Shown piece after piece: positions 1-64,000 of a stretch of 64,000 nucleotides of DNA. The DNA comes from Halogeometricum limi. GTDB lineage: Archaea; Halobacteriota; Halobacteria; Halobacteriales; Haloferacaceae. Both the position numbers and the translations under genes were made by a program. The number at the start of each line of letters is the position of its first letter. Positions within the stretch are counted from its first letter, which is position 1. Below the pieces are notes generated by a model, which did not search any database, had not been told where the DNA came from, and saw nothing but the letters and a program-made list of their open reading frames with translations. Location of the stretch: positions 62,001-126,000 of the forward strand of contig NZ_FOYS01000003.1 of the NCBI RefSeq assembly GCF_900115785.1, in the 5' to 3' direction.

Positions 1-1
1 G

Positions 2-406
2 CTGAACATCCCCAAAGAAGAGTCGACGAAGAACACCGAATACTGGAACTGCACGTTGAAGAACCGGACTGTGAAGGTGCTACGTCGATGGCTCGATGAA
101 CGAGCTACCTACGACAAATACCAAGACCGAGACGAACTCTGGTTGACGAAGAAAGCGACACCCTACAGTTCCAAATCCTGTAACTATCTACTGAATCGAC
201 TCATCGAGGCTGGTAACGTCCCGATTCCAGAACACAAGGATGTCACGTGGTACTCGATTCGACACGGTGTCGCGACGCATTGGGCGAACCACATCGGTCC
301 TCACCACGCCAAGGAGCAACTTCGCCACAAGAGCGTGACGACGACGATGAAATACCTACACTCCGACCCGGAAATGCGGTCCACGGCGGTGGAACAAATC
401 TGGTGA
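2..406 (+). CDS. Tyrosine recombinase (phage/XerD-type integrase), C-terminal part; 5' end outside the window
   Basis: The reading frame is open from the left edge, so only the last 134 residues are seen. Box II reads WYSIRHGVATHWA and is followed by LRHKSVTTTMKYLH, the usual R-x-x-x, H/K and catalytic tyrosine arrangement of tyrosine recombinases; the His normally three residues before the box II Arg is a Tyr here. The first catalytic Arg would lie upstream. These enzymes cut and rejoin DNA at attachment sites, often tRNA genes, to integrate viruses or plasmids. A tRNA-Thr with a duplicated 3' end lies 0.9 kb downstream. The gene and the next two genes are lower in GC than the rest of the window, which suggests transfer. 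Family call is confident; whether the enzyme is complete and active cannot be told from here. Confidence 0.85.
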   Translation: MNIPKEESTKNTEYWNCTLKNRTVKVLRRWLDERATYDKYQDRDELWLTKKATPYSSKSCNYLLNRLIEAGNVPIPEHKDVTWYSIRHGVATHWANHIGPHHAKEQLRHKSVTTTMKYLHSDPEMRSTAVEQIW

Positions 407-420
407 ATTGGCCAGTCGGC

Positions 421-795
421 TTAGAATCTCCCCAATAGCGGCATGAGGGAATTCAAAAGTCCCATCATGTCGAATCCCAAGAGATGTCCGGTTATGAGGA
501 CTGCTACTAACCCTATTACCACTTTTTTTATTTTATCAAATATCTCTATTATGATACCTCCGGCTAGTTTAAATCCTAGAAGAACTGTTGTAGCCAGTAT
601 TCCCATCTGAGTCACGGGCGAATTGATAGCAGATTCGTACAACCCCCACCACAAAGTTCCAAAGTCAATAATCCCGACATCACCGTTTAGTTGGAGGTAG
701 GAAACTATCGCCGCGGCTAGCATGATTATCCCAAACTGTTTGGCGAACCCATTGATGGACTCAGTTATCCTGTTGCGAATTCCCATTTTCACCAC
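421..795 (-). CDS. Small polytopic membrane protein of an integrated element, function unknown
   Basis: A 124-residue protein with about three or four hydrophobic segments: GIIMLAAAIVSYL near residues 22-35, MGILATTVLLGFKLAGGIII near 63-83 and VVIGLVAVLITGHLLG near 91-107. No catalytic motif is visible. The start used is GTG at 795; ATG at 786 three codons later is equally possible. It overlaps the end of the upstream gene by 7 bases, so the two are probably translated together. The base composition is much richer in A and T than the chromosome to the right. Small paired membrane proteins beside an integrase occur in haloarchaeal proviruses such as pleolipovirus-like elements, but I cannot assign this one to a family. 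Confidence 0.6.
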   Translation of the reverse strand: MVKMGIRNRITESINGFAKQFGIIMLAAAIVSYLQLNGDVGIIDFGTLWWGLYESAINSPVTQMGILATTVLLGFKLAGGIIIEIFDKIKKVVIGLVAVLITGHLLGFDMMGLLNSLMPLLGRF

Positions 796-1058
796 CCCTG
801 TCCGCCGTTGCGGAATACCCAGAGCAACAACCCCAGTATGATTACTGCGACGATAGTACCGACACTAGGTACTAGTACGTGTGCCATTCCGGTGATTAGT
901 GATTCAAACTGACCTATTGCATCGAAATTTGAGTTATCAATGTTATTGACGAACGCTAATAATCCAAACATGATAGGAAAAAGGGCTAGTAAGGTGATAA
1001 TCTCATTAGCGTCCTCAAGTGTTTCTCCAAGCGACATTAGTTGAATATATGGCAACAA
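789..1058 (-). CDS. Small membrane protein of an integrated element, function unknown
   Basis: An 89-residue protein with two predicted membrane segments, IITLLALFPIMFGLLAFV (about residues 20-38) and VPSVGTIVAVIILGLLLWVF (about 63-83), and no recognised motif. It is the first gene of a two-gene minus-strand unit; its stop overlaps the start of the 124-residue membrane protein. AT-rich compared with the main chromosome, as is the whole stretch 1-1250. The call as a real gene rests on the coupled arrangement and hydrophobic pattern. The roughly 210 bases between its start and the tRNA hold no further gene that I can see. Confidence 0.55.
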   Translation of the reverse strand: MLPYIQLMSLGETLEDANEIITLLALFPIMFGLLAFVNNIDNSNFDAIGQFESLITGMAHVLVPSVGTIVAVIILGLLLWVFRNGGQGW

Positions 1059-1272
1059 TATTGATAAGTCTGTTGTAGAAACTGGTTCTGGAGGGCGTTT
1101 CTAACTATTGTGCTTCAATTCATCGAGGTGGGATTACCGAAGAGAAACCAGTTCTCAACGATTTCGTGTGTTACCTTCAGACACAACCGATGCGATTCAC
1201 CACATATATATACGTCAGGTTAGTAAATTCGGAATGCAGAAGCGGGAAATGGCCGTAGAACGGCTCATACCT

Positions 1273-1344
1273 GCCTGGGTAGCTTAGCGGTAAAGCGCGT
1301 CCTTGGTAAGGACGAGAGCCCGGGTTCAAATCCCGGCCTAGGCT
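1273..1344 (+). tRNA. tRNA-Thr, anticodon GGT
   Basis: The 72 bases fold as a standard cloverleaf: acceptor GCCTGGG with CCTAGGC (one G-T pair), D stem GCTT/AAGC, anticodon stem CGTCC/GGACG around loop TTGGTAA giving anticodon GGT (reads ACC), a 5-base variable region and T stem CCGGG/CCCGG with loop TTCAAAT. The base after the acceptor stem is T, matching the U73 discriminator of archaeal tRNA-Thr. CCA is not encoded. No intron. The 3' half is repeated downstream at 1421-1443. Confidence 0.96.
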
Positions 1345-1420
1345 TTCTGCGAAGAACATCGTGGCGAGCAGAAGCCGTAACCGGATTTGAGCAGCGAGCA
1401 AATCTCCGATTTGCGAGTGA

Positions 1421-1443
1421 GTTCAAATCCCGGCCTAGGCTTT
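1421..1443 (+). repeat. Second copy of the tRNA-Thr 3' end (attachment-site-like direct repeat)
   Basis: A 23-base exact repeat of tRNA positions 1324-1346 (T-loop through the acceptor 3' strand plus TTT), offset by 97 bases. Tyrosine recombinases of archaeal elements commonly cross over in the tRNA 3' half and leave exactly this duplication on the far side of the inserted element. Only 74 bases lie between the copies, so any element has gone. The recombinase at 2-406 lies on the 5' side of the tRNA, not between the copies. Confidence 0.75.
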
Positions 1444-1558
1444 TTCCGAACTCGTCTTCTGAGCGACTGCTCTCACTTCCGAGGCGACGAACGGACTGTC
1501 GCTCGCGGTGAACGACTCGATGCCACCCCTTTTCAGTGTACAGACGCACCGTCCCAGT

Positions 1559-2029
1559 ATGACAGCAACTACCGGCGACGCGGTGACGTTCGAGTACACG
1601 GGTAAACTGGAAGACGGCACGGTCTTCGACACGACGCGCGAGTCGGTCGCAGAAGAGGCCGGACTGACCGAAGCGCAACCGGACCGCGAGTTCGCCCCGC
1701 TGACGGTCGAACTCGGTACGGGCGAGGTCATCGAAGGGATGGAAGAAGGCCTCGAAGGACTGGCGGAAGGAGAGACGGCGACGCTCACCATCCCGCCGGA
1801 GAAGGGCTACGGCGAGTGGGACGAGGCGAACGTGCAGGAGTACTCCACCGAGGAACTCCGAGAGATGCTCGGCGGCGAGACGCCCGAGGAGGGCGCGTTC
1901 CTCGAAGCGAACAACGGCCGACACGGCCAGATCACTCACGTCGACGACGAAGTCACCCGCGCGGACTTCAACCCCCGACTCGCGGGCGAGACGCTGGTGT
2001 TCGACGTGGAAGTCGTCGACATCAGCTAA
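1559..2029 (+). CDS. FKBP-type peptidyl-prolyl cis-trans isomerase, SlyD-like
   Basis: A 156-residue cytoplasmic protein that should catalyse proline isomerisation and act as a folding chaperone. The FKBP core is GDAVTFEYTGKLEDGTVFDT near the N-terminus, then VELGTGEVIEGMEEGLEGL, and IPPEKGYGEWD. After that core comes an inserted flap-like segment (roughly residues 90-140) with NNGRHGQITHVDDEVTRADF and the closing strand LVFDVEVVDIS, as in archaeal short FKBPs related to SlyD. I start at ATG 1559 because residues before it in the same frame do not resemble the family. No Cys or His-rich metal tail is present. Single gene, on the same strand as the dehydrogenase gene 70 bases downstream. Confidence 0.9.
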   Translation: MTATTGDAVTFEYTGKLEDGTVFDTTRESVAEEAGLTEAQPDREFAPLTVELGTGEVIEGMEEGLEGLAEGETATLTIPPEKGYGEWDEANVQEYSTEELREMLGGETPEEGAFLEANNGRHGQITHVDDEVTRADFNPRLAGETLVFDVEVVDIS

Positions 2030-2099
2030 GGTTGCGATTTCTCGGGGGCGTGTCCCGCGGCCCCTACTCTTACCCACGCGCCGCCCGACGACCCCACCG

Positions 2100-2870
2100 A
2101 TGACCGATATCGCACTCACGGGGGCCGCGGGGAACGTCGGGCGCGTCGTCCGAGACGCCTTCGGCGACGACCACGCGGTCACCGCGTTCACGCACTCCGA
2201 ACACGACGACGTGGAGAGCGAACTGTTGGACGTGACGGACGCCGACGAAGTCGCAGCGAAACTCGACGGCTTCGACGTGGTACTCCACCTCGCCGGGGTC
2301 TCGTCGCCGGAGGCGGACTGGGAGTCCGTCTCCGAGGTGAACGTACAGGGGACGAAGCACGTCCTCGACGCCGCCGTCGAGAACGACATCGACCGGGTCG
2401 TGTTCGCCTCCTCGAACCACGCCGTCGGGACGTACAACGCCGACGCCCGGCACACAGAGCAGATGACGCTCGGCGTCGCCGAGGCGGTCAGTGGTGACGC
2501 GCAGACCAGTCCCGACTCGTTCTACGGCGTGAGCAAGGCGGCCTGCGAGAACCTGACGAACTTCTACGCGAACCGACACGGTCTGGAGGTTGTCAACCTC
2601 AGAATCGGCTGGTATCTCACCGAGGAGGACCTGCGTTCGACCGTCGCGGAGGCGGACCCCGAACGCGCCGCGTTCGCGCGAGCGACGTGGCTCGGTCCGC
2701 GCGACTGTCGCGAGGTGCACCGGACGGCGGTGACGGCCGACCTCTCTGAGAGTCCCGTGACGCTCAACGCCGTCTCGCGGAACGACGACCGGTTTCACAC
2801 GCTCACCGAGACGATGCAACACCTCGGCTACGAACCGCGAGAGAACGCCGCCGAAGTCCTCGACGGCTAA
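2100..2870 (+). CDS. azf: Extended short-chain dehydrogenase; probable NAD-dependent glucose-6-phosphate dehydrogenase (Azf type)
   Basis: A 256-residue NAD(P)-binding Rossmann enzyme of the extended SDR/epimerase class. The dinucleotide motif TGAAGNVG is at residues 7-14, the catalytic Ser is in FASSN (about 104-105), and the Tyr/Lys pair is Y142-x3-K146 in YGVSK. The sequence layout resembles uronate dehydrogenase, the relative to which the haloarchaeal glucose-6-phosphate dehydrogenase Azf of Haloferax volcanii belongs; that enzyme replaces bacterial Zwf in the oxidative pentose phosphate route. The assignment to Azf rather than another sugar dehydrogenase is from memory of the family and not proven. 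Its stop overlaps the 3' end of the next, convergent gene by 4 bases. Confidence 0.72.
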   Translation: MTDIALTGAAGNVGRVVRDAFGDDHAVTAFTHSEHDDVESELLDVTDADEVAAKLDGFDVVLHLAGVSSPEADWESVSEVNVQGTKHVLDAAVENDIDRVVFASSNHAVGTYNADARHTEQMTLGVAEAVSGDAQTSPDSFYGVSKAACENLTNFYANRHGLEVVNLRIGWYLTEEDLRSTVAEADPERAAFARATWLGPRDCREVHRTAVTADLSESPVTLNAVSRNDDRFHTLTETMQHLGYEPRENAAEVLDG

Positions 2871-3490
2871 CGGAAGTCCTCGACGAACCGGTCGGGGACG
2901 CGTTCGACGACGTGGTCGGGCATCGCGTCGACGAGGGTCTGCGCGGCGACGACCATCGGCTTTCTGAGGAGGACGTACACCGCGGAGACACCCAAGGCGA
3001 CGTAGACGCCCGTCTGCACGACGCCGTCGAACGCGTACAGCGTGGGTACCGCGAAGATGGCGGCCGCCAGCAGGTCTTCGGGGGCACCGTCGTAGCGAAC
3101 CCAGCGACGCGGCGGAATCCACCGGCCGTGGTAGTGGCTGTACACCGCGCGCTCGGAGGTGCCGAGCCACGGTTTGAGTTCGAGGCCGCCGCCGAGGGCG
3201 TCCATCGCCGAGTGGAGGGCGGCGGCGGCGAGGAACAACGCCACCGAGAGGGTGAGCGTCGTCGGCGCCGCGGCGGCGACGGCGGCGGCGGGGACGGCGA
3301 GCACGCTGAAGTAGACGGGGAAGTGCAGCGTCTTTCGGTGCCCCGCGTAGAGGTCGAAGTCGGGGAACAGTCCGCCGAGTGCGGCGGCGAGTACGGGAAT
3401 CGGCGTCGCGCCGGCGGCGGTCTCGGGGAACACCGCGGCGACGGCGACGGCGAGCACGACCCCTGCGAGGGCGTGCGTGGTTGCCATCAT
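2867..3490 (-). CDS. Membrane-bound metal-dependent hydrolase family protein (DUF457/YdjM-like)
   Basis: A 207-residue polytopic protein. The N-terminal H in MATTHALAG, followed by FPDFDLYAGHRKTLHFPVY (about residues 42-60) and ALHSAMDALGG, is the metal-ligand pattern of the LexA-binding, inner-membrane-bound hydrolase family, whose substrate is generally unknown. Four or more hydrophobic segments alternate with these loops, so the putative active site is at the membrane face. The start at 3490 fits a TATA-like box on the minus strand at 3514-3521, about 27 bases before it. It converges with and overlaps the azf-like gene by 4 bases. Confidence 0.75.
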   Translation of the reverse strand: MMATTHALAGVVLAVAVAAVFPETAAGATPIPVLAAALGGLFPDFDLYAGHRKTLHFPVYFSVLAVPAAAVAAAAPTTLTLSVALFLAAAALHSAMDALGGGLELKPWLGTSERAVYSHYHGRWIPPRRWVRYDGAPEDLLAAAIFAVPTLYAFDGVVQTGVYVALGVSAVYVLLRKPMVVAAQTLVDAMPDHVVERVPDRFVEDFR

Positions 3491-3554
3491 CGCTCTGTCC
3501 TCCGTCTCACGACGGAAAAACGGTTACGCGTGATGTGCTAGCACGCCGAGAGAG

Positions 3555-3562
3555 GTTTATCG
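3555..3562 (+). promoter_or_regulatory. TATA-like box of the DUF2238-type gene
   Basis: GTTTATCG lies 25-32 bases before ATG 3587, the spacing expected for a leaderless haloarchaeal transcript; it supports that start. Confidence 0.55.
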
Positions 3563-3586
3563 GTCCGTGACACGTCTCTTTCAAGT

Positions 3587-4222
3587 ATGAGGTGGCGACT
3601 GCCGCCGAACGCCGGACTGCTCGCCGCGGGCGGGATGCGTCTCGCCATCGCGGGCATCCTCGGCGTCGGCGTGGCGACGCTGAACGTGAGCGTGACGTTG
3701 AACGCCGCCGCGGCGCTGGCGATAACGTACCTCCCGGCCGTTCTCAGTCGCGACTGGGGAATCCGGCTCTCACCCGGACTGACGCTGTGGGTGACGACTG
3801 CCGTCCTCCTCCACGCCGTGGGGATGCTCGGCCTGTACAGCAACGTCTGGTGGTACGACCACCTGACGCACACCCTCTCTGCGATGCTCGTCGCCGCCGT
3901 GGGGTACGCGACGGCGCGCGCCGTCGACGAGTACAGCGACGCCGTCTACCTCCCGCCGCGGTTCCTGTTCGTCTTCATCCTCACGTTCACGCTCGCGTTC
4001 GGCGTCCTCTGGGAGGTGCTGGAGTTCTTCGCGCGCCTCGCCGCGGACTACTTCGGCGTCGAAGCCGTCCTCGTCCAGTACGGCCTCACGGACACCATCG
4101 TCGACTTGCTGTTCGACACCGTCGGCGCCGTCATCGTCGCGCTGTTCGGCACCGAGACGCTCTCGGGCCTCGTCGACACGTTGCGAGAGCGACTCGAAGC
4201 GGCTCGCCCCGACCAGCAGTGA
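3587..4222 (+). CDS. Polytopic membrane protein, DUF2238/YjdF-like
   Basis: A 211-residue protein with about six hydrophobic segments. The pattern WWYDHLTHTLSAMLVA (about residues 86-101), then GVLWEVLEFFAR and GLTDTIVDLLFDTVGAVIVA near the C-terminus, is the conserved core of the DUF2238 (YjdF) membrane family: His and Asp residues sit inside membrane segments. No biochemical role is established for the family. It is divergent from the DUF457-type gene on the left and 73 bases before the TrkA-like gene on the right. Confidence 0.8.
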   Translation: MRWRLPPNAGLLAAGGMRLAIAGILGVGVATLNVSVTLNAAAALAITYLPAVLSRDWGIRLSPGLTLWVTTAVLLHAVGMLGLYSNVWWYDHLTHTLSAMLVAAVGYATARAVDEYSDAVYLPPRFLFVFILTFTLAFGVLWEVLEFFARLAADYFGVEAVLVQYGLTDTIVDLLFDTVGAVIVALFGTETLSGLVDTLRERLEAARPDQQ

Positions 4223-4264
4223 GCCTCGTCGACGACGCTCGGGGACGCAAAAAACGGGTCTACG

Positions 4265-4271
4265 TTTTTAT
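4265..4271 (+). promoter_or_regulatory. TATA-like box of the TrkA-like gene
   Basis: TTTTTAT 25-31 bases before ATG 4296, consistent with a leaderless mRNA beginning at or next to the start codon. Confidence 0.55.
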
Positions 4272-4295
4272 CTTCGCCGCCCGTCATCTACTGCC

Positions 4296-4955
4296 ATGAA
4301 GGTTGTTATCGTGGGGTACGGTCGCGTCGGTGCTCGAGCAGCGCTCGTCCTGCGCGAGGAGGGTCACGAAGTCGTCGTCGTCGACAACGACGAGAAGAAG
4401 GTCGAACGCGCCGAAGAGGCGGGATTCGAGGTCGTCGAGGGCGACGGAAGCAACGAGTCGGTGCTCCGACGGGCGGGCGCCGAGGACGCCGACGCACTCG
4501 GCGGACTGACCGGCGACCCGAACGTCAACTTCGCGGCCTGTATGATCGGCAAGGAGTTCGGGTGCCGAGTGGTCATGCGCGTGAGCGAGGACTACAGACA
4601 GGAGATATACGAACGCTACGCCAGCGACGTCGACGAGGTCATCTACCCCGAGCGACTCGGCGCGGCGGGGGCGAAGACGGCGCTCCTCGGCGGCAACTTC
4701 AACGCCATCGGCGAGTTGACCGAGGAACTCCGCATCTCGACGGTGGTGATTCCCGAGGGGGCACCCGTCGTGGGGAGGAAAGTCGCAGAGATAGACCTGG
4801 GCGCCGACGGCCGCATCTACGCCCACGGCCGGGCGCGCGAGTCGATGACTATCCCGCTTCCGGGGACGACGGTGGAGGTGGGCGACCAGTTGGCGTTGCT
4901 CGCGGACCGGAACGGACTCGACGACGTTCGGAGAACTCTCTTGGGAGACGCCTGA
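4296..4955 (+). CDS. trkA: TrkA-family RCK protein (potassium channel/transporter regulatory subunit)
   Basis: A 219-residue soluble protein with a complete RCK_N Rossmann domain (GYGRVGARAALVL near residues 6-18; VVVVDNDEKKVE; VVEGDGSNESVLRRAGAEDAD) and a C-terminal RCK_C domain from about residue 135 (VVIPEGAPVVGRKVAEIDL). Such subunits bind NAD(H), nucleotides or cyclic dinucleotides and gate Trk-type or channel-type potassium uptake, which matters in cells that balance high salt with KCl. No membrane partner is adjacent in the window; a related module is fused to the antiporter at 33165-35027. Symbol given for the family, not a specific orthologue. Confidence 0.88.
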   Translation: MKVVIVGYGRVGARAALVLREEGHEVVVVDNDEKKVERAEEAGFEVVEGDGSNESVLRRAGAEDADALGGLTGDPNVNFAACMIGKEFGCRVVMRVSEDYRQEIYERYASDVDEVIYPERLGAAGAKTALLGGNFNAIGELTEELRISTVVIPEGAPVVGRKVAEIDLGADGRIYAHGRARESMTIPLPGTTVEVGDQLALLADRNGLDDVRRTLLGDA

Positions 4956-5215
4956 GACGCGTGTCCGCCGAGAGGTGAACCGAAAGGGGGAACGCGTAAA
5001 CGGAACGGCGCCACGGGGGAGCGACGCCGTCACCGACCACCGGGGTGCCAGTCGGCGGTGGGTGTGCCGGGCGCGCGGGTGGGAGGATGGGAACTGAGGC
5101 CGTCAGTGTAGCGCGCCCGTCGGATGGGTACTCGTCGGACCACATAAATCCGCGTCAGACGGTTGAGTGACGCCGCCGCCGTCCGACGGATTCGACTGCC
5201 GTAGACCCAACTCTC
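4956..5215. other. Intergenic stretch before the insertion sequence
   Basis: About 260 bases of GC-rich DNA between the TrkA-like gene and the right end of the insertion sequence. I see no convincing reading frame, RNA fold or promoter with a downstream gene in it. An AT-richer patch near 5143-5150 (CATAAATC) resembles a TATA box but has no gene in front of it. Confidence 0.4.
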
Positions 5216-5420
5216 TTGACCTCCTCCCGCGCCTAAAGATGCGGGAATCCCACCACGGGATTTCAGGCCGGTCGTGGCCCTATGGTTTCAAGACGCATAC
5301 GTCCCAAGCGTCTCTTGCTTGGTAGCATCGGCTTGGGTGTCTTGCGGGGCGGTCAAACGCCCCCCATCCTCAGCCGAGTCGTTGCCATCCGTGTGTTCTC
5401 TTGAATGGCTCTCTCCGCTG
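5216..5420 (-). ncRNA. Possible TnpB guide RNA (omega/reRNA) overlapping the tnpB 3' end
   Basis: In IS200/IS605 elements a non-coding RNA runs from the 3' part of tnpB through the right end and ends with a guide taken from flanking DNA; haloarchaeal tnpB genes are known to have sense overlapping 3' transcripts. Here the right end holds two hairpins at 5226-5262 downstream of an intact tnpB. Position 5216 is the scaffold end; the guide would continue into host DNA at 5215 and below. The 5' limit is arbitrary. This is inference from family knowledge and the visible hairpins. Confidence 0.35.
5226..5262 (-). repeat. Right-end hairpins of the insertion sequence
   Basis: Two adjacent hairpins: CCCGC/GCGGG at 5226-5245 around a 10-base loop, and AATCCC/GGGATT at 5246-5262 around a 5-base loop. 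In IS200/IS605 elements TnpA recognises such imperfect palindromes on single-stranded DNA, and the same sequence forms the scaffold of the TnpB guide RNA. Confidence 0.7.
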
Positions 5421-6523
5421 AGGTAGCGGTCTGCGATATTTATCGCGCCGTTCGCGTCCGCTTGGTACTCGCCCATCCAACAAGCGTCGTTCGTACACTT
5501 GAACGTCGCCTGTCGCGGGCGGTATCCAACTTCACCGCAAGCGTGGCACTCCTTCGACGTGTTGCGTGGGTTCACCGTCTCTACGGGGATACCCTTCTCG
5601 ACGGCTTTGTAGCGTATCTGCGCGTGGAGTTTGGCGAATCCCCATCCGTGGAGACGCCGATTCATGAAATCGCCGTAGTCCATCGACTCCCGTATGTACG
5701 TCAGGTCTTCCAGAACAAGAACGGGATTCTCGACGGACTCGGCGTACTCCACGACCTCGCGGGTGACGCGATGGAACACGTCGCCTATCTGGTTCCACAC
5801 GTCGTCCCCGAAGGACTCCGCGATACGTTCGCTACCGCGCATCTGGAGTCGGCGCTTGGCGGTGAAGTTGGTCTTACGGAGCCGACGAACGGTCTTGCCC
5901 TCGTCGGCCCACAGTTCGGGAGCGGTCGGAGAACCGTGCCTGTCGCGGTGACACACCGTGACGAGTGACGCTTCTCCAATATCGGCTCCGATGGGCGTCC
6001 GTTCTTCGGCGGACACCTCGGAACCATCCTCTACATTTCGGGTCGCAGTGACGTGGAGAAACCACGTTCCGTCCCGCTCGAATAGCCGACTCTCGCCCAT
6101 CGTGGCGTCTCCCGCGTTCAACGCTGCCAACCAGTCCCGCTGTTCGGGATTCGGTTGTGCTGGCATCCAGAGGTGGTAGTCTTCGTGGTGCGGGATTTTG
6201 ACGTACCACTCGATTGCGTTCTCGGGCTTGTGGTCGAGCCGTAGCCCTTCGTTCGTGAAGCGAACAGGGTGGTCGTCGTGAAGTTCGCCCGCGTTGTACG
6301 TCGTCGTGAGCTGCGGGACGTACTTCTTGAGCGCGTTCTTCGCGTACCCGCTCAGGTCGTAGTTGACCACCACATCGTTCGCTTCGGTCTGCGTGGTGCA
6401 TCGGGCGTTGAACGCATCGTGAAGGGCCTGTTGGTACGCCTCTCGCGTCTCTCGGAGTTTCCTCCGCTTGTGCGCGTTCGGCTCTACCAGTTTGAGTTCC
6501 AGTGTCTTCGTGAGTTCGGTCAC
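5288..6523 (-). CDS. tnpB: RNA-guided nuclease TnpB of IS200/IS605
   Basis: A 411-residue TnpB, the ancestor-type nuclease of Cas12, which uses a guide RNA from its own element to cut the empty donor site and favour retention. The RuvC residues are D181 in GADIGEA, E272 in VLEDLTYIRE and D356 in YQADANGAINIA, and the zinc ribbon is C326-x2-C329 with C343-x4-C348. All are intact. I start at GTG 6523, giving a GTGA overlap with the tnpA stop and the usual N-terminus ELTKTLELKLVEP; a longer open frame runs to 6613 but that part lies inside tnpA. The C-terminal 40 residues are hydrophilic and variable in the family. Confidence 0.93.
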   Translation of the reverse strand: MTELTKTLELKLVEPNAHKRRKLRETREAYQQALHDAFNARCTTQTEANDVVVNYDLSGYAKNALKKYVPQLTTTYNAGELHDDHPVRFTNEGLRLDHKPENAIEWYVKIPHHEDYHLWMPAQPNPEQRDWLAALNAGDATMGESRLFERDGTWFLHVTATRNVEDGSEVSAEERTPIGADIGEASLVTVCHRDRHGSPTAPELWADEGKTVRRLRKTNFTAKRRLQMRGSERIAESFGDDVWNQIGDVFHRVTREVVEYAESVENPVLVLEDLTYIRESMDYGDFMNRRLHGWGFAKLHAQIRYKAVEKGIPVETVNPRNTSKECHACGEVGYRPRQATFKCTNDACWMGEYQADANGAINIADRYLSGESHSREHTDGNDSAEDGGRLTAPQDTQADATKQETLGTYAS

Positions 6524-6909
6524 GAGTCGTCCTCCTCGTGCCTCTGGATGTAGTTCATGACCGTCTCGCTCGATACCTGTCCTGCTGTTCCCGCGTAGTA
6601 GCCTCTCGCCCATCCGATTTTCTCACCGTCGTGGTCGGCGTAGCGGTGGTTGTACTTCCGCGAGGAAATACCCTTGAACCAGTTTGCAAGAAGGGACGGG
6701 GCGTGCTTCGGTGGGCTACTGACGAACAGGTGGATGTGGTCGGGCTGAACGGTCAGGTCGAGGATTTCGAGGCCCTTGTCGTCGGCTATTTCGTGGAGGA
6801 TGGTTCGCACACGGTCTGCGACCTCGTTGACGAGTACCGAGTTGCGGTACTTCGGTAACCACACTATGTGGTAGTTGAGGTTGTAGGTCGCGTGACGTGT
6901 GGTCTTCAT
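6520..6909 (-). CDS. tnpA: IS200-type Y1 transposase TnpA
   Basis: A 129-residue HUH single-strand transposase that excises and inserts the element as a circle during replication. The metal-binding HUH motif is H58-I-H60 in QPDHIHLFVS and the likely nucleophile is Y120 in SSETVMNYIQ within the C-terminal helix; NYHIVWLPKYR at the N-terminus is typical. Full length for the family and no frameshift. It is followed by tnpB with a 4-base overlap. About 100 bases separate its start from the left-end hairpin at 7014-7033. Confidence 0.95.
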   Translation of the reverse strand: MKTTRHATYNLNYHIVWLPKYRNSVLVNEVADRVRTILHEIADDKGLEILDLTVQPDHIHLFVSSPPKHAPSLLANWFKGISSRKYNHRYADHDGEKIGWARGYYAGTAGQVSSETVMNYIQRHEEDDS

Positions 6910-7013
6910 CCGTGTTGCACACTATGGGGAAACGTATCTTAATACTAGCGGTGAATCGGTGGGAAATGCAGCCGTGGCGTCGTCGGTGGAGATGTACGCT
7001 ATTGTCCGCTTGA

Positions 7014-7033
7014 CCCCCGCCTAAAGACGGGGG
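7014..7033 (-). repeat. Left-end hairpin of the insertion sequence
   Basis: CCCCCG and CGGGGG pair around an 8-base loop CCTAAAGA. The loop is almost the same as that of the right-end hairpin at 5226-5245, so it is taken as the left-end TnpA recognition palindrome. It could also be a leftover right end of another copy, since TCAA follows it on the minus strand in the same way. Confidence 0.6.
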
Positions 7034-7044
7034 TATGCGCTCGT

Positions 7045-7052
7045 ATCTTTAT
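7045..7052 (+). promoter_or_regulatory. TATA-like box of the aldolase-family gene, 11 bases from the insertion sequence
   Basis: ATCTTTAT 26-33 bases before ATG 7078. The insertion sequence hairpin ends at 7033, so any BRE or upstream operator now borders mobile DNA. Confidence 0.55.
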
Positions 7053-7077
7053 CACCCCGCCGTCCGACCGAGTCTTC

Positions 7078-7938
7078 ATGCAAGGAATCGGGCCACCGCT
7101 CGTGACGCCGTTCACCGCCGATGGAGCAGTCGACGAATCCGCGCTTCGTGACCTCGTCGGGTGGGTGGAAGCCCGCGGCGTCGACTTTCTCGTCCCCTGC
7201 GGGTCGAACAGCGAGGCCGAACTCATGACCGCGGACGAACGCGCCCGCGTCGTCGAAGTCGTCGCCGACGAGGCGAGCGTCCCCGTCCTCGCCGGGACGG
7301 GCAGTCCGGGGTTCGAGGAGACGCGACGGGCGACGGCCGACGCCGCCGACGCCGGCGCCGACGCCGCCCTCGTCGTCACGCCGTTCTACTACTCGCACGA
7401 CGACGCGACGCTCGAAGCGTACTACCGCGACCTCGCCGACGAGGCCGAGATTCCCATCTACCTCTACAGCGTCCCCGCGTACACGGACGTGAAACTCTCC
7501 CCGGCGGTCGTCGACGAACTCGCGACGCATCCGAACGTCGCCGGGATGAAAGATTCGAGCGGCGACGTGACGACGTTCGTCCGCGAGCGTCGACTCACCC
7601 GCGACGCCGACTTCGACCTCCTGGTCGGGGCCGGCGGCGTCCTCTCGCACGCCCTCGCCTCCGGCGCCGACGGCGGCGTCCTGGCACTCGCGAACGTCGC
7701 TCCCGAAGCGGCCGCGGAGATATACGAGGCGCACGTCGACGGCGACGCTGACGGCGCGCGCGAACTGAACGAAACCGTCGTCGAACTCAACCACGCGGTG
7801 ACCGCGGGACACGGCGTCCCCGGACTGAAGGCGGCGATGCGCGCCCGCGGTGCGCCCGCGGGACACCCCAGACGTCCGTTCCGTCCCGTCTCCGACGACG
7901 CCCGCGCCGAACTCGAAGCGCTGGTCGACGCGCTCTGA
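7078..7938 (+). CDS. Dihydrodipicolinate synthase/KDG aldolase family class I aldolase
   Basis: A 286-residue TIM-barrel enzyme of the DapA/NanA/KdgA family, which joins or splits pyruvate and an aldehyde through a Schiff base. The Schiff-base lysine is K158 in GMKDSSGD and the catalytic tyrosine is Y130 in YLYSVPAYT. The pyruvate-binding loop is GSNSE (42-46) in place of the GTTGE/GTTGES usual in lysine-pathway DapA, so a sugar-acid or hydroxy-oxo-acid aldolase role is more likely than lysine synthesis. No lysine-pathway genes flank it. It is alone on the plus strand with its own promoter, directly beside an insertion sequence. The substrate cannot be fixed from the sequence. Confidence 0.82.
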   Translation: MQGIGPPLVTPFTADGAVDESALRDLVGWVEARGVDFLVPCGSNSEAELMTADERARVVEVVADEASVPVLAGTGSPGFEETRRATADAADAGADAALVVTPFYYSHDDATLEAYYRDLADEAEIPIYLYSVPAYTDVKLSPAVVDELATHPNVAGMKDSSGDVTTFVRERRLTRDADFDLLVGAGGVLSHALASGADGGVLALANVAPEAAAEIYEAHVDGDADGARELNETVVELNHAVTAGHGVPGLKAAMRARGAPAGHPRRPFRPVSDDARAELEALVDAL

Positions 7939-7997
7939 CCCGATTTTCGACTCCGTTCTGACGCCGGCGTCGGCGTTGCCCCTAGACCCCCTCTCGA

Positions 7998-8702
7998 CTA
8001 CTCCGCCGCCACCGTCGGCGTCGCCCGCGTCGCCGTCGCCTTCCACGTGGCGACGACGGCCGTCCCCGGCGCGAGCGACAACCGCTCGACGCTCTCTGCG
8101 GTCACGAACGCGCTGAGCGACCGTCTCCTCCCGACGTCGATTGCGACGGTTGCGACGGCGTCGCCCCGGTCGACGGCGCTCACGGACCCCGAGAGTCGGT
8201 TTCGCGCGCTCGTCGCTCCCGCGTCGGGGACGTCCGCCGGGTCGTGGAGCGTCACGGCGTCGGCCCGCACGCTCACCGTCACCGTCTCACCCTCCTTTCT
8301 CGCCGACGCGGTTCCGACGGCGCGAATCGCCCCGGCGTCGGTGTCGACGGTGCAGAGTTCGCCGTCGACGCGAATGACGACGCCGGAGACGACGGTTTCC
8401 GGCACGTCGGCGGTGCCCGAGAGCGTGGCCCGGAGGCGGTCGAATCGCCCGAGCACGTCTCTCGCCGCTTCGGTGAGTTCGCTGCCGCCGCCGCCGGACC
8501 CGCCGCGCCGTCGCTCGACGAGGGGGCCGAGGGCGTCTTCGAGTTCGCGCAGTCGGGCCAGACACCGCGAACGCGACCGGCCGAGCGATTCGGCGGCGCC
8601 GCTGACGGACCCCGTCTCGGCGATGTTCGCGAGGAGGCGCGCGTCCGCCGCGTCGAAGGCGACGCCGTCGGCGTCCAAGCGGGCTTCGAACGAGTCGTGC
8701 AT
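7998..8702 (-). CDS. ModE-like transcription regulator with winged helix and TOBE domain
   Basis: A 234-residue protein. The N-terminal helix-turn-helix reads ADARLLANIAETGSVSGAAESLGRSRSRCLARLRELEDALG in frame (residues about 18-58), the LysR-like wHTH of ModE. A Gly-rich linker follows, then two beta-rich stretches (about 105-160 and 165-225) such as NRLSGSVSAVDRGDAVATVAID that match TOBE/Mop-like oxyanion-binding folds. Family members sense molybdate or tungstate and control uptake. The tungstate-type transporter genes begin 324 bases away, on the same strand and upstream, so it is probably their regulator. Start ATG 8702 sits 24-31 bases after a TATA-like box, a leaderless arrangement. Confidence 0.82.
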   Translation of the reverse strand: MHDSFEARLDADGVAFDAADARLLANIAETGSVSGAAESLGRSRSRCLARLRELEDALGPLVERRRGGSGGGGSELTEAARDVLGRFDRLRATLSGTADVPETVVSGVVIRVDGELCTVDTDAGAIRAVGTASARKEGETVTVSVRADAVTLHDPADVPDAGATSARNRLSGSVSAVDRGDAVATVAIDVGRRRSLSAFVTAESVERLSLAPGTAVVATWKATATRATPTVAAE

Positions 8703-8725
8703 GGTCGCTCTCACGCGGTCGAGCG

Positions 8726-8733
8726 GTAAAAAT
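8726..8733 (-). promoter_or_regulatory. TATA-like box of the ModE-like gene
   Basis: ATTTTTAC on the minus strand about 28 bases before ATG 8702; it decides that start over earlier in-frame codons. Confidence 0.5.
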
Positions 8734-8792
8734 CGGGTCAGTGACCGACCGACGACCGAAGCGGTTATGTCAGAATAGAACACTCTTCGGCC

Positions 8793-9032
8793 GTGCACGA
8801 ATCTCCGGCCTCCACACACGGCTACCTCCGCGTCGTCTTCGTCTTCTGGGTGTACGTCGCGCTCTCCGGCGTCGTCGCACTCGGCGCTCGGTCGCTCGGG
8901 TTCTCTCTGGGCGCTTCGTTCGTCGTCTTCCTCGTCGCCGCCCTCCTCCTTGCGAAGCCGTTTCTCCCGCTGTTTCGGCGATACCTCCCGACCGCACCGC
9001 ACGAACGAGAGACGGCCGACTCCCGTCAGTAA
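8793..9032 (+). CDS. Small two-span membrane protein, function unknown
   Basis: A 79-residue protein starting at GTG 8793, with two hydrophobic segments, YLRVVFVFWVYVALSGVVAL (about 11-30) and LGASFVVFLVAALLLAKPFL (about 39-58), and a short charged tail. It lies between the ModE-like regulator (divergent) and the transporter ATPase gene, with whose 3' end it overlaps by 7 bases in convergent orientation. No motif is recognised. Not evidently part of the transporter, as it faces the other way. Confidence 0.6.
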   Translation: MHESPASTHGYLRVVFVFWVYVALSGVVALGARSLGFSLGASFVVFLVAALLLAKPFLPLFRRYLPTAPHERETADSRQ

Positions 9033-9889
9033 ACGAGTTCGCCGGCGACGAAGTCTCGCGTCCGGTCGTCCTCGGGTGCTTCGAACACCCGCTCCGTCGG
9101 ACCGCACTCTATCACCTCGCCACCGAGGAGGACGGCCGTCCGGTCTGAGACGCGCCGCGCCTGTTGCATGTCGTGCGTGGCGAGACAGACGCCCATCCCG
9201 CGGCCTCGCGCGGCCCGAATCGCCCCTTCGACGATGGCCGTGTTCCGCGGGTCGAGGTTCGAGGTGGGTTCGTCGAACAGCAACACGTCGGGGTCGGGCG
9301 CGAGTGCGCGGGCGATGGCGACGCGTTGCGCCTCGCCGCCGGAGAGCGACGCCGCGTGGCGGTCCGCCTTCTCGGCCATGCCGACGGTTTCCAACGCGTC
9401 CGTCGCCGCGCGCGGTATCTCGTGGCGTCCGACGACCTTCCGGAGCGAGGACTCGACTCGCTCGCGCCACGACGACCGGACGCGAAGCCCGTAGGCGGCG
9501 TTCTGGCCGACCGTCGCCGAGAACAGACTCCGGTGCTGGAACACCATCCCGAGTCTGCGACGGACGCGGAGACGCTCCTCGTCCGACAGTTCCCACACGT
9601 CGCGACCGTTCGCGGTGACGACGCCCGCCGACGGCGTCTCGAAGCAGGCCAACAGACGGAGGAGCGTCGTCTTCCCCGCGCCCGACGGACCGACGACGGC
9701 CACCACGTCTCCGGGTTCGACCGAGAGGTCGACGTCCGCGAAGACGGCGTCGCCGTCGAAGCCGTGCGTGAGTCCCCGCGCTTCCAGTCGAAGGCCCTCT
9801 GTCGTCGCCGACGGACGCTCCCCCTCCCGACCGTTGGCTCTCGCCGCGTCCCCGGCCGCGCCGTCCGCCTCGCCTCGGGGGTCGCTCAT
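9026..9889 (-). CDS. ABC transporter ATP-binding protein, tungstate/molybdate type
   Basis: A 287-residue ATPase. Walker A is [11 protein letters not shown] (about residues 67-77), the Q-loop is MVFQHRSLF, the signature is [15 protein letters not shown] and Walker B is [12 protein letters not shown], followed by the switch His in LATHDM. All are intact. The first 35 residues are a polar extension before the domain. It energises import together with the permease (overlap ATGA, 4 bases) and the binding protein upstream. No C-terminal TOBE domain is present, which fits TupC better than ModC. Last gene of the three-gene unit. Confidence 0.88.
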
Positions 9890-10626
9890 CGACTCTCACC
9901 GCCGAGCGTCGTGCCGACCGTCCGGGACCCCCCCGTCGAACCGGGCGTCCGGTCGCGGAGCACCGACCCGAGGGCGTTGACGCCGAGGACGAGAGCGAGG
10001 AGGATGGCCCCGAGTGCGAGACCCGTCTCGACGTTCCCCTTCCGCGCCTCGACGGTGATGGCCGTCGTGAGCGTCCGCGTGTACGACGTCTGGTCCGAGA
10101 AGACGATGTTGCCCCCGACGATGAGCACGGACCCGACTTCGCTGATGGCGCGTCCGTATCCCGCGAGGACGGCGGTCACGATGCCGTACCGGGCCTCGCT
10201 CAGGACGACGACTCCCACGTCCGTCGTCGTCGCTCCCGTCCCGAACGCGGCCTCTCTGAGGTCGTCACCGACCGACTCCACGGCCGAGAGCGACACGCTC
10301 AGCACGACGGGGGTCGCGAGGATGGTCTGGGAGATGATCATCGCCTGCGGAGTGAACAGCAGCTCGAACTCTCCGAGGGGTCCCGAGTTCGAGAGCGCCA
10401 GTAGGACGACGAGGCCGACGACGACGCTCGGAAAGCCCATCCCCGTCGAGATGAGCGAAGTCAGAAGGGACTTGCCGCGGAAGTCGCCGAACGCGACGGC
10501 GACGGCGACGGGGAGGCTCACGGCGGTGCTGACGAGGACGGCGACGGTGCTCACGACCAGCGAGACGAGCGTGATGCTGACCAGATACTGCGTGTTCAAC
10601 TCCGCCAGCAGACCGCCGAACAACAC
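9886..10626 (-). CDS. ABC transporter permease, tungstate type (TupB/WtpB-like)
   Basis: A 246-residue permease with about six membrane segments. The cytoplasmic EAA loop that contacts the ATPase is [20 protein letters not shown] followed by [11 protein letters not shown], typical of the TupB branch, in which the permease is encoded next to a TupA binding protein. Start is GTG 10626, 24 bases after the binding-protein gene, and the end overlaps the ATPase gene by 4 bases, so the three are co-transcribed. It forms a homodimer in the membrane in related systems. Confidence 0.88.
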
Positions 10627-10650
10627 GAGTGACCCTCGGCCGCCGTCCGA

Positions 10651-11682
10651 CTAAAAGTCCTCGGGGACGTGTCGGTCGACCCACGAGGCGAATCGGAGGT
10701 CCTCTTTCGCCCGGGACTCGCCGTTCCAGCCCTCGGGGACGTACTGGCCGAACTGCGGCGACTCCGAGAGGGCGTTCGGGAAGAACAACTGCGACCCGTT
10801 GGCGGTGTACTCGTCGATTATCGCCTGTCCCTCGGGGCCGGTGAGAAAGCCGACGTACGCCATCGCAAGCGAGTAGTTCACGTCCTCGTACGTCGCCGGG
10901 TTGACCGGGATGACGCCGTAGGGGTTCTTCAGGATGGTCGGGCCGTCTTTGAGCGGCCCCTGAACGTGAATCTGTAGGCCGACGTTGTCTTTCGTCGCCA
11001 GATAGGTTCCCCTGTCGGCGAGGGTGTACGCGCCGGACTGGTCGGCTTGCACCAGCGTGTCGCCCATCCCCTTGCCTATCTCGCGGTACCACCTACCCGA
11101 CGGGTCGACGCCGGCCGCCTCCCATATCTTCAACTCCTTCTTGTTCGTCCCGGAGTCGTCGCCGCGGGAGACGAACGTGGACTCCGTCTCGGCGATGGTG
11201 GCGAACGCCTCCGTCGCCGAGGACAGTCCGCCGACTCCCGCGGGGTCGTCCTCGGGTCCGACGACGACGAAGTCGTTGAACATCACGTCGCGGCGGTTGA
11301 CGCCGAAGCCATCTTTCAGAAACTCGTCTTCCGCCCCGCGGGCGTGGACGAGGATGATATCGGCGTCGCCGTTCCGCGCCGTCTCGATGGCCGCGCCCGT
11401 CCCCTGCGGAATCGTCTTGACCGTCGCACCGAACTGCTCTTCGAAGACGGGGTTGATGGCGTCTAACAGTCCCGTGTCGTACGTGCTCGTCGTCGTCGCC
11501 AGGGTCAGCGTCGCGTCGCCCGACTGTTGCGACCCCGCGGACTCCTGCGTGGCGCTCTCGTCCGTCGCCGCCTCGTTACTCTCCGTCGCCGAACGCTCGC
11601 CGGCGTCGCCCGAACACCCTGCGAGTGCGACGAGACTCCCCGCACCGGCCGCCTGCAGGAACCGTCGCCGTTGTATCGTCAT
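10651..11682 (-). CDS. Tungstate-type ABC transporter substrate-binding lipoprotein (TupA-like)
   Basis: A 343-residue secreted protein. The N-terminus [23 protein letters not shown] is a Tat signal ending in a lipobox (cut before Cys, which anchors it by lipid), then an acidic Ser/Thr/Gln linker to about residue 57. The mature part begins [20 protein letters not shown] and has [24 protein letters not shown], the anion-binding pattern of TupA tungstate proteins. It could also bind molybdate. First gene of the operon; ATG 11682 follows a TATA box. Nitrate reductase in this window needs a molybdopterin cofactor, so the transporter may supply it. Confidence 0.88.
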
Positions 11683-11705
11683 GGAAACATCGATGGCTGT
11701 CGTCG

Positions 11706-11717
11706 AAATAAAACTAT
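11706..11717 (-). promoter_or_regulatory. TATA box of the tungstate-type transporter operon
   Basis: On the minus strand ATAGTTTTATTT lies 24-35 bases before ATG 11682, a strong leaderless haloarchaeal promoter. A ModE-type operator would be expected near it; I see no obvious palindrome. Confidence 0.65.
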
Positions 11718-11830
11718 GGACGCGACGTAACCGTCGGTCGTTACGCGGGTCGGAAGACGCTCTCTGGTGGGGCCGAGGGGGCGTCGCTCGAACCGTCACA
11801 CTTCTTTCGCCGCCGCGTCTCTCGACGCTC

Positions 11831-11938
11831 ATGGAGACGTGGGCGACCCTGTTCGACCGCGCGGCGTCGTACGACGTGGACGAGGCGACGATTCGCGAGA
11901 CGCTCCGCGCACACCGAGAGGAAAGCGGCGATGACTGA
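11831..11938 (+). CDS. 35-residue acidic protein preceding a PIN-like gene
   Basis: [35 protein letters not shown] in frame (given here only by its features): a short, Asp/Glu-rich protein with a helix around ATLFDRAA and a second helix [14 protein letters not shown]. Its last 8 bases overlap the start of the PIN-like gene, so the two are translationally coupled. Size and order resemble an antitoxin before a toxin, but no DNA-binding motif is seen. Too short to be identified by itself; the coupled position and good codon bias support it. Confidence 0.55.
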
Positions 11939-12401
11939 CCCGAGTCCGGCGCGCGTCGTCGCCGACGCGGACGTCCTCGCCGCGGACCTGTTCGTCGACG
12001 GCGACGCCCGCGCGGCGCTCGACCACCTCCGCGCGCACTCGTGGACGACGCTCCTCGCCAGCGACGCGCTGTTAGACGACGCCGAGACGCTGATAGCCGA
12101 CGTAGGCGACGCCTCCCTCGCGGCGGACTGGCGCGCCCGCGTCGACGACTGGCGCGAACCGGTCGACCACCCCGAGGACGACCATCCCGCCCTCGCGTCG
12201 GCCTATCGCGGCGGCGCGATGCACGTTCTCTCGTACGACGACCGACTCACCTCCGCCCGCGCCGCCGCCGCCCTCGGCGGCCGGTTTCCGGTGAGCGTCA
12301 GGGAACCGAAGGCGTTCGCGACGCTGTTCGACGCGGCGAGTCTCCACGCGGAAGTCGTCGGCGGCGAGTACGGGGGTCCGGACAGCGACCCGCGAGGGTG
12401 A
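11931..12401 (+). CDS. PIN-like domain protein, putative nuclease
   Basis: A 156-residue protein with the alternating acidic pattern of PIN folds: [13 protein letters not shown] (residues 8-20) as the first strand with its Asp, [17 protein letters not shown] in the middle, and [25 protein letters not shown] near residues 84-108 as the third acidic cluster and the final strand. PIN proteins cleave RNA with a Mg-dependent acidic site. The upstream 35-residue gene overlaps it by 8 bases, as in VapBC pairs, but the partner does not look like a known VapB. Toxin role is inference. Confidence 0.65.
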
Positions 12402-12424
12402 GTCTCGAACGCGCCGTCTCGTGC

Positions 12425-12461
12425 GGTTCCAGACGCTCACTCCGTGCGCTTCGCTTACTCC
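12425..12461 (+). repeat. 37-bp direct repeat, copy 1
   Basis: Identical to 12534-12570; starts GGTTCCAGACGCTCACTCC and ends CGCTTCGCTTACTCC. The spacer of 72 bases is itself rich in CTTCGCTC-type motifs, a style common in haloarchaeal intergenic DNA. Confidence 0.85.
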
Positions 12462-12533
12462 TGTTCGCTCGCCCCGCCCGCTTTCACCTCGCTTCGCTCG
12501 GTGAACCTCCGTCGGACGCTTCGCGACCGACGA

Positions 12534-12570
12534 GGTTCCAGACGCTCACTCCGTGCGCTTCGCTTACTCC
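12534..12570 (+). repeat. 37-bp direct repeat, copy 2, overlapping the ITPase gene end
   Basis: Same 37 bases as copy 1. Its last 7 bases cover the stop codon and the final two codons of the ITPase gene, suggesting the duplication arose from the gene end. Confidence 0.85.
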
Positions 12571-13202
12571 GTTCGCGTCTGGAACCACTCCCCAAACTTC
12601 GCCAACGCCCGCCCCCGGTGGGAAATCGCGTTCTTCTCCTCGGAATCCATCTCCGCGAACGTCGTCCCCTCGTGTTCGAAGATGGGGTCGTAACCGAACC
12701 CGCCATCACCCCGCGGCGGGACGAGACGGCCGCGGACGCGCCCCTCGAACAGTTTGACCGGGAGCGCTCGCGTCTCCGAGGCGTCCTGTTCGGCCCCCCG
12801 CGCCGCGGCGGCCGTCCGGTCGTCTCGGTCCACCGGGTCCGGACTGGCCTCGAACCCCTCGCCGTCGCAGTACGCGAGGACGCATCGGAACGACGCCCGG
12901 CGCGGTTCGTCCAGTTCGCCTTCCGCGAGGCGGTACACCGTCTCGATTCCGAGCGTGTCCTCCGCGTACGACGAGTACGGTCCCGGGAAGCCGTCGAAGC
13001 CGTCGATGAACAGTCCCGCGTCGTCGACGAGGACCGGTTCGTCGGCGTAGCGGTACGCCTCCCGCGCGCCGTGCGCGGCGATTGTTCCGAGGTCCGACGC
13101 CTGCACCTCGGTGTAGTCGTAGTCCAGTTGCTCAACGTCGCCCTGCAAGTACTGAAGCGCCTCCGCTACTTTCCCGGGGTTCGTCGTGACGTATCGAAGC
13201 AT
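12564..13202 (-). CDS. rdgB: XTP/dITP pyrophosphatase (RdgB/HAM1 family)
   Basis: A 212-residue house-cleaning enzyme that hydrolyses ITP, dITP and XTP to monophosphates and keeps deaminated purines out of nucleic acids. The substrate motif TTNPGKVAEA is at residues 6-15, the metal site at VLVDDAGLFIDGFDGFPGPYSS, and the base-binding end at GGFGYDPIFEHEG and EKNAISHRGRALAKF. An insertion of about 25 residues (roughly 122-147, DPVDRDDRTAAAARGAEQD and on) interrupts the usual core; it is Ala/Asp/Arg rich and probably a surface loop. The 3' end lies in a 37-bp direct repeat. Confidence 0.93.
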   Translation of the reverse strand: MLRYVTTNPGKVAEALQYLQGDVEQLDYDYTEVQASDLGTIAAHGAREAYRYADEPVLVDDAGLFIDGFDGFPGPYSSYAEDTLGIETVYRLAEGELDEPRRASFRCVLAYCDGEGFEASPDPVDRDDRTAAAARGAEQDASETRALPVKLFEGRVRGRLVPPRGDGGFGYDPIFEHEGTTFAEMDSEEKNAISHRGRALAKFGEWFQTRTE

Positions 13203-13285
13203 CTACCGGAGAGTGACGGTGGTTCGGAGAAAGGTGCGTCGGTGTGGCGTTCGTCGCGTTCGCGGGGGAACGACGACTGGCGTTC

Positions 13286-13567
13286 TCAGTCGACGATGAC
13301 TTCGACGGGGCCCTCGTCTTCGTCCTGGTCGTCGTAGTCCGGGCCGGGAGCGGAACTACGCTCCTGCCAGAGGAGGACGCCGACGACGAGGACGACGAGC
13401 CACGACCGCCAGTTCGCGAGGTTCAGCGTGTAGCCGACGCCGAACGGTTTCTTCACGAGCATCTTCTCGCCGGGCTTCCAGTACGACGACAGCATGCGGC
13501 CGAGCGACGGGCGCTCGAAGTTGTACGGCACGCCGAGAATCTCGCCTTTCTGCGGTTTGTCTGCCAT
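13286..13567 (-). CDS. Small haloarchaeal membrane-anchored protein (DUF5808-like)
   Basis: A 93-residue protein beginning MADKPQKGEILGVPYNFERP, then LGRMLSSYWKPGEKMLVKKPFGVGYTLNLA, one membrane segment WRSWLVVLVVGVLLW (about residues 52-67) and an acidic tail. The motif order matches a conserved haloarchaeal family of unknown role that I recall as DUF5808. The start ATG 13567 is about 28 bases from a TATA-like box on the minus strand at 13590-13599. It is transcribed separately from the kae1-bud32 gene, which lies upstream on the same strand with its stop 86 bases before this start. Confidence 0.78.
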   Translation of the reverse strand: MADKPQKGEILGVPYNFERPSLGRMLSSYWKPGEKMLVKKPFGVGYTLNLANWRSWLVVLVVGVLLWQERSSAPGPDYDDQDEDEGPVEVIVD

Positions 13568-13589
13568 GTGGTCTGGGTACACTCGCTCG

Positions 13590-13599
13590 GGATAAATCG
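13590..13599 (-). promoter_or_regulatory. TATA-like box of the DUF5808-like gene
   Basis: CGATTTATCC on the minus strand, 23-32 bases before ATG 13567; decides that start over an in-frame earlier ATG at 13612. Confidence 0.5.
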
Positions 13600-13652
13600 T
13601 TTTGGTGTCCACGCAGCGACTGCGTCTCCGTCGGGCGATGCGCTCCGACCGC

Positions 13653-15320
13653 CTACTGGTAGCGGCCGCGACCCTCGACCTGCCGCAGACGCGTCAACGC
13701 GTCCTCCTCGTCGCCGTCTCCCCGGTCCTTCGTCCGGGCCACGGCGGCGTACCCGGCCTCGAACGCCCGCAAGAGCGGTTCCGGGTCGTCCGCGGTGCCC
13801 TCGACGCTCTGGCCGAACACGTGCAGGTCCATCGCGTGGTCCTCGACGTGGCCGGTGTGGTAGCCGAGGCCGAAGTCGATGAGGTACGTCTTCTCGCCCG
13901 CGACGCGGACGTTCCGCGTCGTCGGGTCGCCGTGGACGAACCCCGCGGCGTGGATGGCCGCGAGATGTTCGCCGACGGCCCGACACCGCGCCTCGGTCAG
14001 TCCGTTCGCCAGGTCCGCCTCGCCCACGGACGCGAAGACGATGGTCCCCTCGGTAGGGTCCACGTCGCGGACGACGGGCGTCGGGACGCCGACGCGCCGC
14101 GCTTCGCTCGTCAGTCGCGCCTCGGCCCGCGTGCGCTCTCTGCGCAGTCGCTCGTCCAGTTCGGGGTGCCGGTACGTCTTCGGGACGCGACGCTTCACCA
14201 CGTCGTCCCCCTCGAACGTCACCGTCGCCTCCGCGCCGCGAATCTCTCCGGTCTCGGTCGGGTCGCGGGCGACGGACTCCTCGTCGTCGCGCCACGAGAC
14301 GGGCACCTGGTCGGGGCGGTAGTTCGCGTCCACGGCGGAGTCGGCGACGGCGACGGTGTCGCCCGCGGCCAGCATCCGTGCGCCGAGGACCGCTATCATC
14401 CCGGCGTTGTCGCGGAGGAATCGCGGGTCGGGCGCGTAGAACTCCGCGCCGCGTTGCTCGCACATCTCGGCCAGCATCGCTCGCAGGCGGGCGTTCTGGC
14501 CGACGCCGCCGCCGAGGACGAGTTCGTCGGTCCCCGTCAGAGAGAGCGCTCGCTCCGCCACCTCGGTCAGCATCGCGAAGATGGTCTCTTGGAGGCCGAC
14601 GCAGACGTCTTCGACGGGGACGCCGTCGTCCGCCGCCTGCTTGGCCGCGGACATGATACCCGAGAAGGAGAAGTCCATCCCCTTCACGACGTACGGCAGG
14701 TCGTAGTAGTCGCCGTCTTCGGCCGCGCGTTCGACCTTCGGCCCACCGGGGTGTTTCCAGCCGACGTGTCTGGTGAACTTGTCGATGGCGTTGCCGACGC
14801 CGGTGTCCATCGTCTCGCCGAGGACGCGGTAGCGACCGTTGTGATAGCCCAGCAGGTGCGCGTTCGCGCCGGAGGCGTTCAGACAGACGGGCGAGTCGAA
14901 CCCCGACTGGTAGCGGCCGATTTCGAGGTGTGCGACCATGTGGTTGACGCCGAGGAGGGGGACGTCGAGCGTCTGCGCGAGCGACCGGGCCGCGGTGCCG
15001 ACGATGCGGAGACACGGGCCGAGTCCGGGGCCGCGGGAGAACGCGACGCCGTCGATGGCCGCGGCCTGTCGGCCCCCCGAGGGTTCCTCGTCGTCGTCGA
15101 CGTCGACTCCGTCGCTCTCGGCCGTCTCAGCCGCGTGGTCCAACACCGTCGAGATGACGGCTGGGACGGCGTCGCTCATGTGTTCGGCGGCCTCTCTCGG
15201 GTGAATGCCGCCGCTGTCGGGTTCGTACGGGTCCGATTCGATGAACACCTCGCCGGTCTCCGTGTCGAAGAGCGCGGCGCTGGCGGCCCAGGCGGTGCCT
15301 TCGATTCCTACGATACGCAT
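13653..15320 (-). CDS. kae1-bud32: Kae1-Bud32 fusion: tRNA N6-threonylcarbamoyladenosine synthase and kinase subunit (KEOPS)
   Basis: A 555-residue two-domain protein. The Kae1 part (1 to about 325) transfers threonylcarbamoyl to A37 of ANN-reading tRNAs; metal ligands are H127 and H131 in NHMVAHLEIG and D304 in FLRDNAGMIA, with HPREAAEHM and GGGVGQNARLR also present. The Bud32 part (about 360-555) is a small atypical kinase/ATPase with catalytic D465 in FVHGDPTTRN and D482 in IDFGLGYHTG, ending in RGRYQ. The fusion is known in many euryarchaea. An acidic insertion of about 17 residues (68-84) lies in Kae1. It is the last gene of the run that starts with aIF2 gamma. Confidence 0.96.
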   Translation of the reverse strand: MRIVGIEGTAWAASAALFDTETGEVFIESDPYEPDSGGIHPREAAEHMSDAVPAVISTVLDHAAETAESDGVDVDDDEEPSGGRQAAAIDGVAFSRGPGLGPCLRIVGTAARSLAQTLDVPLLGVNHMVAHLEIGRYQSGFDSPVCLNASGANAHLLGYHNGRYRVLGETMDTGVGNAIDKFTRHVGWKHPGGPKVERAAEDGDYYDLPYVVKGMDFSFSGIMSAAKQAADDGVPVEDVCVGLQETIFAMLTEVAERALSLTGTDELVLGGGVGQNARLRAMLAEMCEQRGAEFYAPDPRFLRDNAGMIAVLGARMLAAGDTVAVADSAVDANYRPDQVPVSWRDDEESVARDPTETGEIRGAEATVTFEGDDVVKRRVPKTYRHPELDERLRRERTRAEARLTSEARRVGVPTPVVRDVDPTEGTIVFASVGEADLANGLTEARCRAVGEHLAAIHAAGFVHGDPTTRNVRVAGEKTYLIDFGLGYHTGHVEDHAMDLHVFGQSVEGTADDPEPLLRAFEAGYAAVARTKDRGDGDEEDALTRLRQVEGRGRYQ

Positions 15321-15357
15321 TGAGAACGAAATTTCGGTGCGAGAGACGGTGCCTGAA

Positions 15358-15675
15358 TCAGGCTTCTTCGGCTTCCGCTTCGCCGTCGCCGTCCTCGGCT
15401 TCGATCTTGTTGCGGTCGAGCATGTAGTCCTGTTCGACGTCGCGGGCGAACTCCGGCGAATCGTACACCTTCGCGTAGCCTGCGGTCTTGCGCATGCCGA
15501 ACTTCGTGTTGAGTTCGTGGATGACGACTTCGTCCGAGTCCTTGTTCAGTTTCGCCGCGAGGCTGTCGCGAACCGACAGACGGGAGGGCGTCGCTTCCTC
15601 GTGCGTGATTTCGAACCGAACGTCCGTCCGGTGCAACATCGGGTTCTCCGATTCGGAGATGACTTCGATTTCCAT
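15358..15675 (-). CDS. rps24e: Ribosomal protein S24e
   Basis: A 105-residue small-subunit protein: MEIEVISESENPMLHRTDV, then ITHEEATPSRLSVRDSLAAKL, and FGMRKTAGYAKVYDS, the S24e signature, followed by an acidic Glu/Ala tail. I start at ATG 15675, which fits the family N-terminus and a TATA-like box near 15710. The next gene downstream is kae1-bud32, 37 bases away; the small zinc protein S27ae usually found between them in euryarchaea is not present. Confidence 0.96.
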   Translation of the reverse strand: MEIEVISESENPMLHRTDVRFEITHEEATPSRLSVRDSLAAKLNKDSDEVVIHELNTKFGMRKTAGYAKVYDSPEFARDVEQDYMLDRNKIEAEDGDGEAEAEEA

Positions 15676-15706
15676 AGTCAGTTGGGCTAAACTCCTCCCG
15701 AAAGCA

Positions 15707-15714
15707 GTAAAAGG
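15707..15714 (-). promoter_or_regulatory. TATA-like box before rps24e
   Basis: CCTTTTAC on the minus strand 32-39 bases before ATG 15675; implies a 5' leader of under ten bases and separate control of rps24e from the genes upstream. Confidence 0.45.
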
Positions 15715-15782
15715 ATTTCGAAGGGGCGAGACGACGCGGTAGCCGAATTTTCCCGGCGTGGACTCGACGCAGTGACGCGTCG

Positions 15783-16310
15783 CTACGTCTCCAACGCCGC
15801 TACGAACGCCTCGCTGTCGCCGTCCATCCGGGCCAAGAGCGACCGCATCTCGGCCTTCGTCTCGTCGGTGACCGTCACGAGTACCATCCCCTCGTCCGGT
15901 TGGCCGTAGACGACGCTCGCGCCCGGCGGCGCGGCGACGACGGCGGGTAACACGGCCAAATCCTCCTCGCCGTCGACGACGACGGTGACCGGACCGTCCG
16001 CGAGGAGGGCCTCCCGAAGGCACGCCGCGAGTTCGTCGGTCAACGCCCCCGCGGGGTTCGCGACGTCTCGCCGCGACTCGGGGTCCGAGAGCGCGCGCCG
16101 TATCTCCTCGCTCACCGCCTCGCGCTTCGTCTGGCCGTCGACGACGGCCACGTCGGGGGGGTGACCCGCCTCTCGGAGGTGGTAGGTGACCACGTCGCCG
16201 ACGGCGACGACGGGCGTTCCCGCGTCCGCGAGGAGGCGTTCGGCGTCCGTGTAGAGCGGACCGAACGGCTCTTTGAACGCGGCGCGGAGGTCCTCGGGGA
16301 GTCGGAGCAT
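15783..16310 (-). CDS. GTP-dependent dephospho-CoA kinase (DUF359)
   Basis: A 175-residue protein of the DUF359 family, shown in Thermococcus to phosphorylate dephospho-CoA with GTP, the last step of coenzyme A synthesis in archaea. Motifs seen: LRLPEDLRAAFKEPFGPLY at the N-terminus, VAVGDVVTYHLREAGHPPDVAVVDGQTKREAV (read in two parts, about residues 35-66), NPAGALTDEL and VDGEEDLAVLPAVVAAP, all typical. Four bases separate it from spt4 upstream. Part of the conserved archaeal block rpoE1-spt4-DUF359-rps24e. Confidence 0.9.
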   Translation of the reverse strand: MLRLPEDLRAAFKEPFGPLYTDAERLLADAGTPVVAVGDVVTYHLREAGHPPDVAVVDGQTKREAVSEEIRRALSDPESRRDVANPAGALTDELAACLREALLADGPVTVVVDGEEDLAVLPAVVAAPPGASVVYGQPDEGMVLVTVTDETKAEMRSLLARMDGDSEAFVAALET

Positions 16311-16314
16311 CCGA

Positions 16315-16512
16315 CTATCTGACCTTCAGCGCGTAGCCGCCCGCTTCCGAGACGTTCATCTCGGTCGCGATTTCGCTCTCTTCGGGGTGCGTGATGACGA
16401 CGTAGCCCGCCCAGTCCTCGGTGAGGCTGGACGACCCGCAGTTCTCACACGCTTGCGCGTCGGGGTAGTTGATGTAGTGGCACTCGCGGCAGGCCAGACG
16501 CGGCTTGGCCAT
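16315..16512 (-). CDS. spt4: Transcription elongation factor Spt4 (RpoE2)
   Basis: A 65-residue zinc protein with C8-x2-C11 and C22-x2-C25 (LACRECHYINYP and ACENCGSSSL), then DWAGYVVITHPEESEIA, the Spt4 dimer face that pairs with Spt5 to clamp RNA polymerase during elongation. It starts directly after the rpoE1 stop with no gap, so both come from one mRNA. Full length for archaeal Spt4. Confidence 0.95.
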   Translation of the reverse strand: MAKPRLACRECHYINYPDAQACENCGSSSLTEDWAGYVVITHPEESEIATEMNVSEAGGYALKVR

Positions 16513-17091
16513 CTACTGTCCCTCCGCTTCCGTCGTCGCCTCGTTGGCCTGCCGGTTGGCTTCGAGCCAGCCGTGTTTGCCGAGACCGGGCTGTTTGGCC
16601 GTGAGGCCGATTTTCGAGTCGCGGGGGTTGCGTTCGTCGATACTCTTCGTGACGACGCGCACTCGCACGGAGTCGCCGACGCCGAGCGTCCGGTTCGACT
16701 CCGTCGAGGCGAGTTGTTGGTTCTCGCCGTCGTAGGCGAGGTATTCGTCGGAAATCTGCGAGACGTGCAGCAGGCCGTCGACGGGGCCGATGCCGACGAA
16801 GGCACCGAACTCCACCACTTCGACGACCTGCCCGTCGATGACTTCCTGCATGTCGGGGTCGAACGTCACCGCGTCGAACTCGGCTTCGTAGTAGACGCCC
16901 GCGCGTCCGGGGAGAACCGTCCCCTCGCCGATGTCGTGGACGTCCACGACGCTCACGACGCTCCCGACCTCTTCGTCCATCCGTCCTTCCAGTTTGTCCT
17001 GCAGGAGTCGCTTGACCCGTAGGGGGGTCACGTCAGCGAGATGCTCCGGCGGAACCTCCACTGTGTCTTTGAGTCGTACCCGTTTGTACAT
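16513..17091 (-). CDS. rpo7: DNA-directed RNA polymerase subunit E' (Rpo7)
   Basis: A 192-residue subunit of the polymerase stalk. The N-terminal RNP-like domain is MYKRVRLKDTVEVPPEHLAD through VLPGRAGVYYEAEFDAVTFDP, and the S1 RNA-binding domain follows from about residue 83 (GQVVEVVEFGAFVGIGPVDG, LLHVSQISDEYL). The stalk binds emerging RNA and helps open the promoter. Immediately upstream of spt4 and 7 bases after the PIN gene, in the standard archaeal order. Also called rpoE1. Confidence 0.95.
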   Translation of the reverse strand: MYKRVRLKDTVEVPPEHLADVTPLRVKRLLQDKLEGRMDEEVGSVVSVVDVHDIGEGTVLPGRAGVYYEAEFDAVTFDPDMQEVIDGQVVEVVEFGAFVGIGPVDGLLHVSQISDEYLAYDGENQQLASTESNRTLGVGDSVRVRVVTKSIDERNPRDSKIGLTAKQPGLGKHGWLEANRQANEATTEAEGQ

Positions 17092-17098
17092 CGTAGTG

Positions 17099-17548
17099 CT
17101 AAGGCTCTGTTATGTCCAGTTTGTCGCGCCCCCTTATACCGATTACTCGTACGCCGCGTTCGAGCAGTCGGTTTCGTAGGGGCTTGTCGTTCGTGACGAC
17201 GAAGTCGCACCCGCGTTCGGCGAGTTCGACGATGGCGTCGTCCGCGTAGGTCGCTTCCGTGTCGACCGCACGGCACCGGTCGGTCGCGAGGTCGGACCCG
17301 ACGCTCGCCGCGACGGCCTCGGCTCCCGCCCCCGCGGAGAGTTTCGTCAACTCCTCCGCGACGGCCGTCGGAATCACGAGGTCCGTGCGCGCGGCCAGCA
17401 GTCGGTCCAACTCCTCGAACACGCGAACGTCGAGTTCCACGGGCATCATCAGCGCGTTGGTGTCGAGCACCACCGTGGTCGTCGCGTCCGCGGCGTCCGC
17501 TGTCTCCGTCGCGTCCGCGTCCGTCCGGTTCCGTGCGTTCACCGTCAC
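17099..17548 (-). CDS. PIN-domain protein, Fcf1/Utp24-like, probable rRNA-processing nuclease
   Basis: A 149-residue protein. After about 24 variable residues come [24 protein letters not shown] in frame (about 25-48, first acidic residue), [14 protein letters not shown] (second), [17 protein letters not shown] (third) and [25 protein letters not shown] (fourth). This is the PIN type always found near aIF2 gamma in archaea and related to eukaryotic Fcf1, a pre-rRNA cleavage factor. Start GTG 17548 overlaps the aIF2 gamma stop (GTGA), which decides it. Rather than a toxin, the context says ribosome biogenesis. Confidence 0.85.
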
Positions 17549-18777
17549 TTCAGCGTCCCGATACCGATGAGGCGCCAGCGCGCGCCGACGCGGCGGTTGA
17601 TGGCTATCTTCGCACCCTCGGCGGCGCAGACGGGGCGCTTCAGCGAGACTTCCGCCTCGCCGCTTCGCGCACTCGTCACCGCGCCGACGGTGGTGGCCGT
17701 GCCCACGGTGAGCATCAGCGGTTCGCCCGTCGATATCTCCTCTATCTCCTCTTCGTCCTCGCCGACGACGCGTTCGAGGAGGTCGACCTCCATGACGAAC
17801 TCCTCGCGCGTCGGCGGCAGGGTGCCGGGTTCGCCGGCGACCTGTCCGGCGAGGGCGTCGCCCTTCGTGAGGCTGGGGTCGAGGCCGGTCCCGACGCCGC
17901 ACAGACCGCCGGGGCGAACCTCGTCGACCATCTGCCCGCCCGCCTGCAGCGAACGGATGTCGGTCGTGATGGGCCGCCACTCGGTCTGTCCGCCCTCGTC
18001 GACCTCTCGGCCGGGACGGAGTTCGAGTTCCTCGCCCTCCGTCAGTTTGCCCTCGACGAGCGACCCGCCGACGACGCCGCCGGAGAGGTTCTCCCACGTC
18101 GTCCCCGGTCGGTTGATGTCGAACGACCGCGCGGTGAACATCCGCGCGGAGTCGCTCTCGTCGTGGTCGGGCGTCGGAATCTCGCGCTCGATGGCGTCGA
18201 TGAGGAGGTCGATGTTGACCTCCTGTTGGGCGCTGATAGGGACGATGGGGGCGTCCTCCGCGACGGTGCCCTTCACGAACTCCTGAATCTGCTCGTAGTT
18301 CTGGACCGCGCGCTCCCGGTCGACCAGGTCGACCTTGTTCTGCGCGACGACGATGTTGTCGATACCGATGATGTCGAGCGCCATCAGGTGCTCTTCGGTC
18401 TGCGCCTGCGGCACGTCTTCGGTGGCCGACACCACCAACACCGCGCCGTCCATGATGGCCGCACCCGACAGCATCGTCGCCATGAGCGTCTCGTGCCCCG
18501 GCGCGTCGACGAACGACACCGTGCGCAGTATGTCGGTCTCGTTGCCGTCTTCGTCGGTCTCTTCGACAGTGTAGCACTCCGGCGGGTCGGCGCCGGGAAT
18601 CTTACGGAACGTCGCGTCGGCGTAGCCGAGACGGATGGAGATACCGCGCTTCATCTCCTCCGAGTGCTGGTCGGTCCAAGACCCAGACAGGGCTTGGACG
18701 AGCGTCGTCTTTCCGTGGTCGACGTGGCCGACGAGTCCGATGTTCACCTCCGGTTGTTGTGGATTTTGTGTCACCAT
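17545..18777 (-). CDS. eif2g: Translation initiation factor aIF2 subunit gamma
   Basis: A 410-residue GTPase that, with alpha and beta subunits, carries initiator Met-tRNA to the small ribosomal subunit. G1 is GHVDHGKT (17-24), G3 is DAPGHE, G4 is NKVD and G5 SAQQ; domains II and III follow with [19 protein letters not shown] and the C-terminal [19 protein letters not shown] 18777 starts [20 protein letters not shown]. The zinc knuckle seen in many archaeal homologues is not present: the region after the switch has only one Cys (ECYTVEE). First gene of the minus-strand run ending with kae1-bud32. Confidence 0.96.
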
Positions 18778-18908
18778 TGACCTCCTGAGAGTAATCTTGG
18801 GGAAGTTTCGCCCCGAACGCCTGATAAACTTGCTGTTCTCGCTACGCGCGACGTGCGACGTGTGCCACCGAGACACGTAATAGCGGCGGAATCCGCCCGA
18901 AGCGGGCG

Positions 18909-19817
18909 TTACTCGACGTGCCGCATCAGTTCGAACAGTTCCTCGCGGTAGGCGTCCGGCGTCAGGCCCAGGTCGATGTCGACGGTGAGGTCTATCGCCG
19001 CCGACGGCGACTGCTCCATCGTCCGCGCGAAGTTCGCGGCGGGGTAGGCCCCGCCGGAGACGAGCACGGAGTCGTTCGCAATCCACGCCGCGAGGTGGCC
19101 GGCGACGGGTATCTCGCCGCCCTCTACGGTGATGTCCTCGTCGCCGACGGTGACGCCGAACCCCTCGAAGGCGAACGTCGCCTCGTACTCCGTCAGGCGG
19201 GCGGACGTCCCGGACGCCACCTCGAAGGTCCCCGTGTTCACCCGTTCGACCGGCGCGAGGCCGGCGTCTTTCAGTCGGTTCTGGAACTGCTGGCGGGACT
19301 GCGACTCCACCTGGTCCAGAAGTTGCTGTCGGCCCGCGCCCGCGGGCAGACTCGTCAGGTCGGGGTCGAACGTCACCCGCGTCGCGAAGAACGTCGCGAA
19401 CTGCGAGGACGCCTGTCCGAGCGTCTTCTCGGCTATCTCTTCGCGCAGGGCGGCGTCCTCGTAGAGCAACGTCCGCGTCGACGCCGTCACCGTCACCGGT
19501 CCGAACTCCTCTTCGAACGCGGGGTCCTGCGTCACGTCGTCCAGTTGCGCCCACCCGCCCGCAGAGAGGCGGTCCTCCGGTACGCTCGGCGGCCGTCGCG
19601 CGGCGCTCACCGTCGTCGCCGTCGTCCCGCTACATCCCGCCAGCGCACCGACGCCCGCGGTGGCCGCGAGGCCGAGAAACGCGCGCCGACCGTGTCCGTC
19701 GCCCGTCGTATCGTCCGCCTCGCTCCGTCTCCTCGCCGCATCGGCCGTCTCGCACCGTCTTCCCGTCGTCTCCGTCCTCTCGCCTCGCTCTATCTCCGGT
19801 CTGTCTTCCCCATCCAT
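18909..19817 (-). CDS. Tat-exported lipoprotein, haloarchaeal family (DUF6517-like)
   Basis: A 302-residue protein with a long charged N-terminus (about 40 residues), then [20 protein letters not shown], a twin-arginine signal with lipobox, so it is exported folded and lipid-anchored. The mature part has [41 protein letters not shown], and an internal strand-rich half ([20 protein letters not shown]). I recall this as DUF6517, unknown role. ATG 19817 is preferred because a TATA-like box lies near 19845; GTG 19826 is possible. Divergent from the nuclease-like gene. Confidence 0.72.
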
Positions 19818-19924
19818 AGCCGCCACTCCTTCCTACTCACTGAAATAGTTATCTTCGGTGAATTGCCTGATTTCAGACAGGTAGTCCGAGTCGCTTTTGC
19901 CGCCGCCAGTCTCACTGTCGGGCA

Positions 19925-20908
19925 GTGGCCACCGACACCGACGGACCGCGGGAGTTCGCCTTCGAGGTGTCGCTCTGTTCGCACCTCGAACAGACGACGG
20001 ACTGGGTGCTCGGCCGCCAACTCGGCGCGGCCGTCGACGCCCCCGGTCGCCGGATAATCGACGTGTGCGGCGTCGTCCCGGGACCCGCGTTCGACCGCCG
20101 GGCGCGCATCACGGACCGAACGATTCCCCCGCGCGCCGTCGAGAGCGACGCGGGCGTCGGCGAGGCGACGTTCTGGCGCGACGCCTTCGACTGTCACCGC
20201 GAGACGGCGCGCGAAGTGGTCGACAGAGCGGTCGAGGCGGGATTCTTCACCACCGAGTGGCGCGGGCGCAGAGAGTACGTCCGAAAGACGACGCGTTACC
20301 CCGACGACTGGTTCGCTCGCCTCGTCGGCGTCGAGAACAAGCCAGACTTGGGTGACCCCGGAGAGTTGGAACGACAACTCCGCACGGACGTCTCGCTCGG
20401 ACTGTTCGACGAGGTGGTTCTCGCCACGGAGAGCTACGTCACGCGGGCGCACCTGAACCGCATCCCCGCCGAAGTCGGCGTCTGGCGGTTCGACCCCGAG
20501 ACGGGCGAGAGGCGGGTCGTTCGCGACCCCGCGCCGCTTCCCGTGGACGCGCCGGGCGTCGAACTCGTCGCCGAACGCGCCCTGCGGACGGACGTGGCCG
20601 TCGTCTCCGCGGCCGAAAAGCGCCGCGCGCGCCGCCGACTGGCCGAACGAACCTACGGCAAGGGCTGGCGGACGTACGCGTTCCCGGCGTGCGCGAACGC
20701 GAGAGCGACCGACGACGGGCGGCCGTACTGCGCGGCGTTCGACTGCGTCGTGGACCCCGCGCGCGACTGCGGCGGCGACTGCGGCGCGTTCGAGGCGGGC
20801 GACGCGCCCGCGGTGGACACCGACGCGCTTCGCGACGAGCGAACGCCGTGGGTCGCCGACCCCGCGGGCGTCGCGCGCCGACAGACCGGCCTGGACCGCT
20901 TCTCGTGA
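19925..20908 (+). CDS. DUF5787-like protein with PD-(D/E)XK nuclease and Cys-cluster features
   Basis: A 327-residue cytoplasmic protein, conserved in haloarchaea as far as I recall (DUF5787) without a known role. Features seen: an N-terminal Cys C18 in EVSLCSHLEQ; an Asp in GRRIIDVCGV (D46); a strand ARLVGVENKPDLG with E137-x-K139 as in PD-(D/E)XK nucleases; Q151 in ELERQLRTDVSLG one helix later; and a C-terminal Cys group C256, C269, C274, C282, C286. One early Cys, D, ExK, Q and a late Cys cluster is the order in Cas4/AddB iron-sulfur nucleases. This similarity is my reading and may be chance. Start GTG 19925. Confidence 0.6.
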   Translation: MATDTDGPREFAFEVSLCSHLEQTTDWVLGRQLGAAVDAPGRRIIDVCGVVPGPAFDRRARITDRTIPPRAVESDAGVGEATFWRDAFDCHRETAREVVDRAVEAGFFTTEWRGRREYVRKTTRYPDDWFARLVGVENKPDLGDPGELERQLRTDVSLGLFDEVVLATESYVTRAHLNRIPAEVGVWRFDPETGERRVVRDPAPLPVDAPGVELVAERALRTDVAVVSAAEKRRARRRLAERTYGKGWRTYAFPACANARATDDGRPYCAAFDCVVDPARDCGGDCGAFEAGDAPAVDTDALRDERTPWVADPAGVARRQTGLDRFS

Positions 20909-20917
20909 CGTCCGGCG

Positions 20918-21142
20918 TCACCGGTCATCGTCTTCGTTCGCCGCCGCCTCGTCGCGCTTGCGGTCGCTCCGGTCGGCGTACACCAGGCCGACGGTGACGA
21001 CGAACCCGAAGACGAGCATGAACACCGCGCCGCCGGCGAAGTCGAGTTCGCCGGTGACGACCACGGAGACGACGGCGTAGACGACGCCGCCGGCGACGGC
21101 GCTCGGAACGGCGTAGCGGAGGCCGGGAGGTGTGTCGCGCAT
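20918..21142 (-). CDS. Small two-span membrane protein
   Basis: A 74-residue protein, MRDTPPGLRYAVPSAVAGG then two membrane segments (about 10-30, GGVVYAVVSVVVTG, and 37-56, GGAVFMLVFGFVVTVGLVYA) and a basic/acidic tail of about 18 residues. No recognised family, though such DUF-type proteins are common in haloarchaea. Convergent with the DUF5787-like gene; start ATG 21142 chosen over upstream in-frame codons because the extra residues are Arg-rich and unlike a membrane N-terminus. Confidence 0.62.
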   Translation of the reverse strand: MRDTPPGLRYAVPSAVAGGVVYAVVSVVVTGELDFAGGAVFMLVFGFVVTVGLVYADRSDRKRDEAAANEDDDR

Positions 21143-21215
21143 ACGACTCCGTGCGCAGGCCCGCGGCAAGACTCCCGGGGTCGGGTATCGCTGTCAGCGG
21201 TCGTACGTCTCTCGG

Positions 21216-22040
21216 TCAGAGGTCGTACGCCTCGCCGTCGACCGCCAGCGGTTCCTCGAACGCCTCGTCGACCGGGTAGAAGTGGGCGGTGTGGACGACG
21301 CGCGTCTCTCTCGCTCTCAGGTCGTCGGCCAGAGAGAGCGCACCCTCGCGGGTCATGTGCTTCGTCCCGAACGTCCGCGGCACGCCCTCGGCGTCGTGGT
21401 GGGTCCCGCCGGCCGGGTGGTGTTCGCAGAGCGACGCCGGGACGATGCCGTCGACGAGAAAGAGGTCGGGGTCCGCGAGGACGCCTCTGGACCGGTCGGA
21501 GACGTCGTAGGTCGTGTCGCCAGACAGCGAGAGCTTCGCGCCCGTCTCGGGGTCTTCGATGGCGAGACCGTAGCAGACGAGTGGCGGGTGGTCGACCGGA
21601 ACGAGCGTCACGTCCAGTCCGCAGGTGCGGAACGTCTCGAACGGCGCGTGCGCGTGGACCGAGATACGGTCGAGGTAGTCGTACTTCGAGGCGATGGTCT
21701 CGGCGACGCTCTCGCCCGTCTTCGGGTCCGTCTCGTTCGCCGCGTGAACCGGCAGGTCGTCGAAGACGCGGTAGGCGTTGCCCAACCCGTCGACGTGGTC
21801 GAAGTGGACGTGGCTGACGATACCCGCGTCCGGAAGGGGGACGTCGTGCGTCAGGAACTGCTGGCGGAAGTCGGGGCTGAAGTCCACGAGGAGGCACTCG
21901 CCGGTACGCTCGTTCTCGACGTGGACCGAGAAGCGTGATCGTTCGACGCCGCGGGCGCGCGCCTCGCGACAGGTGTCGCAGTCGCACCCGACCGTCGGCG
22001 TCCCCGTGGTGTCTCCCGTTCCGAGAAGCGTGACGCGCAT
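21216..22040 (-). CDS. Metallo-beta-lactamase-fold hydrolase, PhnP/tRNase Z-like
   Basis: A 274-residue enzyme. MRVTLLGTGDTTGTPTVGCDCDTC (read in two parts) resembles the PhnP start, where the GCDCxxC Cys residues bind zinc or structure the loop; SHVHFDHVDGLGN gives the H-x-H-x-D-H metal motif, LSGDTTYD the bridging Asp, and VVHTAHFYPV the last His. PhnP cleaves cyclic ribose phosphate; relatives are general phosphodiesterases. No phosphonate genes are nearby, so the substrate is unknown. ATG 22040 is chosen over GTG 22046. Confidence 0.82.
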   Translation of the reverse strand: MRVTLLGTGDTTGTPTVGCDCDTCREARARGVERSRFSVHVENERTGECLLVDFSPDFRQQFLTHDVPLPDAGIVSHVHFDHVDGLGNAYRVFDDLPVHAANETDPKTGESVAETIASKYDYLDRISVHAHAPFETFRTCGLDVTLVPVDHPPLVCYGLAIEDPETGAKLSLSGDTTYDVSDRSRGVLADPDLFLVDGIVPASLCEHHPAGGTHHDAEGVPRTFGTKHMTREGALSLADDLRARETRVVHTAHFYPVDEAFEEPLAVDGEAYDL

Positions 22041-22148
22041 CGTCACCGAGTAGGGGACGGACGGTCCTTAAGCGTAGTCGAAGGCGAAGGCGCACCGTCC
22101 CGACCGCGCCGCTGCCGCAAAATGGGTGTTCTCGGTCTGTACGCTCCG

Positions 22149-22712
22149 TCAGCGCTTGATCTCGATCTTGACTTTCGTCCCGGACTTGACCTCGATGTCG
22201 ACGTCGCCGTCGCCGTCTATCTCGATGTCGAGTTCGTCGCCGTCGTACTCCAAGTCGATGTCGTCGGCGTCGTCCACGTCGATGTCGAAGTCGTCGGACT
22301 CGGCCTCGAATCGGCCGTCCTTGAACTCGATTTCGACGTCGTCGGCGTCCTCGATGTCGACCTCGAAGCCGTCGGCCTCTATCTCGACGCGGCCGTCGCG
22401 GAACTCGACTTCGACGTCGTCGTCCTCGTCGGTCTCGAACTCGAAGTTACGGGACTCGATCTCGATGTTGCCGTCGCGGAACTCGACTTCGACGTCGTCG
22501 TCGTCGGACTCGAACTCGAAGCCGTTGGCCTCGATCTCGACCCGGCCGTCGTCGACGTCGATCTCCACGTCGTCGTCGCGGTCCGTCTCGAACTCGAACC
22601 CGTCGCCCGAGATTTCGATGTCGGAGGCTGCCACCGCTGTTCCGGTCGCCCCGGCTATCGCGACGGATAGCACCACGAGGACGACCAGCGCGGATCTCAT
22701 CTGCTTCCACAT
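22149..22712 (-). CDS. Secreted acidic repeat protein, probable beta-repeat surface protein
   Basis: A 187-residue protein with a Sec-type signal (MRSALVVLVVLSVAIAGATG, likely cleaved after AVAA) and a mature part made of about five to six degenerate repeats of 25-26 residues. Each has an F/V-E-F/V-E-like strand, an Asp run, VEIEF or VEVEF, then RDGRVEIEA. Over half the residues are Asp or Glu, with alternating hydrophobic positions, the pattern of a beta-solenoid or stacked beta-hairpin. No cell-wall anchor, TM tail or PGF-CTERM is seen, so it may be released or held by calcium bridges. Function unknown. Convergent with nothing; long non-coding stretch upstream. Confidence 0.8.
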   Translation of the reverse strand: MWKQMRSALVVLVVLSVAIAGATGTAVAASDIEISGDGFEFETDRDDDVEIDVDDGRVEIEANGFEFESDDDDVEVEFRDGNIEIESRNFEFETDEDDDVEVEFRDGRVEIEADGFEVDIEDADDVEIEFKDGRFEAESDDFDIDVDDADDIDLEYDGDELDIEIDGDGDVDIEVKSGTKVKIEIKR

Positions 22713-23190
22713 GTTCTTTCACCTTCTGTACCCGTACGGCCACGACTCGGTCGGCGTCCGACCGCGTTCGCCGTATCAAACATGGTAGGTCTGCTACCGG
22801 TACTGATCTCGGCTTCACTGTGGGGCGACCGCACGATACTAGGTAGACTCGGCGCGCGGATGAGCAACGGACCTACGGGGCGCACGCACGAGGGCGTCAA
22901 CGGAGTAGGTCCGTAGTTTATGCCGCACGGGCCACAGCGCCCCGATTTCTCGGCTCGAAGACAGTTCGTCGGCGAGTCGACCCGGGTGACCTGATTCGAC
23001 CGTGCGGCGGCCGCGTTCGACAGATGCGGGGTCGGTAGACGCGTCTACGCGCCGTGGACGCGGACGACGGACAACGACGGGCGACGGCGGACGACGGACA
23101 ACGACGGGCGACGGCGGACGACGGACGACGGACGACGACGACCGGAACGGCGTCTCCTCGCGGCGTCGTCTCGTCCGCCCGCCGGACCGG
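22713..23190. other. Long non-coding stretch between the acidic repeat protein and the DMT transporter
   Basis: Nearly 480 bases with no convincing gene. An AT-richer patch around 22915-22925 (GTAGTTTATGCC) could be a promoter without a clear gene. The right part (23060-23140) is a tandem repeat of 27-base units. The DMT gene ends here, so this is the downstream side of that gene and the upstream side of the acidic repeat gene. Confidence 0.5.
23060..23140 (+). repeat. 27-bp tandem repeat, three units (third degenerate)
   Basis: Units at 23060-23086 and 23087-23113 are identical (GCGGACGACGGACAACGACG then GGCGACG); the third, 23114-23140, differs in the second half by GGACGACG runs. Direct, head-to-tail, no spacers. 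Confidence 0.85.
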
Positions 23191-24117
23191 TCAATCGCCC
23201 GCCGTTTCCGCCGTCTCCGTCGCTTCGCTCACCAGGTCGGCGATGGCGCGTCGCTTGAGGACGAGAAACCCGGCGAAAACGACGACGAACCCCGCGAGCG
23301 TCGAGAGCGTCAGCGTCTCGTCCAAGACGGTGACGCCGACGACGGTGGCGACGACGGGGACGAGGTAGGCGACGAGCGACGTCTCCAACGCCCCCTGCGT
23401 CTCCAGCAGGTGAAAGTAGATGAAGAAGGCCAGGGCGGTGGCGAAGACGCCGAGGTACGCGACTGCCGCGCCCGTCCGCACCGTCGCCGGGAGCGCGAAC
23501 GGTTCGCCGAGTACCGCGCTGGCGACGTGCAGGATGACCCCGCCGACGAGCATCGACCACCCCGAGAGCGCCGCCTTGTCGAGCGTCGGCCGCGCCCGTT
23601 GGACGAGGACGCCGCCCAACGCGACGCCGGACACCTGCAGGAGGATGACGAGACGGCCGACGAGGCGGTCCGCCAGCAGGTTCGCCGGGTCCGGTCGGAC
23701 GATGAGGACGACGCCGAGGAAGCCGAGGGCGATACCGACCGCTCCGACGGGCGAGACGCGTTCTTCGGGGAGGAGCACCAGCGCCCACAGCGAGGTGGCG
23801 ATGGGGACGAGACTCTGCATGATGGCGGCGACACCGCTGGGGACCGTCTGCTGGCCGACGAACAGGAAGGCGTTCATCCCGACGAGGAAGACGCCGCCCG
23901 CGAGGATGGCCGCGAGGTTAGACCGACCGGTCGGCCGCCACGAGGCACCGCTGAGGAGGGCGAACGCGAGGAGGAACGCCGCGCCGGTGTCGTAGCGGAA
24001 CGCCGCGAACAGCACCGGGTCGAGCGTCTCCAGGCCGACGGAGATGGCGAGAAACGAGAGTCCCCAGAGCGTGGCGAGGAGGGCGAACGTACCGACGGTC
24101 GCGAGACGACGGTTCAC
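23191..24117 (-). CDS. EamA/DMT-family transporter
   Basis: A 308-residue membrane protein with ten predicted segments arranged as two EamA repeats: the first from ATVGTFALLATLWGLSFLAI, the second from LILLQVSGVALGGVLVQRAR, each ending in a GFLGVVLIV or GFVVVFAGFLVL type helix. The drug/metabolite transporter superfamily exports or exchanges small metabolites, amino acids or drugs; the substrate here cannot be told. Start GTG 24117. Single gene. Confidence 0.9.
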   Translation of the reverse strand: MNRRLATVGTFALLATLWGLSFLAISVGLETLDPVLFAAFRYDTGAAFLLAFALLSGASWRPTGRSNLAAILAGGVFLVGMNAFLFVGQQTVPSGVAAIMQSLVPIATSLWALVLLPEERVSPVGAVGIALGFLGVVLIVRPDPANLLADRLVGRLVILLQVSGVALGGVLVQRARPTLDKAALSGWSMLVGGVILHVASAVLGEPFALPATVRTGAAVAYLGVFATALAFFIYFHLLETQGALETSLVAYLVPVVATVVGVTVLDETLTLSTLAGFVVVFAGFLVLKRRAIADLVSEATETAETAGD

Positions 24118-24207
24118 GTTTCAGTACGGGGTGGTCGAACGGAAAGGAGTCGCGATTGCGGCGGTTCCGTCTGTCGTACCGCATGCGAACGAACGCCAGC
24201 CGTTCGC

Positions 24208-24714
24208 TCATGTGTCGTAGACGCCGACGTGACGAACGACCACCGGAAAGGTACACTCGTGCTTCTGCACCGTTCCGCCGTCGTTCTCGTGCCGGAGCGT
24301 TACGTCCACTGTGGCGGGCGCGCCTTCGACGACGCCGTCGAAGTCGGCGGACGGCCCGCGTTGGTACGCGCCGTGTCGGCCGTAGTACGTCTCGATGCCG
24401 ACGAGGACTGCGGGTTCCGTGACCGCATCGAGGGCCGCCGAGTCGCGAACGCTCTGCACCCGCGCACCCCGTTCGACGCGTTCCCCGACCGCGTTCGCCG
24501 CGACGTCGACGCACTCTCCGTCGGTCAGCTCGGACGACTCGACGGACCGCGTCACCGTGAGGTGCTCTGCCGTCCCTCGTGTCGGAGCAGGAGTCGCCGT
24601 CCCGTACTCTGCGTGCTTCGGTCCGGCCGTCACGCGCCGGGCAGCGCACCCGCCGAGCAGCGTCGTCCCGAGGCCACCGACGCTCGCGAGAAACGCACGT
24701 CTCGTGGAGGGCAT
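24208..24714 (-). CDS. Tat lipoprotein, function unknown
   Basis: A 168-residue protein starting MPSTRRAFLASVGGLGTTLLGGC, a twin-arginine signal with lipobox cysteine. The mature part has paired strands (EHLTVTRSVESSELTDGECVDV, AVLVGIETYYGRHGAY, TVDVTLRHENDGGTVQKHECTFPVVV) with two further cysteines that could bond. No known domain is recognised. It lies between the DMT transporter and the AAA ATPase, all on the minus strand but with gaps of 90 and 55 bases, so co-transcription is uncertain. Confidence 0.65.
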   Translation of the reverse strand: MPSTRRAFLASVGGLGTTLLGGCAARRVTAGPKHAEYGTATPAPTRGTAEHLTVTRSVESSELTDGECVDVAANAVGERVERGARVQSVRDSAALDAVTEPAVLVGIETYYGRHGAYQRGPSADFDGVVEGAPATVDVTLRHENDGGTVQKHECTFPVVVRHVGVYDT

Positions 24715-24769
24715 CGTCCGCAGTCATCCGCGGACTGGTAAGTACTTTGTCGAAAAAGGGCCGTCCGGC

Positions 24770-26158
24770 TCAGTCGTCGTGCGAGTGGTCGTGGTCGTGC
24801 GAGTGGTCCTCGTCGCCGCTCTCGCCGCCGTCGCCCGCGACCAACTGCTCTCCGTCGGACATCATGTCCATGTTCTTCAGGTTGTCCCGCTCCTCGAAGT
24901 CCTCGACGGCGTCTAAGATGTCCTCCTGCGTGAGCGACATCCGTTCTTCGGTGAGCGCTTCTAACACCGCCTCGCGGAGCACCATCCGGAGGTCCGACCC
25001 GGTGAGGCCTTCCGTGCGGTCGGCGACGGCGTCGGGGTCGAACTCCGCGACGTCCATCCGTTTCGTGATGATACGGAGGATGTCCGAGCGCATCTGCCGG
25101 TCCGGTTTGGGGAAGTTGACGATTTCGTCGAAGCGTCGCCACGCCGCCGAGTCGAGTTGGTCGGGGTGATTCGTCGCCCCGATGAGGATGACCTCGTCGC
25201 GGATGAGCGAGATGTCGTCGATGCTCTTCAGCAGGGTGTTGACGGCGCGTTTGAGCGCGGCGTGTTCGTCCGACCGGCGCGTCTTCGCCACGGAGTCGAA
25301 CTCGTCGATGAAGAGGATGCAGGGAGAGAGACGTTTTGCGACCTCGAACGTCTTCTCGACGTTCTTGGCCGTCTCGCCGAGGTACTGGCTGGTTATCATC
25401 GAGAGTTTCACCTCGACGAACGGGAGGCCGAGTTCGTGTGCGAGAGCGCGGGAGACGGTGGTCTTCCCGGTCCCCGGCGGGCCGACGAACAGAATCTTCC
25501 CTATCTCGCGGAGGCCGATGCCCGCGAGGTACTCGCGGTGTTCGATGGCCTTCATCAGCTTGTGAATCTCGCCCTCTTGGTCCTGCGTCAGCACGAGGTC
25601 TTCGAGCGTCATCTCTATCTCCTCTGGCGCGCGGACCTGAACGAGGTCGAGCATCTCGGCGTCTTCTTCCTCGTCGAAGTACTGGTCGAGGAGGCTGTCT
25701 ATCCAGACGCGGTCGGCCTGAATCGACCGGGTCTGTTCGCGTGCTTTCTCGTGGGTCACGCTCACGTCTTCTCTGTCCTCGACGGCGGCGGCGATGGTCG
25801 GATTCGTCTCCAACCGGTCGTCGTCCGCTCGGTCGAGGTACCAGTCGATGGCCATGTCGGGTTGCGTCAGCGAGATGCGTCCCGAGAAGTCTTCGCGCTG
25901 GGTGAAGAGAAGGTCGGAGATGGCTTCCCACGGTCGCTCGACGCCCGTCGCCTTCCGCGCGACGCTGTCGGTCACGACCAGGGGGCGTTCGATGCCGATG
26001 GGGGTTGTCTCGTCGTCCTCGTTCTCGTCCTCGTCCGAGTCCGTCCAAAAGACGCGGCGGTACCGCGGCGGGAGGTCGTTCTCGTCTAACTCACGGTTCT
26101 CGGTGTAGAGAGTGGCCGTGAGGAGGAACTCGACCACCTCGAGAGCCGGGTCACTCAT
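24770..26158 (-). CDS. Single-domain AAA+ ATPase, CDC48/proteasome-activator-like
   Basis: A 462-residue protein. The N-terminal 190 residues are acidic and unlike CDC48 N domains; the AAA module follows with Walker A GPPGTGKTT (about residues 218-226), Walker B ILFIDEFDS, sensor ATNHPDQLD and the arginine-finger region WRRFDEIVNFP. The lid ends near residue 430 (LTGSDLRMVLREAVLEALTEE). The last 20 residues are HSHDHDHSHDD, a His/Asp-rich tail that could bind metal. Role as an unfoldase or remodeller is inference. ATG 26158 is placed 23-32 bases after a TATA-like box. Confidence 0.82.
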   Translation of the reverse strand: MSDPALEVVEFLLTATLYTENRELDENDLPPRYRRVFWTDSDEDENEDDETTPIGIERPLVVTDSVARKATGVERPWEAISDLLFTQREDFSGRISLTQPDMAIDWYLDRADDDRLETNPTIAAAVEDREDVSVTHEKAREQTRSIQADRVWIDSLLDQYFDEEEDAEMLDLVQVRAPEEIEMTLEDLVLTQDQEGEIHKLMKAIEHREYLAGIGLREIGKILFVGPPGTGKTTVSRALAHELGLPFVEVKLSMITSQYLGETAKNVEKTFEVAKRLSPCILFIDEFDSVAKTRRSDEHAALKRAVNTLLKSIDDISLIRDEVILIGATNHPDQLDSAAWRRFDEIVNFPKPDRQMRSDILRIITKRMDVAEFDPDAVADRTEGLTGSDLRMVLREAVLEALTEERMSLTQEDILDAVEDFEERDNLKNMDMMSDGEQLVAGDGGESGDEDHSHDHDHSHDD

Positions 26159-26180
26159 CCCCACAACGTTGCCGTCGGGA

Positions 26181-26190
26181 GGGCATAAGA
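26181..26190 (-). promoter_or_regulatory. TATA-like box of the AAA ATPase gene
   Basis: TCTTATGCCC on the minus strand, 23-32 bases before ATG 26158; favours that start over GTG 26164. Confidence 0.45.
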
Positions 26191-26444
26191 CCGTCGAAGC
26201 CCGACGACTGCGGCGACTCCGACGACTGCGACGTCGTTCGAGTCGCCGCGAACGCCATTAAACAATCAATACACCACCCCGGTGTTACAACACCTCCCTA
26301 CTCTACTGATGTGGTCTTACGTGTACCACGAGTAGGCCTATAGGCGAGGAACGTCCACGAAACCTGTGAATATCGTTTCGAGTGTTCGGATGATGCGCCA
26401 GATAGTTGGTGACTCGTCAGTTCTGAGATGTCGGGGTGGCGACG

Positions 26445-28583
26445 ATGGCTAGACAGGTATCGACGACGTGCATGCGCTGTGCGGTCGGATGCGGGCACGT
26501 CCACCGAGAGGTCGAATCGGGGACCGGAATCGAACGGGTCACCGGCGACCCGGCACATCCGGTCTCACAGGGGTTGGCCTGCGGCCGGGGCATCCGCGAG
26601 TCCGCCGACCCGCAGGGCGAGTGGCTGACCCGTCCGCTGGTTCGGAGGGCGGACGAACTCGTCCCGACGACGTGGGAGAACGCGATGTGTCTCGTGGCCG
26701 GAGCCATCTCCGACGCCGTGGAGACGGACCCCGACGAGGTGGCCATCCTCGGGAGCGGCCAGCAGACGAACGAGGCGGCGTACGCCCTCGGAAAACTCGC
26801 TCGGGGCGGCCTGGGCACGCGGATGTACGACGCGAACACGACGCTCTGTATGGCGAGCGCCGTCACCGCGTACTACCGGGCGTTCGGTAGCGACGCGCCG
26901 CCGCCGTCGTACGACGACGTGCCCGAGGCGGAGTCGCACGTCGTCTGGGGGGCGAACCCCGCCGTCGCGCACCCGGTGTTGTTCCGGTGGATAACCGACA
27001 GCGCGCAGGACGGCGAACTCGTCGTCGTCGACCCCGTCGAGACGAAGTCGGTGGCGTTGGCCGACGACCACGTCGCGCCGGCCCCGGGCGGTGACCTCGC
27101 CCTCGCACGGGCGGTGCTCCGCCGCCTCGTCGACACCGACCGACTGGACGAGGCGTTCCTCGCGGACCACGTCGCCGGGTTCGACTCGCTCCGTCGGTCG
27201 CTCCCCACCGTCGCGGACGCCGCCGACGCCGCGGGTGTCTCCGTCGACGACGTGGAGACGCTGGCGGCCGCGTTCGAGTCGAAGACGCTCCTCTACTGGG
27301 GCATGGGCGTCAACCAGAGCGTCCGCGGAAGCGCGACGGCGGGCGCGCTCGTGGACCTCTGTCTCGCCTCCGGGAACCTCGGCCCCGGGTCCGGCCCGTT
27401 CTCCTTGACCGGGCAGGCCAACTCGATGGGCACGCGCGTCTGCTCCTCGAAGGGGACCTGGCCCGGTCACCGCCCGTTCGACGACCCCGAGGCGCGCGAA
27501 CGCGTCGCCGAGGCGTGGGACGTCCCGGTCGACCGACTGCCGGACGACCCCGGGCCGGGGCCGGTCGGTCTCTTGGACGCGGACCCGACGGTGCTGTGGA
27601 CGGTGGCGACCAACCCCGCCGCGGGCTACCCGAACGCCGAGAGCGTTCGCGAGACGCTCGACGAGACGTTCCTCGTCGTGCAGGACGCCTTCCGAACCGA
27701 GACGGTCGAGTACGCCGACGTGGTCCTCCCGGCGGCGACGTGGGGCGAGACGGAAGGGACGGCGATGAACATGGAACGGACCGTCTCTCGCGTCCGCGCG
27801 GCCACGGACCCGCCGACGGGCGTGCACACGGACCTGGACATCGTCGCCGACGTCGCCCGGCGCGTCCGTCCCGGACTCCTCCCGTCGCCGCGGGTCGACC
27901 CCGCGGTCGTATTCGACGAGTTCCGCCGTCTGACCGTCGGGACGAAGGCGGACTGCGCGGGAATCACGTACGACCGACTCGACGCCGAGTACGCGGTTCG
28001 CTGGCCCGCGCAGGGACCGACCGACAGCACAGCCTACCGGTACTGGAACGACGATGGGTCGTGGTCGTTCGAGACGCCCTCCGGGATGGCGCGCGTCTCC
28101 GTCCCGGCGTTCGAGACGCCTTCGCTCCCGGAGACGGCCGACGACATCTACGGACTCGTCCTCACGACGGGTCGGGAGGCGGACGGCTACAACACGGGTG
28201 TTCGGTCGCGCGGTGGCGACCCCGGACCGCTCACGGTCAGGGCGTCGCCGTCGACGCTCGACGCGCACGCCGATGCCCTCGCCGGCGGCGACTGGCGGGC
28301 CGGTAGCGGCGACGACGGTACCGAAGGCGGCGGCGAGGACGGCGCGACGCGGACGCTCCTCGACTCGCGTCGGGGAACCGTCCCGGCCGTCGTCGACGTC
28401 GACGAGACGGTTCCGACCGGTCTGCTCTGGTGTTCGGTTCACCACCCGGAGACCAACCGATTGACCGTCGACGCCGTGGACCCGCACTCGAAGGAGGCGA
28501 ACGTCAAACAGTGCGCCGTCCGCCTCAGACACCCCGACGAACGGCGGCGCGACTCGCGCGCCGTCGCCGAACCGACCGACTGA
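26445..28583 (+). CDS. nasA: Assimilatory nitrate reductase, molybdopterin catalytic subunit
   Basis: A 712-residue cytoplasmic molybdoenzyme that reduces nitrate to nitrite with electrons from ferredoxin. The [4Fe-4S] ligands are C9, C12, C16 and C46 (CMRCAVGC and GLACGRG). The Mo-ligand Cys is C135 in TTLCMASAV, as in NasA/NapA-type enzymes. Further on, WGMGVNQSVRGS and SLTGQANSMGTRV match the cofactor cradle, and TGREADGYNTGVRSRGG with SVHHPETNRLTVDAVDPHSK closes the domain. No extra FeS or flavin domain. ATG 26445 is preferred over GTG 26436. The 286 bases upstream include a TATA-like CTATAGG near 26338. The nitrite reductase follows after 248 bases; no nitrate transporter lies in the window. 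Confidence 0.92.
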   Translation: MARQVSTTCMRCAVGCGHVHREVESGTGIERVTGDPAHPVSQGLACGRGIRESADPQGEWLTRPLVRRADELVPTTWENAMCLVAGAISDAVETDPDEVAILGSGQQTNEAAYALGKLARGGLGTRMYDANTTLCMASAVTAYYRAFGSDAPPPSYDDVPEAESHVVWGANPAVAHPVLFRWITDSAQDGELVVVDPVETKSVALADDHVAPAPGGDLALARAVLRRLVDTDRLDEAFLADHVAGFDSLRRSLPTVADAADAAGVSVDDVETLAAAFESKTLLYWGMGVNQSVRGSATAGALVDLCLASGNLGPGSGPFSLTGQANSMGTRVCSSKGTWPGHRPFDDPEARERVAEAWDVPVDRLPDDPGPGPVGLLDADPTVLWTVATNPAAGYPNAESVRETLDETFLVVQDAFRTETVEYADVVLPAATWGETEGTAMNMERTVSRVRAATDPPTGVHTDLDIVADVARRVRPGLLPSPRVDPAVVFDEFRRLTVGTKADCAGITYDRLDAEYAVRWPAQGPTDSTAYRYWNDDGSWSFETPSGMARVSVPAFETPSLPETADDIYGLVLTTGREADGYNTGVRSRGGDPGPLTVRASPSTLDAHADALAGGDWRAGSGDDGTEGGGEDGATRTLLDSRRGTVPAVVDVDETVPTGLLWCSVHHPETNRLTVDAVDPHSKEANVKQCAVRLRHPDERRRDSRAVAEPTD

Positions 28584-28831
28584 CGTTTCGGCTATCCTTC
28601 ACGAACGTACACAACATTCAGACTTTAGAATTTACCATTGCTGGGGGAAGAACATCCCAAAGTACAACCTTATATCCTATAATACACTAATATATTTGTC
28701 TAATTCCTATTCTTAGCCCTGTTTTTCCACTTTTGGAACGCGAACTACTATGAGGGTCGGTGTCACAGCGTTCCACACAGACATGAACGCGTTATCAGTT
28801 CGTTCGGACGGCGGAAGGTCGGTGGTCGACC
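28584..28831 (+). promoter_or_regulatory. AT-rich spacer between nasA and nirA, probable separate promoter
   Basis: This 248-base gap is far poorer in GC than its neighbours. 28660-28700 contains TTATATCCTATAATACAC and TAATATATTTG, several TATA-like strings, followed by TTTTTCCACTTTT near 28721. A terminator for nasA and a promoter for the nitrite reductase are both plausible, so the two may be controlled independently by nitrogen supply. The closest TATA strings lie over 100 bases before GTG 28832, implying a leader. Confidence 0.45.
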
Positions 28832-30592
28832 GTGGCTAACCAGAAGGAGACGTACAAGGAGGAGTGCTACGGCGACGCCGTCAGAGAACACCTCGTCGAG
28901 TTCGCCGAGGCGGGCGGCTACGAGGCCATCCCCGAGGACGAACGCGACGAGTGGTTCACGCGCTTCAAGTTCTGGGGCGTGTTCCACCAGCGCTCGGGGC
29001 AGGAGGGCTACTTCATGATGCGGTTGACCAACGCCAACGGTCGCCTCGAACCCGGGCAGTTGCGGGCCATCGCCGAGGTGGCGCGCGACTACGCCACCGG
29101 TCCCGTCTCGAACCCCGAGTTCGGCGACGCGTGGCTGGATTTGACCACCAGACAGTCGGTCCAACTGCACTGGATTCGACTGGAGGACGTGCCCGCCGTC
29201 TGGGACCATCTCGAAGCCGCGGGCGTCACGACGCGCTCTGCGGGCGGCGACACGATGCGCAACATCACCGGCTGTCCCGTCGCCGGGAAGGACAAGCGCG
29301 AACTCGTCGACGCGCAACCGCTCTTAGACCGGTTCCAAGACGAGATTCGCGACGACGACGCACTCCGCAACATGCCCCGGAAGTTCAACATCAGCGCGTC
29401 GGGCTGTCCGGAGGGCTGTGCGCAGGACGCCATCAACGACATCGGCCTCGAACCGGGGATGAAGCGCCTCGACGGAGAGACGGTCCACGGGTTCAACGTC
29501 CGCGTCGGCGGCGGACTCGGCAGTCGCGAACCGCGCACCGCTCGCCCCCTCGACCTGTTCGTCCGTCCCGAGGAGGCGTACGAGGTGGTCCGCGGCTTCG
29601 TCGAACTCTACCACGACCACGGCGACAGGCAGGTGCGCTCGAAGAACCGCACGCGCTTTTTCGTCGACGACTGGGGCACCGAGAAGATTCGCGAGACGCT
29701 CCTCGCGGAGTACGTCGACGGCGACTACCACACCGCGGGCGAGGACCTGCGCGACGAGTACACCTACAACGCCGGCCGACACGCCTCCGACGGCCGCGCG
29801 GACCACGTCGGCGTCTTCGAGCAGTACGACGGTCGGCACTACGTCGGCCTCAGCGTCCCCGTTGGCCGCATCTCGGCCGAAGACGCCCTCGAACTCGCCG
29901 ACTTGGCCGACGAGTACGGCTCCGGCGAGGTCCGCCTCACGCGGCGGCAGAACCCCCTCGTGATGGACGTCCCCGAGTCGCGCGTGGACGACTTCCTCGC
30001 CGAATCGCTCGTCTCGCGGTACCCGGCCGAACCGAACCCCTTCGAACGCGGTGCCGTCGCCTGCACGGGCACGGAGTTCTGTTCGCTCGCGCTGACCGAG
30101 ACGAAGGCGCGCACGGCCCGGATGCTCCGCTGGCTTCAGGCGAACGTCGAACTCCCCGACGACGTCGAACACCTCCACGTCCACTACTCGGGGTGCACGG
30201 CCGACTGCGGGCACGCCAACACCGCCGACATCGGCCTGTTCGGGATGCGCGCACGCAAGGACGGCGAGATGGTCGAGGCGATGGATATCGGCGTCGGCGG
30301 CGGCGTCGGCGAGGAGCCGTCGTTCGTGGAGTGGGTTCGCCAACGCGTCCCCGTCGACGAGGTGCCCGGCGCGATTCGGAACCTCGTACAGACGTTCGCC
30401 GCCCACCGCGAGGCGGGACAGTCGTTCCGCGAGTGGGTCGGCGAGTTCGGCACCGAACCGCTAGTCGAACTCGTCGAACCAGAAGAGACGGACTACGAGG
30501 ACCCGTACATGGACGACGCGAAGCAGTCGTGGTACCCGTTCGCCGAGGCGGACGAGGAGCCACAGAGCGCGTCGGGGACGGCGGACGACTGA
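28832..30592 (+). CDS. nirA: Ferredoxin-dependent assimilatory nitrite reductase
   Basis: A 586-residue siroheme and [4Fe-4S] enzyme that reduces nitrite to ammonium with six electrons. The four cluster/siroheme ligands are C411, C417 (ACTGTEFCSLALT), C455 and C459 (SGCTADCGH). The N-terminal half has FHQRSGQEGYFMMRL and TMRNITGCPVAG, and NISASGCPEGCAQDAIND; two ferredoxin-like repeats are visible. Often called nasD in Haloferax. GTG 28832 starts MANQKETYKEECYGDAVREH. Downstream of nasA on the same strand; the two make ammonium from nitrate. Confidence 0.95.
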   Translation: MANQKETYKEECYGDAVREHLVEFAEAGGYEAIPEDERDEWFTRFKFWGVFHQRSGQEGYFMMRLTNANGRLEPGQLRAIAEVARDYATGPVSNPEFGDAWLDLTTRQSVQLHWIRLEDVPAVWDHLEAAGVTTRSAGGDTMRNITGCPVAGKDKRELVDAQPLLDRFQDEIRDDDALRNMPRKFNISASGCPEGCAQDAINDIGLEPGMKRLDGETVHGFNVRVGGGLGSREPRTARPLDLFVRPEEAYEVVRGFVELYHDHGDRQVRSKNRTRFFVDDWGTEKIRETLLAEYVDGDYHTAGEDLRDEYTYNAGRHASDGRADHVGVFEQYDGRHYVGLSVPVGRISAEDALELADLADEYGSGEVRLTRRQNPLVMDVPESRVDDFLAESLVSRYPAEPNPFERGAVACTGTEFCSLALTETKARTARMLRWLQANVELPDDVEHLHVHYSGCTADCGHANTADIGLFGMRARKDGEMVEAMDIGVGGGVGEEPSFVEWVRQRVPVDEVPGAIRNLVQTFAAHREAGQSFREWVGEFGTEPLVELVEPEETDYEDPYMDDAKQSWYPFAEADEEPQSASGTADD

Positions 30593-30727
30593 GGCGACTC
30601 GCTCCCGACGAAGAGAACTGTCGGGGAGTGGACGACCGACCGACGACCGGTCTCGCCGCCGGTGACGACGGTGTCGGGAAACTCCGCGTGCGTGAAACTC
30701 CGTGCGCACTCCCGAGAGTTCTGCCCC

Positions 30728-30734
30728 ATTTATC
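30728..30734 (+). promoter_or_regulatory. TATA-like box of the thiolase gene
   Basis: ATTTATC 25-31 bases before ATG 30759, leaderless arrangement; decides that start over earlier in-frame codons. Confidence 0.55.
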
Positions 30735-30758
30735 AGTACGGAAACCCCAGTTACGACT

Positions 30759-31892
30759 ATGCCTCAACCAGTTATCGCGGCCGCGTACCGGACGCCGTTC
30801 GGGAAGGCGGGCGGCGTCTTCGAGGACACTCGCAGCGAAGACCTGTCCGTCGCGCTCATCGACCACATCCTGGACGAGACCGGTGTCGACGCCGACGCCG
30901 TCGACGACCTGATGTGGGGCGTCGCCCAGCAACGCGGCGAACAGGACAACAACGTCGCCCGCGTCATCGCCCTCCTCTCCGAGTTGGGCGAGGGGACGCC
31001 CGCGACCAGCATCAACCGCTGGTGCGCCTCCTCCATGCAGGCCATCATCTCCGCGTCGGACGCCGTCGCCGCGGGTAACCGCGACTGCATCGTCGCCGGC
31101 GGCGTCGAGAACATGAGTCGCGTGCCGATGGACGGCGACTCCTACACGCACCTCCACCCCGAACTGTCGGAGCGATACAACGTCTTCCAACTGCAGATGG
31201 GGATGACCGCCGAGAAAGTCGCCTCCGAGTACGACGTCTCCCGCGAGGCCCAAGACGAGTTCGCCCTCCGGAGCCACCAACGCGCCGCGGACGCGGCGGA
31301 CTCCGGTCGGTTCGACGACGAAATCGTGCCCATCCAGACGGACGACGGCGTCGTCACCGACGACGAGGGCATCCGCCGAGACACGTCGCTGGAGACGCTC
31401 GCCGGCCTCAGTCCGGCGTTCACCGGCGACGGGACGGTCACCGCCGGGAACTCCTCGCAACTGACCGACGGCGCGGCCGCCGTCCTCGTCACTTCGCGGG
31501 AGTTCGCCGAGGAGAACGGCCTCGACGTCCTCGCGGAAGTCGGAACGAACGCCGTCGCGGGCGTCGACCCGACGGTGATGGGAATCGGTCCCGTCCCGGC
31601 GACGCGCAACCTCCTCGAACGCAACGGCCGCGACGTCGACGACTACGACCTCGTCGAACTCAACGAGGCGTTCGCGAGTCAGTGCGTCTACGCGATGGAC
31701 GAACTCGGCATCGACGAGGACGTCTTCAACGTCAACGGCGGCGCAATCGCTCTCGGGCACCCCCTCGGTGCCTCGGGTGCCCGCCTGCCCGTGACGCTGA
31801 TTCACGAGATGATAAAGCGCGACGTCGAACGCGGTCTCGCGACGCTGTGCGTCGGGTTCGGACAGGGAGCGGCCATCGAGTTCAGTCGGTAG
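30759..31892 (+). CDS. Thiolase family protein, acetyl-CoA C-acyltransferase
   Basis: A 377-residue thiolase, which joins or splits acyl-CoA thioesters in fatty-acid breakdown or acetoacetyl-CoA formation. The nucleophile is C89 in [12 protein letters not shown], the histidine H333 in [12 protein letters not shown] and the second cysteine C364 in [13 protein letters not shown]. All three are intact. The usual partner of archaeal ketothiolases, a DUF35 OB-fold protein, is not adjacent. The last 10 codons plus 59 bases downstream are repeated twice more in tandem (see the 89-bp repeat). The acyl-CoA ligase at 36619-38607 could supply its substrate. Confidence 0.93.
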
Positions 31893-32087
31893 TCTGCGCC
31901 GAATTTCGGCGTTTTGGTCCAGCTTTTGCGAGCGAGCGAAGTAAAAGGTGGCAGGGAGCGGCTATCGAGTTCAGTCGGTAGTCTGCGCCGAATTTCGGCG
32001 TTTTGGTCCAGCTTTTGCGAGCGAGCGAAGTAAAAGGTGGCAGGGAGCGGCCATCGAGTTCAGTCGGTAGTCTGCGCCGAATTTCGG
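31863..32087 (+). repeat. 89-bp tandem repeat: 3' end of the thiolase gene, two full copies plus 47 bp
   Basis: Units at 31863-31951, 31952-32040 and the partial 32041-32087 are nearly identical (one base differs at the codon for Ala in unit 2). The unit starts CAGGGAGCGGCCATCGAGTT, covers the last 10 thiolase codons including the stop, and then GCGCCGAATTTCGGCGTTTT and TTTTGCGAGCGAGCGAAGT. The second and third copies keep the coding sequence for the same C-terminal residues without a start codon. A duplication by slippage or unequal crossing over is the simple reading. Confidence 0.9.
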
Positions 32088-32140
32088 GGGTGCGGTGTTC
32101 TCGAATCCCCGCGGACGACTGTTCTTCTGAGCCGTACTGA

Positions 32141-32446
32141 ATACCGCTCGTCACTCGAAGGCGTATTCCGCGGGCGGCGAGGGCGTACGGTACGAACCTC
32201 GACCGTGCCGTCAAATTCGGTGGCGTCGGCGCCATCGGCGTCCTCCTCGTTTCGCTGGGGGCGCTCTGGGTGAGTTGGGTCGTCTGGACGGACCGGCTCG
32301 GCGGGCAAGAAGGGACGGCGCTCGTTAACGTCCTGCTCGTCGGACTCGGAACGACGACGGTCGCTGTCGTGTTCCTGTTCGTGGTCGTCGGAGCGTTCAT
32401 CGACCGGGAACTGAACGCGCGCGGGTTGGACACTTCCGAGGAGTGA
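32141..32446 (+). pseudogene. Two-span membrane protein gene without a visible start codon
   Basis: An open frame of 101 codons ends at TGA 32444. It encodes two clear hydrophobic segments, KFGGVGAIGVLLVSLGALWV and VNVLLVGLGTTTVAVVFLFV, then a polar tail ending GLDTSEE, so the frame is surely coding or was. After the in-frame stop at 32138 there is no ATG, GTG or TTG before the first membrane segment; the first in-frame GTG is inside it. Either the 5' end was lost, perhaps with the repeat expansion 50 bases upstream, or a non-standard start is used. No family assigned. Confidence 0.5.
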
Positions 32447-32484
32447 GTCTCCTCGGACCGGGTTCGGCACCACCGGCCACGACC

Positions 32485-32493
32485 CTTTTTATT
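32485..32493 (+). promoter_or_regulatory. TATA-like box of the PGF-CTERM protein gene
   Basis: CTTTTTATT 26-34 bases before ATG 32519; leaderless arrangement. Confidence 0.6.
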
Positions 32494-32518
32494 CGCCCGA
32501 ACAATGATGTGAACGAAT

Positions 32519-33136
32519 ATGTCTAATCGTCCACGGGAGACGACGGAGGGAAAGACGCTCAGTCGACGCCGTCTGCTGTCCGCGACCGCCGCGGTCGGCA
32601 CCGCGGCGGTGACACCCGCGTTCGTCGGCGGGGCGGCCGCACAGTCGGACTCGACCGAGAACAAAGACACGCCGGTCGCCGTCCAGAACACGGCCCCGAA
32701 GTTCGGTCGAGACGACTACGTCGGGCAGTTCGTGCAGGTGTCGGGCTACGACCGAGAGGCCTCGAAACAGGGCGTCGGAAGCTGTGAGTTCGTGGGAAGC
32801 GACGCGGACATCACGGGCTACGACGCCGAGATGATCGACACGTACAACGACGACCACCGGTCCGAGGAGATAACGATGTTCGCCGTCACCACGGGGACGA
32901 ACGTCCAACCCGGTAAACTGTTCGTCGTCAACGAGCAGTCGCAGTGCTCCGGCGGGTACGTAACGCTCCAGTTAGAGGAAGTCGGGAGCAGCAGCATCGA
33001 GACGCCGGGGCAGAGCGACGGCACCGGCGGGAGTTCCGGGTCGTCCTCGGAGATTCCCGGGTTCGGCGTCCTCGCGGGACTGCTCGGCGTCGGCGCCGCC
33101 GGTGCGGCGGCGGCCCGGTCCGGTTCGGACGACTGA
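32519..33136 (+). CDS. Tat-exported PGF-CTERM surface protein
   Basis: A 205-residue secreted protein. The signal is SRRRLLSATAAVGTAAVTPA (twin arginine; cleavage near GGAAAQS), the mature part has a roughly 110-residue domain starting TPVAVQNTAPKFGRDDYVGQ with two cysteines (GVGSCEFVG and QSQCSGGY), then a Ser/Gly linker. The C-terminus EIPGFGVLAGLLGVGAAG followed by AAAARSGSDD is a PGF-CTERM sorting tail, which an archaeosortase removes and replaces with lipid. It should end up in the S-layer or membrane. No catalytic function seen; a BREX or OB-like fold is possible but unproven. Confidence 0.85.
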   Translation: MSNRPRETTEGKTLSRRRLLSATAAVGTAAVTPAFVGGAAAQSDSTENKDTPVAVQNTAPKFGRDDYVGQFVQVSGYDREASKQGVGSCEFVGSDADITGYDAEMIDTYNDDHRSEEITMFAVTTGTNVQPGKLFVVNEQSQCSGGYVTLQLEEVGSSSIETPGQSDGTGGSSGSSSEIPGFGVLAGLLGVGAAGAAAARSGSDD

Positions 33137-33164
33137 CGCTCGGGTTCGGACGACTCGACTCCCG

Positions 33165-35027
33165 CTATTCGTCCGGGTGGACGAACGCCATCGCCTCGCG
33201 GACGGCGTCGTACCCGCCGATGATGGTGACCCGGTCGCCGCTCTGCAGCGTGTAGTCGGCGCTCGGAACGTTCGACTCGCCGTCGCGGGAGACGAGGGCG
33301 ATGAGACAGCTCTCCGGGAGTTCCGGGCCGATGTCGCGGACCGTCCGTCCGACAATCTCCTCGGAGGTGACCTCTATCTCCTGTACGTCGCCGGAGCGAC
33401 CGAGTTCGCCCATCCAGTTCATCATCACCGGTCGTTCGATGTAGTTGTCGATGGCCTGCGCCGTCGCCGACACCGACGAGATGGTTCGCACGCCGAGTTC
33501 CTCGAAGGCGTCGACGTTGTCGGGGTTGTTCGCCCGGGCGATGATGGTCTCGGGTTGGAACTTCGAACTCGCCAGTTGCGAGACGAGGAGGTTCACGTCG
33601 TCGTCGCCGGTGGCGGCCACGACTATCTTGGCGTTCGCGGCCCCCGCGGACCTGAGAACGTCCGTTTCGGTGCCGTCGCCTTGATGGACGGTGAACCCCG
33701 CGTTGCGGGCCGTCTCGATGACCTCCGGGTTCTGTTCGATGAGCACTACGTTCTCTCCGCGGTCTTCGAGGCGTTCGGCGAGCGCACGGCCCACGTTACC
33801 GCCTCCGATGACGAGTACACGCATTGGGATGACGTCTAAGTATTCTGCAATCTGTCTCGCGAGGCCGCCCTCGAAGACGACGGTCACGAGGATGACGAGG
33901 AAGACGGTGCCGACGAGGGTGTCCGCGGCCTGCGTCAGCCCTTCCGCCCGTAGTTGGATGGCGAACAGCGTCGCGACGGACGCCGGGATGATACCCCGCG
34001 GGCCGCAGAGACTCATGAACCACTTCTCGCCGGTGGTGAACCGGTCGCCCCACGCGGACAGGAACACGAGAAGCGGTCGGAGAACGAGGGCGACGACGAC
34101 GACGACGCCGAGACCCCCGACGCCCAGTCGGAGCAGCGTCCCGAAGTCCAACAGCGCCGCGAGGGCGATGAAGACGAACGAGAGCACGATGAGCGTCACG
34201 TCGCCTTTGAACGCCGAGATGTCCTCTTCGTACGGCACGTCCGCGTTGCCGAGGAGGATTCCCGCGGTGGCGACGGCGGCGATGCCCGCCTCCGTCGCGA
34301 TGAAGTCGGCGGCGCCGTAGGCGACGAGTGCGCCCGCGAGGACGAGCAGACGCGCGTTCTGCGGGGCGTTCCCCGGCGAGAGGTCCACGTAGCGGAGCGC
34401 GTAGACCATCACGGCCGCGACGAGAGCGCCGACGACGACGCCGACGCCGAGTCGTTCGGCGAACAGCGTCAGCAGCGCGCCGGACTCGGTCACGCCCTCG
34501 ACGCTGGCCTCGAAGATGACGACGGCGAGGATGGCGGCGGTCACGTCGTTGACGATGCCCTCGGTTTCTAACGCCGCCTCGACGCGGTCGCGCGCCGGAA
34601 CGACTTCCAGGATGGGCGCGATGACCGTCGGTCCGGTGGCGACCAGCAGTGCGCCGATGAGGAACGCGACGGGCCACGGCGACCCGAGGAGATAGTGGAC
34701 GGCGAGGGCCGTCCCGACGAGCGAGATGGCCGCACCGACGGTGACGAGTCGAATCGTCGCCGCGGGTGCCTCCCGAAGTTTGTCGATTCGGAGGTGGAAC
34801 GCCCCCTCGAAGACGATGATAGCCACCGAGAGGCCGACGATGGCCGACAGACCGCCACCGAACGACTCGGGACCGACGACGCCGAGGACTTCCGGCCCGA
34901 GCAGGATTCCCGACGTGATGAGAAAGAGTACGCTCGGAACCTGGAACCGGTCGGACAGTATCTGCGAGACGACGCCGATTCCGATAATCGCCGCGACGAT
35001 GTAGATCAGATTCGAGCCGGCAGCCAC
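33165..35027 (-). CDS. Cation:proton antiporter (CPA1/NhaP-type) fused to TrkA N and C domains
   Basis: A 620-residue protein. Residues 1 to about 385 hold 12 or so membrane segments with the CPA-type core (SVLFLITSGILLGPEVLGVVG, IVFEGAFHLRIDKLR, and GTVFLVILVTVVFEGG); the polar helix has GPTVIAPIL and the mobile-ion site pattern IVNDVTAAI. From about residue 400 comes an RCK_N domain (MRVLVIGGGNVGRALAERLE, VHQGDGTETDVLRS) and an RCK_C domain (EIVGRTVRDIGPELPES). It would exchange Na+ or K+ for H+, gated by ligand binding to RCK. GTG 35027 is used. Alone, with a promoter in the AT-rich stretch upstream. Confidence 0.9.
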   Translation of the reverse strand: MAAGSNLIYIVAAIIGIGVVSQILSDRFQVPSVLFLITSGILLGPEVLGVVGPESFGGGLSAIVGLSVAIIVFEGAFHLRIDKLREAPAATIRLVTVGAAISLVGTALAVHYLLGSPWPVAFLIGALLVATGPTVIAPILEVVPARDRVEAALETEGIVNDVTAAILAVVIFEASVEGVTESGALLTLFAERLGVGVVVGALVAAVMVYALRYVDLSPGNAPQNARLLVLAGALVAYGAADFIATEAGIAAVATAGILLGNADVPYEEDISAFKGDVTLIVLSFVFIALAALLDFGTLLRLGVGGLGVVVVVALVLRPLLVFLSAWGDRFTTGEKWFMSLCGPRGIIPASVATLFAIQLRAEGLTQAADTLVGTVFLVILVTVVFEGGLARQIAEYLDVIPMRVLVIGGGNVGRALAERLEDRGENVVLIEQNPEVIETARNAGFTVHQGDGTETDVLRSAGAANAKIVVAATGDDDVNLLVSQLASSKFQPETIIARANNPDNVDAFEELGVRTISSVSATAQAIDNYIERPVMMNWMGELGRSGDVQEIEVTSEEIVGRTVRDIGPELPESCLIALVSRDGESNVPSADYTLQSGDRVTIIGGYDAVREAMAFVHPDE

Positions 35028-35408
35028 TCTAACACCTCCATGTAGCCCCGTCGATGTGACGAACGGGTATAAAATCACACGTTTTAGACGGTGTCCGTCG
35101 AAATAAAACGAAACGTATGTCTTCAAAAGTCTAAAATAATAAAGTATACATAGAATAGCACGAATTATTTAGCAAAGACTTGTTTGTCTAGCAGATATTT
35201 CTGTTCGAGCGTCCGCCAGCGGTCCGTAACCGTCTCTCGGACCGTGGCCACGACACTCGAACTGCGTCCACTGCGCTCGACCCGCGGCCACAACTCATGA
35301 CTCGGTGGCGCGCGTAATCGCGCTCACACCACGGCGAACGAATCGAGCGCGGGAACGCGCTCTCGACGGACCGCGCGGACCGACGACGGACGAGACGAGA
35401 GAGAGTTC
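35028..35408. other. AT-rich intergenic region between divergent antiporter and rhodanese-MBL genes
   Basis: About 380 bases. 35068-35200 is strikingly AT-rich (several TATAAAAT, AATAATAAAG and TATACATAGAATAG-like strings), unlike the rest of the window, and probably carries the antiporter promoter and perhaps a regulator site. 35205-35408 is GC-rich with no gene recognised; short repeats of GACCG and GACGG occur before ATG 35409. No RNA fold stands out. Confidence 0.45.
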
Positions 35409-36557
35409 ATGGTAGACACGATAACCGCGGAACGACTCGCGGAGAAGACCGACGCAGACGAACAGTTCGCGCTCATCGACACGCGCCCCGAAGAGAGCTT
35501 CGAGGCCTGGCACGTGCGCGACGCGATGAACGTCCCGTACGACCCCGCCGAAGGGCTGAGCGAGACGCGGTGGGACGAAGTGAGTGCGCTGGTAGACGGC
35601 CGACCGGTCGTCACCATCTGCGGCAAGGGCCTGACGTCGACGTCGTTCGCGTTCGCTCTCGACGACCACGGCTACGACGACGTCTCGGCCGTCACCGGCG
35701 GGATGGAAGCGTGGAGCAAACTCTACGAAGTCGTCCCCATCGAGACGGCGAGCGAGGACCTCGTCGTCCGGCAGGTCCAGCGCCGAGCGAAGGGCTGTCT
35801 CGGATACGTCGTCGGCTCGAAAGCGGCGAACGAGGCCGTCGTGGTCGACGCGACCAGACAGACCGACCGGTTCAAAGTCGCCGCACAGGACGCCGGACTC
35901 TCGATAACGGGCGTCCTCGACACGCACGTCCACGCCGACCACATCTCGGGCAGTCCGTCGCTCGCCGAGGACGTCGGCGTCCCCTACTACCTCCCCGAAG
36001 CGGCCAGCGAACGCGGCGTCGAGTACGAGTACGACGCGCTGGCGGACGGCGACGTCGTCGCGGTGGGCGACGTCGAAATCGAGGCGCTCCACACGCCGGG
36101 CCACACCTCCGAGATGACGAACTACCTCGTCGACGGCGAACTACTCCTGACGGGCGATACGCTGTTCGTCGACTCGGTGGGACGGACCGAACTCCAGTTC
36201 GGCGAGGAGGACGCCTCGTCCGGGGCCGAACTGCTGTACGACTCCCTGCACGAGACGATTTTGGACCTCCCGGACGACACGACGATTCTGCCGGGTCACC
36301 TCACGGTCACGAGCGACGGACGCTACGAGAACGGGTCGCCGGGCGAACCGCTCCGGACCCGTCTCGGCGACTTACGCGACGAACTCGACCTGCTCGGACT
36401 CGACCGCGAGGCGTTCGTCGAGCGGTTGACCGAAGACACCCCGGAGAAACCGCCGAACTACGAGACGGTCATCGCCATCAACACCGGCAGAGCGACCGTC
36501 GACGACGAGGGCGAGGCGACGGAACTCGAACTGGGACCGAACAACTGCGCCGCCTAG
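35409..36557 (+). CDS. Rhodanese and metallo-beta-lactamase fusion, persulfide dioxygenase-like
   Basis: A 382-residue enzyme. The N-terminal rhodanese domain (about 1-115) has LIDTRPEESFEAWHVRDAMNVP in two runs and active Cys C71 in VVTICGKGLTSTS. The MBL domain follows with H173-x-H175-x-D177-H178 in DTHVHADHISG, HTPGHTSEM, LTGDTLFVDSVGR and ILPGHLTVTSDG, typical of the ETHE1/glyoxalase II branch. In persulfide dioxygenases glutathione-like persulfide is oxidised; rhodanese moves the sulfur. Domain order rhodanese first is less usual than MBL first. No redox partner is adjacent. Start ATG 35409. Confidence 0.87.
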   Translation: MVDTITAERLAEKTDADEQFALIDTRPEESFEAWHVRDAMNVPYDPAEGLSETRWDEVSALVDGRPVVTICGKGLTSTSFAFALDDHGYDDVSAVTGGMEAWSKLYEVVPIETASEDLVVRQVQRRAKGCLGYVVGSKAANEAVVVDATRQTDRFKVAAQDAGLSITGVLDTHVHADHISGSPSLAEDVGVPYYLPEAASERGVEYEYDALADGDVVAVGDVEIEALHTPGHTSEMTNYLVDGELLLTGDTLFVDSVGRTELQFGEEDASSGAELLYDSLHETILDLPDDTTILPGHLTVTSDGRYENGSPGEPLRTRLGDLRDELDLLGLDREAFVERLTEDTPEKPPNYETVIAINTGRATVDDEGEATELELGPNNCAA

Positions 36558-36618
36558 CGGACGCGGGCCGCTCTCCGCCCGTCGGGCGACGTCTGGGTCC
36601 GCGGATTCGGCGAGCGAC

Positions 36619-38607
36619 TCAGTTCTTCGTCGTCGTCCGCTCTGCGTCGTTCTCGTAGAGGAGGTTCACCTGGTCCGCGTACCGGTCGAGGATGTTGCGG
36701 CGTTTCTTCTTCATCGTCGGCGTCATCAGGTCGTTCTCCTCGGTGAAGTCCTCGGGGACGAGGCGGAACTGCTTTATCTGCTCGTACGACTCGAAGTTCT
36801 CGTTGACGCGGTCTATCTCCGTTTGGATTCGCTCGCGTACTCTGTCGTCCCGGCAGACGCCGCGCAGGTCCTCGGGGAGGTCGTACCCTTCCCGGTCGGC
36901 CCACTCGCGGAGGCCGTCGAAGTTGGGGACGACGAGCGCCGAGACGAACTTCTTCCCGTCGCCGAGCACCATGCACTGTTCGACGACGTCGCTGGCCGCG
37001 AACGCGTCTTCGATGGGGCCGGGTGCGACGTTCTTGCCCGTCGAGAGGACGAGAATCTGCTTGGCCCGTTCGCGGAACGAGATGTAGCCGTCGGGGCGGA
37101 GTTCCACCACGTCGCCCGTGCGGAACCACCCGTCCTCCGTGAACGCCGCCGCCGTCTCGTCCGGGCGGTTCCAGTAGCCCTGCGAGACGTTCGGCCCCTT
37201 CACGAGGAGTTCGCCGACGTCGCCCCCGGCCTCGCCCGCCACGTCGCCCGCGACGGTGTCGTCGAGTCGTATCTCGACGTCCGTGATGGGCGGTCCGATG
37301 GTTCCGATTTTCGGTTCTTCGGGTGGGTTGACGGCGACGACGGGCGACGTCTCGGTGAGACCGTACCCCTCGTAGATGGGCAGTCCCATCCCGTGGTAGA
37401 GCGCGCAGAGTTCCGCCGAGAGGCTACCGCCGCCGCTGATGAAGAAGTCGATGCGGCCGCCGAGCGCTTCGCGGACCTGTTCGAAGACGAGTCGGTCCGC
37501 GAGCCGGTGCTTCGCCGTGAGCACCGCGCCGGGGGCGTCGGTGGTGTGGTAGTCCCGGCCGACGCCGACGGCCCACTCGAAGATGCGCTGTTTCACCGGC
37601 GACTCGCTGGCCTGCGTCCGAATGGCGTCGTACAGTTTCTCGTACACCCGCGGGACGCTCGTCCCGACGGTCGGTCGGACGAGTTGGAAGTCCTCGCGGA
37701 GCGTGTCGGGGCTCTCGGCGTAGGCGACGCACGCGCCCGCGGCGAACATCAGGAAGTGCCCGGCGAGTCGTTCGAAGACGTGCGCGAGGGGGAGAAACGA
37801 CAGCGTCGTCGACCCGGGGCCGATGGCGGGCGTGTCGCCTTTGTCCGGCCGCGGGCCGAACCGCTTGTAACACTGGTTCACGTTCGACCGGAAGTTGCCG
37901 TGCGTGAGTTGGACCCCCTTCGGTTGTCCGGTCGTCCCGGACGTGTAGATGAGCGAGGCGAGTTCGTCCATCTCGGGTTCGTCGACCCACGTCTGGTAGG
38001 CCGCCTCGTCGAACGCGGCCGCGCCCAACTCGTGGACGTCGCCGAGCGTGTAGATATCGTCTCTGTCGCGGACGGCCCCGCCCATCCCGCTGCCGTCCGC
38101 CGGGTCGTCCAGGACGACGACGAACGAGAGGTCCAACTCGTCTTCGACGGCGAGAACGCGCCCGAGGAGTTCCGCGTTCTCCACGACGACGCCCGTCGCG
38201 TCCGGGTCCGAGAGGAGGTACTCCACCTGCCGTTCGGACGACGAGGTGTAGACGGTGGTGACGACGCCGCCCGCCGCGAGGAGGGCGAAGTCGCACTGCG
38301 CCCACTCCATCCGGGTGTGCGAGAACAGTCCGACTCGGGTGCCGTCCGCGACGCCGAGTTCTCGAAAGCCCGCGGTGAGGTTGCGCACGACGTCTCGCAT
38401 CTCGCCGTAACTCAGCGCCGCGTAGTCGTTCGCCGGTGCGGCGGGAACGGCACCCGTACTCACGAGCGACCGGTCGTACAGACCGCCTTTGTACCGTTGG
38501 GCGGGCCGTTCGGTGTTCCGTGCCGCGCTGTCCTCGAACATCCTCGCCAGTGTCGTGTCGCCGACGACGTCGTCCGCGAACGTCGTCTCGGCGTCCCGCC
38601 AGTCCAT
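36619..38607 (-). CDS. Long-chain acyl-CoA synthetase (AMP-forming)
   Basis: A 662-residue member of the ANL adenylating superfamily that activates fatty acids with ATP and CoA. The P-loop is LIYTSGTTGQPKGVQLTHGN, the AMP motif YEGYGLTETSPVVAVN, and WFRTGDVVELRPDGYISFRER and LSTGKNVAPGPIEDAFA cover the hinge and C-domain. All usual motifs are present. Resembles FadD15-type long-chain ligases. ATG 38607 is taken because it sits about 27 bases after the TATA box at 38629-38638; ATG 38619 is alternative. A thiolase lies 5 kb away; together they suggest fatty-acid use. Confidence 0.93.
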   Translation of the reverse strand: MDWRDAETTFADDVVGDTTLARMFEDSAARNTERPAQRYKGGLYDRSLVSTGAVPAAPANDYAALSYGEMRDVVRNLTAGFRELGVADGTRVGLFSHTRMEWAQCDFALLAAGGVVTTVYTSSSERQVEYLLSDPDATGVVVENAELLGRVLAVEDELDLSFVVVLDDPADGSGMGGAVRDRDDIYTLGDVHELGAAAFDEAAYQTWVDEPEMDELASLIYTSGTTGQPKGVQLTHGNFRSNVNQCYKRFGPRPDKGDTPAIGPGSTTLSFLPLAHVFERLAGHFLMFAAGACVAYAESPDTLREDFQLVRPTVGTSVPRVYEKLYDAIRTQASESPVKQRIFEWAVGVGRDYHTTDAPGAVLTAKHRLADRLVFEQVREALGGRIDFFISGGGSLSAELCALYHGMGLPIYEGYGLTETSPVVAVNPPEEPKIGTIGPPITDVEIRLDDTVAGDVAGEAGGDVGELLVKGPNVSQGYWNRPDETAAAFTEDGWFRTGDVVELRPDGYISFRERAKQILVLSTGKNVAPGPIEDAFAASDVVEQCMVLGDGKKFVSALVVPNFDGLREWADREGYDLPEDLRGVCRDDRVRERIQTEIDRVNENFESYEQIKQFRLVPEDFTEENDLMTPTMKKKRRNILDRYADQVNLLYENDAERTTTKN

Positions 38608-38628
38608 ACTCGAATACATTCGTTCACA

Positions 38629-38638
38629 ATTTAAAAGA
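38629..38638 (-). promoter_or_regulatory. TATA box of the acyl-CoA synthetase gene
   Basis: On the minus strand TCTTTTAAAT, 22-31 bases before ATG 38607, a clear leaderless promoter. Confidence 0.65.
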
Positions 38639-38897
38639 ATGTACGTTCGGAGACGGGTCGCGATTCGCCCGTCTGTGCTCGGTCGATGGAGACGGGACCA
38701 CGTGACGTGCCGACCCTGGACCACAGAACTCTCTGAAAGTCGATGATATCTTCTCGACCGGCACCCGACGACGGCCGTTCAGGGTTCCGGATTTTCCACT
38801 ACGACCCGGGAAAAGTGCCGAAAGCGCCGTCGAAACCGACCAGGCGGTGGGTTGAAGCACCCCGTCGTCGTAGTGTAACTTAGTAGAGGTGTGAGAG

Positions 38898-39311
38898 ATG
38901 GTAGACGACGGTGACCCTCCGAAACAACTGACGGCGCTCGACACCGAGGTGTGGAACGACGTCGACGACGCCCCGTCGACGGACGCCCTGTTTCGCGCCC
39001 TCGCGAACCGGCACCGGCGGCGCGTCCTCTGGTATCTCGTCGACGACTCGGAGACGACCATCGCCGAGTTGGCCGACGCCCTCGTCGGGTGGGAAGCGTC
39101 CGACAACGTCATCGTCGGGCCGGAGGCCAGACGCCGCGTGTACGTCTCGCTTCACCACCACCACCTGCCGATGCTCTCGCAGGCGGACCTTCTCACCTAC
39201 GACGCCGACAGTGGGGCCGTGCGACTCACGACGTCCTCGAAACCCGTCGAAGACGTGATTCGATTCAGCCACCGCTACGAGCACGCGCTCGCCCGACGAG
39301 ACGAGCGATGA
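38898..39311 (+). CDS. Winged-helix DNA-binding protein, haloarchaeal (DUF7344-like)
   Basis: A 137-residue protein. The core LFRALANRHRRRVLWYLVDDS then TTIAELADAL is an ArsR/MarR-like winged helix (about residues 32-62), followed by RRRVYVSLHHHHLPMLSQADLLTYD, which forms recognition helix and wing. The C-terminal part is short and acidic. Family members in haloarchaea are many and mostly uncharacterised regulators. The DICT protein starts 28 bases downstream on the same strand, so both may form a sensor and regulator unit. Confidence 0.82.
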   Translation: MVDDGDPPKQLTALDTEVWNDVDDAPSTDALFRALANRHRRRVLWYLVDDSETTIAELADALVGWEASDNVIVGPEARRRVYVSLHHHHLPMLSQADLLTYDADSGAVRLTTSSKPVEDVIRFSHRYEHALARRDER

Positions 39312-39339
39312 CCCGCCCTGACGAAGCGGTGGTGCCGCC

Positions 39340-40137
39340 GTGACGGCGGCGGCGTCGCTCCGAACGGTGCTGGACGAGGCGAGGCGACGCCGGAAGTCGC
39401 TGGTCTACTACGCGTCGACTGCCGACGAGTTCGTGGAGCAGTTCGACGCGCGGAACGTCGAGGTTCGGTTTCGCGAGTCTCCGCCGTTGGGGCCCGAACC
39501 GTTCGCAGTGATTCGCGACGACGGCGACGACGGCGAGGTTCGCGGCGTCGTCCCCGTCGCCACGCTTCGAGCGTTCGTCGAAGGGCCGCGCCTCCCGGAC
39601 GACGGGACGCGGCGTCTCACTCCCGAGTACCGGGCCGTCCTCGAACTCCTCGACGACACCGTGTTCGCGTCGCTGGACCGCCGCCAGTTGCTCCTCACCT
39701 CGCGCGAGTTCGAGGACCGCGCGTGGCGCGTCGGCTACGGGACGCTTCACGTCGGATTTCAGACTCCGGCCGCCTTTCGCGCCCAAGCGTCGACGTACCG
39801 GCGACTGGCCGGCGGGTCCGCTCTCGACGTGCACGTCTACCTCGTGGCTAACGACGAGACGGACGACGAGGCGAACGAGATTCCGTCGATTCCGGGCGTC
39901 ACCGTCCACACCGAACCCGCGAGCGAGATTCGGCCGTACTGGTTCCTGGTGTTCGACGGCGGCGGCACCACCGACCAGCAGTTCGCTCTCGTCGCCGAGG
40001 ACCGAGACGACGGCACGTTCTACGGTGCGTGGACGTACGACCCGAGTCTGGTCGCGACGGCGCTCGGACGACTCCCTACACCCGGCGACGACTTCGGTTC
40101 GGCGGACGACTTCGGTTCAACCGACGGGACGCGGTAG
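39340..40137 (+). CDS. DICT-domain sensory protein
   Basis: A 265-residue cytoplasmic protein. LRTVLDEARRRRKSLVYYAS starts it, and GTLHVGFQTPAAFRAQASTYRRL with LDVHVYLVANDE is the DICT sensory core (GGDEF-like fold found next to light or redox sensors). No output domain; the C-terminus has a short repeat DDFGSADDFGSTD. It probably modulates the winged-helix protein just upstream. Start GTG 39340. Confidence 0.82.
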   Translation: MTAAASLRTVLDEARRRRKSLVYYASTADEFVEQFDARNVEVRFRESPPLGPEPFAVIRDDGDDGEVRGVVPVATLRAFVEGPRLPDDGTRRLTPEYRAVLELLDDTVFASLDRRQLLLTSREFEDRAWRVGYGTLHVGFQTPAAFRAQASTYRRLAGGSALDVHVYLVANDETDDEANEIPSIPGVTVHTEPASEIRPYWFLVFDGGGTTDQQFALVAEDRDDGTFYGAWTYDPSLVATALGRLPTPGDDFGSADDFGSTDGTR

Positions 40138-40146
40138 CAACGCCTC

Positions 40147-41061
40147 TCACTCCTGATTCGCCTTCCAGTCGAGGTAGCCGAGGACGCCGCGAGCGTTCAG
40201 CTTCTCTTCTTCCGTCGCTTTCCGTTCGCCCCACACGCTCACCATCTGCGTGTTGTCCGCGAAGTGCTGGGCGACGGCATCGTCGTCGCCGAGTTCCTCG
40301 CGTTTCTGTCGGACGGCTTCGACCCACTCGACGAGCGTCCGCTTGTACGACTCCATCAACTCCTCGTCGTACTCGCGGGGACCGAAGTGGCCGAAGCAGA
40401 GTATCTCCGGGTCGATGTCTTCGATGGTCCGCACGTCGTCGAGCGACTTCTCCAGGTCGAACTGCGACGGCGGTGACGTCGGCCGAATCTCGCCCGTCTG
40501 CGGGACGTAGATGCCCGCGGCGTCGCCGGTGAACAACACGTCGTCTTTCGAGTCGTGGAACATCGTCTGGTGGGGGGCGTGTCCCGGTGCCTCGACGACC
40601 GACAGCGACCGGTCGCCCAGCGGTATCTCGTCGCCGTCCACGAGCGGTTCGATTCGGTGCTGGGGGACGGGTTTCGGGTCGGCGTAGTACTCCCACTGGA
40701 TGCCGACGGCGGCCTTCGTCCCCTCGACGAGTCGTTCGGGGTCGACGAGGTGCGGGACGCCTATCTTGTGCGTGAACACCTTCGCGTTCGGACACGCCTC
40801 GGCGAGGTGACCCGCCCCGCCCGCGTGGTCGAGGTGGATGTGCGTCGGCAGGAGGTACCTCACGTCTTCGCGGGCGACGTCGAGTTCGTCCAGGGCGTCC
40901 AGGAGATACTCGTGGTTCGTCCCGAGACCCGTGTCGACGAACGTCGGTCGCTCGGCGTCGAGGAAGTAGACGGCACCGTACTTCTCCGTCCCGTACGCGC
41001 CGACGTCGATGCAGTAGACGTCGTCTGTTCCGGGGACTCTCGTCACGTCACCGATGGTCAT
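40147..41061 (-). CDS. MBL-fold metallo-hydrolase
   Basis: A 304-residue hydrolase of the metallo-beta-lactamase fold. PTHIHLDHAGGAGHLAEACP gives the H-x-H-x-D-H motif (about residues 74-79), VEAPGHAPHQTMFH and VLFTGDAAGIYVP the other ligands. The last third is helical with acid-basic alternation. Resembles haloarchaeal RomA/glyoxalase-II-like proteins with unknown substrate. Start ATG 41061. Convergent with the DICT protein gene. Confidence 0.85.
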   Translation of the reverse strand: MTIGDVTRVPGTDDVYCIDVGAYGTEKYGAVYFLDAERPTFVDTGLGTNHEYLLDALDELDVAREDVRYLLPTHIHLDHAGGAGHLAEACPNAKVFTHKIGVPHLVDPERLVEGTKAAVGIQWEYYADPKPVPQHRIEPLVDGDEIPLGDRSLSVVEAPGHAPHQTMFHDSKDDVLFTGDAAGIYVPQTGEIRPTSPPSQFDLEKSLDDVRTIEDIDPEILCFGHFGPREYDEELMESYKRTLVEWVEAVRQKREELGDDDAVAQHFADNTQMVSVWGERKATEEEKLNARGVLGYLDWKANQE

Positions 41062-41200
41062 GGCGGATGCGCGACGCCCGCGGTGAAAAGCGTTCGGACG
41101 GCGGTCGTCGGCGTTCGGACGGCAGTCGTCACTGGACGGGTCCGAGACCGGTTCACGGGGATGCGACACGGTTTTGCCGCATCCCTCTGAATCGAGACGT

Positions 41201-42583
41201 ATGATTAGCAGACAGTTCCTCCGAGAGAACCCCGAGACGGTTCGGGAGGCACTCGAAAAGAAGGGGATAGACGACGTGGACCTCGACCACGTTCTCGACG
41301 TCGACGACGAGTGGCGGTCGCTGAAGAAACAGGGCGACGAACTCAGACACGAGCGAAACGAGACCTCCTCGAAGATTGGCGAACTGAAGGCCGCGGGGAA
41401 AGACGAGGAGGCTCAGGAGGCCATCGACCGGTCCCAAGAACTCAAAGCGGAGTTGGCCGACGTCGAAGACCGAACGGACGAACTCGAAGCCGAGTTGGAG
41501 GAGCGACTCCTCGAACTGCCGCAGATTCCGCACGAGGACGTCCCCGTCGGCGCGGACGAGACCGAGAACGTCGAACGCCGTCGCGAGGGCTTCGAGAACC
41601 TGCGCGAGTTACCCGACGACGTCGTCCCTCACTACGACATCGGTGAGGAACTCGACATCCTCGACTTCGAACGCGGCGCGAAAGTGACCGGCGGCGGGTT
41701 CTACTTCGCGAAGGGCGAGGGGGCGCGTCTCGAACACGCTCTCGTGCAGTTCATGATGGACGTCCACCGCGAACAGGGCTACGTGGACGTGTTCCCGCCG
41801 ATTCCGGTGAACTCGCGGTCGATGGTCGGCACCGGCCAGTTCCCGAAGTTCACCGACGACGCCTACCGCCTCGGCGCGTCGAACGAGGACGAGTGGGACG
41901 ACGACGACCTGTGGCTCTTACCGACGGCGGAGGTGCCCGTCACGAACATGTACCGCGACGAGATTCTGCTGGACGACGACCTGCCGGTGAAGCATCAGGC
42001 GTACACGCCGAACTTCCGCCGCGAGGCCGGCGAACACGGCACCGAGACGCGAGGCATCGTCCGCGTCCACCAGTTCAACAAGGTGGAGATGGTAAACTTC
42101 GTCCGCCCGGAGACGTCGTACGAACGCTTCGACGAACTCGTCGACGAGGCCGAAGAGGTGCTTCGCCGCCTCGAACTCCCGTACCGCATCCTCGAGATGT
42201 GTACGGGTGACCTCGGCTTCACGCAGGCGAAGAAGTACGACATCGAGGTGTGGGCGCCCGGCGACGACATGGACGAGGGTCCCGAGGAGGGCGGCCGGTG
42301 GCTCGAAGTGTCGTCGGTGTCGAACTTCGAGGACTTCCAGGCCCGACGCGCCGGACTGCGATACCGACCCGAGCGCCACGAGGCGGCCGAGTACCTCCAC
42401 ACGCTGAACGGGTCGGGTCTCGCTATCCCGCGCGTCGTCGTCGCCATCCTGGAGTACTACCAGAACGACGACGGGACGGTCACCGTCCCCGAGGCGCTCC
42501 GTCCGTACATGGGCGGACTGGAGACCATCGAGGGAACTGAACCCATCGGTGAGTCGGCCGTCGGCGCGGGCAAGAAGGACTGA
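41201..42583 (+). CDS. serS: Seryl-tRNA synthetase
   Basis: A 460-residue class II synthetase that charges tRNA-Ser. The N-terminal coiled-coil arm (about residues 28-105, KKQGDELRHERNETSSKIGE and ELADVEDRTDELEAELEER) binds the long variable arm. Motif 2 is QAYTPNFRREAGEHGTETRG and motif 3 NGSGLAIPRVVVAILEYYQN. Catalytic region complete. It is the usual archaeal/bacterial form, not the rare methanogen type. A TATA-like GTTTTG at 41171-41176 precedes ATG 41201 by 30 bases. Confidence 0.95.
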   Translation: MISRQFLRENPETVREALEKKGIDDVDLDHVLDVDDEWRSLKKQGDELRHERNETSSKIGELKAAGKDEEAQEAIDRSQELKAELADVEDRTDELEAELEERLLELPQIPHEDVPVGADETENVERRREGFENLRELPDDVVPHYDIGEELDILDFERGAKVTGGGFYFAKGEGARLEHALVQFMMDVHREQGYVDVFPPIPVNSRSMVGTGQFPKFTDDAYRLGASNEDEWDDDDLWLLPTAEVPVTNMYRDEILLDDDLPVKHQAYTPNFRREAGEHGTETRGIVRVHQFNKVEMVNFVRPETSYERFDELVDEAEEVLRRLELPYRILEMCTGDLGFTQAKKYDIEVWAPGDDMDEGPEEGGRWLEVSSVSNFEDFQARRAGLRYRPERHEAAEYLHTLNGSGLAIPRVVVAILEYYQNDDGTVTVPEALRPYMGGLETIEGTEPIGESAVGAGKKD

Positions 42584-42700
42584 CTGCGCCGCGATAGTTC
42601 GAGCTTAATCCGACGTTTATCGCCGAAATCGGTCGAAATTCGGCTGTACTCGCGGTCACGGACGACCCCCTACTTGTCCCCGGAGGCCGACGGCGAGTGT

Positions 42701-42745
42701 ATGGAAGACGTGACTCGTCTGTTCGATATCGGGGGGTCGCCGTGA
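42701..42745 (+). CDS. Possible 14-residue peptide gene overlapping the next start
   Basis: ATG 42701 opens MEDVTRLFDIGGSP, stopping at 42743-42745 with a GTGA overlap onto the GTG start of the 88-residue gene. The 4-base overlap is the same as in other coupled genes here. The peptide may be a real leader or an accident; no other support. Confidence 0.25.
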   Translation: MEDVTRLFDIGGSP

Positions 42746-43008
42746 CGCCCCTCTCTCACGACGCGCCGTGGCGAACGGTCGGCCGACATCGGTTCGACGC
42801 GCCGGACGAACTGGACGCGACGCTCGCCACGTCGCTCCGTTCGAACGGGGCGACGGACACTCGACTCCGGGGTATCGACTCCGAAGAGGCGGAGAACCTG
42901 CTGACGTCGGCACGCGACGCCGACGTCGAACTGGAGGTTCACGTCTACATCGACGACCGACTCGTCCGCATCGACACCGACGGCGTCGTCGCGGTCAGAG
43001 ACGAGTAG
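42742..43008 (+). CDS. Small hypothetical haloarchaeal protein
   Basis: An 88-residue acidic protein starting at GTG 42742 (MTPLSHDAPWRTVGRHRFDA). Ends ELEVHVYIDDRLVRIDTDGV with a beta-hairpin pattern. The lines DELDATLATSLRSNGATDTR and DSEEAENLLTSARDA suggest helix-turn arrangement. No family assigned. An upstream in-frame ATG at 42697 is possible. Convergent with the SnoaL-like gene 7 bases away. Confidence 0.5.
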   Translation: MTPLSHDAPWRTVGRHRFDAPDELDATLATSLRSNGATDTRLRGIDSEEAENLLTSARDADVELEVHVYIDDRLVRIDTDGVVAVRDE

Positions 43009-43014
43009 CGCATC

Positions 43015-43446
43015 TCACTCGCGGACGAACGTCTCGACCCGTTCGACGCCGTCGTCGCCGAACGTGAACACGTCCGCGAACCGAAATCGCACGTCGCCGT
43101 CGGCGCCGACCAGTCTGCCGCGGGCGACCCACTCGGCGTCGCCCCCGCCCCCGCGCCCGTCCGCATCGCCGTCGACGGCGCGGTAGACGCCCGACAGGTC
43201 GTGCGTCGTGTCCGTCTCGGGACGGTCCGCTCGCATGAAGGAGACGAACGTCTCCCGACCCGAGAACGTTCGGTCGGGTCTGTCGTGGACGAACGCGGGC
43301 GAGAGAAGCGACGAAAGCCGGTCGTAGTCGCCCGCGTCGATGGCGTCGTAGTAGCCGCGAACGGCGGTGACGCCGCTCCGACGCCCGTCCGTTCGGTCCG
43401 TCCGTTCCGCCGCGGCGTCGCCGCGTTCCGAATCCGTCGCGTCCAT
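43015..43446 (-). CDS. SnoaL/NTF2-like protein
   Basis: A 143-residue protein with the alpha-plus-beta cone fold pattern: [20 protein letters not shown] and [20 protein letters not shown], then a closing strand set [20 protein letters not shown]. Such proteins are small-molecule binding or isomerase-like; this one could be a SnoaL-type polyketide or steroid isomerase relative, substrate unknown. A short Gly-rich insert lies around residues 95-101. Start ATG 43446. Confidence 0.72.
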
Positions 43447-43577
43447 ACCCCGACAGTCGCCCTCGACGCACCTACGTCCGTCGGCCGCCGCGGGACCGTC
43501 CGCCCGCGTCGTCGCTCCGTCTCTCGCCCTCGGCGCACGACGAACCGCTTTTCTCCGCCCGTCTCCTCCCGCCGAAC

Positions 43578-44117
43578 GTGACCGCCGACACCGACGACGC
43601 CGACACGGCCGACCGGACGTACGCCCTCCACGTCCGGTACGAGGGCGACGACGACCCGGCGAAATGTACCGCCCGGAAACTCGCGAAGTTCGACCTCGCG
43701 GACCTGCACCGCTCGGACCGCGAGACGCCGTACGGCGTCGTGTTGAACCCCCACGCCGAACGCGCACTCTCGCCCGCCGACGCCGACACGGCCAACGTCG
43801 TCGCCCTCGACTGCTCGTGGGAGTCGGCCGGCGAGGCGATGTTCTCACTGCCCGGCGACCACCGTGCGCTCCCCTACCTCGTCGCGGCCAACCCCGTCAA
43901 CTTCGGCCGCCCGATGCAACTCACCACCGTCGAAGCCGTCGCCGCGGCGCTCTGTATCTTCGGCGAGGACGACCACGCGGAGCGAATCCTCTCGAAGTTC
44001 ACGTGGGGGCACACGTTCCTCGAACTGAACGAGGAACCGCTCAGGCGGTACGCGGCGTGCGCGGACTCGACCGAGGTTGTCGAGATTCAGCAGGAGTACC
44101 TCGATAGGGGGGAGTGA
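43578..44117 (+). CDS. Tsr3-like rRNA aminocarboxypropyltransferase (DUF367)
   Basis: A 179-residue SPOUT-like enzyme that transfers an aminocarboxypropyl group from SAM to small-subunit rRNA in eukaryotes and archaea. Motifs: [76 protein letters not shown] (in two runs) and [20 protein letters not shown]. The match to the family is strong along the full length. Start GTG 43578. Confidence 0.92.
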
Positions 44118-44207
44118 GTTTCCGCGAGGCCGTCGCTGTCCCTGTCACCGTTACCCATCGCTGCCGCCGCTGTCACCGTCACCCTCTCGCCGCCGTCGGC
44201 CGCTCGT

Positions 44208-44576
44208 TTACCGCCCCTTCGCCCACGACCCGACCGCACCCGCGAGTGCGCTGTCGACGGCGAAGAGGACGGTGACGAACAGGCCGACGAGGAAGACGCC
44301 CGCCCCGCCGAGGAGGGCACCGAGTGGCCCGCCGGCGAGTCCGAGCGCACCGCCCAGAAGCGACAGGAGGAGCGTCAGCACCAATCCGGAGAGCGACCCG
44401 GCGATGAGACCGTTCCACGCGCCGTTACCGAGCGTTCCGCCGGCGAGGTAGCCCGCGGCGAACCCGCCGACGAGTCCCGCGCCAATCTGGCCGATTACCG
44501 GCACCGAGAGGCCGACGGTCCCGACGACGAGTATCAGGAGGAAGCCGACGCCGACCGCACGCCAGTCCGTGTTCAT
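44208..44576 (-). CDS. Membrane protein, DUF5518-like
   Basis: A 122-residue protein with four hydrophobic segments and glycine-rich loops, starting MNTDWRAVGVGFLLILVVGT. The pattern GFAAGYLAGGTLGNGAWNGLIAGSLSG (residues about 38-64, read in two parts) is typical of the haloarchaeal DUF5518 family, unknown role. Convergent with the Tsr3-like gene and divergent from the GTPase. Confidence 0.78.
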   Translation of the reverse strand: MNTDWRAVGVGFLLILVVGTVGLSVPVIGQIGAGLVGGFAAGYLAGGTLGNGAWNGLIAGSLSGLVLTLLLSLLGGALGLAGGPLGALLGGAGVFLVGLFVTVLFAVDSALAGAVGSWAKGR

Positions 44577-44677
44577 ATCCCGGGGTACGCCGTTCTCACG
44601 GAAAAACCGTCGCCTCGGTTCGGCGTCTCGGGGGTCGCGAGTGACACGTCCTGCCGCGCGACGGCCGAACGGACGCG

Positions 44678-44684
44678 CTTTTAC
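44678..44684 (+). promoter_or_regulatory. TATA-like box of the Nog1-like GTPase gene
   Basis: CTTTTAC 26-32 bases before ATG 44710; leaderless. Confidence 0.55.
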
Positions 44685-44709
44685 CCCTCGACCGAATAGA
44701 GTGTGCAAC

Positions 44710-45684
44710 ATGATTTACGAGTCCCTCCCGACGACGCCGCGGTCGGAGGAACTTGTCGACAAGGCGTTCTCTCGCGCCGCCCGGTCCGGTCGGGCGAAGT
44801 CCGGGTTAGAGGCCCAGGAGTCGATGCTCCAGACCGCCTCCTCTATCCTCTCGGACAACTTAGAGAACGTCGTCACCGAGTGGCCCGACTTCGGCACTGT
44901 CGACCCGTTCTACTACGAACTCGCGGACGCAATCGTCGACGTCGACGAACTCAGACAGAGCCTTTCGGAGGTGACGTGGGCGAGTCGGCAGATAGCCGAG
45001 ATTCGCCGCGAGTACCAGTCGAAGATGCGAAGGGCGGACAGAGACACCGCCAGAAAACACCGAAAGCAGGCGTTCGCCCGCATGGCGGACATCATGGACG
45101 AGATTTCGGGAGACCTCGTACGCATCGGTGCGGCCCGCGACGCGCTGAAGAACCTGCCGGACATCCGCCCGGACGAACCCGCAATCGTCGTCGCCGGCTA
45201 CCCGAACGTCGGCAAGTCCTCGTTCGTCAACCACGTCACCCGCGCGTCGAACGAAATCGCGCGGTATCCGTTCACGACGAAGGGCGTCCAGATCGGACAC
45301 TTCGAGCGCGACCGGATTCGCTACCAGATAATCGACACGCCCGGCCTCCTCGACAGGCCCGAGGAAGACCGCAACGACATCGAGCGACAGGCCGTCAGCG
45401 CCCTCGAACACCTCGCGGACGCCGTCCTGTTCGTCGTCGACGCCAGCGGTGGCTGTGGCTACCCGCTCGACGCGCAGTTGGAACTCCGCGACGCCGTCGA
45501 AGACCGGTTCGCGGAGCGAGACATCCCGGTGCTCACCGTCTGTAACAAGAGCGACGAGTCGACCGACGTCGAGGCCGACTACTACATGAGCGTCGAGACG
45601 GAGGAGGGCGTCGACGACGTCCTCGACGCCGCCGTCGACGCCGTCGCGTGGAGTCCCGACATCCCGCCGTCGCGACAGGAGTAA
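44710..45684 (+). CDS. Nog1-family GTPase, ribosome biogenesis
   Basis: A 324-residue GTPase that in eukaryotes matures the large ribosomal subunit. The N-terminal helical part is MIYESLPTTPRSEELVDKAF through RMADIMDEISGDLVRIGAARDAL, the Nog1 N domain. G1 is GYPNVGKSSF (about residues 162-171), G3 DTPGLLDRP, and G4 NKSD; the C-terminal tail of eukaryotic Nog1 is absent, as in archaea. ATG 44710 follows a TATA-like box. The call is firm for family, with the role inferred from orthologues. Confidence 0.92.
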   Translation: MIYESLPTTPRSEELVDKAFSRAARSGRAKSGLEAQESMLQTASSILSDNLENVVTEWPDFGTVDPFYYELADAIVDVDELRQSLSEVTWASRQIAEIRREYQSKMRRADRDTARKHRKQAFARMADIMDEISGDLVRIGAARDALKNLPDIRPDEPAIVVAGYPNVGKSSFVNHVTRASNEIARYPFTTKGVQIGHFERDRIRYQIIDTPGLLDRPEEDRNDIERQAVSALEHLADAVLFVVDASGGCGYPLDAQLELRDAVEDRFAERDIPVLTVCNKSDESTDVEADYYMSVETEEGVDDVLDAAVDAVAWSPDIPPSRQE

Positions 45685-45734
45685 CGAAGCGTTTCGACGC
45701 GATTGTACTCGGAGTCGGTTCCGTTTTGACGCGC

Positions 45735-46487
45735 TTACTCCGCTTCGTACGTCACCGTGACGGACGCACTGACCGTCACCGGACCGGGTTCGAAGGAGGT
45801 CGAACCGCCGGCGGCGTCAGCTTCCTCGTACGCCCGCGCGTCGACGGGGTAGAACCCGCCGCTGGTCGAAACGCTGTGGACGCCGACGATGCTGAGGTTC
45901 GCCGCGGACGCCAGCGTGTCGGCGTCGGTCTTCGCGGCGTCCATCGCGGCGTTCAACGCCTCCGCGCGCAGGTCGGCCCGCGCCTCGTCGCTGAGCGTGA
46001 AGGCCACCGACTGCACCTGGTCGGCGCCGTTGCCGACGGCGACGTCGACGACTTCACCCGCACGGTCGGGCGAGACTTCGATGGTGTACGCGTGGACGGC
46101 CTGGTAGCCCGTCACGTTCCGGTGTTCCTTGCTGTAGTCGTACTGCGGGTAGATTTGGAAGTATGCCGTCGAGACGTCGTCGTCCGAGACGTTCGCGTCG
46201 CGGAGCGCTTGGCGCATCTGCGCGGCGCGGTCTGCGACCTGCGCGCGCGCCTCGTCTGCCGAGGACGCCGTCGCCGTCACTGCGACGGTGAGCACCGCGA
46301 GGTCGGCGTCGGCCGTCACTTCGCCGTTTCCGGAGACGGTGATGGACCGTCCGAGCGTGCCGTCCGCCTGCTGGTCGTTCTGCACGTTCGCGCCGCCGTC
46401 GGCTTGGAGGGGAGCGAGACACCCGGCCAAGAGGACGAGTGCGGCGAGGGCAATCGGGAGCACCAGCGTTCTGGCTGTTCGTTGCAT
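45735..46487 (-). CDS. SIMPL-domain lipoprotein (DUF541)
   Basis: A 250-residue exported protein. MQRTARTLVLPIALAALVLLAGC is a Sec lipoprotein signal with Cys anchor. The SIMPL/DUF541 domain runs from about residue 47 (RSITVSGNGEVTADADLAVL and TVAVTATASSADEARAQVADRA) to the end (TVSASVTVTYEAE). These form periplasm-like ring oligomers, sometimes linked to oxidative stress or immune signalling homologues. No partner is adjacent; the stop is 50 bases from the GTPase stop (convergent). Confidence 0.88.
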   Translation of the reverse strand: MQRTARTLVLPIALAALVLLAGCLAPLQADGGANVQNDQQADGTLGRSITVSGNGEVTADADLAVLTVAVTATASSADEARAQVADRAAQMRQALRDANVSDDDVSTAYFQIYPQYDYSKEHRNVTGYQAVHAYTIEVSPDRAGEVVDVAVGNGADQVQSVAFTLSDEARADLRAEALNAAMDAAKTDADTLASAANLSIVGVHSVSTSGGFYPVDARAYEEADAAGGSTSFEPGPVTVSASVTVTYEAE

Positions 46488-46566
46488 ACCCACTGTTCGT
46501 CGGCTCGAAGCATCAACTCGCCGTAACGACAAAGAGTTCTTTCAGTTATCGCCCGTACCCCCCGCG

Positions 46567-47871
46567 TCAGGCGTTGCTGACGGCGACGTACCGCACTTCC
46601 ACCCGCACGTCTCGACTGCCGAGCGGACCCAACGGCTCGGGGGCCAGTCCGTCGATGTGCGCCCGGATGTCGTCGGCGACGCGCGGCGGTTGGCCGTCTG
46701 GCGGGTAGCCGACGGTGACGACGACTCGCTCCGGCGTTTGGAACGGGAAGCCCTCGTACACCACGTCCATCGACACCAGCGACGCCTCCGCGGGCAGTTC
46801 GGCCTCGATGGCCTGCTGTGCGTCCGTCTCGAACGTCGACGTCCGGTAGGTGCCGTAGGTGACGCCGACGAGCACCGACGAGAGGAGCAAGAGGACGACG
46901 CCGATAGTCGCCAGTCGGGCGTACGTCGACGAGCGCGCGTCGTCCTCGCGGAACCAGAGGTGGGGGCGGTAGCCCAACTGCCAGAGAACGATGAGAGCGA
47001 CGAAGTTGATAGAGAGCAGATTGACCGAGACGAGCACGAGGGGGCCGAGCATCGCCACCGGTTCGCCCCACGCCAGCGCGATGCCGACGACGGCTATCGG
47101 CGGGACCAACGCCGCGGCTATCATGACGCCGACGAGGACGGACGAGACGCCCGAGGAGAGCGACACCGCACCCGCGGCTCCCGCCCCGAGGGCGATGACG
47201 AGCGACAGCACGTCCGGCGCGAGTCGCTCTCGAACCTCGCTGATGGCGAACACCTCTTCGGCGGTCAGTGGAACCACACCGGAGAGGCGAAGCGCCAGCG
47301 CGAACAGCGACGCCGAGGTGATAGCGATAACGCCGCCGAGCGCCTGCAGTTTCAGTCCGCGGAGCGCGAGTTCTCTGTCGTCGATGACGGTGCCCACGCT
47401 GGCGGCCATCGCCGGACCGACGATGGGAGCGATGACCATCGACCCGACGACGACGGCGGGAGAGTCGAGGAGAACGCCCGCCGTCGCCGTGACGACGCTC
47501 ACGATTATCAGGAGTACGTACGACGGGAGCGGCGGAGCCATGTCGGACGCCGTCGCGTGGAGTTCCTCGCGGGCGATTCGGTCGCCGTTCTCCTCGTCCT
47601 CGTCGTACTGTTCCTCCAGCGCCTCGAATCGCTTCGAGACCACCGTCTGCGCGTCGAGAACGACGGTGTAGGCATCGCGTTCGATGCCTACGTCTCGCAG
47701 GTCCGCTAACACCGGTTCGACCGCGTTCGTCGGGAGCGGAAACGAGACCAGCGCGGTGTAGTCGCGTCCGCTCGTCTCGTCGGAGACGGCGTAATCGATA
47801 CCCTCGTCGTCCAACACCCCGAGAACCGCGTCTCGCTTGCCCGTCGGAATCATCACCTGTACGAGTCGCAC
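46567..47871 (-). CDS. DUF389/TIGR00341-family membrane protein
   Basis: A 434-residue protein. The N-terminal cytoplasmic part (MRLVQVMIPTGKRDAVLGVL to about residue 100) is ACT-like. Five to six membrane segments follow with SPAVVVGSMVIAPIVGPAMA and LALRGLKLQALGGVIAITSA, the DUF389 core, and a C-terminal domain from about residue 320. Function unknown in archaea. Start GTG 47871. It lies 80 bases upstream of the lipoprotein gene on the same strand. Confidence 0.86.
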   Translation of the reverse strand: MRLVQVMIPTGKRDAVLGVLDDEGIDYAVSDETSGRDYTALVSFPLPTNAVEPVLADLRDVGIERDAYTVVLDAQTVVSKRFEALEEQYDEDEENGDRIAREELHATASDMAPPLPSYVLLIIVSVVTATAGVLLDSPAVVVGSMVIAPIVGPAMAASVGTVIDDRELALRGLKLQALGGVIAITSASLFALALRLSGVVPLTAEEVFAISEVRERLAPDVLSLVIALGAGAAGAVSLSSGVSSVLVGVMIAAALVPPIAVVGIALAWGEPVAMLGPLVLVSVNLLSINFVALIVLWQLGYRPHLWFREDDARSSTYARLATIGVVLLLLSSVLVGVTYGTYRTSTFETDAQQAIEAELPAEASLVSMDVVYEGFPFQTPERVVVTVGYPPDGQPPRVADDIRAHIDGLAPEPLGPLGSRDVRVEVRYVAVSNA

Positions 47872-47953
47872 GGTGGAACGTTCCGTGGAGACGAGAAAAA
47901 ACCCGACGACGTTGCCTCGTCCGGTCGTGTCCTCCCCGCGGGACGAACGACGT

Positions 47954-48673
47954 CTACGCGTCGGCGTCGAGTCGTCTCAACACCGGAATCTCCCCGATTC
48001 GCTCTGCTGTCAGTATCGACCAGTCCACGCCGCCCGGCCTCTCGCGCGCCGTCTCCGTCCGAATCGTTCGCTCTGGCGTGCAGACGAGGTCCATCGGCAC
48101 GTCGTGGTCGTCGGGCGTCACCTCCTCGTCGGGGACGACCTGTACCTCGTGCACCGTCGTCGCCACCGTCGTCTCGGCGTCGACGGCACCCAACTCCGCG
48201 AGGACGGCGAACTCCAAATCGGCGTAGCCCTCGCCTTTCCCGACTCTGTCGCCCGATTCGCTGACGGCGACGCTCCCGGAGACGACGAGGTCCGCGTGCG
48301 GCATCTCGTCGGGGCCGACGGCCCGCGCGTACTCGTCGGCGTGCGAGACGGTCGGCGCGCGGTCGTACTCCGCCGGCGGAATCTCGGCGGGGTCGAGTTC
48401 GAGAAACGGTCTCTCCTCGCGGAGACGCGGCGCGGCCAAGAAGACGGTCTTGCCGTCGCGGAGTGCCCGGCGGCGGAGCGGTAACTGTGGCGAATCGGGG
48501 TTACACTTCAGCACCGACGCCGTTCGGTAGGCGTCCGTCTCGACGAGTCTCTCGGCGGCGTCTTCGGCCCCGACGAAGTTGGGGATGCGGCCCCGCGGCG
48601 GGAACGGAAACCGTGCGATGCCGTCCGCCTCCATCCGGTCCCAGACGCGTTCGCGGAGCGACTGCTTGTCCAT
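47954..48673 (-). CDS. 5-formyltetrahydrofolate cyclo-ligase-like protein
   Basis: A 239-residue protein with the MTHFS pattern: RERVWDRMEADGIARFPFPP, VLKCNPDSPQLPLRRRAL, and GKGEGYADLEFAVLAELG (the ATP/folate loop). It would convert 5-formyl-THF to methenyl-THF. Haloarchaea use folate, but such family members also act in thiamin metabolism; the homology in the first 60 residues is weak to my eye. A TATA-like box at 48697-48704 is 24-31 bases before ATG 48673. Confidence 0.82.
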   Translation of the reverse strand: MDKQSLRERVWDRMEADGIARFPFPPRGRIPNFVGAEDAAERLVETDAYRTASVLKCNPDSPQLPLRRRALRDGKTVFLAAPRLREERPFLELDPAEIPPAEYDRAPTVSHADEYARAVGPDEMPHADLVVSGSVAVSESGDRVGKGEGYADLEFAVLAELGAVDAETTVATTVHEVQVVPDEEVTPDDHDVPMDLVCTPERTIRTETARERPGGVDWSILTAERIGEIPVLRRLDADA

Positions 48674-48696
48674 ACGGTCCGTTCTTCGGCCGCGTG

Positions 48697-48704
48697 TTAT
48701 AGTA
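48697..48704 (-). promoter_or_regulatory. TATA-like box of the cyclo-ligase-like gene
   Basis: TACTATAA on the minus strand, 24-31 bases before ATG 48673. Confidence 0.55.
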
Positions 48705-48759
48705 GCATCTGCAACTGTCTAGCTCATCCGACCGCACTCCGCCGTCGGCGGCGACGACG

Positions 48760-49104
48760 CTACTTCCCGACTCTATCCGGGTTCTCGACGCCGTCCAGCA
48801 ACTCGGCGGCGCACTCCAGTATCGTCTCGGCGTCGGCGTTCGCCGCGTCCGCGACTTGCTGGACGTGGACGGCCAACGGCGACAGCAGGTCGTACACTTT
48901 CGCGTCCAGGTCGTCGTCGCTCTCGTCGGCGTGCGCGTGGACGTAGTCGGTCCCGTTCTCGTACTGCACCGCCGCGAAGAACGACTGCGGCCGTTCGACG
49001 TCGTCGCTCAGGAGGGCCGCCGCGTCTCGAAGCGCTTGGTCGAACTCCCCGGACGAAGCGCCCGGTCTCGGCCCGTCGGCGGCGTGGCTGGTACTCTCTG
49101 ACAT
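48760..49104 (-). CDS. Small acidic hypothetical protein
   Basis: A 114-residue protein, low in Cys and Lys, with a helical middle (GEFDQALRDAAALLSDDVER) and LLSPLAVHVQQVADAANADA, then ETILECAAELLDGVENPD. A TATA-like box at 49135-49145 on the minus strand supports ATG 49104. No domain is recognised; homologues in haloarchaea are likely but unnamed to me. Confidence 0.6.
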   Translation of the reverse strand: MSESTSHAADGPRPGASSGEFDQALRDAAALLSDDVERPQSFFAAVQYENGTDYVHAHADESDDDLDAKVYDLLSPLAVHVQQVADAANADAETILECAAELLDGVENPDRVGK

Positions 49105-49263
49105 TCGTCTCTACTGCTCTCTGAACGGTCTCGTTGATAAATGTATCGTAGGACGAGAATGTAGTTCCGAGGCGACAGTTCCTCGGACGGGAGGGACGAC
49201 GATGCGACCGTGGCGCGACACCGCAACGTCAGCGTTAACCGATGCGATAGCGTGCGTTCGCAC

Positions 49264-49884
49264 ATGTTCGAAGACCGCCCGAACTGTCAGGAAGTCGTCC
49301 TCGTCGGGCGTTCCAACGTCGGCAAGTCGACGCTCATGCGCGAGTTGACTGGCCACTCGAAGTTCACGACGGGCAAGAAACCCGGCGTGACGCGGAAGCC
49401 GAACCACTTCGATTGGTCCTCCGAGAAGTTCATGTTCACCGACCTGCCGGGGTTCGGGTTCATGTCCGGCGTCGGCGAGGACCGCCGCGAGGAGATAAAG
49501 ACCGACATCGTCCGGTACATAGAGGAGAACGCCGACGACATCCTCGCGGGCGTCCTCGTCGTCGACGGCAAGAGCGTCGTCGACATCATCGACCGGCACT
49601 CCGGCCCCGACGAGATACCGCACGACGTGGAGATGTTCCACTTCCTGCGCGAACTCGGGATTCCGGTCGTCGTCGCCGTCAACAAGATGGACAAAGTCGA
49701 CGACAGGGACGAACGCCTGAACGACCTCTGTGACCGTCTCGGCCTGATGCCGCCGTGGAAACAGTGGTCCGACGTCGTCGCGCCCATCAGCGCGAAGCGA
49801 GGGAACGTCGACTCGCTGTACGACGCGCTCGGAACGCACTTTCACGAGCAGAAGCGGGACGACCTGTTGAAGTTCGTCAGCTAG
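49264..49884 (+). CDS. engB: EngB-type GTP-binding protein
   Basis: A 206-residue TRAFAC GTPase, related to bacterial YihA/EngB that aids 50S assembly. G1 is [10 protein letters not shown] (residues 13-22 or so), [16 protein letters not shown] covers G3, NKMD is G4 and ISAKRGN G5. Starting at ATG 49264 ([20 protein letters not shown]) gives the family length; an open frame extends further upstream but is unsupported. Ends 4 bases into the convergent receiver-PAS gene. Confidence 0.92.
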
Positions 49885-50984
49885 TCGAGTCCGGTGAGGT
49901 AGACGCGAACCGAGACGGTCGTAGAAGAGGGGTTGCACGTCGCCAGCGCGGAACTCCCGTCGGGGAGCGTCACCGGGACTTGCGTCGAGATGCCCGCCTC
50001 GATGCCCTTCCGTATCGCCGTCCCGAACTCGGACTGTTCGTCCCACGGAAGGACGTTCCACACCGACTCCCCGACGTCAGTCTCGTCGATACCGAGACGC
50101 TCGCGCGTTCCGCTCACGTAGTCGAGCGTCCCGTCGCCGCTGATTCCGAACATCGGCACGCCGAGGCGGTCCAAGATTCGTTCGAGTTCGTCGATGTGCG
50201 CGCGGTTCGACCGGTCGCGGCCGACGCCGCAGATACCGAACGGTTCGCCCTCCCCGTCGACGAGGAGCGACCCGGTGAACTCGTACGCGCGGGCGTTTCC
50301 GTCGTTCGTCTGCACCGTCGCCTCGATGGTCACGTCGTCGCCGTCGAGGACCGTCGCGATGGCCTCTGCGATGCGCTCTGCGTCCGCGTCGCCGAAGAAC
50401 TCCGTCGGATGCATCGCGGCGATCTCCTCGTCGGTGTAGCCGGTCTGGTCGACCAGCGCCTGGTTCCAGTGGAGGAACCGTCCCGAGGTGTCGAACACGT
50501 AGAACACGTCCTCCATCGCCTCGATGGCGGCGTCGAGGAGCTTTCGGTTGCGCGCGGCCTCTCGGGTCGCCCGCGACGCCGTTATCGACTGCTCGATTCG
50601 CCGCGCCAGCACCTCGAACTGGTCGGTCCCCATCTCCTTTTTCAGGTAGTCGGTCGCGCCCGCACGGAACGCGTCGCCGGCCACCTCCTCGGAGCCTTTG
50701 CCGGTGAAGAGGATGAACGGCAGGTCGGGGTAGTCGGCACGGACGCTCCTGAGGAAGTCGATTCCAGTCTCGTGAGTCATCTCGTAGTCGCTGACGATGC
50801 AGTCGACGTCGTCGGCGTTCGCCTCCATGAACTCGCGTGCCTCGGCCGGGGATTCGGCCGTGTACGTCCGCGCGCGAGGGAGATGCCGTCCGACGAACGT
50901 CGCTGCGGCATCCACGAACGCGCGGTCGTCGTCGACGAAGAGGACTCCCACGTCCGCTTCGACGTCTGGGTCGTGGCCGTTCAC
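49881..50984 (-). CDS. Receiver domain protein with two PAS domains, no kinase domain
   Basis: A 367-residue signalling protein. The receiver (about 10-130) has [10 protein letters not shown], phospho-acceptor D66 in [12 protein letters not shown], and [20 protein letters not shown]; a PAS domain (about 150-250) has [20 protein letters not shown] and a second PAS-like part ends the protein ([20 protein letters not shown]). No HATPase or DNA-binding output is present, so it may be a partner to other kinases. GTG 50984 is chosen; the short region upstream is Arg-rich shadow. Overlaps engB by 4 bases. Confidence 0.85.
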
Positions 50985-51058
50985 GTACGGGTACGCGGGG
51001 GCGACCCTCTTAACTCTCGCAGTTGTCTCACGTCGATTCCCCGGTCGTGTCTTCCGGT

Positions 51059-51928
51059 TTATACGCTCTCGCTGTGCGGTGGCGGTAGGCACACGTCCGT
51101 CTCGGGATGGTCGCGCCGCCACGACCCCCACGTCGTGACCGTCGACGGACGGAAAACGAGGCGCGTGCCCGACGCCGGACCGCACACCGCCCGCGCGAGG
51201 AGTTGACTCCAGTAACTCCCCGTCGCGTCGTCGACGAGGACGAGGTTGCCGCTGTTTCGCACCGCGGCGTCGGCGTCGTTCAGCGACGCGCCGAACGCCC
51301 GTCCGTCGAGGACGCTCGCTTCGGTGTAGATTCGCGGCGGACGCCAGAGGTGACCGCTCACGCGGAACGTCGTCGGGCGTCCGGCGACGAGACGTTCGGC
51401 GACCATCCCGGAGCGACAGATGGGACAGTAGGTCACGAGGAGTGGGCCGCCGAACTCGTCGTTGACGACCTCGTGCCACCAGAGTATCGAGAGCGGATAC
51501 GCCCGCGCGTCGCCGCCGCGTTCGACGCCGACGACGACGCTATCGTCCGACAGGCCGCCGTCCGAGGGGTCCGTCGCTCCGCGCCCGCCGCCCGCGTCTC
51601 CCCTCGCCGTCGACCCGATTCGATACCGCTCGGCGACGCGGACCCCGCTCCAGTCTCGCGCGAACGCCGGAGCGACGATTGCGCGAATCCCCACGTCGTC
51701 GACGGGCGGGCGTTCGCACAGCGTCCTCGGGAAGCCGTTCTCGACGACTCCGTCGGGAGTTCCCGGCCCCCCTCCAGCCCCTGTTGCCGTCGACGCCGGA
51801 GACGCCTCACCCCGCGGGTCTTCCGCCGTCTCGGTGTCCGCCCGCGGGGCGGTACACCCGGCGAGTGCGCCGCCGACGCTGCCGACGGCGGCGAGAAGCC
51901 GTCGACGGCCGATACGCTGCGGAATCAC
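51059..51928 (-). CDS. DUF3179-domain lipoprotein
   Basis: A 289-residue exported protein. IGRRRLLAAVGSVGGALAGC is a Tat signal with lipobox. After an acidic Ala/Gly linker, the DUF3179 domain has ARAYPLSILWWHEVVNDEFG, LLVTYCPICRSGMVAERLV (C-P-x-C pair) and LVLVDDATGSYWSQLLARAV, then a tail. The family is widely conserved with unknown role; the CPxC could be a redox site. Fully open and in normal codon use. Confidence 0.88.
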   Translation of the reverse strand: MIPQRIGRRRLLAAVGSVGGALAGCTAPRADTETAEDPRGEASPASTATGAGGGPGTPDGVVENGFPRTLCERPPVDDVGIRAIVAPAFARDWSGVRVAERYRIGSTARGDAGGGRGATDPSDGGLSDDSVVVGVERGGDARAYPLSILWWHEVVNDEFGGPLLVTYCPICRSGMVAERLVAGRPTTFRVSGHLWRPPRIYTEASVLDGRAFGASLNDADAAVRNSGNLVLVDDATGSYWSQLLARAVCGPASGTRLVFRPSTVTTWGSWRRDHPETDVCLPPPHSESV

Positions 51929-52098
51929 GACGTGAGGTCGGAGGCGGCGGGAGAAGACGGTCGCGCGGCTGTGTGGAGTTCTCGCACGGTCAGAAGGGCG
52001 ACTCGGGCGTTAACTGCCTCGTCACACGGGGCTCGGTGGGGGTAACCCTCGTCACTGTCGCCCGTTCGACGGTAGACGGGGGCGACATTTCACGGTTG

Positions 52099-53388
52099 TC
52101 ATCGCCGCTCGCCGGACGTTCCACCGACCTCTTCGTCCCACGCCGCGTTCTCGGCGTGTTCGGCGGCGACCGACGCCACCGACTCGGCGTCGAGGAGGCC
52201 GTCCTCCGTCGCGAATCCGTCTACGTCCGCCGCGGGCACCCGTTCGAACGTCGGACAGTAGACGGCAATCTCCGCGCGGCCGTCGTACACCGCCTCGCGC
52301 GGGGACTCCTCGTCGCCGACGCCACCGTCGCCCGTCGGCCGAATCTTGTCGCGGGCGGCGACGACGTAGACGGGGACGCCCGCCTCCCTCGCGGCCAGTG
52401 CGAGCGCTCTCGTCCCCGTCTTGTTGACGACGCTCCCGTCCGGGTCGACGGCGTCGGCCCCGACGAGGGCGGCGTCGACGTCTCTCGACGCGAGTGCGGC
52501 CGGAAGCGCCGCCTCCGTCGTCAGCGTCACCCTCGCGTCCGTCTCTCTTGCCACCGTCTCCGCGACGGTGACTCCCTCCCGTTCCGGCCGCGACTCGCTG
52601 ACGACGACGTGCGTCGGGTCGAGTTCGCAGAGCGCAGTCGTGACCGTTCCGGACCGCGAGAGCGTCGCGACGGTATCTGCGCTGGCGTCCCGAAGTCGTC
52701 GGACGGCCGTTCGCGCCGCCTCGTCGTCGGCGTCGAACGCCGCGAGGAGTGCGAAGACGGCGGCCGTATCGACGGACTCCGGGTCTCGGCTTGCCGTCGA
52801 GAAGACGCGGTTCACCCGGTTCGCGACGGCGGCCATCCCCGGCCGCGCGTCGCGGAGTTCGCGCCCGACCGCCGCGACCGTCTCCCAGTCGTCGGCCTCG
52901 CAGGCGGCGTCTCTCAGGACTTCGAGCGCGCGAGCCGAAATCCACGCCGACCCGTGCGTCCGGTCCTCGCGCACGGTGTCGACCGTCGGCGCGACCCGTC
53001 GCCACGTCTCCCACAGTCGCGGGACGGTCCGTCGCTCCCGTATCACCGTCGGGTCCGCCCACTCGACGGCCGCGAGTTCGTCGCTCGCCGTCACCGTCCG
53101 CGACGACGACTCGAACAGGAACGGGTGGACGACGAACGGCGGTTCCGCGCCCTCTCGTCCCTCGACGTCGACTGTCTCGCCCGCGCGGACGAGTTCGACC
53201 GCCGACCCGTCGAGACCCGTCTCCTCGCGGAGTTCGCGCCACGCGTCCGACTCGGGGTTCTGGGGGTCGCTCTCGACGTACCCCGACACGCCCGCCCACC
53301 GGCCGGGATAGGTCCCGGCGTCGTCGCTCCGGCGCGCGAGGAGCAGTTCGCCGCGGTTTCTGACGAAGCAGGTGACGACGTGTTCCAT
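52099..53388 (-). CDS. NUDIX hydrolase fused to an eIF2B-like (ribose-bisphosphate isomerase-type) domain
   Basis: A 429-residue fusion. The NUDIX part (about 1-140) starts MEHVVTCFVRNRGELLLARRS and has the nudix box GYVESDPQNPESDAWRELRE then ETGL. The C-terminal part (about 150-400) is eIF2B-alpha/MtnA-like: VVVSESRPEREG, DAALVGADAVDPDGSVVNKT and VPVYVVAARDKIRP. Relatives act in translation initiation, methionine salvage or the archaeal AMP/ribose-1,5-bisphosphate route. No RuBisCO or AMP phosphorylase genes lie in the window. The fusion is conserved in haloarchaea as far as I recall. Start ATG 53388; divergent from the phosphodiesterase gene. Confidence 0.82.
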   Translation of the reverse strand: MEHVVTCFVRNRGELLLARRSDDAGTYPGRWAGVSGYVESDPQNPESDAWRELREETGLDGSAVELVRAGETVDVEGREGAEPPFVVHPFLFESSSRTVTASDELAAVEWADPTVIRERRTVPRLWETWRRVAPTVDTVREDRTHGSAWISARALEVLRDAACEADDWETVAAVGRELRDARPGMAAVANRVNRVFSTASRDPESVDTAAVFALLAAFDADDEAARTAVRRLRDASADTVATLSRSGTVTTALCELDPTHVVVSESRPEREGVTVAETVARETDARVTLTTEAALPAALASRDVDAALVGADAVDPDGSVVNKTGTRALALAAREAGVPVYVVAARDKIRPTGDGGVGDEESPREAVYDGRAEIAVYCPTFERVPAADVDGFATEDGLLDAESVASVAAEHAENAAWDEEVGGTSGERR

Positions 53389-53446
53389 ACCGCTCCCTAC
53401 TCGCTCGGGGATAACCGTTTTTGCGCCGACGGGAGTACGCTCTCGT
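53389..53446. promoter_or_regulatory. Short divergent promoter region
   Basis: 58 bases hold promoters for both directions: on the plus strand CCGTTTTT at 53415-53422 before ATG 53447, on the minus strand GGTTATCC near 53410-53417 before ATG 53388. The two overlap, so expression of the genes may be linked. Confidence 0.5.
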
Positions 53447-53953
53447 ATGTCCGTGGAACTCGCCGTCGTCAGCGACACGCACGTCCCCTCCCGCGCCGCG
53501 GAGATTCCCGAGTGGGTCGAGACGCGGATTCGCGCGGCCGACCACGTCGTCCACGCGGGCGACTTCGACTCCGCGGCGGCGTACGACCGCGTCGTCGAAC
53601 TCGCGGGCGGGGCCGACAACCTCACCGCCGTCGTCGGCAACATCGACCCGCGGACGTTCGACCTCCCGGTGACGGCGACGCTGTCGGTCGAAGACGTGCA
53701 GTTCGTCGTCACCCACGGTTCGGGGTCCAGAGAGGGCTATCACGAACGCGTCGCCGCGACGGTCCAAGAGGAGGGCGGAGAGAACGCCGTCGGCATCTCC
53801 GGGCACACTCACGAACCGGCGGACGAGTACGTTGCGGGCGTCCGTCTCCTCAATCCGGGGAGTGCGACGGGCGCGGACCCGGCGTCCGAGACGACGATGT
53901 ACACCATCGTCGTCGACGGGGCGGACCTGACGGTGACGCTCCACCGCGAGTGA
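53447..53953 (+). CDS. YfcE/MJ0936-like metallophosphoesterase
   Basis: A 168-residue calcineurin-like phosphodiesterase. Metal ligands: D/H in VVSDTHVPSR, D in HVVHAGDFDS, N in AVVGNIDPRT, H in FVVTHGSGSRE and H-x-H in ISGHTHEPAD. All present. Small single-domain members are phosphodiesterases with unclear natural substrate. LLNPGSATG is the last family motif. ATG 53447 follows the TATA-like box in the divergent promoter region. Confidence 0.92.
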   Translation: MSVELAVVSDTHVPSRAAEIPEWVETRIRAADHVVHAGDFDSAAAYDRVVELAGGADNLTAVVGNIDPRTFDLPVTATLSVEDVQFVVTHGSGSREGYHERVAATVQEEGGENAVGISGHTHEPADEYVAGVRLLNPGSATGADPASETTMYTIVVDGADLTVTLHRE

Positions 53954-54020
53954 CGCCGACCGGTCGCCGTGCCTTTCCGTCCCGATGGGAGAAGGCGGTG
54001 TTACTCGTCGGCATCTGTCC

Positions 54021-54029
54021 GCTTTTTAC
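54021..54029 (+). promoter_or_regulatory. TATA-like box of the cofE gene
   Basis: GCTTTTTAC 24-32 bases before ATG 54053; leaderless. Confidence 0.55.
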
Positions 54030-54052
54030 CCGTCCGGACCCGAGCGACGAGC

Positions 54053-54805
54053 ATGCAACTGTTCGCCGTTCCCGACGTGCCGGAGATACGGCCGGGAGAC
54101 GACCTCGCGGCCGTCGTCCGCGACCGAGTGGACCTCCGCGAGGACGACGTGGTGTGCGTCGCCTCGACGGTCGTCTCGAAGGCCGAGGGCCGCCTGTTCG
54201 ACCTCGAAGACTTCCCGGCGGGGCCGCGCGCCCGCGAGATAGCGCAGACTCTCGAAGCCGCCACCGGCGAGGAGAAGGACCCGCGGTTCGCGCAGGCCGT
54301 CCTCGAAGAGAGCGTCGACCTGCTGATGGAATCGCCGTTCTTGTTGACCGAGACCCGGTTCGGCCACGTCGGCGTCAACGCCGGTATCGACCGCTCGAAC
54401 GTCCCCGACCACGACCTGCTTCTCCTCCCGAAGCGACCGTCCGAGAGCGCCGAGCGGATTCGCTCGGAACTCCCCGCCGACCGCGTCGTCGTCACCGACA
54501 CCTGCGGGCGACCGTTCCGCCACGGCCAACGCGGCGTCGCCATCGGGTGGGCCGGGATGCACGCGTCGCGCGACTGGCGCGGCGAGACCGACCGCGACGG
54601 GCGCGAACTCGGCGTCACGGTGGAGAACGTCGTCGACGAACTCGCCGCCGCGGCGAACCTCCTCACCGGCGAGGGCGACGGCGGGACGCCCGTCGTCGTC
54701 GTCCGCGACTTCGAGTGGGGCGACCACGCCGGCAGCGACAACCACTACCGAGAGCTAGCCGGCGACTTCGTTCGGCAGGCTATCCGGGGGTGGCAGTATG
54801 AGTGA
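54053..54805 (+). CDS. cofE: Coenzyme F420:L-glutamate ligase
   Basis: A 250-residue GTP-dependent ligase that adds glutamates to coenzyme F420. MQLFAVPDVPEIRPGDDLAA starts it, VCVASTVVSKAEGRLFDLED is the GTP/metal part, and DTCGRPFRHGQRGVAIGWAG with NVVDELAAAANLLTGE match CofE. Its 3' end overlaps the mer gene by 8 bases, so F420 maturation and an F420-dependent enzyme are translated together. Haloarchaea make F420, although not for methane. Confidence 0.95.
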   Translation: MQLFAVPDVPEIRPGDDLAAVVRDRVDLREDDVVCVASTVVSKAEGRLFDLEDFPAGPRAREIAQTLEAATGEEKDPRFAQAVLEESVDLLMESPFLLTETRFGHVGVNAGIDRSNVPDHDLLLLPKRPSESAERIRSELPADRVVVTDTCGRPFRHGQRGVAIGWAGMHASRDWRGETDRDGRELGVTVENVVDELAAAANLLTGEGDGGTPVVVVRDFEWGDHAGSDNHYRELAGDFVRQAIRGWQYE

Positions 54806-55820
54806 TGGAGACGGGTCCGGCGACCCGACGCTCGGCGTCGAACTCACGCCCGAACACCCCGTCCCCGAGGTGGTCGAACGCGGCGTCGCCGCCGAGAAAG
54901 CGGGCTACGACACGGCGTTCGTCTCCTGTCACTACAACAACCGCGACCCGTTCGCCGTCCTCTCGCATCTCGCGAGCGAGACGGAGGACCTCCGCCTCGG
55001 CCCCGGCGTCGCCAACCCCTACGAGATGCACCCCGTCACGCTCGCGGCCAAGACGGCAACCGTCGCCGAACTCTCGGGGGGACGCGCCGTCTTCGGCATC
55101 GGCCCCGGCGACCCCTCGACGCTCGCGAACCTCGGCCTCTCGGACGAACGCGGGCTTCGCTCCGTCCTGGAGGCGTTCAAGGTCGCCCAGCGCATCTGGG
55201 ACGGCGAACGCGTCAGTCACGACGGGACGTTCGAGGCGACGGACGCGGGCGTGAACTTCGACGTGCCGGGCGAGATTCCCGTCTACGTCGGCGGCGAAGG
55301 GCCGCACATGTGCCGAATGGCGGGCAAACACGCCGACGGCTTGCTGTTCAACGGCTCTCACCCCGACGACCTGTCGTGGGCCAGAGACAGAGTCGCGGAG
55401 GGCGTCGCGGACAGACCCGACGAACGCGGCGACTTCGAACTGCTCGCGTACGCCAGCGTCAGTATCGGCGACGACCGCGAGGAGGCACGAGAGGCGGCAC
55501 GGCCGCCCGTGGCGTTCATCGCCGCCGGTGCGGCCCCGCCGGTGCTCGACAGACACGGCGTAGACCGGTCGGTGGCGAGCGACATCGGCGAGAAAATCTC
55601 CGCGGGCGAGTTCTCCGAGGCGTTCGGCCTCGTGACGCCCGCGATGGTGGACGCGTTCTCCATGGCGGGAACCGAAGACGAGGTGACGGAGCGGATGGCC
55701 GGCGTGTTGGAACACGCCGACGGCGTCGTCGTCGGTTCTCCGCTCGGACCGGACCCCGACGAGGCGATTACGCTCGCCGCCGACGCGATGCGTCGGGCGC
55801 GCTCGAACCCATCCCGGTGA
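54798..55820 (+). CDS. mer: F420-dependent methylene-tetrahydromethanopterin reductase-like (luciferase family)
   Basis: A 340-residue TIM-barrel of the bacterial luciferase-like, F420-dependent family. LGVELTPEHPVPEVVERGVAAEKAGYDTAFV (read in two parts), RLGPGVANPYEMHPVTLA, FGIGPGDPSTLANLGL and PVYVGGEGPHMCRMAGKHAD follow Mer. In haloarchaea Mer is thought to act on folate-type C1 carriers rather than methanopterin. Coupled to cofE. Its last 53 bases overlap a membrane protein gene on the other strand. Confidence 0.9.
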   Translation: MSDGDGSGDPTLGVELTPEHPVPEVVERGVAAEKAGYDTAFVSCHYNNRDPFAVLSHLASETEDLRLGPGVANPYEMHPVTLAAKTATVAELSGGRAVFGIGPGDPSTLANLGLSDERGLRSVLEAFKVAQRIWDGERVSHDGTFEATDAGVNFDVPGEIPVYVGGEGPHMCRMAGKHADGLLFNGSHPDDLSWARDRVAEGVADRPDERGDFELLAYASVSIGDDREEAREAARPPVAFIAAGAAPPVLDRHGVDRSVASDIGEKISAGEFSEAFGLVTPAMVDAFSMAGTEDEVTERMAGVLEHADGVVVGSPLGPDPDEAITLAADAMRRARSNPSR

Positions 55821-56010
55821 GGCCGTTCAGGGCCGCGCCGAGGACGAGATAGCCGAAGACGAGACTGGAGACGGTGACGAACGCGGCACCGAACAGGAAC
55901 GAGACGGCGGTGAGGGGGTCGACGCCGAGGAACACGTCTCCGACGAACGTCACCACGAGTTCGAGGACGCTCACGAGTAACTCCACGACGAAGTCGATGA
56001 TGCTGACCAT
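55768..56010 (-). CDS. Small membrane protein overlapping mer
   Basis: An 80-residue protein from ATG 56010: MVSIIDFVVELLVSVLELVV as one segment, DVFLGVDPLTAVSFLFGAAFV as a turn and second, VSSLVFGYLVLGAALNGLTG as third. It overlaps the last 53 bases of mer on the opposite strand, which is unusual but common enough in compact archaeal genomes. No family is recognised. The tail DASRRRRA lies wholly within the overlap. Confidence 0.6.
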   Translation of the reverse strand: MVSIIDFVVELLVSVLELVVTFVGDVFLGVDPLTAVSFLFGAAFVTVSSLVFGYLVLGAALNGLTGMGSSAPDASRRRRA

Positions 56011-56154
56011 GATTTCCGTTCGGAACCCCCGTACTTGTGTGTTGATATCGTCCCGGAAACGGTCCACCACGGACCACTCGAACGCCGTCGCGCAGTCGTC
56101 TCTTCGACGACCCGCGGACGCTCCGTTCGCTTTCGGCGCGCGGTCGGTACGGCT

Positions 56155-56529
56155 ATGCACGACGAGACGAACCGATGGAACGTGACGACAGACCGCTCGC
56201 TGGACGAGTTCCTCGCTGGCGACGACTCCGACGAGGCGGACGAGACGGACGAGACGCCAGACTCCGACGACGGAGCGGAGACAGAGCTAGCTGACACCGA
56301 CGAGGAGGAACCGGTCACCGACGAGGAGGAGTCGCTCTCCGACGAGGAGACGCCGGCCATCGAACGCGACACGGCCACGGAACCGGTCGACCCCGAAACA
56401 GTCGCTCCCGCCGTCGGCACCTACCGCTTCGACCCAGACGGCGTCGACTGCCCTCGCTGCGGCGAGACGGTCGACAGACTCTGGTTAGACGACGACGAGC
56501 AGGTGTGCAAAGACTGCAAAGACTGGTAG
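56155..56529 (+). CDS. Acidic protein with C-terminal zinc ribbon
   Basis: A 124-residue protein: about 85 residues of Asp/Glu/Thr-rich, disordered sequence (LDEFLAGDDSDEADETDETP) followed by a zinc ribbon, DCPRCGETVDRLWLDDDEQ with VCKDCKDW (C-x2-C ... C-x2-C). I recall this as a haloarchaeal DUF (7573-like); the role is unknown, possibly nucleic-acid or protein binding. One base separates its stop from the mutL stop. Confidence 0.72.
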   Translation: MHDETNRWNVTTDRSLDEFLAGDDSDEADETDETPDSDDGAETELADTDEEEPVTDEEESLSDEETPAIERDTATEPVDPETVAPAVGTYRFDPDGVDCPRCGETVDRLWLDDDEQVCKDCKDW

Positions 56530-58245
56530 TCAGTCCATCCGCGTCGCTCGCCGTTCGAAGCCGCGGACGAACGCCTCTTCTCCGATAGACAGCACCGTCG
56601 GCCGCCCGTGCGGGCAGGCGTAGGGCCGTTCGCACTCGCCGAGTCGGTCGACGAGTCGCGTCGCCTCCTCGATGCTCAGTTCGTCGCCCGCCTTCAGCGA
56701 CGGGTGACACGCCAGGTCCTTCAACAGGCGATCGACGGCGTCGTCGGACGATTTTCCGCCTCGAAGTGCGTCGAGTGCGTCGCGGACGCTCTCCGGGGTG
56801 GCGGCCCGGCCCATCGGGGCGGGCACCGCGCGGACGCGAACCGCCGCCCCGCCGAACGACTCGACTGCGTACCCGAGACGGTCGAGTTCGTCGCCCCACT
56901 CGTCTGCCGTGGCGGCCTGCGCGGGCGAGAGCGAGACGGTCGCCGGCGGGTCCACGTCGACCGACTCGACCGGGACTTCGGTCTCCCCGTTCGTCGCCGC
57001 CCGGAGGCGTTCGTAGTTCACGCGTTCGTGCGCGGCGTGTTGGTCGACGACGAGCAACTCGTCGTCGGCCTCACAGAGCACGTAGAGGTCGCGGAACTGA
57101 CCGATGACGCGGACGCCGGCGAACCGCGACTCCGTATCGGCGGGTTCGAGCGTCGAGTCGAGGTCCATCGCCACTTCGGCCGCCCGGCGCAGGTCGGCCG
57201 TCGAGAGGGCGTCGTGGACCGCTTCGCGGACGACGCGTTCGATTTCGCGTCGCCCACGGAGTCGAACCTCGCGCTTGGCCGGGTGGACGTTGTGGTCGCA
57301 CCACGACGGCGGGAGCGACACGCAGACGACGGCGACGGGCGCGCGGCCGTCGGGCAGGAGTTCGCCGTAGCCCGCGACGACGGCGCGGCGGAGCGTCTCG
57401 GAGGGGAACGCCCGGCCGTTCACCGCGGTGTAGACGTGGTCGCGGCGGGCGCGGGTGACCGACGGGTGCGCCAGCAGTCCCTCGACGCGAACCGTGGCCG
57501 TCTCGCCGTCGTCGTCGACCGGTTGTTCGGCCGTGAACGTCGAACTCCGGCCGGCCACGTCGCGGTCGTAGACGCCCAAGACGGCGTCAGCGTAGTCGCC
57601 GCTCCCGGACGTCGAGAACACCTCGCGGCCGCCTCGTCCGTTCGCCGCCCCCGCGTCGTCCGTCTCGTGGACGAGCGAGAACGCCACGTCGGGACGGGCG
57701 AGCGCGTATCTGGAGACGGCGTCCGAGATGCGGGCGAACTCCGCGCGGGTGGACGCGAGCGAGCGCTTTCGGGCGGGCATCTCCGCGAACAGGTCGCGGA
57801 CTTCCACCGTCGTCCCCTGCGCGCGCCCGGCGGGTTCGACGCGTTTCTCGGGCCCGACGGTGACGCGCGTCCCCCGCGCGCCGCCGTCGTTCGTCACGAG
57901 TTCGAGCGTTCCGGCGGCGGCGATGCTCGGCAGTGCTTCGCCGCGGAAGCCGAGCGTCGAGACGGTCTGGAGTTCGGCGTGGTCGTCGAGTTTGCTCGTC
58001 GTGTGTCGCTCGACGGCGAGTGCCGCGTCCGCCTCGGACATCCCGCGGCCGTCGTCGCGGACACGGAGCAGTCGCGTCCCGTCGCCGCCGACGGTCACCC
58101 GCACGCGAGTCGCGCCCGCGTCGAGGGCGTTCTCGACGAGTTCGACCACCACGTCCTCGGGACGGGTGACCACCTCGCCGGCCGCGATGCTCGCAACCGT
58201 CTCCTCGTCCAGCGCGCGAACCCGGTTCTCAGTCTCCGTCGTCAA
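56530..58245 (-). CDS. mutL: DNA mismatch repair protein MutL
   Basis: A 571-residue MutL. The GHKL ATPase has [30 protein letters not shown] and [12 protein letters not shown]; the C-terminal endonuclease motif D-Q-H-A-x2-E-x4-E is intact ([14 protein letters not shown]), and [11 protein letters not shown] is the zinc/regulatory CPHGRP motif. So this is a nicking MutL, as in organisms without MutH. It starts with TTG 58245, 17 bases inside the end of mutS, the coupled order mutS-mutL; no later plausible start keeps the ATPase N-terminus. Confidence 0.95.
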
Positions 58246-61006
58246 GTCTCTGTCTCAGTCGGTCGAGGGTGTTCAGGGCCTCCAACGGCGTCGTGCCGGC
58301 CACGTCGAGCGAGCGTATCTCGTCCAGTATCTCCCGCTCGGTGGCCGTCGTCTCGCCGCGTCCGTCGTCGGGTTCGATGCCGTCGACGTAGGCGGCGAGC
58401 GTTCCGTCCGGCGAGTCGTCGTCTCGCGGTTCCGCGCCGTCGTCGGTCCGTCCGTTCGTGCGCAGTTGGTTCTCGGCGTGCGTATCGCTTTCGCCGTCTG
58501 TCGGTGTCGTCGCCGCGTCCGAAGTCGTCCCCGAATCCGACTCGCTCTCCCCAATGAACTCGCGGGCGCGGTCGACCACGGCGTCCGGCACGCCCGCCAA
58601 CTGCGCCACTTCGACGCCGTACGAGGAGGAGGAGGCCCCGTCGGCGACGCGGTGGAGGAACGTCACTTCCGGTTCTTCGCCCTCGCGTTCCGTCTTCTCG
58701 ACGGTGAAGTGGAGGTTGAACGCGTTCGGGAGCGACTCGCCGAGTGCGGTCAGGTCGTGGTAGTGAGTCGCAAAGAGCGTCGTCGCGCCCACCTCGTCGT
58801 GGACGAACTCCGTCGTCGCGCGAGCGATGGCGAGGCCGTCCGTCGTCGAGGTGCCGCGGCCCACCTCGTCTAAGAGCACGAGCGAATCCTCGGTGGCGTC
58901 GTGGAGGATGTCGGTCAACTCGGCCATCTCCCGCATGAACGTCGACTGCCCGCCCGCGATGTCGTCGGACGCGCCGACGCGGGTGAAGATACGGTCGAGA
59001 ATCGGCAGGTGCGCCTCGCGCGCCGGGACGAAACTCCCCGCCTGCGCGAGGATGCAGACGAGAGCGACCTGTCGCATGTAGGTGGACTTCCCGCTCATGT
59101 TCGGCCCGGTGACGACGGCGACGTGACCCGCCGAGAAGTCCGCGGGGTTCGGGACGAACTCGTCCTGTGTCCGTTCGACGACGGGGTGTCGACCCGCCTC
59201 GATTCGCACCGCGTCGGCACCCATCTCCGGGCGGACGTAGTCGTGTCCGGCGGCGACGGCGGCGAACGCCGTCAGCACGTCCAGCGTCGCCAGCGACTCG
59301 GCGACCGACTGCAACCGCTCGACTTCCTCGGCGACGGACGCGCGGACGCGGGTGAACACCTCGTACTCCAGGGCGTCCGCCCGTTCGGCGGCGGAGAGAA
59401 TCTCGTCCTCGCGGCGCTTCAGTTCCGGCGTGTAGAACCGCTCTGAGTTCTTCAGCGTCTGTCGCCGCGTGTAGTCGTCCGGCACCCGGTCGAGGTTCGG
59501 GTTCGTCACCTCGATGTAGTAGCCGTGGACCTGATTGTAGCCCACGTCCAGCGAGTCGATACCCGTCCGGTCGCGCTCTCTCTCCTCTAACTCCGCCACC
59601 CACTCGCGCCCCTCGCGTTCGGTGGCGCGCACGTCGTCTAACTCCGCGTCGAACCCCTCGCGAATCACGTCGCCCTCCGTAATCTCCTGCGGCGGGTCCG
59701 GTCGAATCGCGTCGTCGACGAGTTCGCGCACGTCGGCGAGTTCGTCCAGCGAGTCGCGCAGGTCGCAGAGCGTCTCCGTCTCCACGTCCGAGAGCGCCGC
59801 CTTCACCTCGGGGACGGCGTCCAACGTCGTTTTCAGCGCTCGGAGGTCACGGGCGTTCGCTCGTTCGCGAGAAACCCGCGAGACGAGTCGTTCGAGGTCG
59901 TAGACGGTCGAGAGGTGGTCTCTGAGCGTCTCCCGGGCGAGCGGTCGGTCGAGCAGTTCGCCGACGGCGTCGTGGCGGCGGCGAATCTCCCCCTCGTCGA
60001 CGGACGGGCGGCGAAGCCACGCCGTCAGGCGGCGACGGCCGAGGGCGCACGCCGTCTCGTCCACGACGTCCACGAGGGTGTGTCCGCCGCTCGGACTCCG
60101 CGAGTCGAACAGTTCGAGGCTCCGAATCGCCGTCGCGTCGAGTCTGAGCGACCGGTCGGGGTCGTAGCGCCGAACCCGAGAGACGTACGAGAGGGGGCCG
60201 TCGTCGCCCTGCGTGTACTCCGCGTACGCGAGAAGGCCGCCGACTGCCCGCAGTTCGACCCCGTTCGGGACGACGGCGTCGGGCGCGGAGACGTACCTCG
60301 ACAGCGTCTCCCGGGCCGCGTCGAGGGCGAAGTCGCTCCCGTCGGCGTCGGTCACCATCACCTCGTACTCGGGGTCGAAGTCCGGCGCGTCGGGGGCGAC
60401 GAGGAGTTCCGCGGGCGCGAGTCGGTCCACCTCCTCGCGAATCTGGTGGTCGGACCCACTCGTCACCTGACACTCCCCGGTGGAGACGTCCACCGTCGCG
60501 AGAGCCGCCTCCTCGCCGGACCCGGCGACGGCACCCAGATACGTCGCCGTCGCGTCCGTGAGCAGTTCGTCGTCGACGACGGTCCCCGGCGTGATGACCT
60601 GCGTCACCGCTCTGTCCACCAGCCCCGACGCCTCCGAGGCGTCCTCGACTTGGTCGGCGACGGCGACGCGATATCCGGATTCGAGGAGGGCTTCGAGGTA
60701 CGACGCGGCGTTGTCGATGGGGATGCCCGCCATCGGGTACGTCCCCGTCGAGTCCTCGCGCTTCGTCAGCGTCACCTCACAGACGCGCGCCATCTCCTCG
60801 GCCGCCTCGCAGAACGCCTCGTAGAAGTCGCCGACCTGGAAGACGACGAGTGCGTCGGGGTGGGCCTCGCAGAGTTCGAGATACTGCGAGAGCATCGGCG
60901 TGAGTTCCTCGCGGGCCGCGAGCATCTGTTCGGGCGGCCCCTCGGGTCGGAGTGCGTCTCCGTCCGACGCACACTCGTCCGTTTCCGTCCCGTCCGCGTG
61001 GTTCAT
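58229..61006 (-). CDS. mutS: DNA mismatch repair protein MutS1
   Basis: A 925-residue mismatch-recognition ATPase. The mismatch motif is VGDFYEAF (F-x-E), with [18 protein letters not shown] behind it. Walker [21 protein letters not shown] is near residue 633, followed by [20 protein letters not shown] and [12 protein letters not shown]; the clamp and lever region precedes it. ATG 61006 is chosen. A polar region of about 85 residues (Ser/Asp/Thr rich) lies between the ATPase and the C-terminal helical end, longer than in bacteria. Overlaps mutL, and both belong to one unit. Confidence 0.96.
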
Positions 61007-61254
61007 GCTCGGTAGACGGCGGCGGACGGACAAAAACGGACGGGAACCACAGACGCCGACGCCGCGCGACGTATCGGGACGGAGCCACGAACCGACGACC
61101 GCCCGACGGCGGTCGGATGTTCGGAGTGCCCCTACCCCGCAAAGTTACGTGTGCCGGGGCCGTACCTACGGACTGTGTGCGTGCGAACTGTTCACATCCG
61201 CTCCGCGCCGGAACGAGAGTTCCGCCGCCGGTTCGTACGCCTTCTCCCTGATAC

Positions 61255-62229
61255 ATGACCGACGCAGACGCCGTACCTGACTCGAAGCCGGAGGCATCAA
61301 CAGTCGCGCCACTCCCGGTCGAAGACGCCGCCGACCTCGCGACGCGCATCACCGAGAACGTCGAACGCGTCATCGTCGGCCAGCGAGACGCCATCGAGAA
61401 CATTCTCATCGCCGTTCTCGCTCGCGGTCACCTCCTCTTAGAGGACGTGCCGGGCGTCGGCAAGACGATGCTCGCGCGTTCCGTCGCCGTCTCCCTCGGC
61501 GGGTCGTTCAAGCGCGTGCAGTTCACCCCCGACCTGCTCCCCTCCGACGTGACGGGCGTGAACGTGTTCAACCAGCAGACCCGCGAGTTCGAGTTCCAGT
61601 CCGGGCCGGTGTTCGCCAACGTCGTCCTCGGCGACGAGATAAACCGCGCGCCGCCGAAGACGCAGGCCGCTCTCCTCGAAGTGATGGAGGAAGAACAGGT
61701 GACCGTCGACGGCGAGACGCACCGCGTCCCGTCGCCCTTTACGGTCATCGCCACGCAAAACGACGTGGAGCCGAACCGGACGTACGAACTCCCGTTGGCC
61801 GAGATTGACCGGTTCATGAAGAAGCTCCGTCTCGGCTATCCCACCGAGTCGCAGGAGACGGAACTCCTCGGTCGCATCTCCGGCGACCACCCCATCGATT
61901 CGCTGGAACCGGTCGCCTCCGTCGAAGACGTCCAACGGGCCCGACGGACCGTCTCGCAAGTGACCGTCAGAGAACCCGTCCGCTCGTACGTCTCCCGACT
62001 CGCGGGCTACACCCGCGAACACGCCCAACTCGGCGCGAGTCCGCGGGGGGCCCTCGCACTCGTCCGGGCCTCGCAGGCCCGCGCCGTCTTCGAGGGGCGC
62101 GACTACGTAGTCCCCGACGACGTACAGACCGAAGTACAGAGCGTCTGGGCGCACCGCATCCGAACCGACAGCGACGACACGGGCACATCGGTCGTCGACC
62201 GCGCCCTCGACGCGGTGGCGGTCGAGTGA
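61255..62229 (+). CDS. MoxR-family AAA+ ATPase
   Basis: A 324-residue ATPase. Walker A is EDVPGVGKTMLARSVAVSLG, Walker B FANVVLGDEINRAPPKTQAA, then VIATQNDVEPNRTYELPLAE (sensor) and FMKKLRLGYP. MoxR proteins act with DUF58/VWA partners as chaperones for cell envelope or metal enzymes. The DUF58 gene follows 4 bases later, then a transglutaminase-like gene. The start has no clear TATA box; ATG 61255 is the first of the family N-terminus. Confidence 0.93.
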   Translation: MTDADAVPDSKPEASTVAPLPVEDAADLATRITENVERVIVGQRDAIENILIAVLARGHLLLEDVPGVGKTMLARSVAVSLGGSFKRVQFTPDLLPSDVTGVNVFNQQTREFEFQSGPVFANVVLGDEINRAPPKTQAALLEVMEEEQVTVDGETHRVPSPFTVIATQNDVEPNRTYELPLAEIDRFMKKLRLGYPTESQETELLGRISGDHPIDSLEPVASVEDVQRARRTVSQVTVREPVRSYVSRLAGYTREHAQLGASPRGALALVRASQARAVFEGRDYVVPDDVQTEVQSVWAHRIRTDSDDTGTSVVDRALDAVAVE

Positions 62230-62233
62230 CCCG

Positions 62234-63247
62234 ATGCGCCTGACTCGACGCGGCTACGTCGTCTGCGGGCTAATCGTCGTCGCCCTCGCTCTCGGTCTCA
62301 GCTTCGGTCCGCGCGCGCTCAACGCCGTCGTCCTCCCGGCGGCCGTCGCACTCGTCGCCGCACTCGTGCAGGTGCGTCGCGCGGTCGCCCCGACGGTCGA
62401 ACGGACCGTCCCGGGCGACGACTTCCCCGACCGGACCGGCACGGTCACTCTCTCGCTCTCGGTCGACCGCTCCTACCCGGCGACGCTCGTCGACTCGCTC
62501 CCGTTCGGCGTCGACGGCGACGCCGAGGTGGACACCCTCGTCGGCGGCGACCCCGTCTCCTACGACGTCACGTACCGCCGACGCGGCGAACACGAACTCG
62601 GCCCCCTGACCGTCGTCGCCAGCGACGTCCTCGGCCTCGTCGAACGCGAACTCGTCGCGCCGGGAACCGACTCCCTCCTCGTCTTCCCGCGCGTCAGGCG
62701 CGTCTCGACGGGGACGCGCCACGACCTCTGGGCGCTCTACGACGCGCAGGTGTCGCCTCGCAGAGAGGAGTTCGATGGCCTCCGCGAGTACGTCCGCGGC
62801 GACTCGCTCAGAGACGTCCACTGGAAGTCCTCGGCGAAGCGAGACGACCTCATCGTTAAGGAGTTCGTCGCGGAGACGGACGCCTCCAGCGTCCACGTCT
62901 CGGCCGGCGGGGCGCGGAGCGCCGGCGACCAGATGGCAGAGGCCGCGGCGACGCTCTGTCTCACCTTCTCGTCGTCCGGCATCCCCGTCAAACTCACCAC
63001 CCCCTCCGGCGTGGTGAACGCGACGGCGGGGGACGACGGCGCGCTCCTCGAACACCTCGCTCGCGCCGACAGCGGCCCCGTCCCCGACGACAGCGCTGAC
63101 GTCGTCGTCACGGCCAGCGAGGCGGCGACGCGCGTCCGGTTCGGCGACACCGAGACGACGTTCGACCGGTTGGTCGCGCCGGGGTCGTCCCGGGGGGGCG
63201 CGGGCGGCGCTCTCGGCGAGGTGCCGTCGACGGAGGTGCCCGCGTGA
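62234..63247 (+). CDS. DUF58-domain membrane protein
   Basis: A 337-residue protein with two N-terminal membrane segments (MRLTRRGYVVCGLIVVALAL and NAVVLPAAVALVAALVQV), then a beta-rich periplasm-like domain and the DUF58 motif region LREYVRGDSLRDVHWKSSAKR (VWA-like, read in two runs). DUF58 proteins pair with MoxR. The stop overlaps the GTG start of the next gene (GTGA). Confidence 0.9.
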   Translation: MRLTRRGYVVCGLIVVALALGLSFGPRALNAVVLPAAVALVAALVQVRRAVAPTVERTVPGDDFPDRTGTVTLSLSVDRSYPATLVDSLPFGVDGDAEVDTLVGGDPVSYDVTYRRRGEHELGPLTVVASDVLGLVERELVAPGTDSLLVFPRVRRVSTGTRHDLWALYDAQVSPRREEFDGLREYVRGDSLRDVHWKSSAKRDDLIVKEFVAETDASSVHVSAGGARSAGDQMAEAAATLCLTFSSSGIPVKLTTPSGVVNATAGDDGALLEHLARADSGPVPDDSADVVVTASEAATRVRFGDTETTFDRLVAPGSSRGGAGGALGEVPSTEVPA

Positions 63248-64000
63248 GCACCGAGCGCTCGGGGCGACTGACCGCCGCCGCGGACGCTGACGGCGCCTCT
63301 CGCGCCGTCGCCCTCGCGGGCGTCCTCGTCCTCACGTGGTCGTACGTGAGCGTCCTCTACCACGTCACCGACGTGGTCGGCGGCAGTTCGCGACTCCTCC
63401 TCGCCGTCGCCGGCGCGTTCGTCCTCGCCTCGCTGGTCGGCTACTTCGTCAGTCTCCGAACCGCGCTGGGCGTCACCGCCGCCCTCCTCGTCGGCGGATT
63501 CGCCGTCTACGTCCTCGCACTCCCGCAGAGCCAGTTGGAACTGCTGACGCCCGGTCGCCTCCTCTCGGACACCGTCGCCCTCCTCACCGGTCTCTCTATC
63601 CTCCGACTCACCGGGGCGGGCGTCTGGGCGATGGCCGTCGCACCCGGTCCGGTGTTCCTCTCGTGGTATCTCGCCGTCAGGCGTCGCTACGTCTGGAGCG
63701 TCGTCGCGGGCGGCGTCGCACTCGGTCTGTTCGTCCTGACGGGCGACGCCGGTCAGATTCCGACGCTCGTCGGCGTCGTCGGCGGCACGGCGGCCGTCGC
63801 GGCGTCGACGTTCGACCGCTACGGCGCGGGCGTCGCCCAGTTGGACGTGATGGCGATGGTGCTCGCGACGATGATAGTCCTCTCGGCGACGCTCTCCGTC
63901 GTCCCCGGCGCGGGCGCCGCGCCCCTCCTCCCGGACCGCGGGTCGCCGACCGTGGAAGGGAGCCTCGTCGACGCGCAGGACCGACTCAACGTCGTCGGGA
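63244..64000 (+). CDS. Transglutaminase-like (TgpA/DUF3488-type) membrane protein, N-terminal part; cut by the window edge
   Basis: The frame from GTG 63244 stays open to the right edge (252 codons seen). It encodes about six to seven membrane segments (LAGVLVLTWSYVSVLYHVTD, LLLAVAGAFVLASLVGYFVS, and others), with a variable loop after the last. In MoxR-DUF58 operons the third gene is typically a transglutaminase-core protein with this membrane N-terminus. The catalytic Cys/His/Asp would lie beyond the window. Coupled to DUF58 by GTGA. Confidence 0.75.
   Translation, partial: MSTERSGRLTAAADADGASRAVALAGVLVLTWSYVSVLYHVTDVVGGSSRLLLAVAGAFVLASLVGYFVSLRTALGVTAALLVGGFAVYVLALPQSQLELLTPGRLLSDTVALLTGLSILRLTGAGVWAMAVAPGPVFLSWYLAVRRRYVWSVVAGGVALGLFVLTGDAGQIPTLVGVVGGTAAVAASTFDRYGAGVAQLDVMAMVLATMIVLSATLSVVPGAGAAPLLPDRGSPTVEGSLVDAQDRLNVVG

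Follow-up and report, generated by a model that had tools for sequence, protein, structure and literature searches.

DUF5787, a predicted PD-(D/E)XK nuclease family of haloarchaea with a winged-helix insert and a four-cysteine module

DUF5787 proteins likely form a family of PD-(D/E)XK nucleases that is near-universal in Halobacteria, occurs there as two paralogues and works along the lines proposed below. Their architecture is unusual for such an enzyme, and this core haloarchaeal nuclease probably acts on DNA. The gene considered here lies in a 64,000-nucleotide stretch of the Halogeometricum limi genome (the whole stretch is referred to as the window) and its product matches the Pfam family DUF5787 (PF19100) with an E-value of 2.7e-95 and 319.7 bits, above the curated cut-off of 25. 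The original prediction had read it as a Cas4/RecB-like iron-sulfur nuclease. What is new is a winged-helix insert and a four-Cys module, an unusual architecture within the known PD-(D/E)XK superfamily that replaces the Cas4-like reading.

The open reading frame and every residue singled out at the start (C18, D46, E137, K139, Q151, C256, C269, C274, C282 and C286) are where they had been placed, and the protein additionally carries C48, C90 and three His residues. None of the models in NCBIfam, PADLOC and PHROGs matched it, and a PDB sequence search with it returned no relative. Among the papers searched, none was found to name DUF5787 or to report an experiment on the family; searches on the haloarchaeal background were likewise nil. 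The features of the locus are as follows (window coordinates, strand, description):

18909-19826, minus strand: divergent lipoprotein-like gene
19925..20908, plus strand: DUF5787 protein, group A copy, predicted PD-(D/E)XK nuclease of 327 aa with a GTG start
19937..20104, plus strand: predicted first half of the PD-(D/E)XK core, residues 5-60, with helix 7-24 (invariant E10, E14, E22) and strands 28-34 and 44-52 (AF2 secondary structure, fold matches over model residues 5-200, conservation)
19976..19978, plus strand: C18, early Cys, for which Ser or Ala can stand in (seen in 15 of 211 sequences; six state changes on the tree)
20060..20062, plus strand: D46, Asp predicted to bind metal in the active site (invariant, 211 of 211)
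20123..20293, plus strand: predicted inserted winged-helix domain, residues 67-123 (many winged-helix chains match at Z 5-6)
20297..20527, plus strand: predicted second half of the PD-(D/E)XK core, residues 125-201 (AF2 model, structural matches)
20333..20341, plus strand: E137-N138-K139, predicted E-x-K active-site motif (E137 and K139 invariant, 211 of 211)
20375..20377, plus strand: Q151, on helix 148-158 after the E-x-K strand (invariant, 211 of 211)
20555..20662, plus strand: predicted hairpin and long helix joining the core to the Cys module, residues 211-246 (AF2 model)
20684..20800, plus strand: self-contained four-Cys module, residues 254-292, with C256, C269, C282 and C286 (invariant, 211 of 211; predicted to fold alone; DUF7140 sequence match)
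ending at 20918, minus strand: convergent short membrane-type gene

Predicted fold and conserved residues

AF2 prediction from 56 group A orthologues gave a best model with a pLDDT of 87.7 and a pTM of 0.86, although this model is set apart from the other four, which scored 78.4-81.4. The chain is modelled as helix 7-24, strands 28-34 and 44-52, an insert, strand 130-138, helix 148-158 (with Q151 and D155) and strands 163-168 and 185-190. This succession of helix-strand-strand-(insert)-strand-helix-strand is the predicted PD-(D/E)XK core layout, and in the model the D...(D/E)-x-K residues fall on the right elements, with D46 inside strand 44-52, E137 inside strand 130-138 and K139 adjoining the latter.

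Foldseek alone found no match in the PDB below E 0.001 (best 2ph7, E 0.035), so the fold call rests on an aligned structural second look, in which many rows are only middling in score. Its top row was 3dnx (Z 11.3, rmsd 4.8, 140 of 146 residues aligned), which we take to be a member of the MmcB/COG5321/DUF1052 (PF06319) family. Further rows comprised XisH (2okf, Z 8.1, rmsd 2.6, 112 aligned; 2inb, Z 8.0, rmsd 2.5, 111 aligned), the repair endonuclease 2vld (Z 7.1, rmsd 3.0, 99 aligned), EndoMS 5gke (Z 7.1, rmsd 3.8, 106 aligned), SfsA 4dap (Z 6.9, rmsd 2.7, 108 aligned) and Card1 6wxw (Z 6.7, rmsd 3.5, 114 aligned). The cores of NucS/EndoMS, XisH, SfsA and Card1 thus superpose on the DUF5787 model at Z 6.4-8.1 over ~100-115 residues, albeit with no common sequence family, and to our knowledge none of them has a four-Cys module at the corresponding place. 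The structure prediction and fold search suggested at the outset have therefore yielded a predicted PD-(D/E)XK fold.

In a viral structure library, the two top-ranked models, at E 3.9e-4 and 1.5e-3, were MmcB-like DNA repair proteins, and these models together with 3dnx are the best structural neighbours of DUF5787. In Caulobacter, MmcB is described (PMC9578287) as a PD-(D/E)XK endonuclease that counters cross-links, and the DUF1052/COG5321 family, ~160 aa long and almost confined to Proteobacteria according to PMC1189080, was predicted there from sequence to consist of active nucleases. Relative to MmcB, DUF5787 has an additional, long C-terminal region that includes the four-Cys module, and PF06319 matched none of 56 DUF5787 members at E-values up to 10. 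The other addition concerns the core itself: a long run of winged-helix chains aligned with model residues 67-123 at Z 5-6, which places a winged helix after the D46 strand and ahead of the E-x-K strand. Our literature search found no report of a winged helix inserted in PD-(D/E)XK-type nucleases.

Residue conservation was assessed over 211 distinct sequences, 82 from group A and 129 from group B (224 loci giving 210 distinct sequences, plus the window). Three loci were dropped because of a broken reading frame (L058), a contig end (L086) or duplication of the window (L001); also excluded were duplicates, loci fetched for other ends (L089, L119-L168) and open reading frames that fell short of 200 aa or exceeded E 1e-20. 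Sampling was non-random, as additional group B copies from the window's family were sought after Ser18 had been seen in four group B copies. Across this set 27 of the 327 positions are invariant, and E10, E14, E22, D46, E137, K139, Q151, D155, C256, C269, C282 and C286 are identical in 211 of 211. Since so few positions are invariant and D46, E137, K139, Q151 and the four late Cys are among them, the constancy of the named residues is more than chance. The original prediction had staked itself on E137, K139 and the Cys residues not varying among homologues: this holds for E137, K139 and the four late Cys, but not for C18 or for C274, the latter being Cys in 29 and Arg in 160 of the 211 sequences. 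No variation in the catalytic set or at C18, C256, C269, C282 and C286 was seen in a smaller set of 81 sequences (55 A, 26 B).

Distribution, paralogues and gene neighbourhood

Of 292 genomes assigned to the class Halobacteria, 289 contain DUF5787, and at least two matches were listed in all but three of the 289. The genomes without it (G021, G217 and G285) measure 1.9-2.3 Mb; G021 keeps NurA and DUF7140. A scan of 392 genomes of the phylum returned 81 with a match, 80 of them Halobacteria and one a chance hit, and the 311 other genomes of the phylum gave no real match. Spread beyond the class was rejected, as the single outside hit (G480, E 2.9e-4) falls on the zinc knuckle of a protein whose features clearly point to a methionyl-tRNA synthetase.

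The family comprises two paralogue groups with a mean identity of 33% between them: A, represented by the window gene, and B, represented in the same genome at G000:C6:148434-149462. Within the window's family, a group B copy was found in 117 of 119 genomes. A third paralogue was considered and dropped, as nine of ten opened genomes with three matches contained split hits and the third match in G135 was a different open reading frame (L119), whose E-V-K...Q stretch the PF19100 profile reaches at E 1.6e-4, under the Pfam cut-off. This haloarchaeal frame (L119:1402-2286, minus strand; 295 aa, free of internal stops and of Pfam matches above cut-off) contains two stretches of the D...E-V-K...Q type and may be a tandem PD-(D/E)XK protein; that the profile reaches such motifs in an otherwise unrelated protein speaks for the nuclease reading of DUF5787.

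A role in defence or on mobile elements was set aside. Neither paralogue matched PADLOC or PHROGs, DUF5787 was absent from 50,697 phage records, a scan of viral contigs with A1 found none, and a single plasmid record, an 828-kb Natronorubrum replicon, contained a DUF5787 protein, which is 32% identical to the query. Likewise, NurA occurs in 59 of 59 genomes, ruling out DUF5787 as its replacement in haloarchaea.

As originally noted, the gene is flanked in the window by a lipoprotein-like and a membrane-type gene, but neither neighbour is conserved: among 56 orthologous loci, relatives of the former turned up at 15 and relatives of the latter at 2. Further along the window, the minus strand encodes a secreted-looking acidic repeat protein (22149-22712) whose DNA repeats with periods of ~78 and 153 bases over 22255-22621. 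A short tandem repeat at 23056-23142 (period 27, 97% match, 2.6 copies at 23060-23130) lies just downstream of a minus-strand transporter gene, presumably EamA-type, whose end is at 23191.

The neighbours of both paralogues lack a clear link to DNA repair and make RNA possible as the substrate. In the 56 group A loci, where counts depend on flanks of 6 kb, some shorter, IF2-gamma and a Nob1-like PIN gene each occur in 40, upstream on the opposite strand, and Rpb7 in 39; downstream there is an MBL-fold gene in 45 and an AAA gene in 41. All 16 group B loci have a Nudix gene upstream on the same strand, often within ~150 bases (the other 15 being 78-88% identical to that of this genome), as well as an S10-like gene nearby, with DUF5797 also around. 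Joined to the same fold and four-Cys module, the proximity to IF2-gamma, Nob1-like PIN, Rpb7, Nudix and S10-like genes would fit an RNA-processing or RNA-decay nuclease tied to translation. We regard this as unlikely, given that the A gene is divergent from the IF2-gamma operon, such that the link may be mere synteny, and that PD-(D/E)XK enzymes with a winged helix are mostly DNA-acting. The Nudix gene and group B gene of this genome (L123:9334-9813 and 9935-10963, on G000:C6) stand out as a candidate functional pair; a pairing of Nudix protein and nuclease fits nucleotide or nucleic-acid clean-up, without choosing between DNA and RNA.

The cysteines and the comparison with Cas4

In Cas4 and AddB, as described in PMC3466216, the cluster is held by four Cys, a single one close to the N terminus and three towards the C terminus, and a four-Cys module is reported in PMC5704561 for all Cas4 proteins. 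DUF5787 resembles these enzymes in its PD-(D/E)XK fold class, in the D...E-x-K...Q order and in the occurrence of Cys at both ends of most members. Were it built in the same way, the nuclease domain would be locked by a [4Fe-4S] staple bound to C18 and three of the four late Cys. The feature order loosely fits such a design, and C18 is indeed Cys in 196 of the 211 sequences. However, 13 group B proteins (genera g6, g10 and g18) carry Ser at this position and two group A proteins (L265 and L269) carry Ala, and all 15 retain the four late Cys. Sampling was aimed at such cases, so that 15 of 211 is no estimate of frequency. On a FastTree phylogeny built without that column the C18 state changes six times, and counting by paralogue and clade gives at least four separate replacement events. 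Exactly four Cys in total are found in 10 of the 211 proteins.

Further observations set DUF5787 apart from Cas4. Its late Cys are spaced x12-16, x11-12, x3 in nearly all of the 211 proteins, whereas 12 halophile Cas4 sequences have C40 followed by C176-x2-C179-x5-C185. No Cas4-type Pfam model was among the matches of 56 DUF5787 members at E-values up to 10. Profile-profile comparison with halophile Cas4 by hhalign gave no match either (probability 0.2%), although this comparison lacked a positive control and counts for little alone. Neither Cas4 nor AddB had a row among the listed structural matches, an absence that proves nothing. DUF5787 thus differs from Cas4/AddB in an early Cys that is dispensable, in four late Cys rather than three and their spacing, in the winged-helix insert and in lacking a partner of the CRISPR or helicase kind. 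A cluster is occasionally ligated by Ser, and that would account for 13 of the 15 exceptions; zinc is able to replace iron-sulfur in such staples (stated in PMC3466216). Even so, the two Ala proteins, the Cys spacing, the missing Pfam and profile matches and a C-terminal part that folds without C18 (see below) make a Cas4/AddB-type staple very unlikely. Membership in that group is not upheld, and we conclude that DUF5787 is not a Cas4 relative. The more general part of the original prediction, a nuclease with a metal site besides the active site, fares better once the early-Cys site of Cas4/AddB type is taken out of it: the predicted fold, the invariant catalytic set and the four invariant late Cys make such a bound metal likely.

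When residues 205-327 were predicted alone, the result had a pLDDT of 81, rising to 83-93 per block within the Cys region 255-294, and showed the same elements as the full model, arguing that the module does not need the C18-bearing helix. The four late Cys persist in the 15 proteins with Ser or Ala in place of C18, and C274 varies. Most likely, therefore, these four form a self-contained module that makes up the metal site independently of C18. As for the metal, zinc and iron-sulfur appear about evenly probable.

A structural search with the C-terminal model returned two rows at Z of at least 2. The better one, HPAD-gamma (2y8n_B; Z 3.4, rmsd 2.5, 38 aligned, residues 254-292), is a very weak match with a Foldseek E of 4.0 and shares no enzyme context with DUF5787. 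HPAD-gamma is described in PMC12358834 as the HiPIP-like subunit of a glycyl radical enzyme, binding two [4Fe-4S] clusters. Sequence relatives of the Cys module were absent from the PDB. Matches of the C-terminal profile to CDGSH iron-sulfur proteins (E 0.34-1.3) covered only a helix and the first Cys and were taken as chance.

The Pfam domain DUF7140 (PF23601), present in 57 of 59 haloarchaeal genomes, was matched by 18 of 43 Cys modules at E-values up to 10 (best E 8e-6), the first member scoring 17.5 bits, below the cut-off of 27. The reverse search with the DUF7140 profile found two group B modules at E 1.3e-4 (24.3 bits) and 1e-3 (21.3 bits), both also below cut-off. DUF7140 and the group B module have in common a C-x14-16-C-x11-12-C spacing and a C-x2-F start; they differ in the source of the fourth Cys, which comes from a leading C-x2-C in DUF7140 and from a trailing C-x3-C in DUF5787. 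Membrane-type DUF7139 proteins (L285:853-1833, L287:54-1073 and L288:968-1999) end in a DUF7140 module (C-x2-C...C...C). With DUF7140 matched in a DUF7139 protein, the module would be common to at least two haloarchaeal core proteins.

Proposed mechanism and its setting

We propose that E10 and/or E14, glutamates on the first helix, would together with D46 and E137 hold one or two Mg2+, that K139 would activate water and that Q151 may help position the site, a predicted active-site step supported by residue invariance and fold. In the model, the winged helix inserted between the D46 and E-x-K strands might grip the duplex beside the active site. The Cys256-Cys269-Cys282-Cys286 module could bind one metal centre alone, either zinc or [4Fe-4S], and serve as a structural or substrate-binding element that stabilises the C-terminal part or reads the substrate; C18 would not be a ligand that this site needs. 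Such an enzyme would probably act in a DNA repair or processing step common to all haloarchaea, a role in keeping with the protection against cross-links described for MmcB (PMC9578287), its nearest structural neighbour by name.

A bolder version of this proposal appears rather doubtful to us. Here, DUF5787 would be a metal-gated PD-(D/E)XK nuclease, with the winged helix inside the catalytic fold and a HiPIP/DUF7140-like module carrying a redox-active [4Fe-4S]. It would have been duplicated before the Halobacteria radiation, leaving two such nucleases in core DNA maintenance, and DUF7139-DUF7140 would be a second use of the same redox or iron sensor. A DNA-binding regulator that kept the PD-(D/E)XK fold and lost catalysis, for which the modelled winged helix and the degenerate relatives in the superfamily mentioned in PMC1189080 might speak, is scarcely credible, as invariance of the predicted catalytic residues in 211 of 211 sequences from both paralogues would be unexpected after such a loss.

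Under the proposed nuclease mechanism, nearly every haloarchaeon carries two paralogous predicted nucleases with no assigned role. Haloarchaea are polyploid and have to cope with intense UV, with desiccation and with stress from oxygen, which makes two core nucleases direct targets for knockout. The natural replacements of C18 indicate, ahead of bench work, which Cys to mutate, and the kinship of the Cys module with DUF7140 opens a route to asking about the ligand of that small domain. Among the hosts is Haloferax volcanii, a species amenable to genetics whose genome gave a match in the family search. In Haloferax massiliensis, the group A gene (L058) is split over two frames, representing either a broken gene or an assembly error.

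What the first reader, a model, noticed from the sequence alone, without database searches (positions are those of the whole stretch)
22149..22712. Secreted ultra-acidic protein of 25-26 residue beta repeats
After a Sec signal the protein is made of five to six repeats of the kind (F-E-F-E) (Asp run) V-E-V-E-F-R-D-G-R-V-E-I-E-A. The alternating pattern suggests a beta-solenoid or stacked hairpins with an Asp/Glu face, likely to bind Ca, Mg or basic partners. No family is recognised and no anchor is visible.
Basis: partly seen in the sequence, partly recalled or inferred. Interest (0 to 1): 0.6.

Follow-up and report, generated by a model that had tools for sequence, protein, structure and literature searches.

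The report
Secreted acidic β-meander repeat protein
A salt-loving archaeon secretes an extremely acidic protein built of repeated short β-strands; it belongs to a patchy, uncharacterised family predicted to form long open β-sheets with one greasy and one acidic face, and most gene clusters of its closest relatives lie beside a sensor-type regulator and a secreted protease.

Summary
The gene lies on the minus strand (22712→22149; 187 aa): a Sec-type signal, then five 25-26-residue units plus two partial ones, 45% Asp+Glu when mature, no anchor. Lag-26 self-similarity far exceeds shuffles. It is a solitary member of an unnamed haloarchaeal family. Three larger paralogues (4-strand, 34-residue repeats) and a membrane-anchored one lie on another contig, and relatives occur in 9 of 392 genomes of the order. 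Kinship survives shuffles that keep the hydrophobic/acidic pattern. Repeat length is not conserved (16, 26, 32-36, 52), but the strand period of about 8.5 residues is. A relative is predicted confidently (mature part mostly pLDDT 88-96) as about 28 antiparallel strands, closest to open single-layer meanders (SPAG17-like, CPAP, OspA, MORN, ApoB belt), not a solenoid. Hydrophobic side chains fall on one face, acids on the other. Clusters sit beside BAT-type regulators (6 of 7) and secreted S8 proteases (5 of 7). In four sister species the window gene's site is empty: a 2.7-kb insert carries it. Best reading: an extracellular amphipathic β-tape that assembles through its hydrophobic face and shows an acidic, cation- and water-binding face. 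Assembly and function are inferred.

The parts
22149..22712 (-). CDS, secreted acidic β-repeat protein, 187 aa
   Evidence: paralogues; window protein matches profile A2, which was built without it, at 84.6 bits, E 8.6e-24
22626..22712 (-). Sec-type signal peptide, about residues 1-29 (cleavage near AVAA|S)
   Evidence: sequence reading; helix 2-20 in the model; no signal-peptide predictor was available
22212..22598 (-). five 25-26-residue units (residues 39-167), three predicted strands each
22152..22211 (-). last partial unit (residues 168-187) ending in a Lys/Arg-rich strand TKVKIEIKR, unlike the acidic rest
   Evidence: sequence
22085..24769 (.). insert of about 2.7 kb absent from four sister species; carries this gene, an EamA transporter (23191-24117 -) and a 168-aa lipoprotein-like gene (24208-24714 -)
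   Evidence: no shared repeats of 9 bp or more found between the two end regions

Best explanation
The gene encodes a secreted repeat protein of a haloarchaeal family. About 18 short antiparallel strands (five units of three strands plus ends) form an open, twisted beta-meander. Alternation puts V/I/F/L on one face and D/E on the other. Outside the cell, in brine, the hydrophobic faces stack (dimers or larger assemblies; in this member the basic last strand could dock on an acidic edge), giving a beta-tape or matrix whose outer face holds cations and water. The larger cluster-borne relatives would be the main matrix parts, under BAT-type PAS/GAF/HTH_10 regulators, processed or recycled by the neighbouring secreted S8 protease; a paralogue with an N-terminal TM and a Ser/Thr-rich linker would tether it to the cell. 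Shown: gene, repeats, kinship, gene neighbours, insert. Predicted: fold and faces. Inferred: assembly, matrix role, regulation, processing.
For: Repeats far above shuffles. Three paralogues score 60.6-66.5 bits against a maximum of 33 for 100 shuffles keeping the hydrophobic/acidic pattern; independent profile match E 8.6e-24. Paralogue pairs dN/dS 0.18-0.50: maintained proteins. Relative's model: mature part mostly pLDDT 88-96, five models 83-86, pTM 0.79; matches to open meanders: SPAG17-like Z 13.5 over 227 residues, CPAP Z 9.0, OspA 7.7, MORN 7.1, ApoB belt 6.0 at rmsd 2.0 over 123. In 22 of 27 predicted hairpins hydrophobics stay on one face (13 of 17 in the window protein); several exceptions follow 3-residue loops, where the DSSP end can shift by one. 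Strand period 8.5-8.7 in both; repeats of 16, 26, 32-36 and 52 residues. BAT gene by 6 of 7 clusters (chance about 2e-5) and S8 by 5 of 7 (about 2e-7). TM-anchored paralogue.
Against: The window protein's own model is weaker (pLDDT 71, pTM 0.53, one of five models above 56) and its PDB matches are poor. No oligomer was modelled and no experiment exists. The window gene itself has no BAT or S8 neighbour among the adjacent genes. A monomeric sheet with one hydrophobic face needs a partner that was not shown. CPAP's sheet has both faces hydrated (PMC3776556), so the analogy is in fold only. Chance figures treat clusters as independent and used spans chosen after seeing them.
Confidence: 0.4

Rival explanations
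1. Homotrimeric spike: three chains intertwine as a triple-stranded β-prism (gp5/VgrG or sarcoglycan manner), hydrophobic faces inside, acids outside, giving a stiff surface fibre.
For: Sub-threshold Pfam matches of paralogues to trimeric β-helix families (PF21930 26.4 vs cut-off 27, Sarcoglycan_1, DUF2345); residues 158-265 of the relative's model match a phage baseplate chain (Z 6.6, rmsd 3.0 over 96); the exposed hydrophobic face asks for a partner; any number of strands per repeat is allowed.
Against: The monomer is predicted with strands at high confidence in all five models; the best PDB matches are meanders; the Pfam matches are below cut-off and the composition is biased.
Confidence: 0.15
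2. Protease partner: the proteins are inhibitors, chaperones or sacrificial/precursor substrates of the co-encoded secreted S8 subtilases, for example precursors cut into active peptides as reported for HFX_0892 and HlyR4.
For: S8 gene beside 5 of 7 clusters against 4-10 per genome; protease-activated precursors exist in Haloferax mediterranei (PMC12893001), which also carries four relatives.
Against: The window copy has no S8 neighbour; the reported precursor acts through N-terminal α-helices (PMC12893001), here all β; two of seven clusters lack S8.
Confidence: 0.15
3. Extracellular cation sponge or shield: monomers bind Ca/Mg or soak up cationic peptides such as halocins; the sheet is only a scaffold for charge.
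For: Net -58 on 158 residues; Asp-rich turns such as DRDDD, EDDD, DADD, and NDGDGD in relatives.
Against: No canonical Ca-site motif seen: no GGxGxD of RTX, no DxDxDG in the window protein; strand alternation and the hydrophobic face are more than charge needs; haloarchaeal proteins are acidic anyway.
Confidence: 0.15
4. Coat for a hydrophobic surface: the hydrophobic face lies on lipid or another nonpolar surface as ApoB's β-belt does, the acidic face makes it soluble in brine.
For: ApoB β-belt match at rmsd 2.0 over 123 residues, Z 6.0; amphipathic faces.
Against: Z 6 is in the range of common arrangements; no lipid context; strands are short (5-6 residues).
Confidence: 0.1
5. Low-complexity acidic disorder: repeats come from DNA slippage of GAC/GTC/GAG codons and the fold is an artefact of prediction.
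For: Biased composition; AF2 likes idealised β repeats; shallow alignments (10 and 17 rows).
Against: dN/dS 0.18-0.50 between paralogues, signal peptides kept, strand spacing kept across divergent members, high confidence in all five models of the relative.
Confidence: 0.05

Closest known systems
CPAP/SAS-4 TCP10 (G-box) domain, PDB 4lzf, 4bxp (eLife 2013, PMC3776556)
   Same: open single-layer antiparallel meander of consecutive strands joined by tight turns; Z 9.0 to the relative's model
   Different: intracellular eukaryotic centriole domain, both faces hydrated; no significant sequence kinship (phmmer E 0.2); here one face hydrophobic, one acidic
Borrelia OspA single-layer sheet
   Same: secreted, free-standing β-sheet, Z 7.7
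   Different: lipoprotein with globular ends (own knowledge); no lipobox here
MORN repeats (PMC7725318)
   Same: row of β-hairpins, extended dimers with overall negative charge, Z about 7
   Different: 23-residue unit with glycine/tryptophan consensus, absent here
ApoB-100 β-belt
   Same: long amphipathic antiparallel sheet, rmsd 2.0 over 123 residues
   Different: lipid particle belt; no sequence kinship tested
RTX Ca-binding β-roll
   Same: repeated strands of about 9 residues with Asp-rich turns, secreted
   Different: parallel solenoid with GGxGxDxUx; motif absent here
Halolysin-activated precursor HFX_0892 (PMC12893001)
   Same: secreted haloarchaeal protein in a possible protease partnership
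   Different: α-helical active part; no sequence comparison made

Membership tests
Haloarchaeal acidic β-meander family (type A, defined here) | Sequence kinship beyond composition and alternation | tested here: met
   60.6-66.5 bits vs shuffle maximum 33; profile match 84.6 bits
Haloarchaeal acidic β-meander family (type A, defined here) | Signal peptide followed by 8-9-residue strand-turn units | tested here: met
Haloarchaeal acidic β-meander family (type A, defined here) | Cluster with BAT regulator and S8 protease (frequent, not universal) | tested here: not met
   window copy is solitary in a 2.7-kb insert; its paralogues meet it
Types B (short acidic) and C (Tat-signal acidic) | Sequence kinship with the window protein above pattern-keeping shuffles | tested here: inconclusive
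   scores of most members within the shuffle range
Open single-layer β-meander (TCP10/OspA-like fold) | Consecutive antiparallel strands in one open sheet | tested here: inconclusive
   predicted for a relative, Z 9.0 and 7.7; window model weaker; coordinates not inspected
TCP10_C (Pfam PF07202) | Profile match | tested here: not met
   11.2 bits vs cut-off 36
β-solenoid | Constant coil length set by the repeat | tested here: not met
   family repeats of 16, 26, 32-36 and 52 residues; a solenoid of the window protein alone is not excluded
RTX β-roll | GGxGxDxUx nonapeptides | tested here: not met
   no GG in the mature sequence
MORN | 23-residue YxGEW-type repeat, Pfam match | tested here: not met
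   no MORN match for the window protein
Glyco_hydro_65C (PF03633) | Domain match over the curated cut-off | tested here: inconclusive
   22.4 vs 22 bits over 32 residues, no stretch significant alone, biased composition; taken as chance

The most novel reading that the evidence does not exclude
A new class of extracellular archaeal polymer: amphipathic open beta-meander tapes of up to about 28 strands or more, stacking by their hydrophobic faces into a polyanionic matrix, under BAT-type sensor control and remodelled by a dedicated secreted subtilase.
Probability: 0.2. Interest if true: 0.75.

Novelty: new variant of a known kind. Interest (0 to 1): 0.5.

Why it matters
Long natural open β-meanders are few; the CPAP authors described theirs as unique to their knowledge (PMC3776556). 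A secreted family with a hydrophobic and an acidic face would be a new way to build surface material in brine and a natural test of β-sheet assembly at high salt. The recurring regulator-protease-repeat neighbourhood gives a testable system; relatives and a BAT-type regulator lie on plasmid pHME505 of Haloferax mediterranei, a species in which gene knockouts have been published (PMC12893001).

Tried and rejected
First genome-contig scan with the window protein: no relatives; plasmids: none for the window protein, one for a paralogue. No viral or phage relatives. Pfam hits of the window protein (DUF2807, FecR, Sarcoglycan and others) below cut-off or local and compositional. Solved-structure sequence search: nothing below E 0.1. 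Apparent hits in G002 and G059 rejected: a 1529-aa surface protein, and no acidic-repeat ORF of that kind listed. Kinship with type B and C proteins not claimed. Repeat-to-repeat dN/dS above 1 within the window gene not interpreted: 25-26 codons each and strong codon bias. Viral fold library gave only weak matches. A transposon origin of the insert was looked for by repeats of 9 bp or more between the ends; none. No paper describing the family was found.

Full report
OBSERVATION. The ORF at 22149-22712 is real and is read from the minus strand. It has a Sec-type signal and five units of 26, 25, 26, 26 and 26 residues with partial units at both ends. Lag-26 self-similarity is 1.56 against at most 0.49 in shuffles; TRF finds the matching 78-bp array. 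The mature part has 71 acidic and 13 basic residues of 158. The last strand, TKVKIEIKR, is basic, unlike the rest.

FAMILY. In the same genome three signal-bearing paralogues of 335, 338 and 403 aa stand on contig C2, with a 465-aa paralogue that has an N-terminal TM and a long Ser/Thr/acidic linker. Type A relatives occur in 9 of 392 genomes of the order. The weaker window query found 3 of 170 in the family, one being Halegenticoccus tardaugens (G062). Named carriers also include Haloarculaceae archaeon H-GB1-1 and plasmid pHME505 of Haloferax mediterranei. A profile search drawn across the phylum found only the own genome and one other of the same order, with only a few first-look candidates scored per genome. 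None in viral contigs or phages.

IS THE KINSHIP REAL? Biased composition makes false kin easy. Shuffles that permute residues only within hydrophobic, acidic and other classes give at most 33 bits to the own three paralogues, against 60.6-66.5 observed; for short type B and Tat-signal type C proteins the scores mostly fall within the shuffles, so I do not claim them. The TM-anchored paralogue (19.6 bits against a shuffle maximum of 25.3) is also not separable by this test; it is assigned by its place in the cluster and its repeat pattern. Profile A2, built without the window protein, finds it at 84.6 bits. Paralogue pairs have dN/dS 0.18-0.50.

REPEAT LENGTH AND FOLD. Relatives show periods of 16, 32-36 and 52; the window protein's 26 is a three-strand unit and the odd one out. 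All are near multiples of 8-9 residues. AlphaFold2 gives a relative (L058:9924-10727, 268 aa) pLDDT 85.8, pTM 0.79 and 28 strands; the window protein gets 71.4 and 0.53 with 18 strands. The relative's nearest solved structures are open β-meanders: a central-apparatus protein (Z 13.5 over 227 residues; my reading is SPAG17-like), CPAP TCP10, OspA, MORN and the ApoB belt. Pairing the DSSP strand ends across each loop keeps hydrophobics on one face in 22 of 27 hairpins, and in 13 of 17 in the window protein. Caveats: shallow alignments, monomer prediction, fondness of AF2 for regular β repeats.

NEIGHBOURHOOD. PAS/GAF-BAT-HTH_10 regulators lie within or beside six of seven type A clusters and also in the Haloferax mediterranei cluster. 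S8 subtilases, all with twin-Arg-like N-termini by eye, lie beside five of seven. With 23-43 BAT and 4-10 S8 matches per genome, chance gives about 2e-5 and 2e-7; these are rough, since spans were set after the fact and genomes are related. HxlR-type regulators (5 loci) and DUF4397 proteins (3 loci) also recur (DUF4397 confirmed by Pfam in one; HxlR named by eye).

ORIGIN OF THE WINDOW COPY. In four sister species an AAA ATPase and an MBL-fold gene are adjacent. In the window genome about 2.7 kb separates them, holding this gene, an EamA transporter without a close orthologue in the sisters (best 44-45%) and a lipoprotein-like gene. A motif upstream of MBL (CTTCGACTACGCTTA, one base different in one sister) is kept in all five. 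So the copy is a gain here or, less simply, repeated loss.

MECHANISM. Committed reading: a secreted amphipathic β-tape, assembling through the hydrophobic face, acidic face out, as matrix or surface material (0.4). Shown: gene, repeats, kinship, neighbourhood, insert. Predicted: fold and faces. Inferred: assembly, cation and water holding, regulation, protease processing. Rivals with similar weight together: trimeric spike, protease partner, cation sponge, lipid coat.

NOVELTY. No Pfam family fits, and no paper found describes it. The fold type is known; a secreted, ultra-acidic, amphipathic version of this length appears new, hence new variant of a known kind.

Noticed in passing
L065:5786-14820 and L021:3754-8335: Tandem arrays (about eight and four copies) of Tat-signal acidic proteins (SKRQYLKYAG...), each array flanked by a TFB-like gene and a BAT-type regulator; kinship to the window protein unproven.
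   Followed up: partly
L020:13768-14280 (-) and L068:4545-5147 (-): Homologous secreted repeat proteins (DENGxLRxRRxxDDDGDE, MORN_2-like) beside type A genes in two genera.
   Followed up: partly
L068:10006-11400, 11587-13131 (+): Haloferax mediterranei type A proteins carry an extra C-terminal, probably helical domain (EVGAFLDDLTRxEIIELGT...).
   Followed up: no
window 23060-23130: 27-bp tandem array (2.6 copies, 97%) inside the 2.7-kb insert, just downstream of the EamA gene.
   Followed up: no
L060:14117-14512, L061:14518-15129, L064:7299-7799: Short secreted acidic proteins (type B) of about 130-200 aa beside type A clusters in three genomes.
   Followed up: partly
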